Assembly (NCBI GenBank): GCA_027069135.1 | Contig: JALXFE010000181.1 | Coordinates: forward strand, 1 to 64,000 | Source of the DNA: Thermoanaerobaculia bacterium | GTDB lineage: Bacteria > Acidobacteriota > Thermoanaerobaculia > Multivoradales > JAHZIX01 | Length of the DNA: 64,000 bases | Reading direction: 5' to 3' | Shown here: piece after piece, positions 1 through 64,000 of the stretch | Numbering within the stretch: position 1 is the first letter of the stretch | Layout of the letters: each line of letters begins with the position of its first letter | Made by a program: the position numbers and the translations under genes | The notes under the pieces: generated by a model | Databases searched by the model: none | Seen by the model: the letters and a program-made list of their open reading frames with translations, nothing else | What the model was told of the DNA's origin: nothing

Positions 1-2
1 TC

Positions 3-731
3 CTGGGGCAGGCGATGCTCTTGGCCGCCACGGGATTGCTCCTCGGTGTCAACATCACCGTTACCGGCACCGACACGACCATCAAAATGCCTCGGCTCAG
101 CAGCCTCGATGTCGAAGCCGGCATCGGTGCCTGGACCTTCGCGGTCGGGGCTCTCCTCATCGTCGGCTGCTCCTTCAACGGCCGAGTCTGGCGAGGGACA
201 CAAGGTGCCCTAGGGCATTACCATTGGGCCCTGCCGGTAGAGAGACGGCTTCACGATCTGCTGCGGGTGGCCGCCGGATCGGCAGCCCTGGGAGCCATCT
301 GCGTCATCGTAATGGCCTCCACTGTAGTCACAGCGTTGCTCTTCGGCCACGGGGAGGAGATCGCTCGGTATCCTGTCGCGGCCTGGGCTGCAGCACTTCT
401 TGGGCCACAACTTCTCTATTTGCTCTTTGCAGCGGTGAGACTCGCCTCTCAGAGTCATCGACATCGCAGGATTCTTGGCATCCTCGGCGGATGCGTATTT
501 CTCTTCGTCATCCTGGGAGCCGCGGTAGGAGACACGTTTCTTCTGGCCATGTACCGAATCCTGTGGGGGCCCTTCGGCCTGATCACCGCCTGCTTCGGGC
601 CTACTCTCGTGCCTCTCCTCGAAGGCAAGGCGGTCGTACCGGGCCCCTGGTTACCAGCCTTCACCCTGTGGGCATTCTGGGCTCTGGCGGGCGTCACCGC
701 TGCTGCTAGCAGCCGGCCCAAAGACTTCTAA
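3..731 (+). CDS. Membrane protein, C-terminal part (5' end outside window)
   Basis: The frame is open to the left edge, so the Met at position 15 need not be the true start. About 240 residues are visible. They are strongly hydrophobic, with roughly six candidate membrane segments joined by short Arg/His-rich loops such as SQSHRHRR, and the protein ends in a short polar tail. I recognise no catalytic motif. It ends 64 bases before an ABC ATPase gene and points the same way. From that context it could be a membrane partner of the ABC exporter, but this is inference. An ABC-2-type permease fragment or an unrelated integral membrane protein are both possible. Confidence 0.55.
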   Translation: MGQAMLLAATGLLLGVNITVTGTDTTIKMPRLSSLDVEAGIGAWTFAVGALLIVGCSFNGRVWRGTQGALGHYHWALPVERRLHDLLRVAAGSAALGAICVIVMASTVVTALLFGHGEEIARYPVAAWAAALLGPQLLYLLFAAVRLASQSHRHRRILGILGGCVFLFVILGAAVGDTFLLAMYRILWGPFGLITACFGPTLVPLLEGKAVVPGPWLPAFTLWAFWALAGVTAAASSRPKDF

Positions 732-795
732 AACCCATGTCATCCGAAATCTTCGTCTCCTTTTCAACGTAGCTCTCCCCAGGAGGAACGTACCC

Positions 796-1746
796 ATGCT
801 CGAAATCCGCGATCTCGTCAAAGTCTATCCGGGCCCGGTCACCGCATTGCAGGGCGTCAACCTCGAAGTGCCGGAGGGTATGTTCGGCCTTCTGGGCCCC
901 AACGGAGCGGGCAAGAGCACCTTCATGCGTATCGTGGCGGGACTCCTGGAGGCGACGTCGGGCCAGGTTCTTCTCGATGGCGAAGACATCCTGGCGGACC
1001 CTCGCAAGGTCTGGAAGCGATTGGGCTACCTACCCCAAGAATTCGGCTTTTACCCGCATATGACTGGGGAGAAAATGCTGGCCCATCTGCTGCGGCTCAA
1101 GGGGGTTCAGGCTTCCGGGCGTACTCTGCGACAACTCTGCGGCGAGCTCCTGGAGCGGGTGAACCTCGCCCATGCCGCCGGCCGAAAAGTGAAGGGATAC
1201 TCCGGCGGCATGCGCCAACGCTTGGGCATCGCCCAGGCCATCGCCGGCAACCCTCGGCTGATCATCGTCGACGAGCCCACGGCGGGCCTCGATCCGGAGG
1301 AACGCCAACGCTTCTACCACCTTCTGGCAGAGCTCGCTCAGAACCGCATCGTCGTTCTTTCGACCCATATCGTCGAAGACGTCGGTGTTCTATGCCCTCG
1401 CTTCGCGGTTATCCGTCAGGGCAAGCTCGTGGCGAGCTCTCGCCCCTCTGAAGCCTTGGCCATGGTGGAAGGCCGGGTCTTTGAAGGCAGTGTCGATCCG
1501 AGCGAGGTTGCAGAGCTCAAACGCCGCCGGCAGGTGACCCAGAGCATCCTCTCGGAAGGCCGCCATCGGGTGAGGATCTTCGAGCCCTCCGGCGAGGCGC
1601 CCTTGGGCTTCGAAGAGGCCACGCCGTCCTTGGAAGATGCCTACTTCGTCCTCATGCGCCACGGCGGCGAAGTCCAAACCAGCCGACCGGACGAGGGCGG
1701 CGAGACCTTAGCGGAGCCCATTCATACTATGAGGAAAGAAGGATGA
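796..1746 (+). CDS. ABC transporter ATP-binding protein (ABC-2 exporter type)
   Basis: This is the cytoplasmic ATPase of an ABC exporter, 316 residues. Walker A is GPNGAGKST near residue 34, the signature is YSGGMRQRLG near 135, and Walker B is LIIVDEPTAGLDP near 155, followed by the switch His in STHIVED. About 90 residues follow the nucleotide-binding domain, as is common in ABC-2 (NatA/CcmA-like) ATPases. The start is supported by AGGAGG 10 bases upstream of the ATG. Its stop overlaps the start of the next gene by four bases (ATGA), so the two are almost certainly translated together. The exporter's substrate cannot be read from the sequence. Confidence 0.93.
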   Translation: MLEIRDLVKVYPGPVTALQGVNLEVPEGMFGLLGPNGAGKSTFMRIVAGLLEATSGQVLLDGEDILADPRKVWKRLGYLPQEFGFYPHMTGEKMLAHLLRLKGVQASGRTLRQLCGELLERVNLAHAAGRKVKGYSGGMRQRLGIAQAIAGNPRLIIVDEPTAGLDPEERQRFYHLLAELAQNRIVVLSTHIVEDVGVLCPRFAVIRQGKLVASSRPSEALAMVEGRVFEGSVDPSEVAELKRRRQVTQSILSEGRHRVRIFEPSGEAPLGFEEATPSLEDAYFVLMRHGGEVQTSRPDEGGETLAEPIHTMRKEG

Positions 1747-4700
1747 GCGCCTCCTCCAGGTTCCGCACTGTCTTTTCCGCCGATTTCTTCCACACCCTGA
1801 AGCGGCCCATGTTCTGGACCATGATCTGCATCATCGCATTCCTCGCCTGGGGAATGTCTACGGGCAACGTTCGGATCTCCAGTGGTGCTGCCACCGTCGG
1901 TGGACGTAGGGCCTGGATCACCTCGGAATTCAATGTCGCCTTTATTCTCTCCTTCGTCTCCGCCATGCTGATGGGTTTCTTTGCAGCTATCGCCGCGGGT
2001 ATGGCGATCATCCGGGATGATGAAACCAAGGTCGGGGAAGTGCTCCACGCCACCCCGTTGCGCCCTTCGGAGTACGCCTGGGGCAAGGTGCTCTCCTTGG
2101 TCAGCGTTTTTCTGATCGGTCTCTTCGGAGCCTCCGGGCTACTGATGTTCTTCAATCACGTGGTGCCGCACCCGGGGGAGCTGGAAATCTACGGCCCGCT
2201 GGTCCTCAGCAACTACTTGCGCCCGGCAGTGATCTTCGGCATGCCGTTCCTGGTCTTCCTCATCGGCTCCGTCTTCTATCTGGGAGAACGGACCCGGCGC
2301 CCCATCGTGGGTTTTCTCGTCCCCGTCGGCTTCATGCTGATCTGCGGCTTCTTCCTCTGGAATTGGAGTCCGACCTGGTTGGATCACTCCATCAATCGCT
2401 GGTTGATGTTCCTGGATCCCTCCGGGTTCCGCTGGCTCAACGAGACCTGGTTGAAAAAGGACCTGGGAGCCGATTTCTACAACACGGCCCACATCGGTCT
2501 CGACAGCGGATTCGTCGCGAGCCGTCTAGCCTGGATCGGCGTGGGTCTGCTGGCCATGGCGGCCACCGCCCGGCGCATGGAGAAAAAGCTCCGCTCGAGT
2601 GGCGAGCTTCGGCCCAAGAGGCAGTGGTTCTGGCGCCGTTGGCTCGAAGCCCGGCAAGACCGGCGCCGGGCCGCGGCCCCCGGCCCGGCCACAGGGGATC
2701 TCGTCATGAGCGCTACCCCGCCGGGCCTTTTCGCCGGCTTGAGCTTCTTTACAAAAGAGGAGTTCGGCCGTTTGATACGGGAACCCGCCATCTACCTCTT
2801 CGGCATCATCATCCTGTTGCAGACCTTGGGGACTTCGCTGATCTCGACCGGTCCCTTCGGCACCCTCGTTCTACTGACTCCGGGCCAACTGGCCATCTCG
2901 ACCGTGGGCCCCCTCTCCTTCATGGTCTGCCTCCTACTGATGTTCTTCACCGCCGAAGCCCTGCAGCGAGAAGAAGCCATGGGAACCCTGCCCCTCATCT
3001 ATTCCGGGCCGGCCAGGAGCTTCTCTCTGCTGGCAGGCAAGGCTTTGGGTAGCAGCCTGGTCGGGGTCGTGATGATCGTCGCCGTCTTCCTCGGCTGCGC
3101 CATCGCCTTGGCCGTTCAGGGCACCGTCCCTTTGTCGTTGACCCCATTCCTCCTGATCTGGGGCTTTCTGCTCTTCCCCACCTTCCTGCTGTGGACCGCC
3201 TTCGTCACCGCCGTGCAGGCCATTACCGGCAACCGCTTCGCCACCTATGGCGTCGCCCTGGCGGTCTTCGCAACCACCGCCTACGGGGCCATCGTAGGAG
3301 ATCTCACGTGGCTGACCAATTGGCCTCTTTGGGGAGCCCTCAGATGGAGCGATATGAGCCTTCTGGAGCTGGACCGCAAGGCCCTCGTCCTGAGCCGTCT
3401 CCTGGCTCTCGCCGGTACGGTCTTTCTTCTGGCGGTGGCGGTGAAATTCTTAAAGCGGCGAGCCTTCGACGCCACGAGAGTCCTCCACCGCCTCAAGCCC
3501 GGAGCCATCGCCCGCACGGCGGGTTCTCTGCTGCCCTGGGCCCTGGCGCCGGCAGCTTTGGGGATGACCCTCTATCTGGGAGTCGCCGAAGGTACCGGCG
3601 GTGAGGCGGCGGACAAGGCCGGCAAGGATTATTGGAAAGAAAACCTCGCCACCTGGCGAGACGTGGAGAATCCCTCCCTCATCGCCGTGGATCTGGACCT
3701 CGAGATCGAGCCGGCGAATCGTTGGCTCCGTTCGAAAGGGACCTTCGAGCTCCTCAACGAAACGGAAGAGACTCTGCGGCGCTTCGCTCTGACCGGGGGC
3801 CGCCATTGGCAGGACACGAAATGGACTCTCGACGGCGAATCCTACGAGCCCGACGACCGATCGAGACTCTACGTCTTTGAGACCGACGAGCCCCTCAAGC
3901 CAGGGGATCGCACGACGGTAGGCTTCGAGTTCCAGGGCTATTACCCGGACGGCATCTCTAAGAACGGCGGCGGCGCCGGCACCTTCATCCTCCCTTCCGG
4001 TGTCGTTCTCACTTCCTTCAGCCCGTCCTTCATTCCCCTCCTCGGCTACCAGGAAGGGGTCGGGGTGGATGACGACAACCGCTACGAGCCGAAGGAGTTT
4101 CCGGACGATTTCAACGAAGACCGTCTCAAGCCCTTCACCGGCTCCCCGAGCCCTTTCACGACCCGAGTTCGGATTACCGCTCCGGCGGACTTCACCATGA
4201 ACTCCGTCGGGGTTCGGACGGAGGAATCTCTCGAGGACGGCAAGAAGACCGTCGAATGGGTCAGTGACCATCCGGTACGCTTCTTCAACGTCGTCGGCGG
4301 CCGGTGGAAGGTCAAAGAGGGGAACGGTACGAAGCTCTTCTACCATCCGGAGCACACCTACAACGTCGACGAGATCTCGCGTATTCTGGACGCCGCCCGG
4401 AAACACTATTCCGAGTGGTTTTACCCCTACCCCTGGCGGGAGCTCAAGATCAGTGAGTTTCCTGCGTTGGCCACCTATGCCCAAGGCTTTCCCACCAACA
4501 TTACCTTCTCAGAAGGCATCGGATTTCTCTCCAAACAAGACGATAAAACCGACGTCGTTGCGATGGTCACAGCCCATGAGATCGCTCACCAATGGTGGGC
4601 CAACCTTCTCACTCCCGGCCAGGGACCGGGCGGTAATCTCCTCTCCGAAGGGATGTCCCACTTTTCGACCATGATGCTCGCCGAGGAGATCAACGGCCCT

Positions 4701-5360
4701 CGGGCCCGCATGGAGTTTTCCAAGCGCATTGAAGAGCGCTACGGAGACCGCCGCCGCAAGGACGCAGAACAAGGATTGGTGAAGATCGATGGCTCGAGGC
4801 CCGGTGACACCACCGTGACCTACGACAAAGGGGGCTGGGTCTTCTGGATGACCATGGACCACCTGGGCCGGGAAGCCATGCTCGCGGGCTTACGTCAATT
4901 CATCGAAACCTACAAGGACGGACCGGACTACCCGGTGCTCCAAGACTTCACCGCGACCTTGAGGCCCTTCGCCACGGAGCCTCAAGCCTTCGATCGTTTC
5001 GTCGATCAGTGGTACCACCAGGTCGTGCTGCCGGAGTTCAAGATCCACGAGGCCAAATACGAAAAGATCGATAGCCGAGACGCTGAAGGGCCAAGCAACG
5101 CCTGGAAGATTTCTTTCGAGGTCGAAAACAAAGGCACCGGCGATGTGGTCGTCGAAATCGCCGCGGTCAAGGGCGAACGCTTCAACGACGACGGGGAGCC
5201 CCGGGAGGACTACCGCCAGCAGGTCCAGGAAATTCGGATCGCCGCCGGAGGTCGGGAGGCCGTCGAGATCTTCGCCCCCTTCGAGCCGGAGAAAGTCGTC
5301 GTCGATCCGAATGTTCGCCTCCTCCAACTGCGCCGCAACCGCGCCTTAGCGGAGCTATAG
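1743..5360 (+). CDS. ABC-2 permease fused to M1 metallopeptidase
   Basis: A 1205-residue fusion. The first 620 or so residues carry about twelve membrane segments, looking like two ABC-2 permease halves joined by a charged linker (around residues 280-320). The rest is a gluzincin (M1 aminopeptidase-like) domain with zinc site HEIAH at residues 945-949 and a probable third ligand Glu at 969, one residue further on than the usual X18 spacing. A TYDKGG motif matches the catalytic Tyr region of M1 enzymes. The typical GAMEN exopeptidase motif is not visible; the corresponding stretch reads YAQGFPTN. With the overlapping ATPase upstream it should form an exporter with a built-in peptidase, the peptidase domain following the last membrane span. 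Similar permease-M1 fusions are known in Acidobacteriota and Bacteroidota. The substrate is unknown. Confidence 0.9.
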   Translation: MSASSRFRTVFSADFFHTLKRPMFWTMICIIAFLAWGMSTGNVRISSGAATVGGRRAWITSEFNVAFILSFVSAMLMGFFAAIAAGMAIIRDDETKVGEVLHATPLRPSEYAWGKVLSLVSVFLIGLFGASGLLMFFNHVVPHPGELEIYGPLVLSNYLRPAVIFGMPFLVFLIGSVFYLGERTRRPIVGFLVPVGFMLICGFFLWNWSPTWLDHSINRWLMFLDPSGFRWLNETWLKKDLGADFYNTAHIGLDSGFVASRLAWIGVGLLAMAATARRMEKKLRSSGELRPKRQWFWRRWLEARQDRRRAAAPGPATGDLVMSATPPGLFAGLSFFTKEEFGRLIREPAIYLFGIIILLQTLGTSLISTGPFGTLVLLTPGQLAISTVGPLSFMVCLLLMFFTAEALQREEAMGTLPLIYSGPARSFSLLAGKALGSSLVGVVMIVAVFLGCAIALAVQGTVPLSLTPFLLIWGFLLFPTFLLWTAFVTAVQAITGNRFATYGVALAVFATTAYGAIVGDLTWLTNWPLWGALRWSDMSLLELDRKALVLSRLLALAGTVFLLAVAVKFLKRRAFDATRVLHRLKPGAIARTAGSLLPWALAPAALGMTLYLGVAEGTGGEAADKAGKDYWKENLATWRDVENPSLIAVDLDLEIEPANRWLRSKGTFELLNETEETLRRFALTGGRHWQDTKWTLDGESYEPDDRSRLYVFETDEPLKPGDRTTVGFEFQGYYPDGISKNGGGAGTFILPSGVVLTSFSPSFIPLLGYQEGVGVDDDNRYEPKEFPDDFNEDRLKPFTGSPSPFTTRVRITAPADFTMNSVGVRTEESLEDGKKTVEWVSDHPVRFFNVVGGRWKVKEGNGTKLFYHPEHTYNVDEISRILDAARKHYSEWFYPYPWRELKISEFPALATYAQGFPTNITFSEGIGFLSKQDDKTDVVAMVTAHEIAHQWWANLLTPGQGPGGNLLSEGMSHFSTMMLAEEINGPRARMEFSKRIEERYGDRRRKDAEQGLVKIDGSRPGDTTVTYDKGGWVFWMTMDHLGREAMLAGLRQFIETYKDGPDYPVLQDFTATLRPFATEPQAFDRFVDQWYHQVVLPEFKIHEAKYEKIDSRDAEGPSNAWKISFEVENKGTGDVVVEIAAVKGERFNDDGEPREDYRQQVQEIRIAAGGREAVEIFAPFEPEKVVVDPNVRLLQLRRNRALAEL

Positions 5361-5741
5361 GAAGTAGACGGCCGGAGCCACGGAAATCATGAAATACCTA
5401 TGTATTCATTTCTTTCACCGGGAGCGCCAGCCTCAAAGATCAACCCCTGCGGGATCATTCATCAAAAGAAATGCCTATCATCCTCTCGCCTACAATCGTA
5501 GGACTCGCGACCACACCCTTGTCATGGATCGCCTGACAGATTTGATGGTATGACCGAAACCCTTACCCGCTAGAGCATGGATGAGACCCAACCTTCCTGA
5601 AATTCAGGGTATGATTTGGGTTCTAGGACGCCCAATATGGCGATGGCGGGTTCCGGTACCCCGCCATCGGCCTTGTAGAAGATCGCTTCGCCTGGCAGGG
5701 CTCACCGCCTTCGCCACGGGCTGCGAGGAAGGAGCCACTCC
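5361..5741. other. Intergenic leader before the C25 protease gene
   Basis: A 381-base gap with no convincing gene. It is more AT-rich than its surroundings in the first half. A perfect 10-base inverted repeat lies at 5641-5669 (listed separately). Around 5610-5628 there is a degenerate resemblance to the G-rich repeat seen elsewhere in the window. A GAGGAAGGAG ribosome-binding stretch precedes the ATG at 5742. Confidence 0.5.
5641..5669 (+). promoter_or_regulatory. Perfect inverted repeat (hairpin) in 5' leader
   Basis: CGATGGCGGG at 5641-5650 is the exact reverse complement of CCCGCCATCG at 5660-5669, with a 9-base loop. It ends 72 bases before the start of the C25 protease gene. No T-run follows, so an intrinsic terminator is unlikely. 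A structured leader, an operator or a REP-like palindrome are possible; the sequence cannot separate these. Confidence 0.45.
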
Positions 5742-8700
5742 ATGAGATCTCCAGTCATACGATTCGTCATTCTCACCCTCCCCCTCTTCCTCGCCGTTCC
5801 TGGCGCCGCCACGATCTATACCTATGACAATACGACCGCTGGGACGGTCAACGAAACCGTCACCCCTTGCGTAAACCCTCTCGTGCGCACCTTTACCGTC
5901 AACGACAGCTTTACGGTCAGCTCCATCGCTCTGGGCCTGAATATCACGCATACCTTTCGGGGAGACCTGCGAGGCATTCTCCTAGCTCCGGGAGGTTCCT
6001 CCTTTCAATTCGTCACCGAGTTTGGTGGGGACGGCGACGACAACTACGACATCCTGGTCTCCACCAATACCGAAGGCTCTTTGGATGATGGCGATTTCGA
6101 CCCGATCGCTGCCCCTTTCTTCAACCGCTTGGTATCCGTCGGCGGAATGAATTTCTTCACCGGCAATGCCTCCGGTACCTGGACCCTCCAAATCTGCGAC
6201 GCCTTCGGCGGTGACTCAGGTACCTTCAATAGGGCCCGTTTGATCCTGACGAGTTCCCAGGCTGTAGCGTCCCGCTGTACCGGGACCATGACCTTCGATT
6301 GGGGTAGCAACGGTGACAACACGGCCTTTGCCAGTTTCACCGTCGGGGACGTAACCGTCACCCAAGGGGCCACCACGGATGTTGCCGGGACGGGATCCTC
6401 CAATGTCTTCCAGACCAAGACCTCCAGTCAGGGGGCGCACGCGGGATATTACCGGTTGACCATGAATGCGACGGCGGTCCCCGGAACACAAGATAGCGAA
6501 GCTGTCGGGTTGACGACCAACTTTTCATTCTCGCGTCCGGCAAGCGATCTATCCTTCGCCCTTCTAGACGTCGACACCAACAACACCTCCTGGGAGGATC
6601 TGGTCTCCGTCGAGGGGACGGACGCCTCCGGGAACACCATTCCCTTTACCCTGACCCCTGCCGGTACCGGAGCCCAAAACGCGGGGGGTAGTGCCGAGGG
6701 AGATACCGCCTCCGCTCCGACATCCAACAACGGCAACGTCGATTTCGTCTTCGAGGGCGGCGTGACAAACCTCCGGATCAATTACGACCAGGAGAGCGCC
6801 CCGGCCATCGAGAACAACTTCATGATCGTCGGCGTCAGTGACTTCTCGTTCTGCGCCTACGACTACGGCGATGCCCCGAATTCCTATGGCACCCTCTTGA
6901 GCGGCGGAGCTCGGCACGCCCTCGGCAGTCGCAACCTCTACCTCGGCGCAAATCCCCCGGACGGTGAGACGGACGGCCAGCCCGGGGCGCCTTCAACCTC
7001 CGACGACACCACCGCGATCGGCGGCGTCGATGACGAAGACGGCGTGGCGACCTTTCCCGCCTATTCCGCGGGCTCGACAACCTACACGGTCTCGGTAACC
7101 GCCAACAACCTCTCGACCACCCAAGCAGCGACCTTGGTCGGCTTCCTCGACTGGAATCGGGACGGAGATTTCCTCGATGTCGGTGAGACCTCCGCCAGCG
7201 TCAATGTTCCGGCCAATACTCTTGTTGGCACCTTCAACGTCACCTGGAGCGGTGTACCGGCCAACGCTGGCGGGACCTCCTCCACCTACGCCCGATTCCG
7301 CATCTCTTTTACGGCCTCCGAAGTCACCTCCCCTACAGGTTTGGCAACCAGCGGCGAGGTCGAGGACTACCAGATTCCTCCCAATACTTTGCCCGTGAGC
7401 TTGGCTCAGTTCCTGGCGGAGCCCACCGCCACCGGCTTGCAGGTGGGTTGGAAAACCGAAACCGAGACCGCTACCGTCGGCTACCGTATTCTTGCCGTCA
7501 CTGAGGACGGGGAAGTGCCGCTGACCCCGAACCTGATTCCCAGCCGCTGGACGGATTCGCTCACCCTCGAGAGCTACGCTCTGGAGCTGACGACTCGAGA
7601 CCTGCCGCCCCAGAAGATCTCGGCACTGGTGCTCGTCGACATCGACACCCGAGGTATCGAGAGGCGTCATGGTCCCTTCGAGCTCGGGCGCTCCTACGGT
7701 GAGGAGCCCCAGCGATCCGCCATCGATTGGGCCTCGATCGCCCGCCAATCCGAGCTTCGAACCGACCCGCGGGGCCTGACCCTCGGAACCGAAAACAAGG
7801 GCGGATTTCCCGTCGCCGAGTTGCGCATCGAAGAAGAGGGCCTATATCGGCTGACCTACACAGATCTCCTCGCCGCCGGTCTCGAGTTCGCCGATGCCCC
7901 CGTGGATCGAATAGGGCTCTCCGCTTCCCGCACGGCAACACCCGTGCCCCTGTACGTAGAAGCCGGAAGCGAGACACCGGGGACTTTCGGACCGGGAGGC
8001 TTCCTCGAGTTCCGAGGCATTCCCGTCGTGGGCAGCCTTCATACGAAGCAGCGGGTCTATCGCCTGGAGGTCCTTTCCGGGCGGGCCCTTCGGCCTCAAG
8101 TCGTCGCTGCCCCGCCTCGCGGGCAGGAGCTTCCGGAGTACCTGGCAACGACTCGTATCAACCGGGACCGGGCCTACAGCTTCGCCTCTCCCAACGGCGA
8201 CCCCTGGTACGAGGACCGGGTCCTGGCCAACGGCGGACCCGGAAGTCGCAGCTTTGTCTTCGAAATCGACGGACTGACCCGCTCTGAAGGTGTCCTGAGC
8301 GTCGACCTCTGGGGGGTCACCGACTGGCCCGGGGATGGCCTGGACCATCATCTTCAACTGGAGCTCAACGGCCAGCAGCTGGCTGATGATCGCTTCGACG
8401 GATTGACCCCGCGCAGCTATGACCTACCCCTACCCTCGGGGTTGTTGGAGGAGGGAGAAAACCGTCTCACTCTCCGCCTGCCGGGAGACACCGGCTTCGC
8501 CTTCGATCTCGTCCACATGGATCGCTATAGCGTCACCTTCCCAAGACGCTTCACAGCTCGCGACGGGCGCCTCGTCCTTGAAGATATCCAAGGGCGTGTG
8601 GAGGTCGACGGCATCTTCCAGCCGGAGGTCGTGATCTGGGCCCGTGGCGGCCGAGCTCGCCTGACCGGGGCCCGGGTGAGGGCGGTCAAGAACGGGTACC

Positions 8701-9851
8701 GGGTGGGCGTGCAGCTGCCGCAGGTACTCGGTGCCGAGACCGTTGCCGAGATCTCGGCCGTGGGGGCCCTGCTCAAGCCACGGATCTCCCCAGCCCGCCC
8801 GGTGCCCGGGAATCTCCTCGAGGGGCCGGCGGAGTACCTGATCATCACCCACCCGAGCTTCGCCGACGGCCTGGCCCCCTTAGTCCGGGAGCGGCTGAAC
8901 CAGGGGCTTTCGGTGAAAACCGTGGATGTGTTGGACCTTTACTCCGAGTACACCGGCGGCGAGGTGGACCCCACAGCGATTCGTAGTTACGTCCGGCAGG
9001 CCGCCGCCGCCATGGGAACACGCTTCGTGCTCCTGATCGGTGGTGGGACCTATGACCCCTTCGACAACTTAGGGCTCGGCTCGATGAGCTTCCTGCCCAC
9101 CCTTTACACTCAGACCGACGACCTGATCCGCTACTCCCCTTCTGACCCCCTCTTCGGTGACCTCGACCTGGACGGCGTCCCGGACATCCCTGTCGGCCGT
9201 TTCCCGGTGCGCACGGCGGCGGAGCTCGACCTCCTGGTCGCCAAGACCCTCGCCTTCCGGAACACCGCGGCGGCGGCTCTCTTTGCCGCCGATGAAGACC
9301 CGGCCGAAACCTTCACCAGCCTCAGTGAGGCCCTGGTGGACCAAGTCCCCGAAGACTGGCCCGTTACCACCGCCTATATCGACGACGACGGGATCATCGA
9401 CGCACGCGCTACCCTTCTGGCCGCCTTCGACCAAGGGCCGGCGCTGGTCAGCTTCGTCGGCCATTCCGGGCCCACCGTCTGGAGCTTCCAGAATCTCTTT
9501 TCGAGCCGTGACGCGGATCGCCTGGTCAACGAGAATCCGTCCCTGGTGGTGCAATGGGGTTGCTGGAACACCTACCACGTCGCCGCTGCCTACGACACTC
9601 TGGGCCACCGCCTGTTGCTGTCGGGCCCCACCGGAGCCGCTGCCGTCCTCGGCTCGGCGACCCTCTCCAAGGCTGTCTCGGACGCCCTCATCGGCCCCCA
9701 GATCACCGCCCGCCTCTTCGATCCAGGCAAGACCATCGGCCAGGCGATGATCGAGGCCAAACAACGGATCGCGGAGGAAGGGAGCGACCTGCGGGACGTC
9801 CTCGCCGGCTGGACGCTATTAGGCGACCCGGCCCTCGTCTTGGAACCCTAA
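5742..9851 (+). CDS. Exported C25 (gingipain-like) cysteine protease with P-domain and GEVED domain
   Basis: A 1369-residue exported protein. An N-terminal signal peptide (residues 1 to about 22) is followed by a proprotein-convertase P-like beta-sandwich (about 25-165), a segment with the choice-of-anchor look (about 175-365), and a GEVED domain (about 375-545) recognised by FLDWNRDGDF and GEVEDY. After a beta-rich linker region comes a peptidase C25 domain (about 1030-1365). The catalytic pair is visible as His1241 in SFVGHSG and Cys1274 in QWGCWNTYH, and there is a typical LLIGGGTYDPFDN strand. It would cleave proteins outside the cell or at the surface. The protein ends right after the protease domain at GDPALVLEP, with no type IX secretion C-terminal domain, so the export route after Sec is unclear. 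The start is set by GAGGAAGGAG upstream. Confidence 0.85.
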   Translation: MRSPVIRFVILTLPLFLAVPGAATIYTYDNTTAGTVNETVTPCVNPLVRTFTVNDSFTVSSIALGLNITHTFRGDLRGILLAPGGSSFQFVTEFGGDGDDNYDILVSTNTEGSLDDGDFDPIAAPFFNRLVSVGGMNFFTGNASGTWTLQICDAFGGDSGTFNRARLILTSSQAVASRCTGTMTFDWGSNGDNTAFASFTVGDVTVTQGATTDVAGTGSSNVFQTKTSSQGAHAGYYRLTMNATAVPGTQDSEAVGLTTNFSFSRPASDLSFALLDVDTNNTSWEDLVSVEGTDASGNTIPFTLTPAGTGAQNAGGSAEGDTASAPTSNNGNVDFVFEGGVTNLRINYDQESAPAIENNFMIVGVSDFSFCAYDYGDAPNSYGTLLSGGARHALGSRNLYLGANPPDGETDGQPGAPSTSDDTTAIGGVDDEDGVATFPAYSAGSTTYTVSVTANNLSTTQAATLVGFLDWNRDGDFLDVGETSASVNVPANTLVGTFNVTWSGVPANAGGTSSTYARFRISFTASEVTSPTGLATSGEVEDYQIPPNTLPVSLAQFLAEPTATGLQVGWKTETETATVGYRILAVTEDGEVPLTPNLIPSRWTDSLTLESYALELTTRDLPPQKISALVLVDIDTRGIERRHGPFELGRSYGEEPQRSAIDWASIARQSELRTDPRGLTLGTENKGGFPVAELRIEEEGLYRLTYTDLLAAGLEFADAPVDRIGLSASRTATPVPLYVEAGSETPGTFGPGGFLEFRGIPVVGSLHTKQRVYRLEVLSGRALRPQVVAAPPRGQELPEYLATTRINRDRAYSFASPNGDPWYEDRVLANGGPGSRSFVFEIDGLTRSEGVLSVDLWGVTDWPGDGLDHHLQLELNGQQLADDRFDGLTPRSYDLPLPSGLLEEGENRLTLRLPGDTGFAFDLVHMDRYSVTFPRRFTARDGRLVLEDIQGRVEVDGIFQPEVVIWARGGRARLTGARVRAVKNGYRVGVQLPQVLGAETVAEISAVGALLKPRISPARPVPGNLLEGPAEYLIITHPSFADGLAPLVRERLNQGLSVKTVDVLDLYSEYTGGEVDPTAIRSYVRQAAAAMGTRFVLLIGGGTYDPFDNLGLGSMSFLPTLYTQTDDLIRYSPSDPLFGDLDLDGVPDIPVGRFPVRTAAELDLLVAKTLAFRNTAAAALFAADEDPAETFTSLSEALVDQVPEDWPVTTAYIDDDGIIDARATLLAAFDQGPALVSFVGHSGPTVWSFQNLFSSRDADRLVNENPSLVVQWGCWNTYHVAAAYDTLGHRLLLSGPTGAAAVLGSATLSKAVSDALIGPQITARLFDPGKTIGQAMIEAKQRIAEEGSDLRDVLAGWTLLGDPALVLEP

Positions 9852-9853
9852 TG

Positions 9854-9874
9854 CGCATGGGATTAGGGTGGGAC
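9854..9874 (+). repeat. G-rich dispersed repeat, copy 1
   Basis: CGCATGGGATTAGGGTGGGA plus C, three bases after the C25 gene stop. It shares a GGGATTWGGGTGGG core with four other intergenic sites. Here the core is followed by ACCTCGGG, giving four G-runs, and by the palindrome GGGAATTCCC. GGTGGG can also pair with the CCCACC that follows. It is a REP-like candidate given the RAYT gene at 13926-14867. Confidence 0.6.
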
Positions 9875-9911
9875 CTCGGGAATTCCCCACCTTGAAAGAC
9901 AAAATCGGCTA

Positions 9912-9932
9912 CGCATGGGATTAGGGTGGGAC
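9912..9932 (+). repeat. G-rich dispersed repeat, copy 2
   Basis: Identical over 21 bases to the copy 58 bases upstream, in the same orientation. It is followed by TTCGGCAG. I see no clear palindrome after this copy. Confidence 0.6.
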
Positions 9933-10068
9933 TTCGGCAGGATCAAATAGTTGCAAATGACCTGAATTTCAACTAAGTTGGCTCTGCCTCCCTGGCAAGA
10001 CTCATTTCTTGACCTAAACCTCCGAGACTCACTCCTGTGGCGCTCGGATTTGCGTGAGGAGAGGAACC

Positions 10069-10743
10069 ATGCACCACCAGCCCGGGGCGAAACGACTCAG
10101 CAGTGTCTCTCGTCCGAAACTGCTCCTTGCTCTCACCCTTCTTCTATTCTTCCTTCCCCCCGACCTCGAAGCCCAAACCATTGTTCAGAACGACACCATC
10201 GTCGACTTTGGCCAAGCCGCCATCCAAGCCGGTTTCGTGGCCCAAGAGATGGCTGGAGCCTGGCTCACTTCCCCTTGCGATGGCTCGGTTACTGCGGTAC
10301 GAATCATCTGGCTCTCCCTGACCGGCGGCGCGCCGAACACCCTCGGTGAGTGGGTGCGGGTCTTCGAGGAGGGATCCTTCCCGGTGCCCGGCGCGATCTT
10401 GGCAGACTTGCCCGGACCCGTCATGACCGATGGCTTCGCGAACGAATTCATCCTGCCGGCACCTATCGCTGTCAGCAATGGTCAAACTTTCGTGGTCGGA
10501 TTCAAATTCCTTACCGCGCCCCCAGCCGTGGGGCCCAGCCTCGTAACCGACACCGACGGCTGCCAGGCCGGCCGCAACGGAATCTTCGCCATCCCTCCGA
10601 ATCTTTGGTTTTCTTCTTGCACGCTGGGAGTCACCGGCGATTTTGGCATACGTGCCGTGGTGACCTGTGGAGCCGCAGGTCCTTTCTTTGCCGATGGTTT
10701 CGAGAGCGGGGATACCAGCTCTTGGAGCGCCACAGTACCCTAG
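10069..10743 (+). CDS. Exported protein with DGFESGDTSSWS C-terminal tail
   Basis: A 224-residue protein of unknown function. The ATG at 10069 is preferred over the in-frame GTG at 10054 because GAGGAGAGG lies just upstream of it. A basic N-terminus and hydrophobic core ending at LEAQ form a signal peptide (residues 1 to about 32). The mature part is a beta-rich, Gly/Pro-rich domain with four Cys. It ends in FFADGFESGDTSSWSATVP, a C-terminal tail found on many exported proteins of Acidobacteriota and some Gammaproteobacteria; a role in sorting or anchoring is suspected but not established as far as I know. The gene stands alone, about 220 bases after the C25 protease gene. Confidence 0.75.
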   Translation: MHHQPGAKRLSSVSRPKLLLALTLLLFFLPPDLEAQTIVQNDTIVDFGQAAIQAGFVAQEMAGAWLTSPCDGSVTAVRIIWLSLTGGAPNTLGEWVRVFEEGSFPVPGAILADLPGPVMTDGFANEFILPAPIAVSNGQTFVVGFKFLTAPPAVGPSLVTDTDGCQAGRNGIFAIPPNLWFSSCTLGVTGDFGIRAVVTCGAAGPFFADGFESGDTSSWSATVP

Positions 10744-10870
10744 AAGGCCCACGGCTCCGCCGAGTCAGGGCGCCAGCAAGCAAGTAGGAATCGTCTCGAG
10801 GCCGAGGCTTCGGTCTACAATCGGAGTATGCATCCGTTCACTCCCAAGGATCTGGACTTCGAGCTGCCCC

Positions 10871-11212
10871 ATGAAGGATAGACTCTCCCGACGCCTGAGC
10901 CCCGCCGCCAAGAAAGCTTTCTTACTCTCCGCTCCCGAGGCACCGATTCGAGCCCTGGTCGAAGTCGTTGCCCCGGAATTCGTCGAAGAGCTCAAAGCTC
11001 GCTTCGAAGAAGAAGGTGCCACCCTCACCCGGTGGACACAAGGCACCAGACTCCTGACTCTCGAGGCCACGGCCGGCCTGCTCCCGGACCTGGCGCAGCT
11101 CGAGGGAGTCCTCTACATCGACGTCGCGACGAAATTTCGCCAGAGTCATGAGCTGCACAAGAAAGACGCCGAGACCGAGGCCTCGATACAAGTCCACCCA
11201 GACGAGAAGTAG
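10871..11212 (+). CDS. Small stand-alone protein resembling a protease prodomain
   Basis: A 113-residue soluble protein without signal peptide. The core (about residues 20-92) reads as a beta-alpha-beta sandwich: RALVEVV, a long amphipathic helix, LLTLEAT, then a second helix and LEGVLYIDV. This pattern is like inhibitor-I9-type subtilisin prodomains, in which the last strand passes through the protease active site. A subtilase gene lies 570 bases downstream on the same strand, with a tRNA gene between them, and its N-terminal region has a comparable strand-helix pattern. I infer an intramolecular-chaperone-like or inhibitor role; the sequence match is weak. The start at 10871 overlaps the stop of a possible 17-codon leader frame (10828-10881) preceded by GGAG. 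Confidence 0.5.
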   Translation: MKDRLSRRLSPAAKKAFLLSAPEAPIRALVEVVAPEFVEELKARFEEEGATLTRWTQGTRLLTLEATAGLLPDLAQLEGVLYIDVATKFRQSHELHKKDAETEASIQVHPDEK

Positions 11213-11525
11213 CCTGCCGGCCACCAAGAGAAAAGCCCACCCTCGCTACCCAATAGCCTCCCTACGATCGCTGCCCCGCCTACGATGTGGGCAGAGATAG
11301 AGCTGTGTCTGCGAAGGAAGCAGCGAAATTTCTTGGCAGACCATGCCGGAACCGCTGCGAGACCCAGAGCTAAGTACCTAAAAACAATGAGTTTAGGGAC
11401 ATGCCTCGGAGCAGCGGGGTACGGCGCTGGGCCCGAGCCAAGCGCGATCCGTCTGGCACGGAAAGTGCTTACTCAATCTATCAGTTACGGCCGTGAGGCT
11501 ATTGAGAGGCTGTAGAAAGGGAAGG
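11213..11525. other. Intergenic region before tRNA-Glu
   Basis: A 313-base gap. Short open frames here lack ribosome-binding sites and recognisable sequence. One stretch at 11454-11469, TGGCACG-N4-GTGC on the plus strand, is one base from a sigma-54 core promoter, but the nearest plus-strand gene starts 300 bases away beyond the tRNA. Confidence 0.4.
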
Positions 11526-11602
11526 TGGTAGCCCCAACGGGATTCGAACCCGTGTCGCCAGCTTGAAAGGCTGGTGTCCTGACCTGGCTAGACGATGGGG
11601 CC
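11526..11602 (-). tRNA. tRNA-Glu (anticodon UUC)
   Basis: Read on the minus strand, GGCCCCA at the 5' end pairs with TGGGGCT at the 3' end (G-U at the first pair), followed by discriminator A and an encoded CCA at 11526-11528. The anticodon arm is CCAGC-CTTTCAA-GCTGG, giving anticodon TTC. The T arm carries the standard GGTTCGAATCC. It is 74 bases without the CCA, within the normal range. Confidence 0.95.
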
Positions 11603-11777
11603 ACACTATTTGGGGGAGGGCATCCCCCGGGAAGGCGGAGGATAGCACAAGGTCGAGCTGGGGAGAAGACCACTATCAAGGTCGGAAAACCAGCTCTTGG
11701 GTCCGTCTTGAAAGAGAGACCCCGAAGTGCTTCAGGAAAAAGTCTTGCGATTTCCAAAACAGTAGGAGGACAGAGCC

Positions 11778-13673
11778 ATGAAAGCGATGAGGCATCGGGG
11801 ATTGGACCCCAAACTGCGCCGTTTGATCAAGACCGCCTTGGACCCGCGGAGGCTGGAGAATGCTGTCCGGGGTGGGGAATTTACCGCAAAGCCGCAGGAT
11901 CTGCCGGCGGGGCCGTTCCATCCCGCGGAGCTCACCAAACGGGTGCTGATCCGCCTTGCGGGTAAGAACGTGCCGGAGGAATGCCAGGACTTGAAGTGGG
12001 TTCGCATCGTTGACGACATCTACGCTGTAGGGGTTCCCCTCGATCGCATGGAATCGACAGCCGCCGCCGAGGGCATCGAATACGTGGAGTCCGGTCGCAG
12101 CATGGCCCCAGCCCTTTCAAACTCCGTGCCGGAAACCCATGCGGATACGGTACGTTCCGGTGCTCTCGGGCTCACAGGTCAGGGTGTCGCGGTCGGGGTC
12201 ATCGATTTCGGGTTCGACTTCACCTTGGATGATTTCCGAAACCCGGACGGGAGTACCCGTATCGCCTTCTTATGGGATCAAGGTCTCAGGCCTGAGACGG
12301 GAGAAGTCTCGCCGGCCCGCTTCGGTTATGGCGTCGAGTATGACCGGGCCGCGCTCGATGACGCTCTCGGGAGCTCCGGCGACGCTTTCGACGCGATCCG
12401 CCACAGGCCCGGGGCCAAGAGCCACGGAACCCATGTAACCGGTACCGCGGCCGGCAACGGTCGTACTTCGGATGCGGACTTCCCCACCGACACCTTCGTT
12501 GGAGCCGCTCCCGAGGCGACACTGATCCTGGTACAACCGGACGCACGCGACGCTGCCGGGAGCTTTACCGACTCAGTCCATGTGGCCGAGGCCATCGCTT
12601 ATGTCTTCGAAAAGGCGGACGAGCTCGGGCTGCCTTGCGTGATCAACATGAGCCTGGGTCAGAACGGCGGAAGCCATGACGGCGAAAGCATCGTAGAAAG
12701 AGCGATCAATCGCCTTTTGGAACGTCCCGGGCGCGCCATGGTGGTGGCCGCTGGCAACGAGCATACCTGGAGGGGCCACGCCGGGGGAAACCTCGCCCAA
12801 GGAGACACCCGAACCCTTCGCTGGCGCTTCGGTGGTGGATTGCCCCTGGCCTCCGGCGGACAGCTACCGCCGGGATTCGGCGACTTCACCCCCAACGAAT
12901 TGGAGATCTGGTACTCCTCCCGGGATGTGTTCCGGATACGTATCCGAGATCCCCTAGGGAATGAATCCGATATCGTCGACCCAGACAACACGGAGATTCA
13001 CAACTTTCCCAGCGGCGACACGGCCTTCATCGACTCGGAGCGATTCACAGTCTTGAATGGCGACGCGAGAATCTACATCGAGCTCAGCGCCGGGAACGAC
13101 AAATTGACAGAAGGCGATTGGGAGGTCGAGATCGAGTCCGCTGAGACACGAGACGGTCGATTCGACGCCTGGATCGAGCGGGATGCCCGAAGGGGCTTCA
13201 ACAACTTCGCAGACCAAAGCTTCTTCGTGGGCACTGATTTCGACGGCCAAAAAACACTCGGCACCCCCGCCACGACGCGGCGGGGCATCGCCGTTGCGAA
13301 CTATGACCACCGGACGCAGACCCCGGCCGACTCCAGTAGTCGGGGGCCTACTCGAAACGGTCGAGGTAAGCCGGAGATCGCAGCCCCGGGGACAGGAATC
13401 CTTTCCTCGGCCTCCTTGGCAGGACGCCCGGAGCCCGGAAACCCAACGGCAACGGTTCCAGCCCGTACTCAGATGTCCGGTACCAGCATGGCCGCACCCC
13501 ATGTCACCGGCATCGTCGCCTTGATCCTGCAGCAGGACCCAAGATTGTCGACGGAACAAATTCGCAAAATCCTCATCGCCTCCGCCAGCCCACCGAGCGG
13601 AATCACCCCCTTCGACAAAGCCTGGGGCTTCGGAAGAGTAGACGCCGCAGCAGCCGTAGCCCTTGCTGGCTAA
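11778..13673 (+). CDS. Subtilisin-like serine protease (S8), no signal peptide
   Basis: A 631-residue S8 protease. The catalytic triad is visible: Asp143 in GVIDFGFDF, His216 in KSHGTHVTGTAAG and Ser570 in SGTSMAAPHVTG. Oxyanion-region and substrate-groove strands (INMSLGQNGG, VVAAGNEH) are intact. The first 125 residues look like a cytoplasmic-type prodomain rather than a signal peptide: the N-terminus MKAMRHRGLDPKLRRL is charged and no hydrophobic core follows. A roughly 150-residue insertion between the His and Ser regions (about 335-490) is beta-rich and resembles the inserted domain of Csp-type subtilases. AGGAGG lies 10 bases upstream of the ATG. The protein may act inside the cell or use a non-Sec route. 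Confidence 0.9.
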   Translation: MKAMRHRGLDPKLRRLIKTALDPRRLENAVRGGEFTAKPQDLPAGPFHPAELTKRVLIRLAGKNVPEECQDLKWVRIVDDIYAVGVPLDRMESTAAAEGIEYVESGRSMAPALSNSVPETHADTVRSGALGLTGQGVAVGVIDFGFDFTLDDFRNPDGSTRIAFLWDQGLRPETGEVSPARFGYGVEYDRAALDDALGSSGDAFDAIRHRPGAKSHGTHVTGTAAGNGRTSDADFPTDTFVGAAPEATLILVQPDARDAAGSFTDSVHVAEAIAYVFEKADELGLPCVINMSLGQNGGSHDGESIVERAINRLLERPGRAMVVAAGNEHTWRGHAGGNLAQGDTRTLRWRFGGGLPLASGGQLPPGFGDFTPNELEIWYSSRDVFRIRIRDPLGNESDIVDPDNTEIHNFPSGDTAFIDSERFTVLNGDARIYIELSAGNDKLTEGDWEVEIESAETRDGRFDAWIERDARRGFNNFADQSFFVGTDFDGQKTLGTPATTRRGIAVANYDHRTQTPADSSSRGPTRNGRGKPEIAAPGTGILSSASLAGRPEPGNPTATVPARTQMSGTSMAAPHVTGIVALILQQDPRLSTEQIRKILIASASPPSGITPFDKAWGFGRVDAAAAVALAG

Positions 13674-13700
13674 CGATCAATGGTCTTTGGAATCCGAGAT

Positions 13701-13716
13701 ACCACCCAAATCCCAG
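13701..13716 (-). repeat. G-rich dispersed repeat, copy 3 (RAYT 3' side)
   Basis: On the minus strand it reads CTGGGATTTGGGTGGT, matching the GGGATTWGGGTGGG core except for the last G. It lies 210 bases beyond the stop of the RAYT gene, on the same strand as that gene. Confidence 0.5.
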
Positions 13717-13925
13717 GAAATCCTAGACGTTTCATGTATCCCTCCCAATTCGATGCCCTACTACCTCCTCAACTCAGGCGGCCGGGCATCGAATTGGCTT
13801 CCTTTGTCCCAGATACTGGCAACTTCCTGCGGCCTGGCGGGTATCGAGACACACCTGTACGGCGAAGGCTAGCCACCACCAGCTCTCCGGAGCCCAAGCA
13901 ATTTGTGAGTCGAAGTGTTCTGCAC

Positions 13926-14867
13926 TCATGGTGGACCATGAACTCGTACAAACGGCTGGCCGGGAGGAAAACAACCCTCCGGAAAACGGGGAGTTGGGTG
14001 CCCGGACCGTAGTTTTTCGGAAGCAGCGCGGTAGGCTGCCAAGAAGATTTTATAGGCTTCTACGTACACCCTCCGTACGGCATTGGATGCCGCATGAACG
14101 ATGGGTAGGCGACTAGATTTCGCGTTCTTCGGTTGGTGATGGGGTTGCTGCTGGAGAACGGCATGTCGGCCCAATGGGCGACTCCCCTCAAGGCGATGCC
14201 GTTCGGCTGTCCTTTCTTCGATCTCTCGGACCATGTCGGAAATCCGCTCCAGGTACTCCTCGCCAGAGAGGTGGGCCCAGCAAGGAAGCTGAGATATTTC
14301 AAGTTCGAGCTCCTCTTCAAAGTCAACTACCCGTATTTTTCCTCGATTCCTCTTTCGCCGACGGGCCTCATAGAGCCCCGTGCGGTTGACCCAGATACCC
14401 TTTGGGTTGCGACCGGAGAGCAGAATCGAGGCCGCATGCACGCCGGGCCAGTCCCGAGGGCTCGCCACGAGCCCTTCCTTGCAGGCCTGCTCCAAGACAT
14501 ACCGAAGCATCATGACCTGCGAGGCCTCGTCGCTCGCGACGATGCTGGATGAAAAAGGCTGCCCCCAGAATTTCCCACTCCATTTGTGCAGCTTCCCGAT
14601 CTCTCGGGCTATGTTTCCATCAACGAAATGCATGAACTTTGCCTGCTGCTCCGCATCGCGGAACCAGAGAAGCATGTGCCCATGGTTCGAGAGGAAGGCC
14701 GGGGCGAAAATGCGGACCTCGTACTTTCTCTGAGCCCGCGCAAGAACTCCGAGAATTAGCTGATTAACCCTCGGGGAGGGTCTCAGTAGAAAGCGTGCTT
14801 GGATACATCGGATAGAGACGAAGACCATCTCTCCGGGCGACGGGACATATCGTGGTGAATTTGACAT
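13926..14867 (-). CDS. RAYT: REP-associated tyrosine transposase (IS200/IS605-like HUH family)
   Basis: A 313-residue single-strand HUH transposase-like protein. The two metal-binding His are in SNHGHMLLW (residues 62 and 64) and the probable nucleophile is Tyr123 in LRYVLEQACKEGLV, the position where RAYTs usually have YxxxNPxRAGLV. The N-terminal YVPSPGEMVFVSIRCIQARFLLRP matches the usual first strand of the family. The frame stays open further upstream, but the start at 14867 gives the normal family N-terminus. No left/right IS200 ends or second transposase gene are visible. RAYTs are single-copy, domesticated relatives of transposases that mobilise short palindromic REPs, and the gene here is flanked by G-rich repeats in opposite orientation. 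Confidence 0.8.
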   Translation of the reverse strand: MSNSPRYVPSPGEMVFVSIRCIQARFLLRPSPRVNQLILGVLARAQRKYEVRIFAPAFLSNHGHMLLWFRDAEQQAKFMHFVDGNIAREIGKLHKWSGKFWGQPFSSSIVASDEASQVMMLRYVLEQACKEGLVASPRDWPGVHAASILLSGRNPKGIWVNRTGLYEARRRKRNRGKIRVVDFEEELELEISQLPCWAHLSGEEYLERISDMVREIEERTAERHRLEGSRPLGRHAVLQQQPHHQPKNAKSSRLPIVHAASNAVRRVYVEAYKIFLAAYRAASEKLRSGHPTPRFPEGCFPPGQPFVRVHGPP

Positions 14868-14926
14868 CTCACTCTTAGGAGACGCAGATCCGCCCGTGTT
14901 CCTTGCAAGTCTTGGGAAAATTCTTT

Positions 14927-14943
14927 CATGGGATTTGGGTGGG
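14927..14943 (+). repeat. G-rich dispersed repeat, copy 4 (RAYT 5' side)
   Basis: CATGGGATTTGGGTGGG on the plus strand, 60 bases upstream of the RAYT start. It is inverted relative to the copy on the other side of the gene. Confidence 0.6.
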
Positions 14944-14944
14944 A

Positions 14945-14990
14945 AGCCGGAGAAAGCCGGAGAAAAGCCGGAGAAAGCCAAGCCGGAGAA
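14945..14990 (+). repeat. Short tandem repeat of AGCCGGAGAA
   Basis: Four copies of AGCCGGAGAA at 14945, 14955, 14966 and 14981, with one- and five-base interruptions. It directly follows the G-rich repeat upstream of the RAYT gene. It is not in a supported coding frame. Confidence 0.7.
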
Positions 14991-15082
14991 GAACGGTGAA
15001 GCCGCCGCTTGGCATCTGCTGTGCTCGCCGGATAGAATCACCGGCCGGCCAAAGACCGCGGCGCTTTTGCTGAGCGCTGCCC

Positions 15083-18000
15083 ATGATTCAGAGGACCCCA
15101 GTGGCTGAATTTCCACAACTCGAATTCCACCGCAACGGCGTCGGTCTGGCTTTGCCTTCCGCGACGGAGACGACGCCTTGGACGATGTTGATCCTGCCCG
15201 AGAAGGAAAGCGGCCGCCCGGTCCGGTCCTGTTCTTGTGGGGCTAGCGGCAACAAGACGTGCGAACACCTCAAGGCTCTTTCCGGAGCCTTCGTTCAATA
15301 CCGCAAGGCAAGAAGCGGCCTACCTTGGGCACAACGATTCTCCGCGAGTCTGTGGTACCGGCTTGCACGGCTTCTCTTCGAAGGGGAGCCCCTGCCAGCG
15401 GCCGGCGTGGAGGCCCAGACGGTCCAACTGCGGGAGAGCCCCGGCAAGGCCGGCGACCAAAGAATCGATGGATCTGCTCCCGAGGCACCTCCCCTAGCTC
15501 ATAGCCGGAGCACCGGCACAGCGGTGATTCGCGTAACCAAGCCCGACGGGCAAGTTCTTGCCGATTACCTCGACGCCTCGGAGGCCCGAACCCGGTTCCT
15601 CGAGCGGCTCCATCAGCCCCCGGACGGCGGCAGCCGCCGGGGACAGATCCTGGATCGCCTGGCCATGGTTCAATGGACGCCGGAGGAGCGAAGCTTCGCC
15701 AAGGCAGGAATGAAGCTCGGCCGCCAGGTCTGGGAAGAGAGCTTCTGGCACCGCGTAGCCTGCCATGGATTCCGGGAGCTCGAAGACCAGGCTCTGTTCT
15801 TCGAGCCCAGTATCCATCGCAAATCCGGCGACTTCAGGCTCACCGTCCGGACGCTCCTCCAAGGGGATGAGCCTCTTCCCATGGTCAGGCTCACCGTGCC
15901 CCGGGACCGGGTACGGGCCGTGCTCAGATTCCTCGCTGCCGAGCTACCGGACCAACCCGGCCTCGAACTCCACCCGGTGCCGCTCAAATCCCTCTTTCGC
16001 ATCACCCCGGACACCGAGCTCGATCTGGAAGTGCAGCCTGTGATCCGGCTGCTTCAGGCCTCCGGAGAGGAGCGCTTCTTTGCCCGGGATGACCTTGAGC
16101 GCTTCACCTATGGCAGGCTCGTGTATCTGCCGGAGCTGGAAATTCTCGCCGAGCTCGAAGCTCCCGGTCGAGAACGAAAATTCAAGGCCCCCCAGCGCAT
16201 GCGCCTCGCCCGTAGCCAGGTTCCAAGCTTTCTCTCAGACCATCTGGAAGCGGTCGAAGCCGGAACCCTCCTCGTCGATCCGGCCCTCGGGGAAGTAGAA
16301 GTCTTCCGCGCCGTCGATGGCATCGAGATCTCCCGCGGGACTCTCGGCGACGGTGGATATGAGCTCTCCGGAAGCTATCTCATCGGCCCCCACGTGGTGT
16401 CCTTTGGGGATGTGCTCACCGCCCGGGCGGAAGGGCGACCGTACCTCGAGCTAGGGGATGGATGGCTGGACCTCTCCTCCCCGAATCTGGAATTGTTGGA
16501 TGAGTTAGCTCAAGAGAGCCTGCTCCGTGTACCGCTAGCGGCCGACACCGACGAGGGGGCGGAGAATCCATCGTCGCAGGAGAAGTCCGACCGTATCCGC
16601 CTGGCCCCCAGCGCCCTCCTGCGCCTCCAGGCGGAGAACGCCAACCCGGTCAAGGTCTCCGATGGGACGGAAGGAGGAATAGCCCTCGAACGGCTCTTGG
16701 AGCTGCGGCCATCCCGCCCCTACGAGCCGGCAAAGGGCTTTCGTTCAGAGCTGCGGCCCTACCAGGTATTGGGCGTCGAGTGGTTGCGTTGGGCGTGGGA
16801 GAACCGGCTGGGAGCCCTCCTCGCGGACGATATGGGCTTGGGCAAGACCCATCAGATAATGGCTCTCATGACCGGTCTCCAGGAGCTCGATCAAGTGGAG
16901 GCTCCCATGTTGGTGGTCTGCCCCACTAGCGTCCTCAGCCATTGGCAGGGGCTGACAGCTCGTTTCGCGCCGGAGCTACGGGTCGTGCTCCATCATGGTC
17001 CTCAGCGCCGGCTGCCCTCGGCACGAAAAAGACGCGGAGGCATGGTCCTCCTCACCTCCTACGGCGTCCTGAGGCGGGATGCCGAGGCCCTCGAAGCGAT
17101 CCCCTTTTCCCTCGTGGTCTTCGACGAGATCCAACATTTGAAGAACCGCGCAACCCTCGCCTTTCAGGCGGCCCGGCAGCTACAGGCGGAGGCCAAGCTC
17201 GGCCTTTCAGGAACCCCCATAGAAAACTCCCTCGGAGACATCAAGGTTCTCTTCGATCTCCTGCTACCGGGCTACCTGGGGAGCCATTCGAGCTTCGCCC
17301 GCCGCTGGGGCGCCGCGGGAACGCCATCGACGCAACAGATGGACGAGCTTCGCCGGGTCCTGGCCCCCTTCATCCTAAGGCGCACCAAGCAGGCGGTGCT
17401 CCAAGAGCTGCCGCCGAAGTTCGAAGAGGAAAGACTCTGCCGTCTCAGCACCGACCAGGCGAAGCTCTACCGCACCGCCGTCGAGACCCGCGGCAAGGCG
17501 CTGGCGGAACGCCTCAAGAAGCGAGACCAGAAGATCCCCTACCTCCATGTCTTCGCTCTCCTCAACCACCTCAAACAGGTCTGTGATCATCCGGCATTGG
17601 CCCTGCGCAAGCTGGACCGGGCCGAGAGCTACCGCTCCGGAAAATGGGAGCTCTTCTGCGAGCTCCTCGACGAAGCTCTGGCCAGCGGCCACAAGATCGT
17701 CGTCTTTACTCAGTACCTGGGCATGATCACCCTCATGACTCGCCATCTGGAGACTCTCGACGTGGGCTTCGTGTCCCTCACCGGCTCCACCCGAGACCGA
17801 GGCCCACGGATCGCCCGATTCAACGAAGATCCGGACTGCAGAGTATTCCTGGGAAGCCTGAAAGCCGGCGGCACCGGCATCGACCTCATCGGTGGATCCG
17901 TGGTCATTCACTATGATCGCTGGTGGAACGCCGCCCGGGAGAACCAGGCCACGGATCGGGTCTATCGAATGGGTCAGAAGCGGGCCGTCCACGTCCTCAA

Positions 18001-18151
18001 GCTTGTGACCCAAGGCACTCTCGAAGAGAAGATCAGCGCCATCATCGAGGCCAAGCGAGCTCTCATGGAAAATATTGTCCAGGCCGACGACCCAAGTCTG
18101 GCGAAGGTCTTCAGCCGCGAAGAGCTTCTGGACCTCCTCGCTTCCGTATAG
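15083..18151 (+). CDS. SNF2-family helicase with N-terminal SWIM zinc finger
   Basis: A 1022-residue DNA-dependent ATPase/translocase. A SWIM zinc finger (Cys50-x-Cys52-x7-Cys60-x-His62) is near the N-terminus, then a long helicase-associated region, then the SNF2 core from about residue 555. Visible motifs are LADDMGLGKT (Walker A), VFDEIQHLKN (motif II, DEIQ), LSGTPIENS (motif III) and the C-terminal lobe VFTQYLGM and WWNAARENQATDRVYRMGQ (motifs V and VI). Bacterial SWIM/SNF2 proteins are thought to remodel protein-DNA or RNA polymerase complexes, but the role is usually unknown. An alternative start is the GTG at 15101, which has the better AGAGGA ribosome-binding site and would shorten the protein by six residues. 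The gene converges on the ATP-grasp gene. Confidence 0.93.
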   Translation: MIQRTPVAEFPQLEFHRNGVGLALPSATETTPWTMLILPEKESGRPVRSCSCGASGNKTCEHLKALSGAFVQYRKARSGLPWAQRFSASLWYRLARLLFEGEPLPAAGVEAQTVQLRESPGKAGDQRIDGSAPEAPPLAHSRSTGTAVIRVTKPDGQVLADYLDASEARTRFLERLHQPPDGGSRRGQILDRLAMVQWTPEERSFAKAGMKLGRQVWEESFWHRVACHGFRELEDQALFFEPSIHRKSGDFRLTVRTLLQGDEPLPMVRLTVPRDRVRAVLRFLAAELPDQPGLELHPVPLKSLFRITPDTELDLEVQPVIRLLQASGEERFFARDDLERFTYGRLVYLPELEILAELEAPGRERKFKAPQRMRLARSQVPSFLSDHLEAVEAGTLLVDPALGEVEVFRAVDGIEISRGTLGDGGYELSGSYLIGPHVVSFGDVLTARAEGRPYLELGDGWLDLSSPNLELLDELAQESLLRVPLAADTDEGAENPSSQEKSDRIRLAPSALLRLQAENANPVKVSDGTEGGIALERLLELRPSRPYEPAKGFRSELRPYQVLGVEWLRWAWENRLGALLADDMGLGKTHQIMALMTGLQELDQVEAPMLVVCPTSVLSHWQGLTARFAPELRVVLHHGPQRRLPSARKRRGGMVLLTSYGVLRRDAEALEAIPFSLVVFDEIQHLKNRATLAFQAARQLQAEAKLGLSGTPIENSLGDIKVLFDLLLPGYLGSHSSFARRWGAAGTPSTQQMDELRRVLAPFILRRTKQAVLQELPPKFEEERLCRLSTDQAKLYRTAVETRGKALAERLKKRDQKIPYLHVFALLNHLKQVCDHPALALRKLDRAESYRSGKWELFCELLDEALASGHKIVVFTQYLGMITLMTRHLETLDVGFVSLTGSTRDRGPRIARFNEDPDCRVFLGSLKAGGTGIDLIGGSVVIHYDRWWNAARENQATDRVYRMGQKRAVHVLKLVTQGTLEEKISAIIEAKRALMENIVQADDPSLAKVFSREELLDLLASV

Positions 18152-18196
18152 CGCCTTCGCCGACCGAAACGCTCTGCCCAGAATCGGCGACCAGGC

Positions 18197-19726
18197 TCAC
18201 TCTCGGCCCTCGTGGAGGCGCTCCGCCTCCCGGTCTAAGACCGCCACCGTATGGTGATAAAGCGCCTCCGCCGCCGCCACGCTATCCGCGACACAGACCA
18301 CTCCCAACTTGCCGAATTGGGAAAGGGCACCGATCAAGTGGAACACCACGCCCTGCTGGCTGGAAGCGTGGAAATGGAGCCCATGATCGACCGAAATCTC
18401 AATCAGATCCTCGGGACTGAGCCCCCGATACATCGGGCTGGAGAGGTTGTCCGAAGCATAGTAGGAGCGTTCCTGGCCGGTCGGGGTGCGGTACAAACCG
18501 GATGCCTCGTCGAAGTGCCCATCGGTCAGGAATTGGAGGGTCATGAAGGTATGGGTGGTCCCCCCTTTGCGCAGATTGATCTCGATGGCCAGATGTCGCC
18601 ATCCATCCTCTTGTGGGATCGAAACGAAATCGATCCCGAACCGACCGAGGACTCCCTGGCTTCGAAGGACCTCCGTGACCCGGCGGCCCGCCTCCTGGAT
18701 TTCGAGGCGGTAGGAGCCCTCCGCCGGGAACGTGCATCCCTTGAACACCTGTCCCGAAGGACCTCCGAGAATCTGATCGTGGGTCGAGATGATCTCCGCT
18801 TCGCCGATGGGATTGACCCGGCATTGCACCGACGGAGAGCGCTTGTCCTTCCCCTCCACCCAGCTTTCGACGATGCCACCGATCTGCCGAAACTTGGCGA
18901 TATATCGTTCCCAGGACTCGTCCTGGGCCTCGAAGGTCAATCCCTCCGGCAACTTCTGTCGTACCCAAGCCAGGCCCCCCTTTCCCGCTGGACAACCATC
19001 GAAGCGGAACACCGCATTGCCCTCCCCGGAGGCTCCCTCCTCATGCTTGACGACAGCCCGCTTCAGACCTGGATTCTTGAGTTTCAGATCCGCCAGAGCT
19101 TCGCTCACGTCCACCTCGTCCCGGAGGCGTTCGAAACCGTCGGGCAGGTCGATACCCGCTTTTCGGAAAGTCTCTCGGCTACCGCTCTTGCTCCCGAGAT
19201 CCTGTAGGGCCGGATCGCAGCCATAGATGGGGATCCCCAGCTCGACAGCGAGGCGGCGCTCCAAGGCAGTCACGGTGAAGCAGGTCATATGACAGAGAGT
19301 CTCGTCACCGATGGCTTTGCGCATCCGCTGGAGCAGCCGTGGCCGGTCGAGGATCTTCTGACTCAGGGGAATGATCGCGGCGTCCCGACAGCTCATCAAG
19401 GTCAGCCTCTTGCGCGCGTGGGATCCCGGGATCCCGGGAAGCAGGTGGAGGTAGTAGCTGATCGTCGTAGGATCGATGGGTTGGCTCGTAACGTAGATCA
19501 CGCGGGTGTGGGGGAGCCGCAGGAGCATCAGCATACAAAGGAGCCGCTCCTCGTAGTGCTCAACCCCCGTGACCTTGGCCAACATCTCGGCGTCCATGGT
19601 CAAGCTGGGAACGACTACCAAAGACCGGGGCTCCAGTGGGTGTGGAAATACCTTGCGGTACAACAAACCGAGGCGAGCCTGGAGCTCGCCGAAAGTGCGA
19701 ATTTCCTCGTCCATAGAAAGCCTCAT
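18197..19726 (-). CDS. PGM1-type ATP-grasp peptide ligase
   Basis: A 509-residue protein resembling the peptide ligase PGM1 of pheganomycin synthesis. The first 160 or so residues are the pre-ATP-grasp domain (VVVPSLTMDAE, YVTSQPIDP). The central ATP-grasp fold has RAVVKHEEGASGEGNAVFRF as its nucleotide-binding Gly-rich loop and GRFGIDFVSI and AIEINLRKGGTTH as metal/ATP-binding strands. The C-terminal 110 residues match a PGM1_C-like extension. The reaction expected is ATP-dependent amide bond formation between a carboxylate and an amine or peptide. The start at 19726 is chosen because GGAGGGG lies just upstream; a longer frame to 19930 lacks this. There is no peptide precursor or biosynthetic partner nearby, so the substrate is unknown. 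Confidence 0.75.
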   Translation of the reverse strand: MRLSMDEEIRTFGELQARLGLLYRKVFPHPLEPRSLVVVPSLTMDAEMLAKVTGVEHYEERLLCMLMLLRLPHTRVIYVTSQPIDPTTISYYLHLLPGIPGSHARKRLTLMSCRDAAIIPLSQKILDRPRLLQRMRKAIGDETLCHMTCFTVTALERRLAVELGIPIYGCDPALQDLGSKSGSRETFRKAGIDLPDGFERLRDEVDVSEALADLKLKNPGLKRAVVKHEEGASGEGNAVFRFDGCPAGKGGLAWVRQKLPEGLTFEAQDESWERYIAKFRQIGGIVESWVEGKDKRSPSVQCRVNPIGEAEIISTHDQILGGPSGQVFKGCTFPAEGSYRLEIQEAGRRVTEVLRSQGVLGRFGIDFVSIPQEDGWRHLAIEINLRKGGTTHTFMTLQFLTDGHFDEASGLYRTPTGQERSYYASDNLSSPMYRGLSPEDLIEISVDHGLHFHASSQQGVVFHLIGALSQFGKLGVVCVADSVAAAEALYHHTVAVLDREAERLHEGRE

Positions 19727-19989
19727 AGACCCCTCCGGGATGGACCCTACCTCGATATGTGCCCGAACCTGCCGCTGACAGCCCTCGAGGTCCGGACCGA
19801 ATGGGTTGGAACGTTGTGCGCTGCCCGGACTCGGAGACTCTTCGTTCAATTCTCGTACGAATCCCGACGCCGCCGGGTGATCTTGGCACAAAACTACCCC
19901 TCCGGGTGGGCGAGCGGCGCGGAGCCGCAAGGTGCCGGCGCAGAGATCTTCCGAAGACTCGAGGCTCGTGCTCCAAGGCCGGAGCAGTT

Positions 19990-21270
19990 ATGATTCCCGC
20001 CATGAGCCAAGAACAAGACGAGCGCGATTTTGCAGATATCCTGGCAGAGTTTGAGAGCGGCGGTGAGAGCTCCGTTCGGGACAAGGATCCGAAGCCCGGC
20101 GAACGGGTCAGCGGGAAGATTCTCTCCATCGGCGAGGAATCGATCTTCGTGGACGTCGGCGCCAAATCCGACGCCATCGTCCACCGATCGGAGGTCGAGA
20201 ACGACGACGGCGAGGTCACCGTCGTTATGGGGGACACCCTTAAAGGCATGATCTCCGGCCACGATGCCGCCAGCGGCTGCCTGATCCTGCGGGTCAAGGC
20301 GGGCGCCGGCCCCGGCTTGGGCGGGGCCGGGACAGAGCTCGCCTTAGAAGAGATCGCCCAGGCCCAGGCCAACGGTTTCCCCGTCGAAGGTACCGTCAGC
20401 GAGGTGGTCAAAGGCGGTGTTCGGGTCATGGTCTCCGGGCTGCGAGCCTTCTGCCCCATCTCCCAGCTGGAGCTCGGGTACATCGAGGACGCCTCCTCCT
20501 ACGTCGGCCGTCGGCTCCCCTTCAAGGTCCGTAACTTTTCCCCTTCCGGCCGAGGCCGCCACCCGGACATCGTTCTCTCCCGGCGAGCCCTCTTGGAAGC
20601 GGAAGAAAAGCAACGCCGCGAAGAAGCCCTAGCACAGCTCCGGGAAGGGACCGTCGTGCGCGGAATCGTCTCTTCCGTCACCAGCTACGGCGCCTTCGTC
20701 AACCTCGGAGGCATCGAAGGCCTCCTCCACGTCAGCGAGATGAGCCACGACCGGGTGAGCGATCCGGCGGAGCTCGTCCAGGAGGGAGATGAGGTCGAGG
20801 TCAAGATTCTCTCGGTCATAGAGGCCGAGGCGAAAGAGGAAGGCAAGGGTAGAAGACGAGATCGTGGGCCGCGGATCTCCCTGTCTCGAAAAGCCCTCGA
20901 GCAAGATCCCTGGAATGAAGCCTCTCGCCGATTCCCCTTGGGTACGGTGGTTTCCGGACGGGTGGTGCGGGTCGAGGTCTACGGTGCCTTCATCCGCCTG
21001 GCACCGGGCCTGGACGGCCTCGCCCACATCTCCGAGCTCGGCGCCGACCGGCGCATCTCCCACGCCAGAGAGGTCGTCGATCTGGGCCAAGACCTGAAGG
21101 TCAAGATCCTCGCCGTGGACCCGGACCGGCGCCGCATCTCGGTCTCCGTCGCGGCTATCGAGAAAGACACCCAGGCGGGCTTCGCCGCCGAGTACGCCCA
21201 GCGTCAGGAGAAGAGCTCCTCCGGTTTCGGCGCCATGGCGGGCTTCTTTGAAAAGGCCAAGAAGAGCTGA
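19990..21270 (+). CDS. S1-domain RNA-binding protein (RpsA-like)
   Basis: A 426-residue protein with about four S1 OB-fold repeats, around residues 37-105, 125-205, 218-290 and 315-395. The last two are the most typical: TVVRGIVSSVTSYGAFVNLGG...GLLHVSEMSHDR and TVVSGRVVRVEVYGAFIRLAPGLDGLAHISELG. The acidic N-terminus precedes the first S1. It is shorter than six-domain ribosomal protein S1 and resembles the four-S1 proteins of many non-proteobacterial phyla, so it may be the main S1-like protein or an accessory RNA chaperone. The ATG at 19990 has GGAG five bases upstream; the ATG at 20002 is an alternative. Confidence 0.85.
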   Translation: MIPAMSQEQDERDFADILAEFESGGESSVRDKDPKPGERVSGKILSIGEESIFVDVGAKSDAIVHRSEVENDDGEVTVVMGDTLKGMISGHDAASGCLILRVKAGAGPGLGGAGTELALEEIAQAQANGFPVEGTVSEVVKGGVRVMVSGLRAFCPISQLELGYIEDASSYVGRRLPFKVRNFSPSGRGRHPDIVLSRRALLEAEEKQRREEALAQLREGTVVRGIVSSVTSYGAFVNLGGIEGLLHVSEMSHDRVSDPAELVQEGDEVEVKILSVIEAEAKEEGKGRRRDRGPRISLSRKALEQDPWNEASRRFPLGTVVSGRVVRVEVYGAFIRLAPGLDGLAHISELGADRRISHAREVVDLGQDLKVKILAVDPDRRRISVSVAAIEKDTQAGFAAEYAQRQEKSSSGFGAMAGFFEKAKKS

Positions 21271-21327
21271 GGGGAACTACGGAGTGGGCCGGACGCTGCT
21301 TGGAACTGGACCTCCAGATCTAAGCAG

Positions 21328-21342
21328 GTATAGAATCTATAC
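21328..21342 (+). promoter_or_regulatory. Palindromic operator before brnT
   Basis: GTATAGAATCTATAC, with 6-base arms and a 3-base centre, ends 18 bases before the toxin start. This is the usual place for an autoregulatory operator bound by the RHH antitoxin of a BrnTA module. The function is inferred from position and symmetry. Confidence 0.55.
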
Positions 21343-21360
21343 TGTTTCGGGCAGATAGTC

Positions 21361-21621
21361 ATGGAATTCGAGTTTGATGACAGCAAGAGTCTGAGCAACA
21401 AAGCCAAGCATGGAATCGACTTTGTCGAAGCCCAAGCTCTTTGGTCCGACGAGAATCGGTTGGAGGTTCCAGCACGCACCGAAGATGAGCCCCGATTTCT
21501 TGTCATCGGTAGTATCGGATCCAGGCATTGGTCCGCGGTGACGACCCCCAGAGACGGGCGGATACGGCTCATCTCCGTCCGACGGTCCCGGCGAGAGGAG
21601 GTTGAGATCTATGAAAGCTAG
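21361..21621 (+). CDS. brnT: BrnT-family toxin (ribonuclease)
   Basis: An 86-residue BrnT-like RNase toxin. The family's start (FEFDDSKSLSNKAKHGIDFVEA) is clear, as is the C-terminal RLISVRRSRREEVEIYE, which matches the conserved basic/acidic end of BrnT. The catalytic basic residues typical of BrnT (Lys/His in NKAKHGIDF, Arg in ISVRRSRREE) are present. As is normal for this family, the toxin gene precedes the antitoxin gene, and the two overlap by 11 bases. A palindrome just upstream is a likely operator. Confidence 0.88.
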   Translation: MEFEFDDSKSLSNKAKHGIDFVEAQALWSDENRLEVPARTEDEPRFLVIGSIGSRHWSAVTTPRDGRIRLISVRRSRREEVEIYES

Positions 21622-21838
21622 CGAGTTCGACCGCAGGTTCGAAGAGGGGGAGAACATCACCGATCTCCTTGATCTTTCCAAAGCCCGCCGACCCGAGGAG
21701 CAACCGCGGCGGGTCAATGTGGACTTCCCGGTCTGGATGATCCGATGTCTGGATCGAGAGGCGAAGCGCCTCGGGGTCACTCGGCAATCGATTATCAAAG
21801 TCTGGATCGCCGAGCGCCTCGAACGAAGGGCTTCTTGA
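21611..21838 (+). CDS. brnA: BrnA-like ribbon-helix-helix antitoxin
   Basis: A 75-residue antitoxin. The N-terminal part (MKASEFDRRFEEGENITDLLDL) would bind and neutralise the toxin. The C-terminal half, RVNVDFPVWMIRCLDREAKRLG followed by VTRQSIIKVWIAERL, is a CopG/RHH DNA-binding fold. GAGGAGG eight bases upstream sets the ATG at 21611 inside the end of the toxin gene. Together with the toxin it should form a type II toxin-antitoxin module that represses its own promoter. Confidence 0.85.
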   Translation: MKASEFDRRFEEGENITDLLDLSKARRPEEQPRRVNVDFPVWMIRCLDREAKRLGVTRQSIIKVWIAERLERRAS

Positions 21839-21892
21839 CCTTCGGAGTTTAGCTCTTCGAAGCCTCGGTCCCTCGGCTCATCTAAAAAAACG

Positions 21893-22198
21893 CTAGTAGT
21901 AACCCAGTCCCTTATCCGTCGTCATGAAGTAGAAAGGAACCGGAGCGGCTCCGCCGGGAAGGGTGAAGGTCAGGCTCGTGTTGGACACTTGAAGTGCAAA
22001 GGTCTGCTGAGCGGTAGCATCCCCTGGGACTCCGGCAATGGAGGCGACACCGATGGGCACCTTGCTCGCACCGAAGGCATTCTTGAAACTCACGACCACG
22101 CTGTTTGGATCAGCACTGAGAACTGCTGCCGTGTACTTGTCACCGATTTGAGAGCTGGCATTTTCCGCCACCATTCCGTTGATAAAACTTCCAGACAT
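21893..22198 (-). CDS. Small hypothetical protein (101 aa)
   Basis: I do not recognise this family. It is 101 residues with no signal peptide or membrane segment, and is rich in Ala, Ser, Val and Gly. The alternating hydrophobic pattern (SVVVSFKNAFG, TFALQVSNTSLTFTLPGG) suggests an all-beta fold. AAGGAG eight bases upstream supports the start. It lies about 100 bases downstream of, and in the same direction as, a haem-binding exported protein with a sigma-54 promoter, so the two may be co-expressed. It has no Cys. Confidence 0.6.
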   Translation of the reverse strand: MSGSFINGMVAENASSQIGDKYTAAVLSADPNSVVVSFKNAFGASKVPIGVASIAGVPGDATAQQTFALQVSNTSLTFTLPGGAAPVPFYFMTTDKGLGYY

Positions 22199-22298
22199 AG
22201 CTCTTCTCCTTTCGAACGAAACATCGTTCTCTAACGGGTCGCATGGATTGCACTTCGAGGCGCCGGACTTCCGAAACCTGAGAATGCGGTGAAATCGG

Positions 22299-23537
22299 TC
22301 AATCGCCGGGATCGCAGCCGGCCCCTTCCCGGGCCGAGGTCTCTGTCGCCAACTGCCACATGAAATCCGTTTGATAGACGATGGGTGTCGCCGGAAACGA
22401 GGGGTTGCTGGGATAGAACCAATCCGGATCCGGGGTTCCGACGAAGCCCTCGAAGGGTTGCTGGCTCTTGAGAAAGTCGAGGCTCGTCGCTGCGGCGCTC
22501 AAAGTCGCCATGGAATGGCAAGTCACACACGAAGACGTATTGCCAAACGTCGGCTCGAGGACGGCGCTGCCCAGCAGGGTCGCCCGCCCGGTAAGATCGG
22601 TGAAGGCGACCTGGGTTCCCATCAGCCGGTAATGCCGAAAGCCCTCCGAAAGCCCTGCTTCGGTGAGAACCTGCCGAGCCTCCGCTGTCAATGTACCGGG
22701 ATTGTACGGCAGTCCCATTTCGCGATGAGGGGGGATGGTGGCGGGATCGGAGCCGAAATCGTCACGGCAGCCGATATAATCGCAACGCCCGAGGGTGTCC
22801 GCATGGTTCCAGGTCGTCCATACCCAATTGTCGATCGCCTTGCTGACGATATGAAAGGCGACGAGCCCCAGGATGGCCGTCGGCGACTCCTCGCCTCCCG
22901 TGAAAGCCTTCGCAGGAGATCCTTTGATTCCCAAAGCGTCGTTATATTCCCGGCGGCTGATCCACCGCCAATGATAGAGGGGTTTTTCCTCCTCGGAGAT
23001 CTCCGCCCAGTCCGCCTTGAAGACCACCGAGTCCACGGGGAAATCGATCCCTTCGGTACTCGCCTTGTGGATGACCCCCTCCTGGTACCAAAGATCGTTC
23101 TCCACCACATAGTTGAAAAATGCCTTGTTGATCTTGACCTGCTGAACGTTGCTATCACCGGTCAGGATATTGAAGGCATCTCCGCTGACCCCTCGGCTGG
23201 CGACCTTGGTTTTCAAAATTTCCACCAGCCGTGAGCTCTGGGCAGGAAACCGCCGGTCTTTCCCCGGCCACACGGGCCTCTTGCATGGATCTTCGTAGAC
23301 CACGGACTGCTCCGCCCAAGTCTCCCAGGTGGATTCGTTGGAGCCCGGACGGGCCGGTCGATTGACCGCAGCAAAGAGCCGCCAGGCGAATTGATCCGGA
23401 TCATTGACCGCCATATTCGGGACTCTCTCCGAGCTCTGCGCTGCTCCCGCGGCGAGCCCGCCCCCCAGGTGGCTTCCCACTACGAGAAGCATGACGATCC
23501 AACGGGTCTTCAAGGTTTGTCTTGGCGTGTTGCTCAC
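22299..23537 (-). CDS. Exported mono-haem c-type protein of unknown function
   Basis: A 412-residue exported protein. The N-terminal hydrophobic segment WIVMLLVVGSHLGGGLAAGA is a signal peptide ending near residue 33. One haem-binding motif, SSCVTCHSM, lies near residue 340. The body contains many Trp and acidic residues (DLWYQEG, YHWRWISRREY, WVWTTWNHAD) and four more Cys in DYIGCRDDF, the EDPCKRP region and the C-terminal GAGCDPGD. I do not recognise the rest; it resembles cytochrome c family proteins annotated as hypothetical in other phyla. The start is GTG with a GGGGGGAAG stretch upstream. A strong sigma-54 promoter match lies 56 bases before the start. Confidence 0.7.
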   Translation of the reverse strand: MSNTPRQTLKTRWIVMLLVVGSHLGGGLAAGAAQSSERVPNMAVNDPDQFAWRLFAAVNRPARPGSNESTWETWAEQSVVYEDPCKRPVWPGKDRRFPAQSSRLVEILKTKVASRGVSGDAFNILTGDSNVQQVKINKAFFNYVVENDLWYQEGVIHKASTEGIDFPVDSVVFKADWAEISEEEKPLYHWRWISRREYNDALGIKGSPAKAFTGGEESPTAILGLVAFHIVSKAIDNWVWTTWNHADTLGRCDYIGCRDDFGSDPATIPPHREMGLPYNPGTLTAEARQVLTEAGLSEGFRHYRLMGTQVAFTDLTGRATLLGSAVLEPTFGNTSSCVTCHSMATLSAAATSLDFLKSQQPFEGFVGTPDPDWFYPSNPSFPATPIVYQTDFMWQLATETSAREGAGCDPGD

Positions 23538-23592
23538 TGTTCTTCCCCCCTCTTTTCAACTTGCCGATGTTGTGGATTCTGCCCATTCATAC

Positions 23593-23608
23593 AGCAAGGC
23601 CTGTGCCA
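23593..23608 (-). promoter_or_regulatory. Sigma-54 promoter upstream of haem protein gene
   Basis: On the minus strand it reads TGGCACAGGCCTTGCT, a full match to the sigma-54 core TGGCAC-N5-TTGCW with correct spacing. The predicted start of transcription is about 45 bases before the GTG at 23537. The adjacent upstream gene on the same strand encodes a sigma-54 activator. Confidence 0.75.
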
Positions 23609-23754
23609 CGGCGGGGACTGGAAAAACTTTAGAAAAGGAGGACTTCTGAGGGTACTTCCGACCTCGACAGAGGGTTTGGCTAACGGATCGGATAGGTTCG
23701 GACTATCCGAAGAGATAGAGATCGAGGTCGAGATCGGGGCCGAGGCGTTCGGGA

Positions 23755-25692
23755 CTAGGACAGCTCGGAGCGTAGCTTTAGGTTGCGGATCAATCGGTGC
23801 AGGTAGTTGGGGTGAAGATCCAGCGCTTTGGCCGCTTCGGTGATGTTGCCGCCAGTCTTTTCCACCGCCGCCAGGATCACCTTTCTCTTGGTCTCGCGTA
23901 GGACATCGTGGTAGCCGCCGGTCTGTAGGGCCTCGGAGCTGCGAGCCTCCGACAACTCCTCCGGCAGATCCTCCGGCCGGATGATTTCTTCGGGGCAAAG
24001 GACGAGAGCCCGCTCGACGGCATTGGCCAACTCACGGACATTCCCGGGCCAATCGTAGCGTTCGAGCAGATCCTTCGCCGACGGTGAGAACTCCGGGATG
24101 CCCCGCGTCAGCCGAGCGCTCAAGACCTCCGCGAAATGCCGTACCAGGAGGGGGATATCCGAACGGCGGTCGCGCAGCGGTGGCATGGAGATCGCGATGA
24201 CATTGAGGCGGTAGAAGAGATCCTCTCGGAAAGAACCCTCTTTCATCGCCGCCTCGAGATCTCGATTGGTAGCCGCAATCACCCGCACTTCGGCCGAGAC
24301 CGGCCGGGTCCCGCCGACCCGCTCGAACTCCCGTTCCTGAAGGACCCGCAACAGCTTTGCCTGGAGCTCCGGCGGCAACTCTCCCACCTCGTCGAGAAAG
24401 AGGGTGCCCCCGGCCGCTATCTCGAGCTTGCCGAGCTTGCGGGCAACGGCGCCGGTAAAGGCCCCTTTCTCGTGGCCGAAGAGCTCACTCTCGAGAAGAT
24501 TTCCGGAGAGGGTGGCGCAGTTGATAGCGACGAAGGGTTTCTCCCGCCGGGGGCCACCCCGGTGGATCGCCTGGGCCGCTAGCTCTTTTCCGGTGCCGCT
24601 CTCGCCGCGGATCAGGACGGTGGACTCCGTAGCGGCGACTCGGGAAATCAGGTGGATCGCCCGAGCCATGGCCCGGCTTTCTCCGATGAGATCGTGGTCC
24701 AAAGCCTCGGATAAAAGCCGTCGACGATCGCCGTCGACCCAAGCTAAATGCCGCAGGTTGGTGAAAGCGCAACCGGCCAGCCCCGCCAGAGCGGTCACGA
24801 GCCCTAGATCGTCCTCGCTGAAATGGTGACCCTCCCGGCGGTCATCGAGAAATAGGACCCCGAGGGGCCGCGTCGCCGCCTCGCCCCTACCGATCTGAGC
24901 CGGTGCTATGGCCGACAGCGGCACGCAGAGGAGGGAGCCGCCGGAGAGGGCTTCAAGGCTGGCAGCATCCTCGAGCCCTTCGGCCTTGCGAACGTCGTTT
25001 GAGAGCAGTGTGAGCCGCTGGTGCATCACCCGCAGCGTAGCGGTGCGGCTGATACTCATCTCAGCGTCCGTTTCCCCGCTCGCCAGACGGGTAAAGACCG
25101 CGTCAAATCGATCTTCCCCGGGCGATGCCAGCAGCAGGGCAGCCCGCTCCGCGGGGACCGCCTCAAGGGTCCCGGAAAGGAGGTGCTCCGCGAGCTCCCG
25201 GACACTTCCGAGGGATCCTAGCTCGGATCCCGCCCGCAGCAACACTTTGAGAGCCGTCTCCCGACCCTTCTCCCGGAGCGCCTCGAGGACCCCTTCCGAG
25301 TGGGGGTTAGGAACCTCCGAGAGCGGCCGGGCCACCAAGGAATTCCCCACCCGGGTGCTGTCGTCCAAAATCACCGAACCCTCACCTTGAAGGGGCTCCG
25401 AATCGTAAAGCTGTAAGAGCAAAGTCGAGCCGCAAAGGGTGATCAGGTCGCCGTCAACGAGGTCGTGCTCGCGTACCGACCGAGCGTTCACAGAAAGTCC
25501 ATGGCGGCTCCCGAGATCGCGCAGCAGAGGGCCGGCTTCCCCAGCCTCGATGGTCGCGTGGTGCCGGGAAACCGCCGCGTCTCGAAGAACAAGATCGTTG
25601 GAAGCATGGCGGCCGATCCCGAAGCTCCCTTTTCCGAGGTGGACCGTCAGCCCTTCCTGGGGACCGGTCAGGACCACGAGCCTGGGGTTCAC
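23755..25692 (-). CDS. FHA-GAF-AAA+ sigma-54-dependent transcriptional activator
   Basis: A 645-residue bacterial enhancer-binding protein. Residues 20-95 form a FHA phosphothreonine-binding domain ([23 protein letters not shown]); residues about 140-330 are a GAF sensor. The AAA+ domain (about 335-565) has GESGTGKE (Walker A), [10 protein letters not shown] (sigma-54 contact loop) and [13 protein letters not shown] (Walker B). The C-terminal Fis-type helix-turn-helix is [26 protein letters not shown]. Start is GTG at 25692 with GGAGG upstream. Activity is likely controlled by a Ser/Thr kinase through the FHA domain; a kinase gene lies at 26808-29510. Sigma-54 promoter matches on both sides suggest its targets are the two neighbouring genes. 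Confidence 0.93.
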
Positions 25693-25820
25693 CGCGCTCC
25701 TCCCTCGAACCTCGAGTCGACTTCTAGGAATCTGGATTGCACGACTGATCTTATACCAGGGGTCGGTACCCTCGGCGGCGCAAGGCCGTCTCTACCCTGA
25801 AGAATCGCGGCTGTTATGGG

Positions 25821-25836
25821 CGGCACGACCCTTGCA
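25821..25836 (+). promoter_or_regulatory. Sigma-54 promoter upstream of duplicated-domain gene
   Basis: CGGCACGACCCTTGCA matches TGGCACG-N4-TTGCW with one mismatch (first base) and correct spacing. It lies 58 bases upstream of the ATG at 25895, divergent from the activator gene. Confidence 0.65.
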
Positions 25837-25894
25837 GTCTCATTCATCCAAAGTAACCACTTTACCTACCGGCAACACAGCTTAGGAGAATGCC

Positions 25895-26674
25895 ATGTCC
25901 GAAAATCATCTCGTCGAAGTAAAGCTCGTAGAAACTCCGTCGCCCCGGCTTATCATCGTGCCCGCCGAGATAACCCTCGGCTCTGACACCTCACCGATCT
26001 ACTCTTTGCTCTGGAACTTCTTGGGCGCCGACTCCTGGGTGGCGGACGGCTGGATCGCCGGGATCCGATTCGAGCTCGACGATGGCTCTGCTACGCCCTC
26101 CTACTCGGGCCCGTTTACCAACCTCTGCTCGACGGGATCTACCGTCATCGCCTGCGGCAACAACGGCGGTCCCGGGAGTTACCGATACAGAGCCGTCCTA
26201 GAGCCGCCTCCCGGGTTGGGAGAAAAACCCATCATCTCTGGCGCCGCAGCCCTGGACAACGAGATCTCCGAGGTACGGTCCGGTACCATTCGCGTTCAGC
26301 CCAATCCGGCAAGGCCCCAGGAGCTCCTGGTTTCACCTCAGGACGTCAGCCTGGTCGCGGGTCAATGTCTACTCTGGGAGGTCTTGGAAGCTCCGGCGGA
26401 CATCCCGGCCTGGCATCCGAGACTTGACTTCGACGGCGGGCCGGAAGGCATGAACCCCTATTTCGGCCCCTTCACGAGCCTGGATATCCGCAACACTTCC
26501 ATCCTCGGCTCCGGGGGCGCCTCCGGAGAGCCTCGTAAGTACAGCTATCGATTTCAGATGATCAGCGTCGAGGATGGATCACTACTTTTTGAGAGCAGCC
26601 CCGATCCCACCATCGACGATGAAGGGGATCCAGGGGCCGAAGGTCCCAATACGGATGCTAGCCGCCGAGGTTGA
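25895..26674 (+). CDS. Hypothetical protein with two tandem beta-domains
   Basis: A 259-residue protein of unknown function with no signal peptide. Two related halves can be aligned by eye: PAEITLGSDTSPIYSLLWNF...SYSGPFTNL...GPGSYRYRAVLEP (about 22-110) and PQDVSLVAGQCLLWEVLEA...PYFGPFTSL...EPRKYSYRFQMIS (about 148-225). The shared SGPFT/FGPFT and YRYR/YSYRF motifs indicate an internal duplication of a roughly 85-residue beta-sandwich-like unit. The C-terminal tail is acidic and low-complexity. It is transcribed divergently from the sigma-54 activator, with a sigma-54 promoter match and an AGGAG ribosome-binding site. Confidence 0.65.
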   Translation: MSENHLVEVKLVETPSPRLIIVPAEITLGSDTSPIYSLLWNFLGADSWVADGWIAGIRFELDDGSATPSYSGPFTNLCSTGSTVIACGNNGGPGSYRYRAVLEPPPGLGEKPIISGAAALDNEISEVRSGTIRVQPNPARPQELLVSPQDVSLVAGQCLLWEVLEAPADIPAWHPRLDFDGGPEGMNPYFGPFTSLDIRNTSILGSGGASGEPRKYSYRFQMISVEDGSLLFESSPDPTIDDEGDPGAEGPNTDASRRG

Positions 26675-26807
26675 GCAGCAAAAAAGCGAGGGTTTGCGAA
26701 ACGCTACCTCTCGATTTCCTCCCCAGCCGGCCCATGACGGAGGTAGACCGGTCCGAGGTTCGTGCCGCGCGCTCAAAACGGCGCCCGGCTCCGACACAGG
26801 AGGGAAG

Positions 26808-29510
26808 CTAATGAGCTTCGAGTAGCGCCTGAAACCCCTCCTCTGAGCGCAGAGATTCAAAGCCTGGGATGTTGAACCACCGAATCTGAACCCCTCTTTC
26901 GAGGGCCTTCTCGGCATTGACCAGGGCCGAAGTGGTCTCCCCTACCAGGGCGTAGACCAGGGCCGCTTGATAGGCAACCTCCGAGTCCTCCGGCTGCGCC
27001 TGCAAGGTCTCAAGGGCTGATGCAACGGCTCGCTGTCCGTCGCCCAGGTGAGCCAGGCATTGGGCCAAGGTCATTCGGTCTGCCGCCAACGGAGGATCCT
27101 CTCCCAGATCCCGGGCGATTCCTCGGTAAATCTCGAGGGCAGCTTCATCGTGGCCGAGGGCGAGTTCTACATCGGCCAAATTCAAGCGCACTGTGCGATG
27201 GCCAGGATCTAGAGTTAGAGCACGCAGATAGCTGTCCTTGGCCAACTCGAATCGTCCGAGGAGAAAGTACGTCAAGCCTAGGTTCGTGTAGTAGCTTCGG
27301 TGCGGGCGGACTTCGATCGCTCGTAGCAGCAACCCTTCGGCGCTCTGGAGGTCACCATATTGCAATTCTAGTTGGGCTAATTTCCCCAGGCCCCAGGGGT
27401 TTGCCGGAGCCCGCTGGATCAACCGACCCAGGGTACGCCGAGCCCCATCTACATTTCCCCTTCGTCGTTCGAGATCTGCAAGCTCATAAAGATTCTGCCA
27501 GATCGGCCAACGCTCCACCGCCTGCCGCAGGAAATCTTCTGCAGCCCCCAGATCTCCCTCGTACTTTGCCAGCTGGCTGTGCCCCAGGAGCACCGCGACG
27601 CTGTGGGGCGCAACCCGGTCTAACTCCGCGAGAGCCTCCTTGGCGGCCGCTGGATCGCCTCGGGCCAGAGCCAGACGCAGCTGTTCCTGAATCGGCGCTG
27701 GTTGGTTCGGAATGAGCCTGCGAATTCGCCCCAAGAGCGTCTCGGCCATTTCCAGATACTCCCCGTCCCGAGTGTCGGAATAGAGGGTCAAGGCCAGTTT
27801 CGCAGCCCTCAGACCGGCCTCCGGAAACCGAGGCGAACGCCCTGCGATCGTTTCCAGAATCTCCAACTCCTCTCGCCGGGAGGCGCCCCCGGCATGAATC
27901 CTCTGACTGACTTCCACGAAGGCTGCATAGTCGGAATCGCTAATCTCCAACTGCAGAGCCCCTTGCCGTAGCGAACGGCTGGGGAACCCCCTTCGAAGGT
28001 GTGCCGCGAGCGCTTCCGCCAGTAGCCGGGAGGCAGAAGGCCTGATCGGGGCGTCGAATTTCTCCGCCCACAGGATCTCGCCGTCCGCACCGCGAATCCG
28101 CTGCAACGTGACCCACGCACTGGCTTCCCGGGAAGTCATGGAAAGGCGCAACACCTCGTCGGCAGCGACCGCCCGGGCGATGTCTCGGAACGAGTCCGAC
28201 GTCTCGCCGATACGGTGCGGCGCCACCGGCGTCACGCCCTCGAGATCAGAAAGGGTCCGCAGGGCGGCGAGAACCAGACCCGAGGCCACGAAATCCAGAT
28301 CAGAGGTGGCGTCGGTTCCAACCAGCTCGGGTGGCAGGACTACCACTCGGAGGGGGCTAGAGAAGCGGGTACTCCAGCGCCAGAGGCCCCCGGCAATGAG
28401 AAACAGCGAAACCACACCCAAGAGGGCAACCAGCTTCCAAAAGGACCGGCGAGATTGCTGGGACTGAGCGGAATCCTCCACCGGCGGCGTCCCGCCGAGT
28501 CTTTGGGCTGTGGGGACTGCTGGCCCTGTCGTCCCCTCGAGGGATCCGGTGGGAGCGTCGCTGAGGCTCTCTGAACCGTCCGGAGGCGCAGCAGCTGAGG
28601 ATCGCCGAGAGGCTCCTCCGAGTTCACCGCCGAAGGCGAAGGAATCGAGAATCTCCAGAACTTCCTGGGCATCTTGGGGACGCTTGTCGGGATCCTTCTC
28701 CAAGAGGTTCTCGACCAACGCTACGACCGCCATCGGCAGATCGGGACGCAGGCGCCGAAGAGAAGGGGGGGGCTCCGTGAGGACCCGCTGAAGGGTCTCG
28801 AAGGCATTGGCACCGCGAAAGGGCGAACGAGCAGCCAAGGCCTCGAAGAGGAGAACGCCCAGGGAGTAGAGGTCGGATCGAGAATCCGCCTCGCCGCCGC
28901 GGGCCTGCTCCGGCGCCATCGCCCGGACGGTCCCCAACAAGGCCCCGTCCGCAGTCAGGCTCTCGTCCACATCTGCTGGTGAGCGATGCTTGGCCAGACC
29001 GAAGTCGAGAATCTTGGCCGGACCCCGGGGCGCCATCATGACATTTTCCGCCTTGAGATCCCGGTGCACCAGACCCGAGCGATGGGCTTCGGCAAGGCCC
29101 GCCGCCACGTCTCGTCCGAGATCCAATACGACGGAGAGAGGCAGGGGCCCTTCCTTCAACCGCTCGGCCACCGAGGACCCAGGAACGTATTCCATGACGA
29201 TGGAGTCTTCGTCGCCGTCGGACAAGATATCGAAAATTTGGACAATAGACGGGTGGCTCAAGGCCGCTGCCGCCCGGGCCTCCCGCCGCAACCGAACCCT
29301 GTCGGCCCTCTCGGCCTCCCGGTCGTGCCGGATACGTTTGATGGCGACCCGGCGGTCCAAGCGTTCATCGTAGGCCAGGACCACCTCTCCCATACCTCCG
29401 GAACCCAGCGTCTCCTCGACCCGGTAGGGACCGATTCGGTCGCCGGGGCGCAGCTGCGGAGACTCTTTTCCCCGGCCAGCGGTCTCTCTCGGGCCTGCTT
29501 CTTGCGCCAT
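26808..29510 (-). CDS. Membrane Ser/Thr protein kinase with TPR repeats
   Basis: A 900-residue Hanks-type kinase. Motifs: GSGGMGEV Gly-loop (residues 36-43), ATP-binding Lys58, helix-C Glu77, catalytic HRDLKAENV (149-157), DFG (169-171) and APEQ (about 198). A Pro/Ser-rich linker and one membrane segment (KLVALLGVVSLFLIAGGLW) follow near residue 365. The outer or C-terminal half carries a roughly 150-residue alpha/beta region and then about ten TPR-like helical repeats (for example YYTNLGLTYFLLGRFELAKDSYLRALTLDP). It probably senses partners through the TPRs and phosphorylates cytoplasmic targets. The FHA domain of the sigma-54 activator 1.1 kb downstream is a candidate, by proximity only. 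GAGAGG lies upstream of the ATG. Confidence 0.93.
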   Translation of the reverse strand: MAQEAGPRETAGRGKESPQLRPGDRIGPYRVEETLGSGGMGEVVLAYDERLDRRVAIKRIRHDREAERADRVRLRREARAAAALSHPSIVQIFDILSDGDEDSIVMEYVPGSSVAERLKEGPLPLSVVLDLGRDVAAGLAEAHRSGLVHRDLKAENVMMAPRGPAKILDFGLAKHRSPADVDESLTADGALLGTVRAMAPEQARGGEADSRSDLYSLGVLLFEALAARSPFRGANAFETLQRVLTEPPPSLRRLRPDLPMAVVALVENLLEKDPDKRPQDAQEVLEILDSFAFGGELGGASRRSSAAAPPDGSESLSDAPTGSLEGTTGPAVPTAQRLGGTPPVEDSAQSQQSRRSFWKLVALLGVVSLFLIAGGLWRWSTRFSSPLRVVVLPPELVGTDATSDLDFVASGLVLAALRTLSDLEGVTPVAPHRIGETSDSFRDIARAVAADEVLRLSMTSREASAWVTLQRIRGADGEILWAEKFDAPIRPSASRLLAEALAAHLRRGFPSRSLRQGALQLEISDSDYAAFVEVSQRIHAGGASRREELEILETIAGRSPRFPEAGLRAAKLALTLYSDTRDGEYLEMAETLLGRIRRLIPNQPAPIQEQLRLALARGDPAAAKEALAELDRVAPHSVAVLLGHSQLAKYEGDLGAAEDFLRQAVERWPIWQNLYELADLERRRGNVDGARRTLGRLIQRAPANPWGLGKLAQLELQYGDLQSAEGLLLRAIEVRPHRSYYTNLGLTYFLLGRFELAKDSYLRALTLDPGHRTVRLNLADVELALGHDEAALEIYRGIARDLGEDPPLAADRMTLAQCLAHLGDGQRAVASALETLQAQPEDSEVAYQAALVYALVGETTSALVNAEKALERGVQIRWFNIPGFESLRSEEGFQALLEAH

Positions 29511-29637
29511 GGGGCCTCTCGAAGAAAAGAAACAACTCTCGAGATCTTTTCAATGTACCTCCCGAGTCTATCCCTTCCCAGCAGCCGATCGATCATCAGA
29601 AGGTGGGTCAAGTGTTTCGAGATGTTGCGGGGGACCT

Positions 29638-29997
29638 CTAGAACGGTTTGAAGATGGCGAGATAGGCGGCGAGGAGACCGAGTGCCGGCAGGATGAACCA
29701 CATCGCGGCTCGCAGGCCCGCGGCTCGCTTGATGACCGCTGTGATTCCTCCCAACGCGATCCAAATCGCAAACTTGGCCATGATCCAGCCGGGGAAACCG
29801 ATCCCCAATTCGGCGATCAGGCCGAATCCGCCCACTAAGGCCAGGACCAGGCCGATGCCGTGCATCGACCCCACTACCGCCTTGGAGACTCCCTGGGCCG
29901 AATCGCCGACTTGGGCCCGCAGCAGCTGCGCGCCCAGGGCGAGAAAGAGCATCAGCACTCCGAAAAGATGTAGGACCTTGTACGCCTGGTAGCTCAT
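29638..29997 (-). CDS. Small four-helix membrane protein (SirB-like)
   Basis: A 119-residue integral membrane protein with about four transmembrane helices. The N-terminal SYQAYKVLHLFGVLMLFLALG with an early His resembles SirB-type or cytochrome-b561-like small membrane proteins. I cannot assign a reaction. A longer frame reaches 30174, but AAGGAGG is placed correctly only for the ATG at 29997. It lies between the kinase gene and the Cys-rich protein gene, all on the minus strand. Confidence 0.65.
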   Translation of the reverse strand: MSYQAYKVLHLFGVLMLFLALGAQLLRAQVGDSAQGVSKAVVGSMHGIGLVLALVGGFGLIAELGIGFPGWIMAKFAIWIALGGITAVIKRAAGLRAAMWFILPALGLLAAYLAIFKPF

Positions 29998-30137
29998 GCC
30001 GTCCCTCCTTGCTCTGACCTTGAGTCTTCGTCTCGAGGGGAGAATGTAGCAAGAAACAGCGCCCGATGCAGTAGGCGCTCCCAGGAAAAGTGCGGTTCCG
30101 GTGGAGGGTTTGGGGGCGGGCCCCGGAGTCGGTGGCA

Positions 30138-30175
30138 TGGAGAGTCTACGACTCCCCACCCAAATCCCACGCATG
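30138..30175 (-). repeat. G-rich dispersed repeat, copy 5, with hairpin
   Basis: On the minus strand the repeat head GCGTGGGATTTGGGTGGGG is followed immediately by a stem-loop: TGGGGAGTC and GACTCTCCA pair over nine bases (one G-T) around a GTA loop at 30138-30158. A G-rich head followed by a palindrome is the layout of REP elements. It lies between the small membrane protein and the Cys-rich protein genes. Confidence 0.6.
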
Positions 30176-30198
30176 CTCTGGGGCCCGCTTGGGATCGA

Positions 30199-30540
30199 CT
30201 AGAACTGACACTCCGAGCATTGATAGTGCAGGTAGCCGTCGATCTTCTTCCAGGTCGGACTTCCCGGCTCGTCGTTATAACAGGCCCGAGTAATCGTTAC
30301 GTCGTACTCACAAAAACCATCGGGGCCGCAATTCGCTGCGCTGGTGAGTTGCGACAGCAGGTTGTAGTTGGCGTTCTGGCAGCCCACTCCATGGCCTGTC
30401 AGGGTCGCGGTGGTTCGCCAGGGTCCGCAGTCGCAGTCCCCGATATAGGCTTCCGCCTCCTGGCTCGGGATAAGAAGAACTGCCGCAGTACCGATAGATA
30501 GGATAGCAACCAGGACGAAAAGAATTGAACGGTGTGTCAT
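30199..30540 (-). CDS. Small exported Cys-rich protein
   Basis: A 113-residue protein. A signal peptide (about residues 1-31, ending QEAEA) precedes a mature domain of about 80 residues with eight Cys (DCDCG, GVGCQ, NCGPDGFCEYD, RACYN, YQCSECQF). The even Cys count suggests four disulfides; the CDC and CSEC pairs could instead bind a metal. I do not recognise the family. AAAGGAG lies eight bases before the ATG at 30540; a longer frame to 30567 has no such site. A sigma-70-like promoter lies upstream. Confidence 0.7.
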   Translation of the reverse strand: MTHRSILFVLVAILSIGTAAVLLIPSQEAEAYIGDCDCGPWRTTATLTGHGVGCQNANYNLLSQLTSAANCGPDGFCEYDVTITRACYNDEPGSPTWKKIDGYLHYQCSECQF

Positions 30541-30610
30541 AAACAGAACTCCTTTACCGAACGTCAAAAACGAGCCTATTCCGAATAAAGAGACTCTTCT
30601 ATGATGCTAC

Positions 30611-30639
30611 CACATATAATTTCACTTCACCAGTGTCAA
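30611..30639 (-). promoter_or_regulatory. Sigma-70-type promoter candidate
   Basis: On the minus strand TTGACA (30634-30639) is followed after 17 bases by TATGTG, in an unusually AT-rich stretch. It lies 70 bases upstream of the Cys-rich protein start. The -35 is perfect; the -10 is moderate. Confidence 0.4.
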
Positions 30640-30831
30640 ATCGGCGAGGGTTCATCAGAGCCCCAAGAGCCGCAAAAAATACCCTGATTAGGCCTTTGCG
30701 CATTCCCCCTGCGGCCGCGGGCAAAGCTTCTCTTCTGAGATTCGACCCTAGAGAGAAATCGCCACCGATGTTGAAACCCCATCGAGATCTATTCTGGGAG
30801 ATTCGACCGGAAGAGCTCCTCCGTCGGGCGG

Positions 30832-31956
30832 CTAGCCTTTTGGGAGAATTGCGGCCAAGGGTAGGCGGACCGTAAACGTAGAACCCTTGCCGAGGGTGCT
30901 CTCGACCTCGAGAGACCCACCGTGGCGATGGACGCCGTGCTTGACGATGGCCAACCCCAGCCCCGTACCGCCCTCGTCTCTCGCCCGCCCCTTGTCCACT
31001 CGGTAGAAGCGCTCGAAGATCCTCTCCTTGGCCTCCGGAGGGATGCCGATACCTGAATCCCGCACTTCCACTACGGCTTCTTCTCCGGACCTCGCCACGC
31101 AGACTCGGATGTTTCCGCCGAGCCGGTTGTATTTGATGGCGTTCTCCAGGAGGTTGAGGAAGATCCGTTCCAACTCTGCGGAATCTCCCTGCACCGGGGA
31201 TGGGGAGTCTTCCAGATCCAATAGGAAGGTCACTTCTCTCGCCCGGGCCTGCGAAGTCAGCACGTCCACGACCTCACGGATCAAGCGCCCCACATCTACC
31301 GTCTCCAAGGTTTGCCCGGAGGATGGCTGGCTCTCGATCTTCGAGAGGGTCAGAAGATCTCCCAAGAGGGCCTCGAGGCGACCGCATTGATTGAGGATCT
31401 GTCGAAGGAAACGCTGGGCCGTGTCCGGCTTGGTGACAGCACCGTCCTCCAAGGTCTCGGCGTACCCTCGAATGGCGGTGAGGGGAGTCTTGAGCTCGTG
31501 GGAGACATTGGCGACCAAATCTTTTCGGGATTCCGCCAATCGAATCGCTTCCGTCACGTCCCGGACGACGATGAGCGCACCGTCCCGGCCCGCACCGTCC
31601 CGGCCTGGCAGGCGAGAGGCCACCAGGGAGAGATGCCGGTGGCCCGGCGGGCCCAGGGTGAGCTCACCCCGCGGCGAATCGACGCCCGCCAAGACGCTCG
31701 CGGTCAGCTCTTTGAGCAACTGCCCCGCTTGAGATGTCGGCTCTACCCCACGGTCGCTCGCATCGAGGAGCTTCCCGAAGAGCTGACGAAAGGCAGGGTT
31801 CATCCTCCGGGCTCGCCCCCCCGTATCGGTGACGGTGACACCTTCCGGCAGATGGTGAAGAATCTCCCGGAGTGAGTCCCGCTCGGATCGAATCCGGTCG
31901 AGCTCCGCATCCCGTGCTCTCAGGGCCCCGCTGCCGAAAAATCGCCGCCAGGCCAT
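30832..31956 (-). CDS. phoR: PhoR-like sensor histidine kinase without membrane segments
   Basis: A 374-residue histidine kinase. A PAS domain (about 35-150, beginning ILHHLPEGVTVTDTGG) precedes the HisKA dimerisation helix with phospho-acceptor His in NVSHELKTPLTAIRGY, and a HATPase_c domain with N-box NLLENAIKYN, G1 DSGIGIPP and G2 GGTGLGLAI. The start overlaps the last base of the phoB stop (TGATG), so translation is coupled. The usual PhoR membrane helices are absent, as the N-terminus MAWRRFFGSGALRARDAELD is polar. It probably reads phosphate status through PhoU and the Pst complex and phosphorylates PhoB. Confidence 0.9.
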   Translation of the reverse strand: MAWRRFFGSGALRARDAELDRIRSERDSLREILHHLPEGVTVTDTGGRARRMNPAFRQLFGKLLDASDRGVEPTSQAGQLLKELTASVLAGVDSPRGELTLGPPGHRHLSLVASRLPGRDGAGRDGALIVVRDVTEAIRLAESRKDLVANVSHELKTPLTAIRGYAETLEDGAVTKPDTAQRFLRQILNQCGRLEALLGDLLTLSKIESQPSSGQTLETVDVGRLIREVVDVLTSQARAREVTFLLDLEDSPSPVQGDSAELERIFLNLLENAIKYNRLGGNIRVCVARSGEEAVVEVRDSGIGIPPEAKERIFERFYRVDKGRARDEGGTGLGLAIVKHGVHRHGGSLEVESTLGKGSTFTVRLPLAAILPKG

Positions 31957-32639
31957 CAGGGACGCATCCGATACCCGACACCGACCACCGTCTCGATCTG
32001 CTGCCCTGCCTCTCCCAGCTTCCCCCGCAGCCGCCGGATATGGGTATCCGCCGTCCGACTCTCGACGTCGTCCGTATAACCCCAAACCTCCTGCAGCAGC
32101 CGAGCTCTCGTCTGAACCCGACCGCTACGCTCCATCAGGATCCGGAGAAGGCGGAACTCCATCGCCGTCAAGACCAGCTCCCCCTCACCCACCCAGGCCC
32201 GGTGGCCCGCGGAGTCCATCCGGATCTTCCCGACTTCGAGCATCTCCGAAGCGTGTTCCGGGAGGGTTCCGCGACGTAGAACCGCTTTGACCCGCAGCAC
32301 AACCTCCCGAGGACTAAAAGGTTTGGTGATGTAGTCATCCGCACCTAACTCGAGGCCGACGATGCGGTCGACCTCCTCATCCTTGGCGGTCAGCATGATG
32401 AAGGGGAGGTGTGCGGTCCGCTGATCTCGCCGTAGATGACGGGCCAAATCGAAACCGTTGAGCCCCGGAAGCATGATGTCGAGCAGGACCAGATCCGGGA
32501 CCCGCTTCGTGATCACCGGCAGGGCCTGGTCCCCTCGCTCCACCACCTGAACCTCGAAGCCGGCTTCGACCAGGTTGTATTCCAGCACTTCGGCGATGGC
32601 GGGCTCGTCTTCTACGAGGATGATTCGATATTGGGTCAA
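31956..32639 (-). CDS. phoB: Phosphate regulon response regulator PhoB
   Basis: A 227-residue OmpR/PhoB-type regulator. The receiver domain has the acidic pair in LVEDEPAI, the phospho-Asp in VLLDIMLPG and the switch Lys in YITKPFSP. The winged-helix domain occupies the C-terminal 100 residues (LTAMEFRLLRILMERSGRVQTRARLL...HIRRLRGKL). The start is TTG with GGAG six bases upstream. It is divergent from pstS, so both promoters share the 190-base region 32640-32833. It should activate the pst operon and phoBR under phosphate limitation. Confidence 0.93.
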   Translation of the reverse strand: MTQYRIILVEDEPAIAEVLEYNLVEAGFEVQVVERGDQALPVITKRVPDLVLLDIMLPGLNGFDLARHLRRDQRTAHLPFIMLTAKDEEVDRIVGLELGADDYITKPFSPREVVLRVKAVLRRGTLPEHASEMLEVGKIRMDSAGHRAWVGEGELVLTAMEFRLLRILMERSGRVQTRARLLQEVWGYTDDVESRTADTHIRRLRGKLGEAGQQIETVVGVGYRMRP

Positions 32640-32674
32640 GAGGGTCTCCGACTCGTTTCAAGGCTTTGTCCATT

Positions 32675-32692
32675 CTGTCACCTGGGCGTAAC
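32675..32692 (+). promoter_or_regulatory. Possible Pho box between phoB and pstS
   Basis: CTGTCAC-CTGG-GCGTAAC has the 11-base period of a PhoB box (consensus CTGTCAT repeats). The first half matches well and the second matches at four of seven positions. Position in the divergent phoB/pstS region fits. The call is weak on sequence alone. Confidence 0.3.
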
Positions 32693-32833
32693 ACCTGGCG
32701 ACTAGATTCGGCTTGTCGAGAGCGCTCCCGCACCGGGGGCCACGAGTCGAAGGAAAAATCAAAGACGTTCTCGGGCTACTTCGGACTTCGAGCCTCGAAG
32801 TGCTGACGCCCGGATCTCTAAGGAGGCCTCCCG

Positions 32834-33736
32834 ATGTTGCGATCATCCCTTTCCGCCTTCACTGCAGGCGCCGCCTTTAGCCTCCTGATCTTGGCCGCTT
32901 GTGGCCGCCCCGCAGACAACGGCACTTCGAGTGGCCGTACCCTGATCCAGAACAAAGGATCCGATACCCTGGTCAATGTCGCCCAGGCCTGGGCCGAGAA
33001 CTACAAGGAAGTGGACCCCACCGTCGCCGTCGCCGTCAGTGGCGGAGGCTCCGGAACCGGCATTTCGGCCATGATCAACGGCACCGTCGACATCGCCAAC
33101 GCCAGCCGAGCGATGAAGGACAAGGAAATCGAAGCTGCCCGCGGCAACGGCATCGACCCGATCCAACATGTGGTGGGTTTCGATGCCCTCGCCGTCTACC
33201 TCAATCACGACAACCCAGCCCAGTCCCTCAGTCTGGCTCAGTTGGTCGAAATCTACGCTGAAGGCGGTTCTGCCGAAAAGTGGAGCGACCTAGGGATCTC
33301 CATCCCCGGCTGCCCGAGCGACGAAATCGTCCGCATCAGCCGCCAGAACAACTCCGGGACCTACGCCTACTTCCAGTCGAGGGTCCTCGGAAAAGGCAAA
33401 GACTTCAAACTCGGATCTCGGGATATGCACGGCTCCAAGGATGTCGTGGACCTGGTCGAGCACACCCCCTGCGCCATCGGCTACAGCGGCCTCGCCTACG
33501 CCACACCAGAAGTGAAATTGGCCTGCATCGGCGAGGACGCAGAAAGCTGCGTCGAGCCTTCCGTCGAGGCCGCCGTCGACGGAAGCTACCCCATCGCCCG
33601 ACCGCTCTTCATGTACACCTCCGGCCAGCCGGAAGGAGCTGTCGCGGCCTACCTCCAGTGGATTCTGAGCGACGCCGGCCAATGCATCATTAAGAATAAA
33701 GGCTACGCCCCGGCGGCTCCCGTGAGCTGTAGCTAG
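32834..33736 (+). CDS. pstS: Phosphate-binding lipoprotein PstS
   Basis: A 300-residue periplasmic phosphate-binding protein. A lipoprotein signal peptide ends at LAAC with lipidated Cys23. Phosphate-binding loops are visible: QNKGSDTLVN, SGGGSGTGI, ANASRAM, RQNNSGTYAYF. TAAGGAGG lies upstream. First gene of a pst operon whose members are separated by short gaps or overlaps to 38246. It delivers phosphate to PstC/PstA. Confidence 0.95.
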   Translation: MLRSSLSAFTAGAAFSLLILAACGRPADNGTSSGRTLIQNKGSDTLVNVAQAWAENYKEVDPTVAVAVSGGGSGTGISAMINGTVDIANASRAMKDKEIEAARGNGIDPIQHVVGFDALAVYLNHDNPAQSLSLAQLVEIYAEGGSAEKWSDLGISIPGCPSDEIVRISRQNNSGTYAYFQSRVLGKGKDFKLGSRDMHGSKDVVDLVEHTPCAIGYSGLAYATPEVKLACIGEDAESCVEPSVEAAVDGSYPIARPLFMYTSGQPEGAVAAYLQWILSDAGQCIIKNKGYAPAAPVSCS

Positions 33737-33770
33737 AGCTCGGGCCTTTCCTTAACTTGAGGACCTACCC

Positions 33771-34862
33771 ATGAGCCATTACGAAGAACGGCTGGAAGCC
33801 GACCTGAAACGCTTACGCCAGAGGACCCACACGATCGGCCTGAAGGTCCTCGAGGCCCAGAAGAACGCCGTACAGGCAATTCTTGGCGGGGATCGCACCC
33901 TCGCTTACGAAACCATTCTGGGAGATCTCGCCGTCAACCGGGAGATCCGCTCCATCGACAAGGCCTGCCACGCCTTCGTGGCCCAGCACCTACCGAGCGC
34001 CGGCCACCTGCGCTTCGTCTCTTCGGTGCTACGGCTCAATGTCGGCTTGGAACGGATCGGCGATTATGCGGCGACCCTTTCCCGGCTGGCGGTCAAGCTT
34101 TCTTCACCCCCACCGTCGGCCATGGTGGGCGATATCCAACTGATGGCGGATCAAAGTCAGAGGGTTCTCAAGCAGGCCCTCAAGGCCTGGGACGAAGGCA
34201 ACGCCGATCTCGCCCGGGGGACCCTCGGGATGGCCCGCCAGGCGGCGAGCGCTTACGACAAGACCTTCGCGGATCTCCTGCGGGAGGGCACACAAGGCTC
34301 CCGCCCCATCGGCGACCTCTTCGCTCTTCAGGTCGTCCTCAACCGTCTCGACCGGGTCGTCGCCCAGGCGAAGAATATCTGCGAAGAGACCCTCTTCACC
34401 ATCACCGGCGAGACCAAGACGCCAAAGGTCTACCGGGTGCTCTTCGTGGACCGCCGCAACGATTGCGACAGCCAGCTCGCCGCCGCCTACGCCCGCAAGG
34501 CCTTTCCGGAGAGCGGCGCCTACTCCAGCGCCGGCTGGGAGCCCGCGGAAGCTCTGGACCCGCGATGCCACCTCTTCATGGAACGCCACGGCCTCGACAC
34601 CGACGATCTAGTGCCGACCCCTCTGAACCGTCAACGGGATGCCCTCAACCAATTCCACGTCATCGTCAGCCTGGGAGGGGACCTACGGCCCCAGGTCGAA
34701 GATCTGCCCTTCCATGCCGTGGTTCTCGAGTGGGATCTGGGAGGGCGCCTCGAGGGTCTCGATCAGGAACGAGCCGAGAGGCTTCTAGAGGATCTCTACA
34801 AGGACATCGCGTCGCGGGTTCGGGACTTGATGGAAGCCCTGCGCGGCGAAGGAGCCTCCTGA
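33771..34862 (+). CDS. phoU: PhoU fused to a degenerate low-molecular-weight phosphatase-like domain
   Basis: A 363-residue fusion. Residues 1 to about 215 are PhoU, with two three-helix bundles, and the metal-site-like LRLNVGLERIGDYAATLSRL and LNRLDRVVAQAKNICEE. Residues about 220-355 resemble a low-molecular-weight protein tyrosine phosphatase or arsenate reductase (YRVLFVDRRNDCDSQLAAAYAR, SAGWEP, IVSLGG). In active enzymes the P-loop is CxxNxCR. Here the nucleophile Cys position is Asp227 and the Arg is Asp233, so catalysis by the standard mechanism is not possible. A sensory or binding role is more likely. PhoU-phosphatase fusions are known in several phyla; the loss of both catalytic residues is notable. 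Confidence 0.85.
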   Translation: MSHYEERLEADLKRLRQRTHTIGLKVLEAQKNAVQAILGGDRTLAYETILGDLAVNREIRSIDKACHAFVAQHLPSAGHLRFVSSVLRLNVGLERIGDYAATLSRLAVKLSSPPPSAMVGDIQLMADQSQRVLKQALKAWDEGNADLARGTLGMARQAASAYDKTFADLLREGTQGSRPIGDLFALQVVLNRLDRVVAQAKNICEETLFTITGETKTPKVYRVLFVDRRNDCDSQLAAAYARKAFPESGAYSSAGWEPAEALDPRCHLFMERHGLDTDDLVPTPLNRQRDALNQFHVIVSLGGDLRPQVEDLPFHAVVLEWDLGGRLEGLDQERAERLLEDLYKDIASRVRDLMEALRGEGAS

Positions 34863-34863
34863 G

Positions 34864-35784
34864 ATGGCTCAGGGTATCGCCAAGGCGCCGCTCCCGGACC
34901 AACGCAATCTGGCCTGGTACGTCGACAAGACGGTTCAGGTCCTGGTCTTCGTCGGCGGGATCTCCGCCATTCTCCTGATTTTGGGGATCTTCGTCTTCAT
35001 CACCAAAGAGGGCATGGGCTTCATCACCCAGACCTTAGACATCGGTGAGTTCTTCACCTCTCCCAATTGGCGGCCGACCTCCGAGAACCGGCCGACCTAC
35101 GGAGCTCTGGCCCTGATCGCCGGCACCGCCAGCGTCACCGGTCTCGCCATGCTCGTGGCCGTGCCCTTCTCCCTGGGAGCGGCGATCTTCATCGGGGAGT
35201 TCGCCACCGGCAAGACACGGGAGATTCTCAAGATCTTAGTCGAGATGCTCGCCGCCATCCCTTCGGTGGTCTGGGGGTTCATCGGCCTTTCGATCATGAA
35301 CCCGCTGATCATCGACCTCTTCAACGTGCCGGTGGGCTTGAACGTCCTCAACTCCGGCCTGATTCTGGGCCTCATGGCGGCACCGATCATGACCACACTC
35401 GCGGAAGATGCCTTGAAGGCGGTGCCCGACGGCTACCGGGAAGCTGCCGAGGCCATGGGCGCCACCCGCTGGCAGGTAATCTTCCGGGTGGTCTTCCCGG
35501 CGGCCAAGAACGGTCTGGTCGCCGCCGTATTGCTCGGGGTTGGCCGTGGTTTCGGAGAGACCATGGCGGTACTCATGGCCAGTGGCCACTCCATCAACAT
35601 TCCCACCAGCCCCTTCGATTCGGTGCGGGCCCTGACCGCCACCATCGCCGCGGAGTTGGGGGAGACCGCCGTGGGATCGGATCATTACCGGGCACTCTTT
35701 ACTCTCGGCATCTTCCTGTTCGCCATCACCTTTCTTATCAATCTCACCGCCGACCTGGTGGTGCGCGGCCCCCGGAAGCGCTAG
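34864..35784 (+). CDS. pstC: Phosphate ABC transporter permease PstC
   Basis: A 306-residue inner-membrane permease with six membrane segments. The ABC-coupling EAA loop is PDGYREAAEAMGATRWQVIFRVVFP shortened here to its key part EAAEAMGATRWQ. It starts two bases after the PhoU stop and is followed two bases on by pstA. It pairs with PstA to form the phosphate channel. Confidence 0.95.
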   Translation: MAQGIAKAPLPDQRNLAWYVDKTVQVLVFVGGISAILLILGIFVFITKEGMGFITQTLDIGEFFTSPNWRPTSENRPTYGALALIAGTASVTGLAMLVAVPFSLGAAIFIGEFATGKTREILKILVEMLAAIPSVVWGFIGLSIMNPLIIDLFNVPVGLNVLNSGLILGLMAAPIMTTLAEDALKAVPDGYREAAEAMGATRWQVIFRVVFPAAKNGLVAAVLLGVGRGFGETMAVLMASGHSINIPTSPFDSVRALTATIAAELGETAVGSDHYRALFTLGIFLFAITFLINLTADLVVRGPRKR

Positions 35785-35786
35785 CG

Positions 35787-36656
35787 ATGTTCGAAGCAAC
35801 CGAGCTCAATCACCGCAACCAACGCACGGAAAAGCTGTGGCGGTTGCTCTTCCTCATGATGACCTTGCTCCTGATTCTTCCAGTAGCGGTCATCCTGACG
35901 GTCCTGGTGGTCAAGGGCGGGCCTTCCCTCTCCATCGACTTCCTTTTCACGGAGCCAACCCAGGGGATGACCGCCGGAGGGATCCTACCGGCCCTGGTGG
36001 GAACCGTCTGGCTGGTGGTCGTGGCGCTGATCGCCTCGGTGCCCATCGGGGTTGCCGCTGCCCTCTACCTCTCTGAATACGCCCCGGACAACTGGCTCAC
36101 CCGCATCATCAACCTGGCCATCATCAATCTGGCAGGCGTTCCCTCCATCGTCCACGCCCTCTTCGGCGTCGGTGCCTTCGTAGCCTTCTTTCGCTTTGGA
36201 ACGAGCATCTTGGCCGCCAGCCTGACTCTCGCGGTGATGACTCTCCCGGTTGTCATCGTCTCCACTCGGGAAGCCTTGAAAGCGGTGCCCCAAGCCTTCC
36301 GGGAGGCCTGTTGGAATATGGGCGCCACCCGCTGGCAGACCATCCGAAAAGTGGTTCTTCCGAACTCCGTGAGCGGAATCTTGACCGGAGTGATCCTCGA
36401 GGTATCGCGGACCGCCGGCGAGACGGCGCCTATCATGTTTACCGGGGCGGCCTTCTTTCTACCCTTCTTGCCCCAGAGTGTCTACGACCAGACCATGGCC
36501 CTATCACTCCACCTCTTCGTGGTCTCGACCCAAGTACCCGATGTACCGGAGGGACTCCCCTTCGGTGTCGCGCTGGTATTGATCGGCCTGGTGCTCTCGA
36601 TGAACGCGGTTTCGATTGGCTTTCGCATGGTCCTACGGGGGAAGAAAAAGTGGTAA
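35787..36656 (+). CDS. pstA: Phosphate ABC transporter permease PstA
   Basis: A 289-residue permease with six membrane segments and the coupling loop FREACWNMGATRWQTI. The frame is open far upstream of 35787 but that part lies over pstC; the ATG two bases after the pstC stop gives the family's normal N-terminus. It overlaps the start of the first pstB by seven bases. Confidence 0.95.
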   Translation: MFEATELNHRNQRTEKLWRLLFLMMTLLLILPVAVILTVLVVKGGPSLSIDFLFTEPTQGMTAGGILPALVGTVWLVVVALIASVPIGVAAALYLSEYAPDNWLTRIINLAIINLAGVPSIVHALFGVGAFVAFFRFGTSILAASLTLAVMTLPVVIVSTREALKAVPQAFREACWNMGATRWQTIRKVVLPNSVSGILTGVILEVSRTAGETAPIMFTGAAFFLPFLPQSVYDQTMALSLHLFVVSTQVPDVPEGLPFGVALVLIGLVLSMNAVSIGFRMVLRGKKKW

Positions 36657-37426
36657 CACCTACCCGAGATCGCCAGCCGAAGGTTCAGGTTCGTGATCTG
36701 TCGATTCATTACGGTGGCAAGGCCGCTCTGGCCGGGGCCACCTTCGAGATCCACGAACACGAGATCTTCGGCATCATCGGCCCCGCCGGGAGCGGCAAGA
36801 CCTCGTTCCTTCGCGCCATGAACCGCATGGATCTCTTCAACCCCGCCATGGAGGTGGGAGGCGAAATCTCCATGGACGGAAAAGACGTCCGCAAATGGAA
36901 GAACGTCTACGCCCTGCGGCGGCGTATCGGGGTGGTCTTTCCCCTCCCCGTCGGTCTGCCGATGTCGATCTACGAAAACGTCGCCCTGGCCCCCCGCCTC
37001 GGTGGCACACGCAAACGGGCGGATCTCGATGTCATCGTCGAGCGATGCCTCACCCGCGCCGCTCTCTGGGACGAAGTCAAGGATCGCCTGGATTCCTTGG
37101 GAAGCCTTCTCTCCGGCGGTCAGCAACAGCGCCTGACCATCGCTCGGGCGCTCTCCCAGGAACCGGAATTGCTCCTCCTGGATGAGTTCTCGATCGCCGT
37201 AGACCCGGTGACCACGATGAAGATCGAAGATGTTCTCAAAGAGCTCCGCCAGGAGCTGACGATCGTCCTGGTGACCAATCTCGTCCAACAGGCGCGCCGC
37301 CTTGCAGACCGAACCGCGTTCTTTCTCACGGGAGAATTGGTGGAGGTGGCCCCTACCGAAGATCTGTTTACCGGCGGAGCCAGCGACGAGCGCACCACCG
37401 CCTACGTGGAGGGTCGTTTTGGTTGA
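36650..37426 (+). CDS. pstB: Phosphate ABC transporter ATPase PstB1 with degenerate catalytic residues
   Basis: A 258-residue PstB-like ATPase. Walker A GPAGSGKT (residues 44-51), signature LSGGQ (154-158) and Walker B LLLLDE (174-179) are intact. The Q-loop Gln of PstB (VFQKPNPFPMS) is replaced by Pro98 (VFPLPVGLPMS), and the switch His (VTHN) by Asn210 (VTNL). The D-loop region reads FSIAVDP instead of PTSALDP. Such losses prevent normal hydrolysis at its own ATP site, but its signature can complete the site of a partner. GTG start with GGGGAAG upstream, overlapping pstA. It probably pairs with the second PstB encoded directly downstream. Confidence 0.9.
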   Translation: MVTPTRDRQPKVQVRDLSIHYGGKAALAGATFEIHEHEIFGIIGPAGSGKTSFLRAMNRMDLFNPAMEVGGEISMDGKDVRKWKNVYALRRRIGVVFPLPVGLPMSIYENVALAPRLGGTRKRADLDVIVERCLTRAALWDEVKDRLDSLGSLLSGGQQQRLTIARALSQEPELLLLDEFSIAVDPVTTMKIEDVLKELRQELTIVLVTNLVQQARRLADRTAFFLTGELVEVAPTEDLFTGGASDERTTAYVEGRFG

Positions 37427-38246
37427 CCTAGAGACACTTCCCGAGGAACCGTCGGAGTCTGCGGCGCCGGAAGTGGACATTGTCCACGCCATCGAGACCC
37501 GTAAGCTCAATCTCTGGTACGGCACTTTCCAGGCGATCTTTGATGTCGACCTGGAGGTGAAACACAACCTGATCACCTCCATGATAGGACCCTCCGGCTG
37601 CGGCAAATCGACATTCTTGAGGTGCTGCAACCGCATCAACGAACGCCTCGGCTACGTTCGGACCACCGGCGCCGTAGAAATCCTCGGCCACGATATCTAC
37701 GCCCCGGAAGTCGAGCTGATCCAGGTCCGCAAGCAAGTGGGCATGGTCTTCCAGCGGCCCAACCCTTTGCCCCTTTCCATCCGCGACAACATCCTCTTCG
37801 GCGCCCGCCTCCACGATCCCGAAGCCGCCAAGGCGAGCCGGGCTGCTCAGGATGACATCGTAGAGAAGGCCCTGACTCGGGTTCTACTGTGGGATACCGT
37901 CAAGGACCGCTTGGGGCACAGCGCCCGAGAGCTTTCCCTCGAAGAACAGCAGAAGCTCTGCATCGCCCGCCTGCTACCCGTACAACCGAAAGTCCTCCTC
38001 ATGGACGAGCCTTGCTCCGCCCTCGACCCCAAAGGAACCGAGGCCGTCGAGGAGCTGATCTGGGAGCTGCGGGAGGCCTACACCATCCTCATCGTCACTC
38101 ACAACATGGCCCAGGCCCGGCGAGCCAGTGACGAATGCATCTTCATGCTCCACGGCAAGGTCGTCGAGCACACCAAAACAGCGGAGATGTTCGTCACTCC
38201 CATCCACAAAGAAACCGCGGACTACATCGAGGGTAGGTACGGGTAG
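37419..38246 (+). CDS. pstB: Phosphate ABC transporter ATPase PstB2 with degenerate signature
   Basis: A 275-residue PstB-like ATPase. Walker A GPSGCGKST (57-65), Q-loop Gln112 (VFQRPNPLPLS), Walker B KVLLMDE (191-197) with catalytic Glu197, and switch His228 (IVTHNM) are all intact. The ABC signature is LSLEE (172-176) instead of LSGGQ. The TTG start at 37419 overlaps pstB1 by eight bases and has GGAGGG five bases upstream. The losses are complementary to those in PstB1, suggesting an obligate heterodimer with one competent ATP site. Confidence 0.88.
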   Translation: MVDLETLPEEPSESAAPEVDIVHAIETRKLNLWYGTFQAIFDVDLEVKHNLITSMIGPSGCGKSTFLRCCNRINERLGYVRTTGAVEILGHDIYAPEVELIQVRKQVGMVFQRPNPLPLSIRDNILFGARLHDPEAAKASRAAQDDIVEKALTRVLLWDTVKDRLGHSARELSLEEQQKLCIARLLPVQPKVLLMDEPCSALDPKGTEAVEELIWELREAYTILIVTHNMAQARRASDECIFMLHGKVVEHTKTAEMFVTPIHKETADYIEGRYG

Positions 38247-38300
38247 CCTTCCGATTACCTGAGGTCTCGAGAACGTCCGTCACCCCGACTCGGCCGCTCC

Positions 38301-38321
38301 GTGGTACCACCACGATCGTGG
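38301..38321 (+). promoter_or_regulatory. Overlapping palindromes, toxin-antitoxin operator
   Basis: GTGGTACCAC (38301-38310) and CCACGATCGTGG (38310-38321) are both perfect palindromes sharing one base. They lie about 50 bases before the Phd-type antitoxin start. This is typical of a conditional-cooperativity operator, bound by antitoxin and toxin-antitoxin complexes. The role is inferred. Confidence 0.6.
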
Positions 38322-38368
38322 TATGGTCACCAAGATGGCTATTTGATTGTCGACCCAGGAGAGAAGCC

Positions 38369-38647
38369 ATGCCCCAGTACTCCATCGCAGAAGCGAAAAA
38401 CGGTTTGCCCAAGCTCGTTCGGGAGGCAGAAGCCGGCAATGACATAGAGCTCACCCGCCGAGGCAAACCGGTCGCGATGGTCGTCGGTACCCGCAGGTAC
38501 GAGAGGCTGACGGCGAATCGGTCGAGCTTCTGGGAGTCCTATCAGCAATTCCGGCAGCAGCATGACCTGGTCGCCCTCGATCTCGATCCCTCGGAAATCT
38601 TCGATCGCGACCGGGATCCATCGACCGGCCGGGACTTCACTTGGTGA
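38369..38647 (+). CDS. Phd/YefM-type antitoxin
   Basis: A 92-residue antitoxin. The N-terminal DNA-binding Phd/YefM fold is clear: YSIAEAKNGLPKLVREAEAGNDIELTRRGKPVAMVV, of which SIAEAKNGLPKLV and ITRRGKPVA-like LTRRGKPVA are diagnostic. The C-terminal tail would wrap the toxin. AGGAG lies upstream of the ATG. Its stop overlaps the PIN toxin start by four bases. Confidence 0.88.
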   Translation: MPQYSIAEAKNGLPKLVREAEAGNDIELTRRGKPVAMVVGTRRYERLTANRSSFWESYQQFRQQHDLVALDLDPSEIFDRDRDPSTGRDFTW

Positions 38648-39078
38648 AACGCCGTTACCTTCTAGACACCAACGTCCTCTCGGAGCCCATCCGACCCGAG
38701 CCCAATTCCGAGGTGGTCCGACGGCTCCGCGAGAACGAGGCCGTGATCGCCTTGGCAGCTCCTGTCTGGCACGAGTTCGTCCACGGAGCGGAGCTCCTCG
38801 AGAGATCGAAAAAACGACGAATGATTGAGCACTACCTTGCCACTGTCGTTCGGTCCAGTTTTCCGATTCTGTCCTACGATGAGCTAGCGGCAGACTGGCA
38901 TGCGCGCGAGCGAGCCCGGCTCACCAAGGCTGGTTGGACGCCAACCTTCGTAGACGGCCAGATCGCGGCGATCGCGAAGACGAACGATCTGGTTCTGGTA
39001 ACGGCCAACCGGAAAGACTTTGAACGCTTCTCGGGGCTCGCCATGGAAGACTGGAGCTCGACACCTACCAGCCAGTAG
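38644..39078 (+). CDS. vapC: PIN-domain toxin (VapC-like RNase)
   Basis: A 144-residue PIN RNase. Acidic metal-binding residues are visible in LLDTNVLSE, in the HEFVHGAELL helix and in TFVDGQIAAIA, with a final Asn/Asp pair in VTANRKDFERF. GTG start within the antitoxin stop (GTGA). It forms a type II module with the Phd-type antitoxin. Confidence 0.88.
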   Translation: MKRRYLLDTNVLSEPIRPEPNSEVVRRLRENEAVIALAAPVWHEFVHGAELLERSKKRRMIEHYLATVVRSSFPILSYDELAADWHARERARLTKAGWTPTFVDGQIAAIAKTNDLVLVTANRKDFERFSGLAMEDWSSTPTSQ

Positions 39079-39304
39079 CCAGGGCCCCAGGCCCGCCGCA
39101 ATATCGGGGAGCAAACTCGTCACCCCCTTGGGCCATCTAAGGTTTCGTCGGTCCGATCAGCCCATTCCTTCAGATGACTGAGCAATAGGCTAAAGACCTT
39201 TGCAGCCGACCCTCGAAGTCGCGCAACTCGCCAGCCACCTCCTCCGGGCGGACGCAGCCAAGTCCTTCCCGGATCACTAGGATTCTCGAGCCATATGTAC
39301 GGTT

Positions 39305-39315
39305 CCATGCTATGG
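39305..39315 (+). promoter_or_regulatory. Candidate operator of second toxin-antitoxin pair
   Basis: CCATGCTATGG has 4-base inverted arms and ends nine bases before the RHH antitoxin start. It lies between two copies of CCATATG (39291 and 39321). The role is inferred from position. Confidence 0.3.
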
Positions 39316-39324
39316 TCGGCCCAT

Positions 39325-39564
39325 ATGAAAACGACTCTCGACCTCGATGATGTCCTCCTCATGGAAGCGAAACGTCGTGCCAGCCTGTCCGGCTGTACGC
39401 TTAAGGCCTTCGTGGAAGAGGCCCTTCGCGCCCGTCTGCTACCTCGGCCAGAAGCCGTTCCACCTTTCAAGTTAAAGTTACCGGTGGTGGACGGTTCCGC
39501 TCCTCCGGCGGTAGATGTTGCCGACCGCCGGACCCTCTACGACTTCATGAGCGACGACCCTTGA
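39325..39564 (+). CDS. vapB: VapB-like ribbon-helix-helix antitoxin
   Basis: A 79-residue antitoxin. The N-terminal RHH strand-helix is MKTTLDLDDVLLMEAKRRA followed by SGCTLKAFVEEALRARL. The Pro-rich C-terminal tail would bind the toxin. The start at 39325 fits the family; its ribosome-binding site is weak, and ATG 39307 is an alternative. It overlaps the following toxin by four bases. Confidence 0.82.
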   Translation: MKTTLDLDDVLLMEAKRRASLSGCTLKAFVEEALRARLLPRPEAVPPFKLKLPVVDGSAPPAVDVADRRTLYDFMSDDP

Positions 39565-39998
39565 TCGCGGTAGACAGCAACGTGTTGATCGCGGCGCACC
39601 GCTCGGAGCACCCTCAACACTCCTGCTCCGCAGGGTTTCTCGCCGAGATCGCAGAAGGTGCCAGCCCTTGGACGCTCCCGGTTTTCTGCCTGGGCGAGTT
39701 CTTACGGGTCGTGACCCATCCTCGGGTCTTCAGCCCTCCCTCCAGCCAGGAGGTCGCCCTCCTATTTCTCGATCGTCTGCTGGAGAGCCCGACGGCTCGG
39801 CTCCTGGTGCCCGGCCCACGATATTGGCCCCTCCTCAAAGCTTCCTCGAAACAGGCGGCGGCGACCGGCAACCTGATCTTCGATGCGCAAATCGCCGCCC
39901 TGTGCCAAGAGCATGGCGCACTGGAGCTTGTGACCTTCGACCGCGACTTCGATCGGTTCCCTCAGCTGACGCCCCGACAGCCTTCCCCTGGGCAATGA
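39561..39998 (+). CDS. vapC: PIN-domain toxin (VapC-like RNase)
   Basis: A 145-residue PIN RNase. Catalytic acidic residues are visible in AVDSNVLIAAH, LGEFLRVVTH, LIFDAQIAAL and TFDRDFDRF. TTG start overlapping the antitoxin stop (TTGA). It is the second PIN module in 1.7 kb, of a different antitoxin type from the first. Confidence 0.85.
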   Translation: MIAVDSNVLIAAHRSEHPQHSCSAGFLAEIAEGASPWTLPVFCLGEFLRVVTHPRVFSPPSSQEVALLFLDRLLESPTARLLVPGPRYWPLLKASSKQAAATGNLIFDAQIAALCQEHGALELVTFDRDFDRFPQLTPRQPSPGQ

Positions 39999-40026
39999 GC
40001 GGGCTTGCAATCGTTTCCATGCCATA

Positions 40027-41325
40027 TCAGCTCCCGAAAGTAGATTCCCCGGCCCGCCTGCGGCCCCGGCGCAAGGCCACCACGAGCCCCAGGCCATTGC
40101 TGGCGGTACCACCCAATAGGGCCCAGGCCCCCAGAGCTACGAGGAAACCGCTGCCGACGGCCAGACCGCCGGCCAGGGAAGGAACCCCAAGTGTCCAGCA
40201 GAGCAGGGCGCCGAGCTGCGCCGATCGGCATTGGAGTTGGTGGGGCGAAACCGTCGGCGGCTTCCCTGCCAATGCCTGGCCTCGCAACCAGGCATAGAGG
40301 GGCATCAAGCGGTGGCTTACGGCTACGATCAACTGGCCGAGAAACCCTAGCAGGCCCAGGACGCCGTACACCGGCGCCATCTGGAGCTTCCATTCCGGAT
40401 CCGTCGAGAAGATCAATACCATTCCCAATCCGGTCGCCGCCAGGAGATAGCCCAGCGAGAGGGCGATCTGGATCGTCGCAAGATCCGGGCGAACGACACC
40501 CTTCGCGGGCCGACGTCGGTGCCGAGCCATCCATAGGACCTGTAGCGCGAAGGCGGCGATGCCGGTAATCACCCAGACCGAGGCGAGGCGCAGCCCTGAA
40601 GGAAACGCGAAGGAGCTCACCGCCATGGCGAGGACCCCAGCCTCCAACCACAGCGCGGCCACCGTCAGCGAGGGGCCTTGCGGGGCCGAACTAGGGAGGA
40701 TCATCGGAATCAAACGCGAGGCAGACCCGAAGGCCACCAGGGTCGCCCACCCCACGGCGGCGAGATGAGCGTGACCGACAATGTGGGAGAGGACATCTCC
40801 AGGCAAAATATCGATAAAACGATCGACCGCGCTCAGGATGCCCAACGCCGCCGCCAGGACAAAATTGCAAAGAGCGAAGGCGTAATAAAGGCGGACTCCC
40901 AGCGCCACTGGAGCGGTGGCCAGGCGCCGAGCCAAGCGGTAGGTCACATAGACCGGAGCCGCCGCGACCACTAGCCCGGACCAGGCCACGCCGCTCCACT
41001 CCCCCAGCCAGAAATGGGCCACCAGCCCGGAAATGCCCGCCGCAAATCCCCCGGCGATCCATCCATCTGCCCGGCGGACCGGCAGGCGGGTGCGCAGAGC
41101 CATCGGTGCCAAGAGGTACATCACCCCGAGAATCGAGCCGGTAATCCAGCCCAGAGTGATCAAATGGGTCACCGCCAATGCTTTGGGGTGAACGAAGAAA
41201 CCCAAGAAACTATAGGGATCGGCGCCGATCACTGCGCAAGCCAGCGCCAAGCAGAGATGAGCCACGCCCAGGTAGAAGAGGGGCAGCCGAAGCGGCGGGA
41301 AGCGATCCGTCCCTAGAGAGCTCAT
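40027..41325 (-). CDS. NnrS-like / haem-copper-oxidase-subunit-I-like membrane protein
   Basis: A 432-residue membrane protein with about twelve transmembrane helices. Conserved His-containing helices resemble those in NnrS and haem-copper oxidase subunit I: VTHLITLGWITGSILGVMYL, SHIVGHAHLAAVGWATL and VSHRLMPLYAWL. NnrS-type proteins bind haem and copper and are linked to nitric oxide metabolism. The gene is separated from the nitrate locus by the tryptophan dioxygenase gene. It lacks the full set of oxidase ligands I would expect in a working oxidase, though this needs alignment. The start has only a weak ribosome-binding site. Confidence 0.6.
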   Translation of the reverse strand: MSSLGTDRFPPLRLPLFYLGVAHLCLALACAVIGADPYSFLGFFVHPKALAVTHLITLGWITGSILGVMYLLAPMALRTRLPVRRADGWIAGGFAAGISGLVAHFWLGEWSGVAWSGLVVAAAPVYVTYRLARRLATAPVALGVRLYYAFALCNFVLAAALGILSAVDRFIDILPGDVLSHIVGHAHLAAVGWATLVAFGSASRLIPMILPSSAPQGPSLTVAALWLEAGVLAMAVSSFAFPSGLRLASVWVITGIAAFALQVLWMARHRRRPAKGVVRPDLATIQIALSLGYLLAATGLGMVLIFSTDPEWKLQMAPVYGVLGLLGFLGQLIVAVSHRLMPLYAWLRGQALAGKPPTVSPHQLQCRSAQLGALLCWTLGVPSLAGGLAVGSGFLVALGAWALLGGTASNGLGLVVALRRGRRRAGESTFGS

Positions 41326-41596
41326 GGGAATTGGAAACCTTGCACTTCGATCCTTCTACGCCGAGCTTCGGAGATCCTGCCCGGAGAACATACCACCCCA
41401 AGATTCCCCTTTGTCCTCCGTGATCCCGGGGAAGTACTGACTGGCCCTGTGCCGGACCGCTAATCGAGAATCGGCGCCGGCTGCTGAGGAACCCAGGATC
41501 CCTTCAGGGCCGGCAAGACTCTGCCGAAAGACGCCGGGGAGAGCCTTCTTGCCAAATCTCACCCCTGATAGGATAGGCCCCAGCGAGGAACCGGAA

Positions 41597-41968
41597 ATGG
41601 CTGCCCACGTCACTACCAAGAAAGAGATCTTCAAGCGGTTACGGACCCATGCCGCACAGATTCGCGACTGTGGCGTGCATCGTCTGGGCCTTTTCGGCTC
41701 ATTCGCCCGGGACGCAGCCCACCTCGATAGCGATGTGGATCTACTCGTAGAATTTGAGCCCGGCGCCAAGACCTTCGATTCCTTCATGACCCTCGCCGAC
41801 CTGCTCGATAAGATCCTGGCCCGCCGCGTCGAGCTGGTCACCCGGGAATCCCTCAGCCCACACCTCGGCCCGCGAATCCTGGCGGAAACGGAGAATGTCC
41901 CGCTCTCACCCCCCCGGCGGCTGCCGGAAGCCGTAGCTGGCGGCGCCCACGACGGGGGGAAGGGCTGA
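41597..41968 (+). CDS. MNT-type minimal nucleotidyltransferase (orphan)
   Basis: A 123-residue protein of the MntA/KNTase-like family, which in HepT/MntA pairs adds AMP to the HEPN toxin. The active site is GLFGSFARDAAHLDSDVDLLVEF with the DxD metal pair. No HepT gene follows: the next gene is convergent and the two overlap by 63 bases at their 3' ends. The C-terminal 20 residues (LSPPRRLPEAVAGGAHDGGKG) come from this overlap and look unlike the family. It may be a remnant of a toxin-antitoxin module. Confidence 0.75.
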   Translation: MAAHVTTKKEIFKRLRTHAAQIRDCGVHRLGLFGSFARDAAHLDSDVDLLVEFEPGAKTFDSFMTLADLLDKILARRVELVTRESLSPHLGPRILAETENVPLSPPRRLPEAVAGGAHDGGKG

Positions 41969-43027
41969 GTCGCGGATCAGGAGGGTGCGGGTGGCCCAGA
42001 TGTCGCGGAAAATCCGATATTCGAGGGCCGTGCGATCGAGGTAGGCGACGCCGGCAGAACCGCCGGTGCCGGTGCGGTTGCCGATCACTCGCTCGACCAT
42101 GCGGGCGTGCCGTTGGCGGAAGCTGATGAAGGCTTGTTCCAGCGCCACGATCGAGTCGAGGACCGCCCGCGGCCAGGCGAGCAGGGGGAGCTCCCGGTAG
42201 CTCTCGATATATAGCAATGCCGCGCGGACGCGGCGGATGCGAAGGCGCTCGGTTCGGTCGTCGATCTCTTCCGCCATCAGGTGAGCACGGGCACCGGCCG
42301 CCTCCCGCTGGTAACGATCTCGCAGACGGCCGCTGTCCGTTTCGGTAAGGGCGAAGGAGGAGGCGCGCTCGCCTAAAGCCAGGATTTCCTCTTCTGCAGC
42401 AGCCGAGTAGGACTCGATGAAGGCGGCGACCACCGCCTCGTCGCCGTCATCGTCGGGACGGGAACCATTGATCGGGGTGCGGTGGACCCACCTCTCGACC
42501 GCATCGTGCAGGGAAGGCACATCCTTGAGCCGCGCCTCGACGCGCCGGTAGGCGGGGGATTTCGAGCCATCGTAGTGCTTGAGGGCGTCGAGATAGGATT
42601 CATGCCCCAAGGGAATCCGCTCGCCGGTCTTGAGCCCGAGGAGGATCTCGAGCTCGCGAAGCTGAGACGACTGGAAACCGCTGGCCGGGTAGAGTCCGTC
42701 CCTAAAGCTTAGGTAGTCCCGGGTCGTCATGGTTTCCATCAAGGAGAACTGGCTCGCCGCGTGGCGTAGAGTTTCCGTCGTGCGATCCAACCCGCGAACG
42801 GCCGCCGCCAATGCGGTTTCGGGAACGTGATCCTGGGCGAAGAGATCGCGGGCCGCCACGACCTCCCGCAGGGCCAGCTTGAACCACAGCTCCTCAATCT
42901 GGTGGATCACGATGAACAGGACTTCGTCGTTGCCCAACCCGGCCTCGGATCCAACGAGTCCCTTCTGCAGGGAGAGCAGCTCTTCCGTCTTAATGTAGTC
43001 CCAATAAGAGACCGGTCCGTCGCTCAT
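41906..43027 (-). CDS. kynA: Tryptophan 2,3-dioxygenase
   Basis: A 373-residue haem dioxygenase that opens the indole ring of L-tryptophan to N-formylkynurenine. The substrate-binding segment FIVIHQIEELWFK (His42) and the ASGFQSSQLRELE loop are typical. The C-terminal RHARMVERVIGNRTGTGGSAGVAYL carries the proximal haem His and the Thr/Gly-rich loop; I cite it in parts because it is long: RHARMVERVIG and GTGGSAG. The start at 43027 is supported by GAGGAG upstream; a longer frame to 43078 has no such support. No other kynurenine-pathway gene is nearby. Confidence 0.9.
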   Translation of the reverse strand: MSDGPVSYWDYIKTEELLSLQKGLVGSEAGLGNDEVLFIVIHQIEELWFKLALREVVAARDLFAQDHVPETALAAAVRGLDRTTETLRHAASQFSLMETMTTRDYLSFRDGLYPASGFQSSQLRELEILLGLKTGERIPLGHESYLDALKHYDGSKSPAYRRVEARLKDVPSLHDAVERWVHRTPINGSRPDDDGDEAVVAAFIESYSAAAEEEILALGERASSFALTETDSGRLRDRYQREAAGARAHLMAEEIDDRTERLRIRRVRAALLYIESYRELPLLAWPRAVLDSIVALEQAFISFRQRHARMVERVIGNRTGTGGSAGVAYLDRTALEYRIFRDIWATRTLLIRDSALPPVVGAASYGFRQPPGG

Positions 43028-43269
43028 AGGAAACTCCTCAAGAAAACCTAGGCCTCGTCGGGCTGGTGGTGATCGCAAGGCTTCGACCTCGCATTGGGGG
43101 ACGAGGATGCCCGCCGCTCCAACGAGCTCTCAACGATGGCTCGTCTCTCAGGCCTAGCGGCAGCTCATCTTCTCACGGATGGCCGGTCGCCTCCCCCTCT
43201 CTCGTTCAAAGAGCCTGCCCGCCAACGACAGGCAGACTCCTTGCCAGGACCCGTTGCCGGGGCTCGAGC

Positions 43270-45057
43270 TCAGGCCTGGTGCCCTGCGGCCTCCAGTGTC
43301 GGTGCCCGCAAGACCTGGTCGATCGAGAAGCTGCCGGCGCCCCGCCACAAGAGCAAGACGAGGGCAAAGAGCACGAAGACGGCAAATTGCAAATCCTGGT
43401 TGGCGCCGAAGAGTCCTTCCGAGGAATGCACGAAGAAGATGGCCCCGGTCACGACGACGATATTCAGAAACGCCGAAACGCGGGTGACAAAGCCCATCGC
43501 CAGGCAAACACCGCCGACCGCGTGCACGAAGACCACGAACCAGGCCACCAGGTTCTGGGCCTGCCCCAGACCGCCTCCCACCTGGGTCTCGATCGCCGAC
43601 ATATTCATGATGAAGTACACACCCTTGATTGCCAGGGCCACCCCGAGATAGATCCGAAGAAGATCCATGGGCCTCAAGGCAGCGACCAGCTCCGGCAGGG
43701 CCGGTAGGCGGAAGGGCGGCCTTCTCGCCGCTTCCTCGACACCCCGGTCGACCAGCGCCTTCTCGTGCTCCTCCCGAGCTGCAGCTTCGGCTTCCGGGGA
43801 AAACGTCACGAAGAGTGCAAAAAACGAGCACCCGAGGACCAGCACTCCCAAGATCAGCAGGGCTTGCGGCCAGGAGAGGGCCTCGGATCGGAAAAGAAAG
43901 CCGGCGGCTACCGCTCCCATATTTCCCCCGGCACCGACGATACCGGCCACAGAACCCAGCGCCTTCTTGTTGATGAAGGGTACAACGGAGAAGGTGGCTC
44001 CTTCAGACATTTGCACAAAGAGACTGAAGACAATCATCGCACCAATGGCCATAGGCAAGACCGTCAATCGAGAGAACAAGAGCAACATGACGCCTTCGAC
44101 CACAAGGGCGAAAAACAACCAACGGACCCGACCTTTGAGTCCGTAATGGTGGCCGAATTTGTCACCGATAATCCCGCCGGTGGTACGAGCAAAAATGTTC
44201 ATCAAGCCGAAAAGTCCGGCGACCAGACCGGCGGCTTTGAGCCCCAGGTCAAAGTAATCCCGATAGTAGAGAGCCGCGATATTGTTGAGGGTCAGCTCGA
44301 CGCCAAAACAAGCCGCATAGACCACGAAGAGGGCCCAGACGCGGCGGTCCTTCGCCGCTAGAAGGAAAGTGCCATGGGTGTCCTTTCCGGTACGCAACTC
44401 CCCCTTGGCGCGCAGCTCCTTGAAATTCCCGTCCGGCAGATCGGTGGTAAAGAAATAATACGCCAGTCCCGTCAGGAAGCAGACGGCACCCGCGGCTGCC
44501 ATCGAGAAACGCCAGCTCCAGAAGTCACTGTAGCCAAGAGCCACAAAGGCACCGAAGACGAGAGGCATGATCATCTGGGTGACCCCGCCCCCCAGGTTCC
44601 CCCATCCGGCCGACGTCGCGTTGGCAGTACCGACAACATTGGGAGCGAACATTACCGACGTGTGGTACTGAGTGATGACGAACGAGGCTCCGATCACACC
44701 GATTCCCAGACGAAAGAGCAAGAAGGATTCGTAACTATCCGCAAAACCGATACCCATCACCGGCAGGGAACCAAAAAGCAACAAAAAGGTATAGGAGAGC
44801 CGCGGTCCGATCCGGTCACAGAGCCAGCCGATGAACAGTCGGGCGAGAATGGTAATCGCCACCGAGGCGATGATCGTATTGCCGATCTGGGTCTTGGTCA
44901 GATTCAGCTCATCCCGAACCACGACCATCAGAGGAGCTATTCCGAACCAGGCAAAGAAACAGAGAAAAAAAGCGAACCAACTCATATGGAACGCCCGCAT
45001 GGGGCGAGTCGCAAGACTGAACAATCTAATTTGTGTAGCCTTATTTTGGATTTCCAT
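43270..45057 (-). CDS. narK: NarK-type nitrate/nitrite transporter fused to DoxX domain
   Basis: A 595-residue membrane fusion. Residues 1 to about 430 are a major-facilitator nitrate transporter of the NarK family with twelve membrane segments and the nitrate signatures GIGVIGASFVITQYHTS and ATSAGWGNLGGGVTQ. After a charged linker, residues about 455-590 form a DoxX-like four-helix membrane domain (MDLLRIYLGVALAIKGVYF, AVGGVCLAMGFVTRVSAF, FALVLLLWRGAGSFSID). DoxX was first seen in thiosulfate:quinone oxidoreductase, and elsewhere is a quinone- or redox-linked membrane protein. It lies 83 bases after actF and ends the nitrate/ACIII gene run. AAGGAAAA serves as ribosome-binding site. Confidence 0.9.
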   Translation of the reverse strand: MEIQNKATQIRLFSLATRPMRAFHMSWFAFFLCFFAWFGIAPLMVVVRDELNLTKTQIGNTIIASVAITILARLFIGWLCDRIGPRLSYTFLLLFGSLPVMGIGFADSYESFLLFRLGIGVIGASFVITQYHTSVMFAPNVVGTANATSAGWGNLGGGVTQMIMPLVFGAFVALGYSDFWSWRFSMAAAGAVCFLTGLAYYFFTTDLPDGNFKELRAKGELRTGKDTHGTFLLAAKDRRVWALFVVYAACFGVELTLNNIAALYYRDYFDLGLKAAGLVAGLFGLMNIFARTTGGIIGDKFGHHYGLKGRVRWLFFALVVEGVMLLLFSRLTVLPMAIGAMIVFSLFVQMSEGATFSVVPFINKKALGSVAGIVGAGGNMGAVAAGFLFRSEALSWPQALLILGVLVLGCSFFALFVTFSPEAEAAAREEHEKALVDRGVEEAARRPPFRLPALPELVAALRPMDLLRIYLGVALAIKGVYFIMNMSAIETQVGGGLGQAQNLVAWFVVFVHAVGGVCLAMGFVTRVSAFLNIVVVTGAIFFVHSSEGLFGANQDLQFAVFVLFALVLLLWRGAGSFSIDQVLRAPTLEAAGHQA

Positions 45058-45140
45058 CGAAGTTTTCCTTGAGGCGTAGTCTTAGAGACCACCCCTATCC
45101 TCCGGGTGGCAGACTCGCGGGTGTCCGAGTTTTGATTCCT

Positions 45141-46316
45141 TTAACTGTGGTAATGGAGACTCTCTGCCAGATACGGATCTCGCTGCGGCACCAGGGGAGC
45201 GCGCTGCAATTGGCGTAGGGAAACGATGAAGAGGAGGGCCACGATCAAAACACCGGCACCGACCTCTGCCAAACCGAAAAAGGGTGCCTCTCCAACTACC
45301 GGAGGGAGTATTTCGACGAGGAGATCCAGGGCGTGGCCGATGAGGACCACCATCGAAACGCGAGCCAGGATCACGTGGTTGCGCTTGGGTCGCCTCGGCA
45401 TCAGGACGAAGAAGGGAACGACCCAATTGAGCAGGACGCTCGCGAGGATCATCGGTCCCCAGCCCAGGGATATCCTATCCGTGAAGTAAACCGCTTCCTC
45501 GGCGAGATTGGCGTACCAGATCAACATCGCCTGGGAGAACCAGATGTACATCCAGAAGGTCGACATGGCGAAGAGCAGCTTTCCGAGATCGTAAAGATGC
45601 TCCTTGTTGACCAACGGCGAACCTCGATGGGCCAGCCAGGCGGCCAGAAGGACCACCGCGGCGAGACCGGCGACGAAGAGGTTGGCGAATTGGTAGACCC
45701 CCCACATGGTGCTGAACCAAAGCGGCTCGAGGGATTGGAGCCAATCGATCGAGGCCAGGGTCAGGGTTACCGAGCCCAGGAGGAGGAAGGCCGCTGCCAG
45801 TCCCCGCCCGGATCGCGGCACGGCCTCGGAGGAACCCTCCCCTCGGCGCAAGGCGTTACGCCGAATCGCCCGGCCGAAGAGGAAAAAGATCAACAGGTAG
45901 GCCACCGAGCGCAGGTAGAAGAAACCCGGCTGGAGCCACAGACCTTTGAAGCCCGAAGCGTCTGAGCCCTCCGGCAACCACGAGTAGAGCTGCGGCCCGC
46001 CGGCCACGATGGCGAAGAGGACGATGACGGAACCGACGGGAATCAGGCCCATCATCGCTTCCGGGATCCGGCGGAAAGCCGTGGCCCAACTCGCATCCGC
46101 CGCGTCGTGGACGGCGACAAAATAGAGCCCGGCGAGCCCCAGCCCCAGCAGGCTGATGCCGCAGAAGAGCACGCTGGCCCAACCCCGCTGGGGATCTATC
46201 AGGAAACCGAGAAGGAGACTCACGAAGCCAAGGCCGGCGAGCCAGGAAAAGGCCTGGCTCGAGAGCCCCGAGACTCGAGCTTTGCTCCCGGGAAATGAGT
46301 CGGCTCGTGCGGTCAT
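45141..46316 (-). CDS. actF: Alternative complex III subunit ActF
   Basis: A 391-residue integral membrane subunit of the quinol:cytochrome c oxidoreductase ACIII, with about ten transmembrane helices. It resembles ActF in length, helix count and gene position (directly after actE, 4-base overlap), and its loops HDAADASWATAFRRIPEAMM and AQAMLIWYANLAEEAVYF match the family's conserved quinone-side regions (quoted parts only). ActF is related to ActC but lacks its full quinone site in solved structures. Confidence 0.88.
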   Translation of the reverse strand: MTARADSFPGSKARVSGLSSQAFSWLAGLGFVSLLLGFLIDPQRGWASVLFCGISLLGLGLAGLYFVAVHDAADASWATAFRRIPEAMMGLIPVGSVIVLFAIVAGGPQLYSWLPEGSDASGFKGLWLQPGFFYLRSVAYLLIFFLFGRAIRRNALRRGEGSSEAVPRSGRGLAAAFLLLGSVTLTLASIDWLQSLEPLWFSTMWGVYQFANLFVAGLAAVVLLAAWLAHRGSPLVNKEHLYDLGKLLFAMSTFWMYIWFSQAMLIWYANLAEEAVYFTDRISLGWGPMILASVLLNWVVPFFVLMPRRPKRNHVILARVSMVVLIGHALDLLVEILPPVVGEAPFFGLAEVGAGVLIVALLFIVSLRQLQRAPLVPQRDPYLAESLHYHS

Positions 46317-47032
46317 CGTCCACCTCCTTGGACCGAGGCTGCCGCGACCGCGGGGACCGGGGCAGCCTCATCAGAGACCGTGCTTTCAGTAGGTGCCAGT
46401 ACAGGTGCCAGTGCCGGGGCCAGTACAGGTGCCAATGCAGGGGCAGGTGCAGGCACGAGTGCGGCCGCGGCCTGCAACTGCCGAATTCGTAGAATGGCTC
46501 GCCAACGGTCGAGACGGTCGATCTGGGAGGCATGGCCGGGCATATTGCCCTGGCCAAAGGTGGCGATGTGGAAAAGTTGTCCGTCGCTCAGCTCGAGGGC
46601 ATGAGGAGCCAGGAGGGACGGTGGCGCCGGGAAACCCCGCTGGGCCACCGGACCGTTTCCTTCGCCCCCGGGGCCATGGCAGACCTGACAGTAGGTCCGG
46701 AAGATCTCCCCGCCGCGCTCGAGCTGAGCCTCGGCGTCGTCCGCCAGCGGGTTGATCAGCTCCCGGGCCGCCTGCGCTGCGCCCTCCGGCCCGGGCTCGA
46801 GATGCAATGGCATTCGACCCCGGGCGATGGTGCCCAGAATCGGCCTCTGCTCCACCTTGCCGCTGGGGAGCGCCGGCGTCTGCGAGAAAGACTCCGCGGC
46901 CACCGGGAAGATCATCTCCGGAAGATATTCATAGGCTCTCAAATCCGGCCGCTGCTCCAATCCATAGGCCAAGGCGACGATCCCTACGAGAACCATCAGA
47001 AGAACGAAGTTGAGCACACCACGGTTTCTCAT
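46313..47032 (-). CDS. actE: Alternative complex III mono-haem cytochrome c subunit ActE
   Basis: A 239-residue subunit with an N-terminal membrane anchor or signal (VLNFVLLMVLVGIVALAYGL) and one haem c motif YCQVCHGPGGEGNG, with the axial Met in QGNMPGHA. ActE relays electrons out of ACIII. The start at 47032 overlaps the actD stop (ATGA). The last 60 residues are an Ala/Pro-rich low-complexity tail (repeats of ALAPV) encoded by an imperfect GTGCC-rich repeat, which is not usual for ActE. Confidence 0.9.
   Translation of the reverse strand: MRNRGVLNFVLLMVLVGIVALAYGLEQRPDLRAYEYLPEMIFPVAAESFSQTPALPSGKVEQRPILGTIARGRMPLHLEPGPEGAAQAARELINPLADDAEAQLERGGEIFRTYCQVCHGPGGEGNGPVAQRGFPAPPSLLAPHALELSDGQLFHIATFGQGNMPGHASQIDRLDRWRAILRIRQLQAAAALVPAPAPALAPVLAPALAPVLAPTESTVSDEAAPVPAVAAASVQGGGR
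46388..46462 (-). repeat. Imperfect repeat encoding Ala/Pro tail of ActE
   Basis: Degenerate units of GGTGCCAGTACA and GGGGCAGGTGCA on the plus strand, inside actE. They encode alternating Ala-Pro-Val/Leu on the minus strand. Confidence 0.6.
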
Positions 47033-47592
47033 TTCAGCCACCTCATGGCCACCGCCGGGCGGCGCCGGGGGATGGCCGGGGGATCGATCAACTTCCAATC
47101 GGTAGCTCCATGGAGCTGGCTGATTTCCTCCGCCCGAGACCCATCGAAGCTCTGGTCCGCGGCCCGGAGGACCACGGCGAAACAATCATCGGTCACCCCA
47201 TCGAGATGGGGGAAAGCCCGCTTGCCGGGATAGAGCCGGCTGATCAGGAAGAACGCGACGACCGAGCCCAGGCCCGCGGCCAAAACGCCGACCTCAAACA
47301 TTACCGGCACGAAGGCCGGGGTCGAGGCAAATGGCTTGCCGCCGACGTTGAGGGGCCAATCGACCACCGAGACCCATTGTTGAAACCCCATCATCAACGC
47401 CGCGCCACCCAATCCCAGGACAGCACAAACCCAACCCAATCGGGTGCGGCGAACCCCCGCCGCCTCGTCGAGGCCGTGGACGGCATAGGGGGTGTAGGCG
47501 TCCTCGATCTCGAAACCGTCCGCGCGGAATTCCTCTACCGCTCCCAGGAGATCTTCTTCCCGCCCAAAGACGGCTTGAAAATGCCGACTCAT
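47029..47592 (-). CDS. actD: Alternative complex III subunit ActD
   Basis: A 187-residue subunit (DUF3341 family) with a soluble N-terminal ferredoxin-like part (AVFGREEDLLGAVEEFRADG, EDAYTPYAVHGLDEA) and two membrane helices (about 55-75 and 95-120). It starts three bases after actC and overlaps actE by four. In ACIII structures it forms part of the membrane module. Confidence 0.9.
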   Translation of the reverse strand: MSRHFQAVFGREEDLLGAVEEFRADGFEIEDAYTPYAVHGLDEAAGVRRTRLGWVCAVLGLGGAALMMGFQQWVSVVDWPLNVGGKPFASTPAFVPVMFEVGVLAAGLGSVVAFFLISRLYPGKRAFPHLDGVTDDCFAVVLRAADQSFDGSRAEEISQLHGATDWKLIDPPAIPRRRPAVAMRWLK

Positions 47593-47595
47593 GTC

Positions 47596-49008
47596 TTAGG
47601 CCCCCCCACTCTTTGAGTTTGCGCCGACTCTCGGGCCCGGCGCCCGGCTGGGTCGACCGATCCCCAGGACTCCCTTGACTTCCGCCATGGCGATCACCGG
47701 CAGGAAGCGACAGAAGAGCAAGAAACACGTGAAGAAGAGACCGAAGCTCCCCAACAGGGTCGCGACCTCGACGGAGGTCGGTGCGTAGCTCGCCCAGCTG
47801 GAAGGCAGAAAGTCTCGATGGAGAGAGGTCACGATGATCACGAAACGCTCGAACCACATCCCGATATTGATGAAGATCGTCGCGATGAACACCACGGTCA
47901 GATTTCGCCGAAAACGTCGGAACCAGAAGAGTTGGGGCACCAGGACGTTGCAACTCACCATGATCCAATAGGACCAGGCCATGGGCCCCAAGGCTCGGTT
48001 CAGAAAAACGAAGCGTTCATACTCGGAGCCTGAGTAGAGGGCTGTGAAGAACTCCGTGCCATAGGCCAGCATCACCATCCCGGAAGTCACCAGAACCAGC
48101 TTGGTCATGGCGTCGATATGGTTGAGGGTCAGATACTCCTCGATGCGCATCGTCTTGCGAGCGATAATCATCAAGGTGAGGACCATCGACATCCCCGAGA
48201 AAATGGCCCCGGCGACGAAGTAGGGGGGGAAGATCGTGGCGTGCCAGCCGGGCAAGACCGAAGTGGCAAAATCGAAGCTGACGATCGAATGCACTGACAA
48301 CACCAGGGGGGTGGCCAGACCGGCGAGCAGGAGATAGACCACCTCATAGCGGTGCCAGGTGCGCATCGAGCCGTTCCAACCGAAGCTCATCACCCGGAAG
48401 GCCTTCTTGCGCCAACCCTTGCGGAAGCGATCCCGCAGAGTGGCCAGGTCGGGAATCAGACCGAAGTACCAGAAGACCGCCGAGATGGTGAAGTAGACGC
48501 TGATCGCGAAGACATCCCAGAGCAGCGGAGACCGGAAGTTCACCCACAGACTGCCTCGGGTGTTGGGAAAAGGCAGCATCCAGAACGCCAGCCAGGGCCG
48601 CCCCATATGGATCACCGGAAAGATGCCGGCGCACATCACGGCGAAAAGGGTCATGGCTTCGGCGGCCCGGTTGACCGAGGTGCGCCATCGCTGGCGCAGC
48701 AAGAAGAGAACCGCCGAGATGAGCGTGCCCGCGTGGCCGATGCCGACCCAGAAGACGAAATTGGTGATGTCGAAGGCCCAACCGATGGTCCGGTTCAACC
48801 CCCAGGTACCGATTCCCGTGGCGATCTGATAGCTCACGGCGGCCGCCCCGAGGCAGAGAAACGCCGCCGACACCAGGAAGGCTCCCCACCAGAGGGGAGT
48901 GGCTTTCCCCTCGAGAGGCCGACTGACGTCGGCGGTGACCTGTCCGGGAGTCTTCGAGCCGGCGATCAGCGGCACTCGAAGGGGCTTGTCAAGCGTGAGG
49001 GTCGGCAT
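47596..49008 (-). CDS. actC: Alternative complex III quinol-binding subunit ActC (NrfD family)
   Basis: A 470-residue NrfD/PsrC-like protein with ten membrane helices. It carries the quinol-oxidising site in ACIII. Conserved features include [19 protein letters not shown] and the long [15 protein letters not shown] stretch. It overlaps actB by 20 bases. Confidence 0.93.
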
Positions 49009-52000
49009 GGCCCATCTCCTCTTCCGGTCGATTGCGAATGAGCCGTCTGTACCCTACCGACGGCTCGATGTTGAGCTCTTCGAAGAGCCGGTAGTGGCGG
49101 GGATCGGCAACCGCCTGGGCGATTTCGCTTTGGGGATCCGCGAGATCGCCGAAGACGATGGCCCCCGCCGGGCAACTTTGTTGGCAGGCGGTCTTGACCG
49201 CATCGACCGCGAGCTCCTCGCGACGAGCTTTGGCCGAGATCTTGGCCTCCTGGATGCGCTGCACGCAGAAGGAACACTTCTCCATCACCCCGCGGGAACG
49301 TACCGTCACGTCGGGATTCAGGACCAAATTGGCGGTAGCGTCCTCGTGCGCGTACTTGAACCAATTGAAGCGACGCACCTTGAAAGGACAGTTGTTGGCG
49401 CAGTAGCGGGTACCCACACAGCGGTTGTAAATCTGCTGATTGAGGCCTTCCTCGCTATGTACCGTGGCGAGAACCGGGCAAACGGTCTCACATGGGGCGT
49501 TGTCACAGTGGTGACAGAGCATCGGCTGGTGGGCGACCTCGAGGTTCTCGCCCTCCTGGGAGTAATAGCGATCGATGCGCATCCAATAGAGATCGCGGCG
49601 GCGCCGGACCTCGTCGCGGCCTACCACCGGCACGTTGTTCTCGACCTGGCAGGCCAAGACGCAAGCCGAGCAGCCCGTACAGGCGGTCAGATCGATGGCC
49701 ATCCCCCAATGGTGCTGCCCCAGGGGGAACTCCTGCCAAAGATCCGCCTCCGGGAAATGACCATGGGGCTTTCCGGCGCTGCGATCCTCCGTGTAGGCGG
49801 CGAGCGACGCCTGCTGGATGATCGGCCGCGGATGCCCATCGGCAGGACGCAACTTTTCGGGGACTTCCCGGTCGTCGTAGACCTGGCTCCGGGCCAACCG
49901 CTGATGTCCGGCGACGGCTGTGACCTCCACCCCGTGGACGACGGGGGTAAGCTGCCCGCTGCCTGGATCCAACCAATCTGAAACTCGGCTGCCGACCGTC
50001 CCACCGGCCTCGACCGTGGGCTCGCTCTCGAGCCAGAGAGGGCCGACCTGAGCGAAGCGGTCGGTCCCGAGGCGGCCGTAGCCCTGGGCGAGAGCCACCA
50101 CCGCGCCGTGTTGCCCGGGCTGCAACAAGGCCGGCAGGACGAGATCCTCCCCGCCCCCGGCTTTGGAGATCTTTACCAAGTCTCCCTCTTCCACACCGAG
50201 CTCCGCCGCCGTCGCCGGAGCAAGACTCGCGTAGTTGTCCCAACTGACCTTGGTCACCGGATCCGGCAACTCCTGCAGCCAGGCGTTATGGGCGTGCCGG
50301 CCATCGAGCATAGCGACCTTCGGGTAAAGGATGAGGGAAAGGCCGTCCCGGTGAGTTCCGCCACCAGCCTCCTCGGTGACGAGCTCGAGAGCCGAGCCAT
50401 CGAAGGGGCCGACCTCGAAGGCCGGCCGCCGGACCTCGACGTAGCCATCGTGCAAAGCCCCGTCCCAGAATTTCTCGAAGGCCATGCTCTCGGAAGCCAT
50501 GCTCTCGGAAGCCATACTCTCGGAAGCTACAGTCGAAGAAGACGAATCCGGGGAGAGGCTGGCCGAGGCTAGGGGCAGGATCTCTCGCTTCCAGACTTCC
50601 CGCAGCCAGTCCAGCTCGGCTTTCGGCTCTCCGTTCCAGGTCAGGAGAGTTCGGGCGAAGCCTCGCGTCTCTCCGAGGGGCCGGATCAACGGCTGGGTCA
50701 GGCTGAGCTTCCCCCGGACCGGCTCGGCATCCCGCCAATCCTCGAGAAAATGAGGCTCCGGACAAATCGCCGTCGACGCGCTGGCGGTCTCGTCGCGGCT
50801 CCGGGCGAAGCTCACGGAGAGGGGGACCTTGCGGATCTGTGCCGCCAGCTCCTCACCGCCGGGAAGGTCATAGACCGGGTTGACACCGCGCATGAGGAGC
50901 ACTTCCACCTGGCCAGAGGCCAGCTCCCGACGCAGGCCGGCAAGGGCGCCATCGTCTCCCATCCTCTGGAGGGAAGGGTGCTCCAGGTCCAGACTATTCC
51001 CGTAGTTGCCCAGTAGGTGATTGATCAGGTTGCAGAGGATCTGAGTCGAGAGATCCTGGCTTCCGCAAAGGACCAAGGAATGGCCTCGCGCTTTCGAGAG
51101 CCGCTCGGCCATCGCCACGACCGGTGGCGGTGCGTTCCCCGCCGGTGGCTTCAGCTGCGCAAGACCCTCGCCGAAGTGGGCCCCCAGCTCGGCGGCCAGA
51201 TGGCCCATCCAGGAGGCCATCTCCGCCGGATGGATCGCATGCCGCTCATCCGCGTTGCTACCGGTCAAGGACAGCCGCGACTCGATCTGCAGATGGTAGG
51301 ACATAAGCGGCGGCTCGCCGGAGAGATCCCTTGCCTTGCGATAGCCGGCGGTAAACTCCACCGGCGAGATCCAGGTGGCCAGGAAGTCCGCATCGAAGCT
51401 CACCAAGACGTCGGCGGCATCGATTCGGTAGCGGGGTAAGACCCTTCGGCCGTGGGTGGCGGCATGAGCGTCGAGGATCGCCGATGTCGACAAGGGATCG
51501 TAGACAACGTGTTGGAAGTCCTCGAAACGCTCGCCAAAACGGGCTATGGCCGCGAGCTCACTGGGACTGTGCAGGGTCTCCGTCAGCAAGCGCACCGACC
51601 GGCCGCTGGCCGCAGCCGCATTCAAGGCTGCCTCGATCTCGGTGTCGAGCTTCTCCCAGGTCGTCGCTTCCCCCCGCCACCATGGCTTCAGGAGACGTTG
51701 GGAATCGTAAAGCTCCAGAAGGCTTGCCTGACCGACGGCGCAAAGACCGCCCTGGGACAGGCTGTGGAGGGAATTGCCCTCCAATTTCAGCGGCCGGCCG
51801 TCCCGGCTTCTCACCACGGCTCCGCAGGCGGCGGTGCAAGCACCGCAAGTGGAGGCGTACCAACTCGAGCGGCCCGGTACCATCTCCGGAGTCCCCTCGA
51901 GAAGCGGTACGGCCTCCGGTACCGGCCCCCGGGTACACCCCATCGCCGTACCGGCAACCAAGAACCCGCTGGCCTTGAGGAAGTCCCGGCGCCCAAAGCC

Positions 52001-52144
52001 TGCGCTGACACTGTCTTCTTTACTTGGAGCCTTCTTACTTGGAGCCTTCTTACTTCGAGCTTTCTTGCTTCGACCTGGCACATCACCCTCGGAGACATCT
52101 ATCCCGACGGCTTTAAGGTCGTCTCTGCTTCCCATGTTGGACAT
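48989..52144 (-). CDS. actB: Alternative complex III iron-sulfur subunit ActB
   Basis: A 1051-residue periplasmic iron-sulfur subunit. A Lys-rich N-terminus leads to a Tat signal ([20 protein letters not shown]). Residues about 85-700 resemble a molybdopterin-oxidoreductase large subunit without cofactor, as in other ActB. The C-terminal part is a ferredoxin-like subunit with four Cys clusters: [38 protein letters not shown] and CSFCVQRI...CQQSCPAG, for three [4Fe-4S] and one [3Fe-4S] centre. ATG 52144 is chosen because GAGG lies upstream. Two in-frame microrepeats are present (listed). Confidence 0.92.
50481..50525 (-). repeat. Three 15-base tandem repeats inside actB
   Basis: Three consecutive 15-base units (plus strand GCCATGCTCTCGGAA, the third with one change). 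They encode SESMA repeats in a linker of ActB. The length is a multiple of three, so the frame is kept. Confidence 0.85.
52014..52076 (-). repeat. 15-base tandem repeats in the ActB N-terminus
   Basis: About four degenerate copies of a 15-base unit (plus strand CTTCTTACTTGGAGC) encoding [10 protein letters not shown] repeats before the Tat motif. It makes an unusually basic n-region. Confidence 0.7.
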
Positions 52145-52151
52145 CACAACC

Positions 52152-52805
52152 TCAGTAATGACAGCTCACGCAATCGGTTGAAGCCACGGGATTCCCCGCG
52201 TCCCCCCCACTTGTGAAGGGATCGCGATGGCAATCGATACACCATCCCATCGACAGGTCTTCCATCTGGCGAACCCGCTCCATGGTCTCGATGGGGCCGT
52301 GACACTTTTGGCATTGAACACCCGCCGCGATATGAGGCCGATGATCGAAGTAGACGAAATCCGGAAGTTGATGAATCCGCGCCCAGCGGATCGCCTGGGG
52401 CTCCCCATCCGCTGAGGGCTCAAGATTCTCGTCGAGGGCCAGGGCCTGGTAGAGCTTGGCCAGCTCCGGCGAGGTCACCCGCAAGGGCTCCCGCCCTTCC
52501 TCCTTAGCCGCCAACTCCTCCGCTCGGACAGCGGAACGCGGCGCCCGGATAAACTTGTGACAATTCATGCAGACACCGGCCGACGGAATGCCGGCGTAGC
52601 GACTGCGCTGGGCCCCGGAATGACAATATTGGCAGTCGATCTGGAGCTCACCGGCGTGTAGCCGGTGGGAGTAGGCCAGCGGCTGCACGGGCTCATAGCC
52701 CCGGTTGTTACCCGGGCCGCGAAGCTGGGCAAACCGCGGCACCGTCGCCAGAGCTGCCAGGGCGATACCGACGACCAGAATGAGGGTCAAGACTCGCGCA
52801 CGCAT
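52152..52805 (-). CDS. actA: Alternative complex III penta-haem cytochrome c subunit ActA
   Basis: A 217-residue c-type cytochrome with an N-terminal membrane anchor (LTLILVVGIALAALATV). Five haem motifs: CQYCH, CMNCH, CQKCH, CIDCH and the very C-terminal CVSCH. Five haems is the ActA number. It starts 30 bases after narI and ends seven before actB. The ATG at 52805 has GGAG nine bases upstream; an in-frame GTG at 52820 is an alternative. Confidence 0.92.
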   Translation of the reverse strand: MRARVLTLILVVGIALAALATVPRFAQLRGPGNNRGYEPVQPLAYSHRLHAGELQIDCQYCHSGAQRSRYAGIPSAGVCMNCHKFIRAPRSAVRAEELAAKEEGREPLRVTSPELAKLYQALALDENLEPSADGEPQAIRWARIHQLPDFVYFDHRPHIAAGVQCQKCHGPIETMERVRQMEDLSMGWCIDCHRDPFTSGGDAGNPVASTDCVSCHY

Positions 52806-52835
52806 CCTTTTGGGCTCCACCTTGTATTAAAGGAC

Positions 52836-53546
52836 TTATCGTTCGATCAGCCGGGCCGTTCTCGGATCCCGATTCCAACGCACCACCTGGCGCTTTCGCC
52901 AAAGGTAGGGATTGGGAACCACCAGGATGTGAACGAGCCGGGTGAACGGAAAGAAACCGATCAATAACCAGGCGTTGAGCATGTGTAGCTTCACAACCCA
53001 GGGCAAGGCCGCCACCCAAGACACTTCCGGGCTGAGCTTGGCGAGGGACCACAGATACGGGCTCGCTGTCGCGGCGAACCAGGACGACCCCCAGGGGTAG
53101 GAAACCGCCACGTAAACACCGCTCGCCAGCTGGAAGAGCAAGAGCGCATAGAGCACCCAATCTGCCTTCGAGGTGACCCGCAGGAGCTTGCTGCTCGACC
53201 GCCGCCGGGCCAAGATAGCCAACAGACCGACGAGGGTCATCGCCCCGAAGGCCAGCGCCGTAATCTCTAAGATATAGAGCCGCAGGGGGCGAGCGTTCCA
53301 GGCCAAGATACTGCGAGGCACGAGAAACGCGACGGCATGTCCGGCCAGCACCGTCAGAATTCCATAATGGAAGGGCACCATTCCCCAGAAATGCTGCTTA
53401 TTCTCGAGGAATTGTGATGAGAGGCTCGAATAGCTGAAGCTCTCCGCACGATAGCGATAAATCGTGCCGAGAAAAAACAGTACCAAAGCCACATAGGGAA
53501 CCGCTACGAAGAGCAGTTGATCGAGGTAGTGAGAGAGCTGTGTCAT
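52836..53546 (-). CDS. narI: Respiratory nitrate reductase gamma subunit NarI
   Basis: A 236-residue di-haem b membrane subunit with five helices. It oxidises quinol and passes electrons to NarH. Haem-binding His lie in FHYGILTVLAGHAVAF and KLHMLNAWLLIGFFPFTRLVH (quoted in part as KLHMLNAWL and PFTRLVH). It overlaps narJ by four bases. Confidence 0.94.
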   Translation of the reverse strand: MTQLSHYLDQLLFVAVPYVALVLFFLGTIYRYRAESFSYSSLSSQFLENKQHFWGMVPFHYGILTVLAGHAVAFLVPRSILAWNARPLRLYILEITALAFGAMTLVGLLAILARRRSSSKLLRVTSKADWVLYALLLFQLASGVYVAVSYPWGSSWFAATASPYLWSLAKLSPEVSWVAALPWVVKLHMLNAWLLIGFFPFTRLVHILVVPNPYLWRKRQVVRWNRDPRTARLIER

Positions 53547-54175
53547 AACACGGGCCTCCGGGCTGGAGCTGGTCGAGGCGCCGGCCGAGGCGCCCTACCT
53601 GCCGTTCCAATCTGTACCAGGTCAGCATCGATGCGTTGGCGCGGCTGCGCCAAGGGAAGATCCCCTTTCATGTCTTCGCACAGGACCACCGTCGCGTCCA
53701 TCAGGCCCGTGAAAGCGCTCTTCTTGTCGCGCAAGGCCTCTCGCATGACCAGCAACGCCGGCAGGAGAAACCGAGCGGAAAAGGAAGGTGCAAGGTCTTG
53801 GGAGAGGTGTCCCTGGGCAGACACCAAAGAGCTCAGGTGATCCGGCAGCTCGCCCTCTTCCCCGATCCCCAATTCGCAGAGAAGATCCCGGCAACGAACC
53901 AGGAACCGCCCCCGCTCGTATTGCTCACCATAGAGATGCCAGCCGATCTCGAGCGAGCAGGTCGGATTCAGATCGAAGGTCCGGGTATAGAGCTCTTCGA
54001 GCTCCGAGACACTCTTCCCGGCCAAGGCCTCCTCGGCTTCGAGAAGACCGGCGGCAGCCTCCGGACAGCAGGTCTCTAGGGCCTGACGGCATTGGTGGAG
54101 CCGTTCGGCATAGGTTGCGTCGGGATAGCGAAAGAGATTCCCAAGCTGATCCCAGATGGCAGGGTGCGTCTTCAT
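53543..54175 (-). CDS. narJ: Nitrate reductase assembly chaperone NarJ
   Basis: A 210-residue TorD-family chaperone that inserts the molybdenum cofactor into NarG. The helical pattern with LFRYPDATYAERL at the start and the NPTCSLEIGWHLYGE motif is typical of NarJ. The Ala/Pro/Arg-rich C-terminal tail (APRPAPRPAPARRP) is low-complexity. Overlaps both neighbours by four bases. Confidence 0.92.
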   Translation of the reverse strand: MKTHPAIWDQLGNLFRYPDATYAERLHQCRQALETCCPEAAAGLLEAEEALAGKSVSELEELYTRTFDLNPTCSLEIGWHLYGEQYERGRFLVRCRDLLCELGIGEEGELPDHLSSLVSAQGHLSQDLAPSFSARFLLPALLVMREALRDKKSAFTGLMDATVVLCEDMKGDLPLAQPRQRIDADLVQIGTAGRAPRPAPRPAPARRPVL

Positions 54176-55665
54176 AATCCCCTCTTTGGCCCAGCGGTAA
54201 ATCCAAAACCGACGCTCTGCCGGTGCCCGTGGGGCTCTTCGATCATCTGGATCGCTTCCTCCCGATGCATCGGTGGAATCACGAAGCGGTCATCGAAAGT
54301 ACAGAGCGTCGTGAGGCGATAGATCGCCTCCGCCTCCTCCACCGTACAATCCGCTTCGCGCAGGGCCCGCGCCGCGCTGGCGTCGTCTACGTCTCCCACC
54401 GTCAGGGCCCGGCGGTAGAGCCGCACCGCCTTCTGCTTTCGCAAGGCGTAGCGCACCAACCCTTCGTTGCCGGCGCCGAGCAGCTTGGCCAGATAGGAAA
54501 TCGGTACCCTAGATTGATCGATGTCGTGAAAAAGGTTGTTGTCCGTCAAGTGATACACGCTGTCGCCGTCCTTGCCGGCCATCACCGGCGACATGGGCGG
54601 GACGTAGAACAGCATCGGCAAGGTCCGGAACTCGAGATGCGGCGGCAAGGCGATCTTCCACTCCTTGACGAAGCGGTAGACCGGAGACTTGCAGGCCGAC
54701 TCGATGACGTCATCCGGGATGCCGTTGGCCTTGGCGGCGGCGACCACTTCCGGATCCCGAGGATCGAGAATCATCGAGCGCTGGCCTTCGACGATCTCGT
54801 CATCCGGGAGCTTGGCAACCTCTTCGATCCGCTCCGCGTCGTAGAGAAGGACACCCAGGTAGCGAATGCGCCCGACACAGGAGTGAAAGCAAGCTGGCGC
54901 CTGGCCGGTCTCGAGGCGGGGGTAACAGAGAATACATTTCTCCGACTTGCCCGTCTGCCAGTTGTAATACGTCTTCTTATAGGGACAGGCCGCGATACAG
55001 GATCGCCAGGCTCTGCAACGCTTCTGATCGATCAAGACGATGCCGTCCTCACCCCTCTTATAGAGTGCTCCGGAAGGACAGGAGGCCACACAGGAGGGGT
55101 TGAGGCAGTGGTTGCAGATCCGCGGGAAGTAGAACATCACGAGGCGCTCCACCGCGGAAAGCTGCTGCCGCTGTTCCTCGGTCAAAGCATCCAGGTTTGG
55201 ATCGTTGGCCGCGTAAATCTCGGAGCCTCCCAGATCATCGTCCCAATTGGGCCCGGCCTCGACTTCCATATATTCGCCGGTGACTCTCGATACCGGTCGC
55301 GCCACCGGCTGGTCGTCGCCTTCCGGAGCGTCGAAAAGAGTCTCGTAGTCATAGGTCCAGGGCTCGTAATAGTCGTCCATGCTGGGCTGATGGGGATTGT
55401 GAAAGATATTCGCCATCACCTTGGCCGGCCCGGTCGACTTGAGCTTCAGCTCGCCCTTCTTGAGCTCCCATCCACCCTGATACTTCTCTTGATCCTCCCA
55501 GGCCGTCGGGAACCCCGTCCCGGGCTTGGTCTCGACGTTGTTCCACCACATGTACTCGGTGCCTTGCCGATCGGTCCACACGTTCTTGCAAGCGATCGAG
55601 CAGGTATGGCAACCGATACACTTGTCCAAGTGAAAGACCATCGAGACTTGAGATCGCACGTCCAT
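54172..55665 (-). CDS. narH: Respiratory nitrate reductase beta subunit NarH
   Basis: A 497-residue iron-sulfur subunit. Four clusters are marked by CIGCHTCSIAC, CNHCLNPSCVASCP, CRAWRSCIAACPYKK (with the Trp replacing one Cys, as in the [3Fe-4S] site) and CILCYPRLETG...CFHSCVGRIRY. It carries electrons from NarI to NarG. The gene follows narG by 30 bases. Confidence 0.95.
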   Translation of the reverse strand: MDVRSQVSMVFHLDKCIGCHTCSIACKNVWTDRQGTEYMWWNNVETKPGTGFPTAWEDQEKYQGGWELKKGELKLKSTGPAKVMANIFHNPHQPSMDDYYEPWTYDYETLFDAPEGDDQPVARPVSRVTGEYMEVEAGPNWDDDLGGSEIYAANDPNLDALTEEQRQQLSAVERLVMFYFPRICNHCLNPSCVASCPSGALYKRGEDGIVLIDQKRCRAWRSCIAACPYKKTYYNWQTGKSEKCILCYPRLETGQAPACFHSCVGRIRYLGVLLYDAERIEEVAKLPDDEIVEGQRSMILDPRDPEVVAAAKANGIPDDVIESACKSPVYRFVKEWKIALPPHLEFRTLPMLFYVPPMSPVMAGKDGDSVYHLTDNNLFHDIDQSRVPISYLAKLLGAGNEGLVRYALRKQKAVRLYRRALTVGDVDDASAARALREADCTVEEAEAIYRLTTLCTFDDRFVIPPMHREEAIQMIEEPHGHRQSVGFGFTAGPKRGL

Positions 55666-55695
55666 TCTAAAGTTCTCCCCTCGTCGATTCTTGGT

Positions 55696-58600
55696 CTACC
55701 ACTCGAGCGTCGGTAGCTTGCGGACCAGAATGTGGGTATCCCGGTTACAACCCGTGGGCCCCCAATAGTTGAAATGAAAGGTGAACTGCCCGTAGCCTCC
55801 CGCCATCAAGTTGGGTTTCAATCGGGTCCGCGTGAGGCTGTTATGTCCGCCCGCCCGGCGACGGCCCCGCAGAGGGGACTTGGGCACTGAGATGGTGCGT
55901 TCGGGAGAGTGGTATTGGATACAAATTCCGCGGGGAATTCGCGCCGAGACCGCAGCCCGGGTCACCACGACGCCATTGTCATTGAAAACCTCGACCCAAT
56001 CGTTGTCCACCACTCCGATGTCCTTAGCGTCCTCAATACTCATCCAAAATGGCTCGCAGCCCCGAGATAGCACCGTCATACGCTCGTTGTCGCCGTAGGT
56101 GGAGTGGATATGCCACTTCCCGTGCGGTGTCAGATAATTGAGCATCTTGGTCTCGCCGGGATCGCCGCTGAACTTCAGATCCGCGTATTCCGTCGGCAGG
56201 GGCTTCGGCTTGTAGGTCGGCACATGCTCTCCAAACTCCAGATAGAGAGGATGGTCGAGATAGAAATGCTGCCGCCCGGTCAGAGTCCGCCAGGGTACTA
56301 AGGCCTCGACGTTGTAGGTGAAGGGTGAATAGGCCCGTCCGTTCTCGGTGAGCCCGGACCACATGGGGCTATTGATCAGACGGCGGGGCTGGGCCTGCAG
56401 ATCCGAGTAGGAGGTGCGGACCGAGCGTGACTTTTCCGCCAGGTGAGCCAAAGGCAAACCGGTTTTCTCTTCCATGTCGCGGTAGGAACGGTAGGCGAGC
56501 TCACCGTTGGTCACCGAGGCCAGATGGAGGATCAGGTTACAAGCCTCTACATCCTCCTTGACGGATGGATACTTCTCCCCTTCCCAGCCTTGGGCGGGCT
56601 GAGATTGCGCCAACTCGTCGTAGACATCCTCGATGTTGTAGTGGGTGCCGTGGGCGCCCAACCCACCGCTACGCGCCGCGGGACCGAAGGTGCAGAACCT
56701 CTTATAAAGTTGGGCGTAGTCCCGGCGCACCACCTTCAGGCCAGGCATCGTGACACCGGGAATGGCTTCCACTTCGCCGTCGATCCAATCTCCGATCTTG
56801 GTTTGAGCGATCTCCGCCGACGAGTCGTGGGCCAGCGCCGAGGCGACGAGATCTTCCACCGGCTCCGGGAAGTGCCGTTCGGCCAGCTCGGAGAACTTCT
56901 CCGCGATCGCTCTGAAGATCTGCCAATCGCTCTTCGATTCCCAACAAGGCGGCACCGCTTGGGAGAGGGGATGGATAAAACTGTGCATATCTGTCGAGTT
57001 GAGGTCCGCCTTCTCGTACCAGGTGGCGGCGGGCAAGACGATGTCCGAGTAAAGAGCCGAGGTATCCATGCGGAAGTTGAGGTCGACCACCAGGTCCATC
57101 TTGCCGTCCGGTGCGGGCCGCCAGGTCACCTCTTTCACTGAGTCTTCGGCCAGCTCTTCGGCACAGAAGTTGGAATGGGTTCCCAGATAGTGTTTGAGGA
57201 AGTACTCGTGCCCCTTGGCACTCGCCATCAGAGCATTTCCGCGCCAGATGTACCAAACCCGCGGCCAATTCTCTTCGGCGTCGGGATCCTCCACCGAGAA
57301 TTTGAGCTGTCGTTCCTTGAGCTGCTCGACCACCCAGGCGACGATTTCCTCATCGCTCTCGGCCCCCTGCTCCCGGGCTTCTTTCACCAACTCCAAGGTG
57401 TTCTTGTCGAATTGGGGATAGAAAGGTAGCCAACCGTTTCGCACCGCTTTGACCTGAAGGTCCATGGTGTGGCCCTCAGCGTGTTTCTGCGGCGGTTGAG
57501 GGACGGTGTGATAGTCCGTAAAGGATTTTTCGTAGCGCCATTGATCGGTGTTGACGTAATGCCAGCTAGGAGCGTTTTGAAGACGCGGTGGGCCTCCCCA
57601 ATCTTTGCCGAAGGCGAGCGCTCCCCAGGACTCTCCCGGGGCCAGCTTTTCCTGCCCGACGTAATGGGCCAAGCCGCCACCGTTGACGCCGATACAGCCG
57701 CAGAACATCAGGGCGTGGATACCAGCGCGATACATCAGATTGGCGTGGTACCAATGATTGATGCCGGCGCCGATGATGATGGTGCATTTCCCTTCGGTCT
57801 TCTCCGCCGTCACCGCCCACTCGCGGGCGAAACGAATCACCATCTCACGGCCCATGCCCGTGTAGCTTTCCGCCCAGGCCGGCGTATAGGGTGAATCCAC
57901 CGTGTCGTAGTCCTCCGGGTAGGCCCCCGGCAAACCTCTCCCGACTCCGTATTGCGCCATCAGGACGTCGTAGATCGTGGCGACGGGTACTTTGCCGCCG
58001 TCTTCGGTTTCCACCCAGCGCATCGGCACGCCTCGGAGCAGTGCGGAGCCCTGGGCAAAATCATCGAAGCTGACTTGGAACACCTCGTCGTGGTTCTCCA
58101 AAAACGTCAGGGCCGGGCGGATCTCGGAGCCGTCTTTGCCATCTTCGAGCTTGAGATTCCACTTTCCCTTGGCACCCCACCGAAATCCGGAGCTGCCCTT
58201 GGGCATCTTGGGCCGCGCCGCTTGCTCGTCCCACATGAGGAACTTCCACTCGCCGTTCTCCTCGTCGCAATATTGGGAGAGACGCCCGGCGCGCAGTAGC
58301 TGACCGGGACGGTAGTGGTCCCCTTCGGCGGTCAGCTCGACCAGGTAGGGTGCGTCCGTATACTTTTTGGTGTAGTCGAGAAAGTAGGGCACCTGCTGCT
58401 CGTGGTGTGCCTCTTTCAAAAGAACGTGGTTGACCGCCATCCACCAGGCGCCGTCTTGGCCTGCGTTGAGGGACACCCATTCGTCTGCATATTTGGCGAC
58501 CTGGTTGAAGTCCGGCGCGAAGACCCACATCTTGGTGCCGTTATGTCTCGCCTCCGCCGCGAAATGGGTATCCGGCGTGCGGGTCATGTTGAGATTCGAG

Positions 58601-59328
58601 CCCATCACCGCCAGCAACTTGGCGTTGTACCAATCGGCACTCTCGTTGACGTCGGTCTGTTCACCCCAAGTCTCCGGGGAAGCGTTGGGAAGATCGCAAT
58701 ACCAATCGTAGAAAGAAAGGGCGACACCACCCATCAGCTGTAGGAATCGAGCGCCGCTGGCATAACTGATCATCGACATGGCAGGAATCGGCGAGAAGCC
58801 GACCACCCGGTCCGGACCATGCTTCTTGATGGTGTGGATATTGGCCGCCGCCATCATCTCGAGGACGGTGTCCCAATCGGTGCGGCGAAAGCCCCCTTTG
58901 CCCCGGGCGCGTTGATACCGCTGCCGGGATTCGGGATCGGACATCAGGCTCTGCCAAGCTTCCACCGGGTCTTCATATTGACCCCGAGCTGTCCGCCAGA
59001 GATCGAGCAGAGCGCCGCGAATATAGGGATATTTCACTCTCAGGGGACTGTAAAGGTACCAGGAGTACGAGATTCCGCGCTGACAGCCACGCGGCTCATA
59101 GGGCGGTAAGCCTTCCTCCAGGGAGGGATAGTCGAGGCCTTGCATCTCCCAGGTGACGATGCCGTTCTTGACATGAATATTCCAGGTACAACTGCCCGTG
59201 CAATTGACACCATGGGTGGAGCGCACGACCTTGTCGTGCTGCCACCGGTTGCGGTAGAACTCCTCCCAGCTGCGTCCCTGCGGGTCGACCTCGTCCTGTA
59301 TCCAGGCGAGCCTGTTCTTCAGTTTCAT
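55696..59328 (-). CDS. narG: Respiratory nitrate reductase alpha subunit NarG
   Basis: A 1210-residue molybdenum-bis-MGD subunit that reduces nitrate to nitrite. The N-terminal iron-sulfur site is His39, Cys43, Cys47 and Cys82 ([10 protein letters not shown]...RGCQRG). The Mo-ligating Asp lies in [19 protein letters not shown]. There is no Tat signal, and the N-terminus is as in cytoplasm-facing NarG. Length matches the family. The start at 59328 overlaps the upstream cytochrome stop by four bases. Confidence 0.96.
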
Positions 59329-60161
59329 CGTCTGTTCCCCACCAACTCTTGGCGCACACCGCGAAACCGGCCACGCCATATTCCATCTGCCAGAAGAAAT
59401 CCGAAGGCAGCACCCCCCAGACCGAGCAATAGGAAGAGGAGGCGGGAGGTCCCACCGTCTTCACTCCGCTGCTGGGCGGCATCCTCGAAGAAGGCCACTA
59501 AGGGCACGATCTCGTCCTGGGTCATCGCCCGGCCCGCGAACACCGGGCGCATGGTTTCGGTCGCCGGAGCCAAGAGCCAGGACGCCAGGTTCTTGCGTCC
59601 CTGCAGGCGTTCGAAGACCCGCGACAGATCCGGCCCCAACGTACCGCCACTGAGCTCGGGCAGCCCCCCCACGGTATGGCACGAAAGGCAGGCCGGCCCG
59701 CCGTTGGCGAGCTTGCGGCGGCCCATGAAAATCTCCTCACCACGCTCGATGTCAAGAGCGGTGAAAGGCTCGTCCCCGAGGTCCAACCCGGCGAACTCGG
59801 AAGTCTCCAGAAGCGATTCCGCCGCGATCAGGTCGAGCAACGCTTCCGCTTGAGAGCGACTCATTCCGGGGATCGTCGTCATCAGCGCTCCACCGGCCTC
59901 TTCCCGGAGCTTGACGGCATAGGGATCACCGGAGTTGATCACCCCCAACGGGTCGAGGATGAAGCTCGCCAGCCACTCTCTGTCCTGGCGTTCCTCTACA
60001 TTCTTTAGATCCGGCCCCACCAAGCGGCCACCACCGATGGTGTGACAGCTGATGCAGCTCTGCCGGAAGGTCTCGACAGCTTCCTGTGCAACGGTCACCC
60101 GCGCGCCCAGAATCAGCACGGCCAGCCCGAGAACCACCCCAAATCGACATGCGGTTTTCAT
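59325..60161 (-). CDS. Di-haem membrane-anchored cytochrome c (NarC-like)
   Basis: A 278-residue exported cytochrome. A signal peptide (residues 1 to about 25) precedes two cytochrome c domains with [10 protein letters not shown] (about 38) and [10 protein letters not shown] (about 157). A C-terminal membrane anchor ([20 protein letters not shown]) is followed by basic residues. It begins the nar gene run and overlaps narG by four bases, the position of narC in Thermus nitrate operons, where NarC is needed for an active membrane-bound enzyme. Here it could also receive electrons from ACIII. Confidence 0.85.
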
Positions 60162-60198
60162 CGCCTCATCTCCACGCCAGTTCCTCCCGTTAAGCTCC

Positions 60199-60600
60199 TC
60201 AAAGCGGCGGCTCGAGAATTTCCGCCAGGGTGGTTTCTTCCAAGAACGTCACGAAGCTTCCCGTCCGGCGACACCAACGGCGGTGAATGGCCGAAGAGAT
60301 CTGCCCTCCGTAGCTACCGTCCTCCTCTAAGGCCTCCGCCTGGAGGGCCGAAGGAGCCACCAACTCGGCGACCTGAGCGAGGGTGATTTCCGCCGCCGGC
60401 CGCACCAGTCGGTAGCCGCCGCCGCTGCCCCTCGAAGCCTCCACCAAGCCCCCCCGTTTGAGGTCGAGGAGGATCTTGGTCAAATAGCTTGCGGAGATCG
60501 CAGTTCGATCCGCTAGCTCTTTGCCTCCGACCACCTCGGGGGCGCTGCCGGCGAGGCAGCCGAGGGCTCTTAAGGCGTATTCGATCGTGATTGGAATCAA
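60199..60600 (-). CDS. Rrf2-family transcriptional regulator with a single Cys
   Basis: A 133-residue Rrf2 (IscR/NsrR-like) regulator. The winged helix-turn-helix is clear: EYALRALGCLA, ISASYLTKILLDLKRGGLVEASRGSGGGYRL (key part SASYLTKIL). Iron-sulfur Rrf2 proteins use three Cys in the C-terminal loop; here that region has only one (HRRWCRRTG), with another in the first helix (Cys14). So an NsrR/IscR-type cluster is doubtful. TTG start with GAGG upstream. It is the first gene of the minus-strand nitrate/ACIII run, 37 bases before the cytochrome gene, and divergent from narK. Confidence 0.85.
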   Translation of the reverse strand: MIPITIEYALRALGCLAGSAPEVVGGKELADRTAISASYLTKILLDLKRGGLVEASRGSGGGYRLVRPAAEITLAQVAELVAPSALQAEALEEDGSYGGQISSAIHRRWCRRTGSFVTFLEETTLAEILEPPL

Positions 60601-60659
60601 TTCCTCACCTCGTACTCAGGAATGACAGGCACACCATAAACAGACCCCCTAACCCTCCC

Positions 60660-60675
60660 TATGACGCGCGTCATA
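60660..60675. promoter_or_regulatory. Palindromic operator TATGACGCGCGTCATA (site 1)
   Basis: A perfect 16-base palindrome, 59 bases upstream of the Rrf2 start and 160 bases upstream of narK. It has the half-site TATGAC with a 4-base centre. The TGAC-N4-GTCA geometry is that of CRP/FNR-superfamily sites. It could equally be the Rrf2 target. Confidence 0.65.
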
Positions 60676-60713
60676 CGAAGCCAAAGTCATCCTGCGACGG
60701 AGTCCCGAGGCGG

Positions 60714-60729
60714 TATGACGGCGGTCATA
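60714..60729. promoter_or_regulatory. Palindromic operator TATGACGGCGGTCATA (site 2)
   Basis: Perfect 6-base arms around GGCG, 38 bases after the end of site 1 and in the same divergent promoter region. Confidence 0.65.
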
Positions 60730-60834
60730 ACCGGGCCCGAGGCGCCCGCCTATGATCTGGGCCACTCGATCAGCTCAACGGGTCGATCAAGGGAATCGTG
60801 CCGAGTGCATGAGCCAATAGAAAGGATCTTCGGA

Positions 60835-62397
60835 ATGGGAAAAATCAATGTTTCGAGGTGGGATATCGAAGACGCTGCCTTCTGGGATTCTTCCGGCCGC
60901 AGGATCGCCCGGCGCAATCTGTGGATCTCTATCCCCTGCTTGCTCTGTGCCTTCGCCGTGTGGCTGTATTGGAGCATCATCACGACTCAGATGCTCAACT
61001 TACAATTCCCCTTCTCCAAGGGGGATCTCTTCACCCTGACCGCCATCGCCGGCCTCACCGGTGCCACTCTGCGGATCCCCAGCTCCTTTTTGATCCGAAT
61101 TGCCGGCGGCCGCAATGTGGTCTTCCTCACCACCGCTCTGCTGATTCTGCCCGCCCTCGGCACGGGTTTGGCGCTGCGCAACCCGAATACTTCCCTGCTC
61201 ACCTTCCAAATCCTTGCTGCCCTCTCCGGCATTGGTGGCGGTAACTTCGCCTCTTCCATGTCCAATATCAGCTTCTTCTTCCCCAAGCGGATGCAAGGCG
61301 CCTCCCTGGGCCTCAACGCCGGACTCGGCAATCTCGGGGTCAGTGTCATGCAGGTATTGATTCCCTTCGTGATGACCTTTGGACTCTTCGGTGCCTTGGG
61401 AGGCCTGGGTTTCCCGGTGCCAGGAGAGCCGGGAGGTCTGAGCTACATCCAGAACGCGGGCTTGATCTGGGTACCTATTCTCGCGGTGCTCGCCGCGGCC
61501 GCCTTCTTCGGGATGAGCAATATCACCACCGAATGGGTCTCCCCCGGGGTCGGCTCGACCTTGGGTGCTTTCGCAAAGATCCTCAGCCTCTTGGCCATCG
61601 GCTTCCTCTGCGCGGTCGGGGGCCTCTACCTGTTGCTCGGTCTGGGAATCTCCAAATGGCTCGTTCTGCCTCTGGTCATAGCCGCCACGGTTTTTGCTCT
61701 GCGGTTGATTCCCGGAGACATCCAGAAGGATCTACGGCGCCAATTCGCCATCTTCGATAACAAACACACTTGGGTCATGACCATCATCTACACCATGACC
61801 TTCGGTTCGTTCATCGGCTTTTCCGCTGCCTTTCCCCTGTCCATCAAGGTGATCTTCGGCTTCATCCATGACGCCGCCGGTGCCGATCTCGGGGTGAACC
61901 CCAACGCTCCCAACCCCTTTGTCTATGCCTGGTTGGGCCCGCTGGTGGGCTCTCTCCTGCGTCCCTTGGGAGGTTGGGTGTCGGATTTCAAGATCGGTGG
62001 CGCCAAGATCACCCAGATCATCACTCTGGTGATGATCCTCTCCACCCTGGGTGTCGCCTATGTGTTGATCCAGGCCTACCACTCCCCCACCCCGGAACAA
62101 TTCTTCCCGCTGTTCCTGGCTCTCTTCCTCATCCTCTTTGCGGCGACCGGCATCGGCAACGGGTCGACCTTCCGCTCCATGGGTGTCATGTTCAACAAGG
62201 AGCAAGCCGGGCCAGTCCTCGGTTGGACCTCGGCGGTCGCCGCCTACGGCGCCTTCATCATTCCGAAAGTGTTGGGGGAGCAGGTCAAACTCGGCACACC
62301 GGAACGAGCGCTGTGGGGATTTGCGATCTTCTACACCGTCTGCCTGATCCTCAACTGGTGGTATTACGCCCGGCGCGGTGCCGAAGTCAGCTGCTGA
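60835..62397 (+). CDS. narK: NarK-family nitrate/nitrite transporter
   Basis: A 520-residue major-facilitator transporter with twelve membrane segments. The nitrate signature is strong: GIGGGNFASSMSNISFFFP and GLNAGLGNLGVSVMQ, and GIGNGSTFRSMG in the second half. The start at 60835 has AAAGGA seven bases upstream; the frame is open to 60661 but that stretch contains the two operator palindromes. Divergent from the nitrate/ACIII run, with which it likely shares control. With NarK-DoxX it makes a pair, perhaps one for nitrate uptake and one for nitrate/nitrite exchange. Confidence 0.93.
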   Translation: MGKINVSRWDIEDAAFWDSSGRRIARRNLWISIPCLLCAFAVWLYWSIITTQMLNLQFPFSKGDLFTLTAIAGLTGATLRIPSSFLIRIAGGRNVVFLTTALLILPALGTGLALRNPNTSLLTFQILAALSGIGGGNFASSMSNISFFFPKRMQGASLGLNAGLGNLGVSVMQVLIPFVMTFGLFGALGGLGFPVPGEPGGLSYIQNAGLIWVPILAVLAAAAFFGMSNITTEWVSPGVGSTLGAFAKILSLLAIGFLCAVGGLYLLLGLGISKWLVLPLVIAATVFALRLIPGDIQKDLRRQFAIFDNKHTWVMTIIYTMTFGSFIGFSAAFPLSIKVIFGFIHDAAGADLGVNPNAPNPFVYAWLGPLVGSLLRPLGGWVSDFKIGGAKITQIITLVMILSTLGVAYVLIQAYHSPTPEQFFPLFLALFLILFAATGIGNGSTFRSMGVMFNKEQAGPVLGWTSAVAAYGAFIIPKVLGEQVKLGTPERALWGFAIFYTVCLILNWWYYARRGAEVSC

Positions 62398-62424
62398 CGT
62401 CCCCCCCGCCAAGACTCGGTCTTC

Positions 62425-62452
62425 CTGGCGTATGACGGTTGTCATACGCCAG
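62425..62452. promoter_or_regulatory. Extended palindromic operator (site 3)
   Basis: CTGGCGTATGAC and GTCATACGCCAG are perfect 12-base arms around GGTT. The core TATGAC-N4-GTCATA equals sites 1 and 2. It lies 28 bases after the narK stop. No T-run follows, so an operator for the downstream gene is preferred over a terminator. Confidence 0.65.
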
Positions 62453-62656
62453 TGGGCCGAGCTAGCTCATGCTTTCTCCAATTGGATGGTTGAAGCTCAT
62501 GCAGCGGAGGTAGGTCCCCTATCCCTTAAGCGAAGCATAGGAGCCGGCAGCTCCTTGAAGTCTTCGGTCCGTGAGGTGAATCAGGGTGTTAGAAGCCGGT
62601 AATCTTCCTCCGTTTTACGAGTTATTCCTTTTTTTCTTTTGTTAAGGAGAAGTTTC

Positions 62657-62779
62657 ATGAGGATTTTCCCTACCTCGACCCTCTCAGCGAGCCCCTGCCC
62701 CCCTCCCAGCGACAGCTGGGCTGATACTCAGAAATTCAAAACTCTGGAAACCCGCCACCGAGGCCTGGGCGCCGCCTAA
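62657..62779 (+). CDS. Possible 40-residue peptide
   Basis: A short frame with a well-placed AAGGAG ribosome-binding site. The peptide is Ser/Pro-rich with no recognisable motif and no hydrophobic segment. It could be a leader peptide for the gene at 62923 or chance. Confidence 0.25.
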   Translation: MRIFPTSTLSASPCPPPSDSWADTQKFKTLETRHRGLGAA

Positions 62780-62922
62780 GCGTCCCAGGGCCTCCGGGGC
62801 TTCGACGCCCCGCTGAGCAGAATTCCCCAAGAACGGCTTGTGGGCGGACTCTTTGAGTGCGCTGCCCGGGGCTGGAACCGATCGTGTGCGACGTTATTAC
62901 ATTGCCTTATCAGGAGAAAGTA

Positions 62923-64000
62923 ATGAGAAGAAAGAGCCTACTAGAGGGTCCTGGGCGCCCCGCAGAGCACCCCCCGAAACCCCGAAGACGAGAATTCCGG
63001 AGCCCCGGAGGTGCAGCGACGATGCTTCTGGTCGCGGGACTCCTCCTGACCTTCGGCTATGCCGGTGAGACCTTCGGGCAGGCCGGAGGAGACTCGGTGC
63101 TCGGGGTCCGAGCCTTCATCCAGGACGGTCTCCTGCGGGTCCGCGGCCGGCTCGAACCGAGTGCCGGCGGCGTCTATGCCGATTCGGTGAATATCTATAC
63201 TGGCGGAACCGCCGCTGCCGGTTGTTCCGGCACGATGCTCGCCACCGCCCCGGTGGACGACGGCGACGGCACGTTCATCTTCCGTTGCAACGACCAGCGG
63301 TGCGTCGCACCCCTAGCCGGTGCGGGAGCCTCGAATACCCCGGATTCGCTCACCAACCTGGTGCTGATGACACGGACGGGAAACCCCGCTCCCGGGTCGC
63401 CGTTCTGCGTCCAATCCTCCTTCGGTGGCTTCGCCTTGGCACAGATCGACGCCATGCCTCATGAGTCAGACCCTTCGCGCTTCACCGGACCGCTGATCGA
63501 GGCCTTGCCCGAGGGTCTCTCGGAAGCCAATGAAGGAGCCTTTGACGGAGGCCGCCGCGGCACCTTCGAAGACGCTGGCGACGCGAACTCTCTTCCCGTC
63601 GGCCGCCAGCGGGAAGACGGTGTCTACAACATGCCGACCAATGGCCCACCCAGCCCGCTGTTCGGCGCCGCCGAGTACGAACAGCAGATGTTGCGCTTCG
63701 AAGAGTTCGGCCCCCAGGTCGTCGGTGCCGGTGGCAACGGCCCTCTGCGGACCTTCCCGGCGCCTCCGGACGCCCAGAGCCCGCCGGACGGTACGGCCCT
63801 CGACGCCTTTCTCGGCCAGGACCGCCTGACCCCCGCCCCGACGGTCTTCTCCAACACCAAGGATGAGAATCCGTGGAAGACGCAGATCGAAGCCTTCCTC
63901 GGCCGCCCCCTGGTCACCCCTCCGGCGGAGGGACGGCCTCCGGGGCAGGGTTGGTCCCACCAGCGCTACACCGAATTTTCTCCCCAGGTCTGGTTCCAGT
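62923..64000 (+). CDS. Exported protein, 3' end outside window (possible multicopper-oxidase type)
   Basis: The frame is open from the ATG at 62923 (AGGAG six bases upstream) to the window edge, 359 codons. A basic N-terminal stretch of about 33 residues precedes a hydrophobic segment (MLLVAGLLLTFGYAG), so either a long signal peptide or a start at the ATG at 63022 is possible. The visible part has paired Cys (GCSGT, RCNDQRCVAP, FCVQ) in a beta-rich domain, then a Pro/Gly-rich part with EEFGPQVVG and EGRPPGQGWSHQRYTEF. The latter phrases remind me of long exported multicopper oxidases, but no copper ligand motif lies within the window, so the function stays open. The operator at 62425 lies upstream. 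Confidence 0.6.
   Translation, partial: MRRKSLLEGPGRPAEHPPKPRRREFRSPGGAATMLLVAGLLLTFGYAGETFGQAGGDSVLGVRAFIQDGLLRVRGRLEPSAGGVYADSVNIYTGGTAAAGCSGTMLATAPVDDGDGTFIFRCNDQRCVAPLAGAGASNTPDSLTNLVLMTRTGNPAPGSPFCVQSSFGGFALAQIDAMPHESDPSRFTGPLIEALPEGLSEANEGAFDGGRRGTFEDAGDANSLPVGRQREDGVYNMPTNGPPSPLFGAAEYEQQMLRFEEFGPQVVGAGGNGPLRTFPAPPDAQSPPDGTALDAFLGQDRLTPAPTVFSNTKDENPWKTQIEAFLGRPLVTPPAEGRPPGQGWSHQRYTEFSPQVWFQ

Follow-up and report, generated by a model that had tools for sequence, protein, structure and literature searches.

The fusion gene and its operon

The window analyzed here, a stretch of 64,000 nucleotides from a Thermoanaerobaculia bacterium (contig JALXFE010000181.1), carries a pst operon with the gene order pstS, phoU*, pstC, pstA, pstB1 and pstB2, in which phoU* denotes a gene encoding a PhoU protein fused to a second, C-terminal domain; a phoB-like and a phoR-like gene are placed divergently from the operon (Table 1). 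The phoU* gene lies 34 bases past pstS and 1 base ahead of pstC, and its reading frame extends from an ATG to the stop codon with no internal stops. The phoR-like ORF overlaps the end of phoB. Just 3' of the operon, between positions 38318 and 39998, there are short ORFs that by eye resemble an antitoxin and two PIN-domain-type proteins (VapBC-like).

Table 1. Features of the pst locus, in coordinates of the window
Feature	Position	Strand	Basis
phoR-like PAS/HisKA/HATPase kinase, no predicted membrane helix	30832..32085	-	domain matches; hydropathy
phoB-like response regulator, divergent	31956..32639	-	Response_reg + Trans_reg_C
pstS, phosphate-binding protein	32834..33736	+	PBP_like_2 E=4e-42; pstS in same position in relatives
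phoU-pseudoArsC fusion gene (phoU*), 363 aa	33771..34862	+	ORF/translation; Pfam PhoU + LMWPc; AlphaFold2 pLDDT 93.3
PhoU domain, residues 1-215	33771..34415	+	Pfam; Foldseek 4q25, TM by target 0.94
pseudo-arsenate-reductase/LMW-phosphatase-fold domain, residues 218-363	34422..34859	+	Pfam LMWPc; ArsC NCBIfam; Foldseek 1lk0, TM by target 0.84
degenerate P-loop DRRNDCDS for CxxNxCRS, residues 227-234	34449..34472	+	translation; alignments with active and intermediate fusions
pstC, permease	34864..35784	+	BPD_transp_1; adjoins fusion in relatives also
pstA, permease	35787..36656	+	BPD_transp_1
pstB1	36650..37426	+	TIGR00972; GTG start assigned by eye
pstB2	37419..38246	+	TIGR00972; TTG start assigned by eye

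The N-terminal part of the protein matches PhoU in Pfam (E=1.9e-16) in two stretches that correspond to the two PhoU helical repeats, and it matches TIGR02135 with E=1.7e-32, although its 112.8 bits fall below the equivalog cut-off of 130.25, which is passed by the relatives at loci L034, L131, L133 and L136. With the known members of the family (PF01895/TIGR02135; Pseudomonas aeruginosa PhoU, 4q25) it shares the two helical repeats, the fold, the association with a pst operon and the metal motif of the first repeat, which is intact (E94-R-I-G-D98). In contrast to 4q25, it carries an extra C-terminal domain with an enzyme fold, its gene is placed between pstS and pstC, and the second metal motif is degraded, D194...A198 being present where the majority of the relatives have E...D; among 88 relatives, site 198 holds Asp 55 times, His 20 times and Ala 10 times.

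For the C-terminal domain, the Pfam model LMWPc matches residues 223-310 with E=9.5e-5, just below threshold (23.1 bits, the cut-off being 23.2), and NCBIfam models of ArsC-type arsenate reductases (TIGR02691/TIGR02689 type) match with E about 1e-5. The fusion protein was modelled by AlphaFold2 as a single chain from 82 homologues (mean pLDDT 93.3, pTM 0.82), and for the C-terminal part of the protein Foldseek placed the ArsC of pI258 ahead of the LMW-PTPs (TM by target of 0.84 and about 0.68, respectively). The closest family of the domain is the ArsC-type arsenate reductase and not a generic LMW phosphatase. The preliminary description of this DNA had proposed a PhoU with a phosphatase-like domain in which Asp227 and Asp233 occupy the places of the Cys and the Arg, and on this point the reading frame, Pfam, the alignments and the structural comparison agree.

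A search among related genomes contributed 12 full-length fusions, and 80 fusion loci, nearly all of them in MAGs, came from a scan that covered 84,980 species genomes; their titles name Planctomycetota, Acidobacteriota, Gammaproteobacteria, Accumulibacter, Myxococcota, Thermodesulfobacteriota, Nitrospirales and others. A scan of 396 genomes of the phylum of the window, together with two class scans, added clade B, the sister of the clade that includes the window (clade A), and clade C, one independent fusion. In clade A the order pstS-phoU*-pstC-pstA-pstB1-pstB2 is present in all loci of sufficient length; in clade B the fusion is located upstream of pstS (six regions read), and in clade C it is downstream of a single canonical pstB. 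The fusion is the sole PhoU match in the genome of the window, which has a second, ordinary pst locus (L149) with no PhoU within the stretch read; similarly, 7 of the 12 related fusion-bearing genomes have no additional PhoU match. The source genome is a draft assembly in 626 contigs, which could favor the view that the fusion is an artefact of assembly or of the gene model, such as two neighbouring genes merged into one. Nonetheless, this view is already refuted by about 107 full-length homologues that show a single open frame and share the linker, and its probability is practically nil.

Loss of catalytic residues and origin of the fusion

The P-loop of the window protein, D227-R-R-N230-D-C232-D233-S234, aligns column for column with the CxxNxCRS of two active-looking fusions and with 18 members of clade B. 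With ArsC (TIGR02691/TIGR02689; pI258 ArsC; thioredoxin/glutaredoxin-type) and LMW-PTP the domain shares the fold, the position of the P-loop and its Asn and Ser, and it differs from them in that the Cys is replaced by Asp and that the Arg, the general-acid Asp-Pro loop (WDLGGR is found instead) and the resolving Cys of ArsC are absent. In the final alignment, 84 of the 89 members of clade A carry Asp in place of the Cys, 5 retain the Arg and 2 the Asp-Pro loop; for clade B (n=18) the corresponding counts are 18, 12 and 13, and both members of clade C have the Cys, the Arg and the Asp-Pro. The nucleophilic Cys of the P-loop was found in none of the 89 clade A and 18 clade B proteins aligned. 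Given that about 107 homologues have the same architecture and nearly all of them carry the Asp, its presence is not due to chance. A P-loop elsewhere in the domain was also looked for and rejected: C266, which lies outside the P-loop, is the only other Cys of the domain, and thus no alternative active site was seen. As the preliminary description had put forward, the domain is, as judged from its residues, a pseudoenzyme that has lost catalysis.

A different possibility is that some altered catalysis persists, with Asp227 acting as a nucleophile that forms an aspartyl-phosphate. Asp is nearly invariant at this position, and it acts as nucleophile in other phosphatase superfamilies. However, clade A lacks the Arg, the Asp-Pro loop and the cysteines of the ArsC type, and the replacement of the catalytic Cys by Asp inactivates the phosphatase PRL (PMC12192612); we consider residual catalysis highly improbable.

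It had also been proposed that two acidic residues would repel phosphate. Asp233 is private to the window (1 of 89 in clade A), and the trait of the family is the replacement of the Arg by L, A, V, P, Q and other residues; since D227 is the only acidic residue that is conserved, repulsion of phosphate finds no support as a general logic, and D227 would more plausibly be a mimic of the thiolate or a plug of the anion site.

The origin of the fusion was approached with two phylogenies. A maximum likelihood tree was obtained from the PhoU part alone, so that the trait columns were unable to drive the topology; in it, clades A and B are together with a support of 100/100, and both the 32 unfused PhoUs and clade C fall outside them. 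In a tree of the C-terminal domain that included stand-alone enzymes, and for which the bootstrap had not fully settled, A and B are joined with 99/97 and are placed on the arsenate-reductase side of the split from LMW-PTP (98/97), while clade C groups beside stand-alone ArsC. Given that A and B form one clade in the PhoU tree, a single fusion event with the Asp already present is indicated. The simplest reading is that the defect would be ancestral: one fusion in the common ancestor of A and B, already with the Asp, followed by repeated loss of the Arg, a site at which the PhoU tree requires 8 changes, 5 inside clade A.

The fusion in clade C (L141, L225) is, according to both trees, a separate event. 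It shares with the window the combination of PhoU with a C-terminal domain of the same type and the location in a pst operon; it differs in its intact P-loop (CVHNSARS), the DP loop, the VITLC cysteine and the single canonical PstB. Active forms of a PhoU-LMWP fusion had been suggested by the preliminary description as something to look for in an alignment; active-looking ones exist, but by independent fusion, and the lineage of the window has had the Asp since fusing. An active ancestor inside the A/B lineage was also sought and none was found. A PhoU fused independently to an intact, active-looking arsenate reductase is encoded at L150:9898-11013 (genome G166), in a canonical pst operon with a single PstB, and at L225.

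The strength of selection was estimated from 48 pairs with unsaturated dS, which overlap within eight groups of relatives and are therefore not independent; the median dN/dS was 0.21 for the domain and 0.13 for PhoU, and the highest value for the domain was 0.58. These values indicate that the C-terminal domain is under purifying selection. With regard to single positions, F225, A237 and W321 are invariant, and G359, D227 and N230 are conserved in 99%, 94% and 87% of the sequences, respectively. A lineage-specific accident or a pseudogene was rejected on account of the about 107 homologues and the dN/dS of about 0.2.

The asymmetric PstB1/PstB2 pair

The two ATPases encoded at the end of the operon have lost different motifs. 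In PstB1 the Gln of the Q-loop is replaced by Pro and the His of the H-loop by Asn in all 65 copies that could be aligned, with LSGGQ intact; the window copy has in addition SIAVD for SALD. In PstB2 the signature LSGG is replaced by LSLE in 64 of 64 copies (LSLEE for LSGGQ in the window), whereas Walker A, the Q-loop and the H-loop are intact, as is Walker B in the window protein. The pair of clade B follows the same scheme, with LQLEQ. The NBDs of ABC transporters pair head-to-tail, and this arrangement together with the complementary loss of motifs suggests that the Walker, Q and H motifs of PstB2 and the signature of PstB1 would form one complete ATP site, the other site being degenerate. 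The presence of an asymmetric PstB pair in the same operon, indicated in the preliminary description, is thus real and family-wide. The pair (36650-38246 in the window) is invariant over about 65 operons and is arguably of greater novelty than the PhoU fusion.

At each inspected locus of sufficient length, the fusions of clades A and B have the asymmetric pair in the operon. Within the 396-genome sample, 17 of the 20 genomes with an A/B fusion hold a protein of the PstB1 type, and in the other 3 the fusion is on a short contig; among the matches listed for this sample, no A/B fusion was present outside those 20 genomes. Proteins of the PstB1 type with more than 300 bits were detected in 36 genomes, 17 of them with an A/B fusion. 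Operons with PstB1 and without the fusion are found in 14 genomes of one genus (g5) and in G145, G119 and G386, which have an ordinary PhoU near the operon; as judged from the DNA retrieved, the fusion is also missing beside the pair in G281. In the three genomes of g5 that were inspected out of the 14 (L186-L188) there is no phoU in the asymmetric pst operon, and most genomes of this genus have an ordinary PhoU elsewhere. A strict dependence of the pair on the fusion was thus rejected: the fusion accompanies the pair and the pair is independent of the fusion, from which it follows that this transporter can do without the domain. In G119, a third and strongly degenerate PstB-like ORF (L191:603-1337; signature GLTTSMILQ, H-loop ATND) adjoins PstB1 and PstB2.

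The tandem pstB1/pstB2 of Enterococcus faecalis, the only tandem PstB for which functional studies were found in the open-access literature, resembles the pair described here in that the two genes are adjacent and have unequal roles (PMC12096839). It was rejected as a precedent given that its PstBs keep all the motifs compared (PMC12096839), whereas those of the window each lack complementary ones.

Proposed role of the C-terminal domain

PhoU contacts PstB and PhoR, and in E. coli locked conformations of PstB set the Pho signal (PMC5775613); in PhoR, it is the PAS and kinase domains that are contacted by PhoU (PMC9239213). An analogous case of a phosphatase fold that binds a transporter is that of PRL/PTP4A and CNNM, in which the change of the catalytic Cys to Asp preserves the size and charge of the thiolate and abolishes catalysis while binding to the transporter is kept (PMC12192612). 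The domain described here has in common with it the Cys to Asp change and, putatively, the use of a cysteine-phosphatase P-loop as a surface for binding a transporter; it differs in that PRL belongs to an unrelated phosphatase family, is an animal protein and is separate rather than a fused domain.

We propose that an ancestor of the ArsC-type arsenate reductase/LMW phosphatase kind was fused to PhoU once, before the split of clades A and B, and that the Cys would have changed to Asp first, as it is common to both clades, the Arg of the P-loop and the Asp-Pro loop being lost afterwards, mainly in clade A. Asp227 may substitute for the catalytic thiolate or mimic a bound anion, and together with the retained Asn230 and Ser234 it would fix the P-loop in a shape similar to the ligand-bound one. 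The domain could then serve permanently as a docking surface and give PhoU an additional contact with the PstB1/PstB2 heterodimer or with PhoR, so that PhoU would sense the state of an ATPase in which one site is complete and the other degenerate. By analogy with the systems mentioned above, the domain would bind a partner and transmit the state of the transporter. A binding or regulatory module, as the preliminary description anticipated, is the most likely reading. For the specific proposal, that the fusion serves as PhoU in a separate subtype of Pst with heterodimeric NBDs and that its C-terminal domain is a conserved non-catalytic docking or regulatory module for a partner that would be found in this complex, we judge the chances to be even.

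The faster evolution of the domain as compared with PhoU speaks against docking and is what is expected of a structural relic, that is, a domain whose sole role is to stabilize PhoU or its oligomer, without a partner in regulation. The conserved sites are partly core-like (F225, W321, G255, P313), and the same transporter occurs in one genus that has no fusion, which also agrees with a relic. On the other hand, the domain has been retained over an ancient span and in several phyla with a dN/dS of about 0.2, and the polar residues D227 and N230 were held while the Arg was lost, so that we regard a mere relic as unlikely. It may also be conceived that the P-loop acts as a binding site for phosphate, arsenate or a phosphorylated metabolite that is not turned over, and signals this binding to PhoU, given that the P-loop fold is retained, that it descends from a fold that binds arsenate or phosphate, and that most members of clade B keep the Arg and the DP loop. 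Nevertheless, Asp occupies the anion site, the Arg is gone in clade A, including the window, and the window has a second acidic residue, D233; a ligand sensor therefore seems to us quite improbable.

The docking module would be one part of the rebuilt phosphate-sensing complex that was suggested for this operon, a suggestion that holds for the association of the PhoU fusion with the PstB1/PstB2 heterodimer, bearing in mind that the pair also occurs fusion-free, but does not extend to PhoR. The PhoR of the window does lack membrane helices, as had been described (peak 19-residue hydropathy of 0.57, no hydrophobic N-terminal segment); however, the PhoRs that adjoin the operon in the relatives have for the most part hydrophobic N-termini, and the feature was rejected as a family trait.

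In the open-access literature we found no description of a fusion of PhoU with LMWPc/ArsC or of a degenerate PstB pair; subscription papers were outside this search, and novelty is in consequence provisional. More tentatively, and with less than even confidence, the Pst of clades A and B may have an obligate PstB1/PstB2 heterodimer with one live site, whose motor state would be recognized by the pseudo-arsenate-reductase of PhoU; it would be an undescribed system that spans several phyla and a bacterial counterpart of the control of transporters by pseudophosphatases. The way in which PhoU reads the Pst transporter and signals to PhoR has been an open problem for many years, and a naturally split ATPase would allow either half to be mutated alone, unlike the usual PstB homodimer. 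The series formed by Cys with Arg (clade C, independent), Asp with Arg (most of clade B) and Asp without Arg (clade A) would illustrate the decay of a pseudoenzyme with the intermediate still extant. The operon is also present in Candidatus Accumulibacter, a polyphosphate accumulator in the removal of phosphorus from wastewater.
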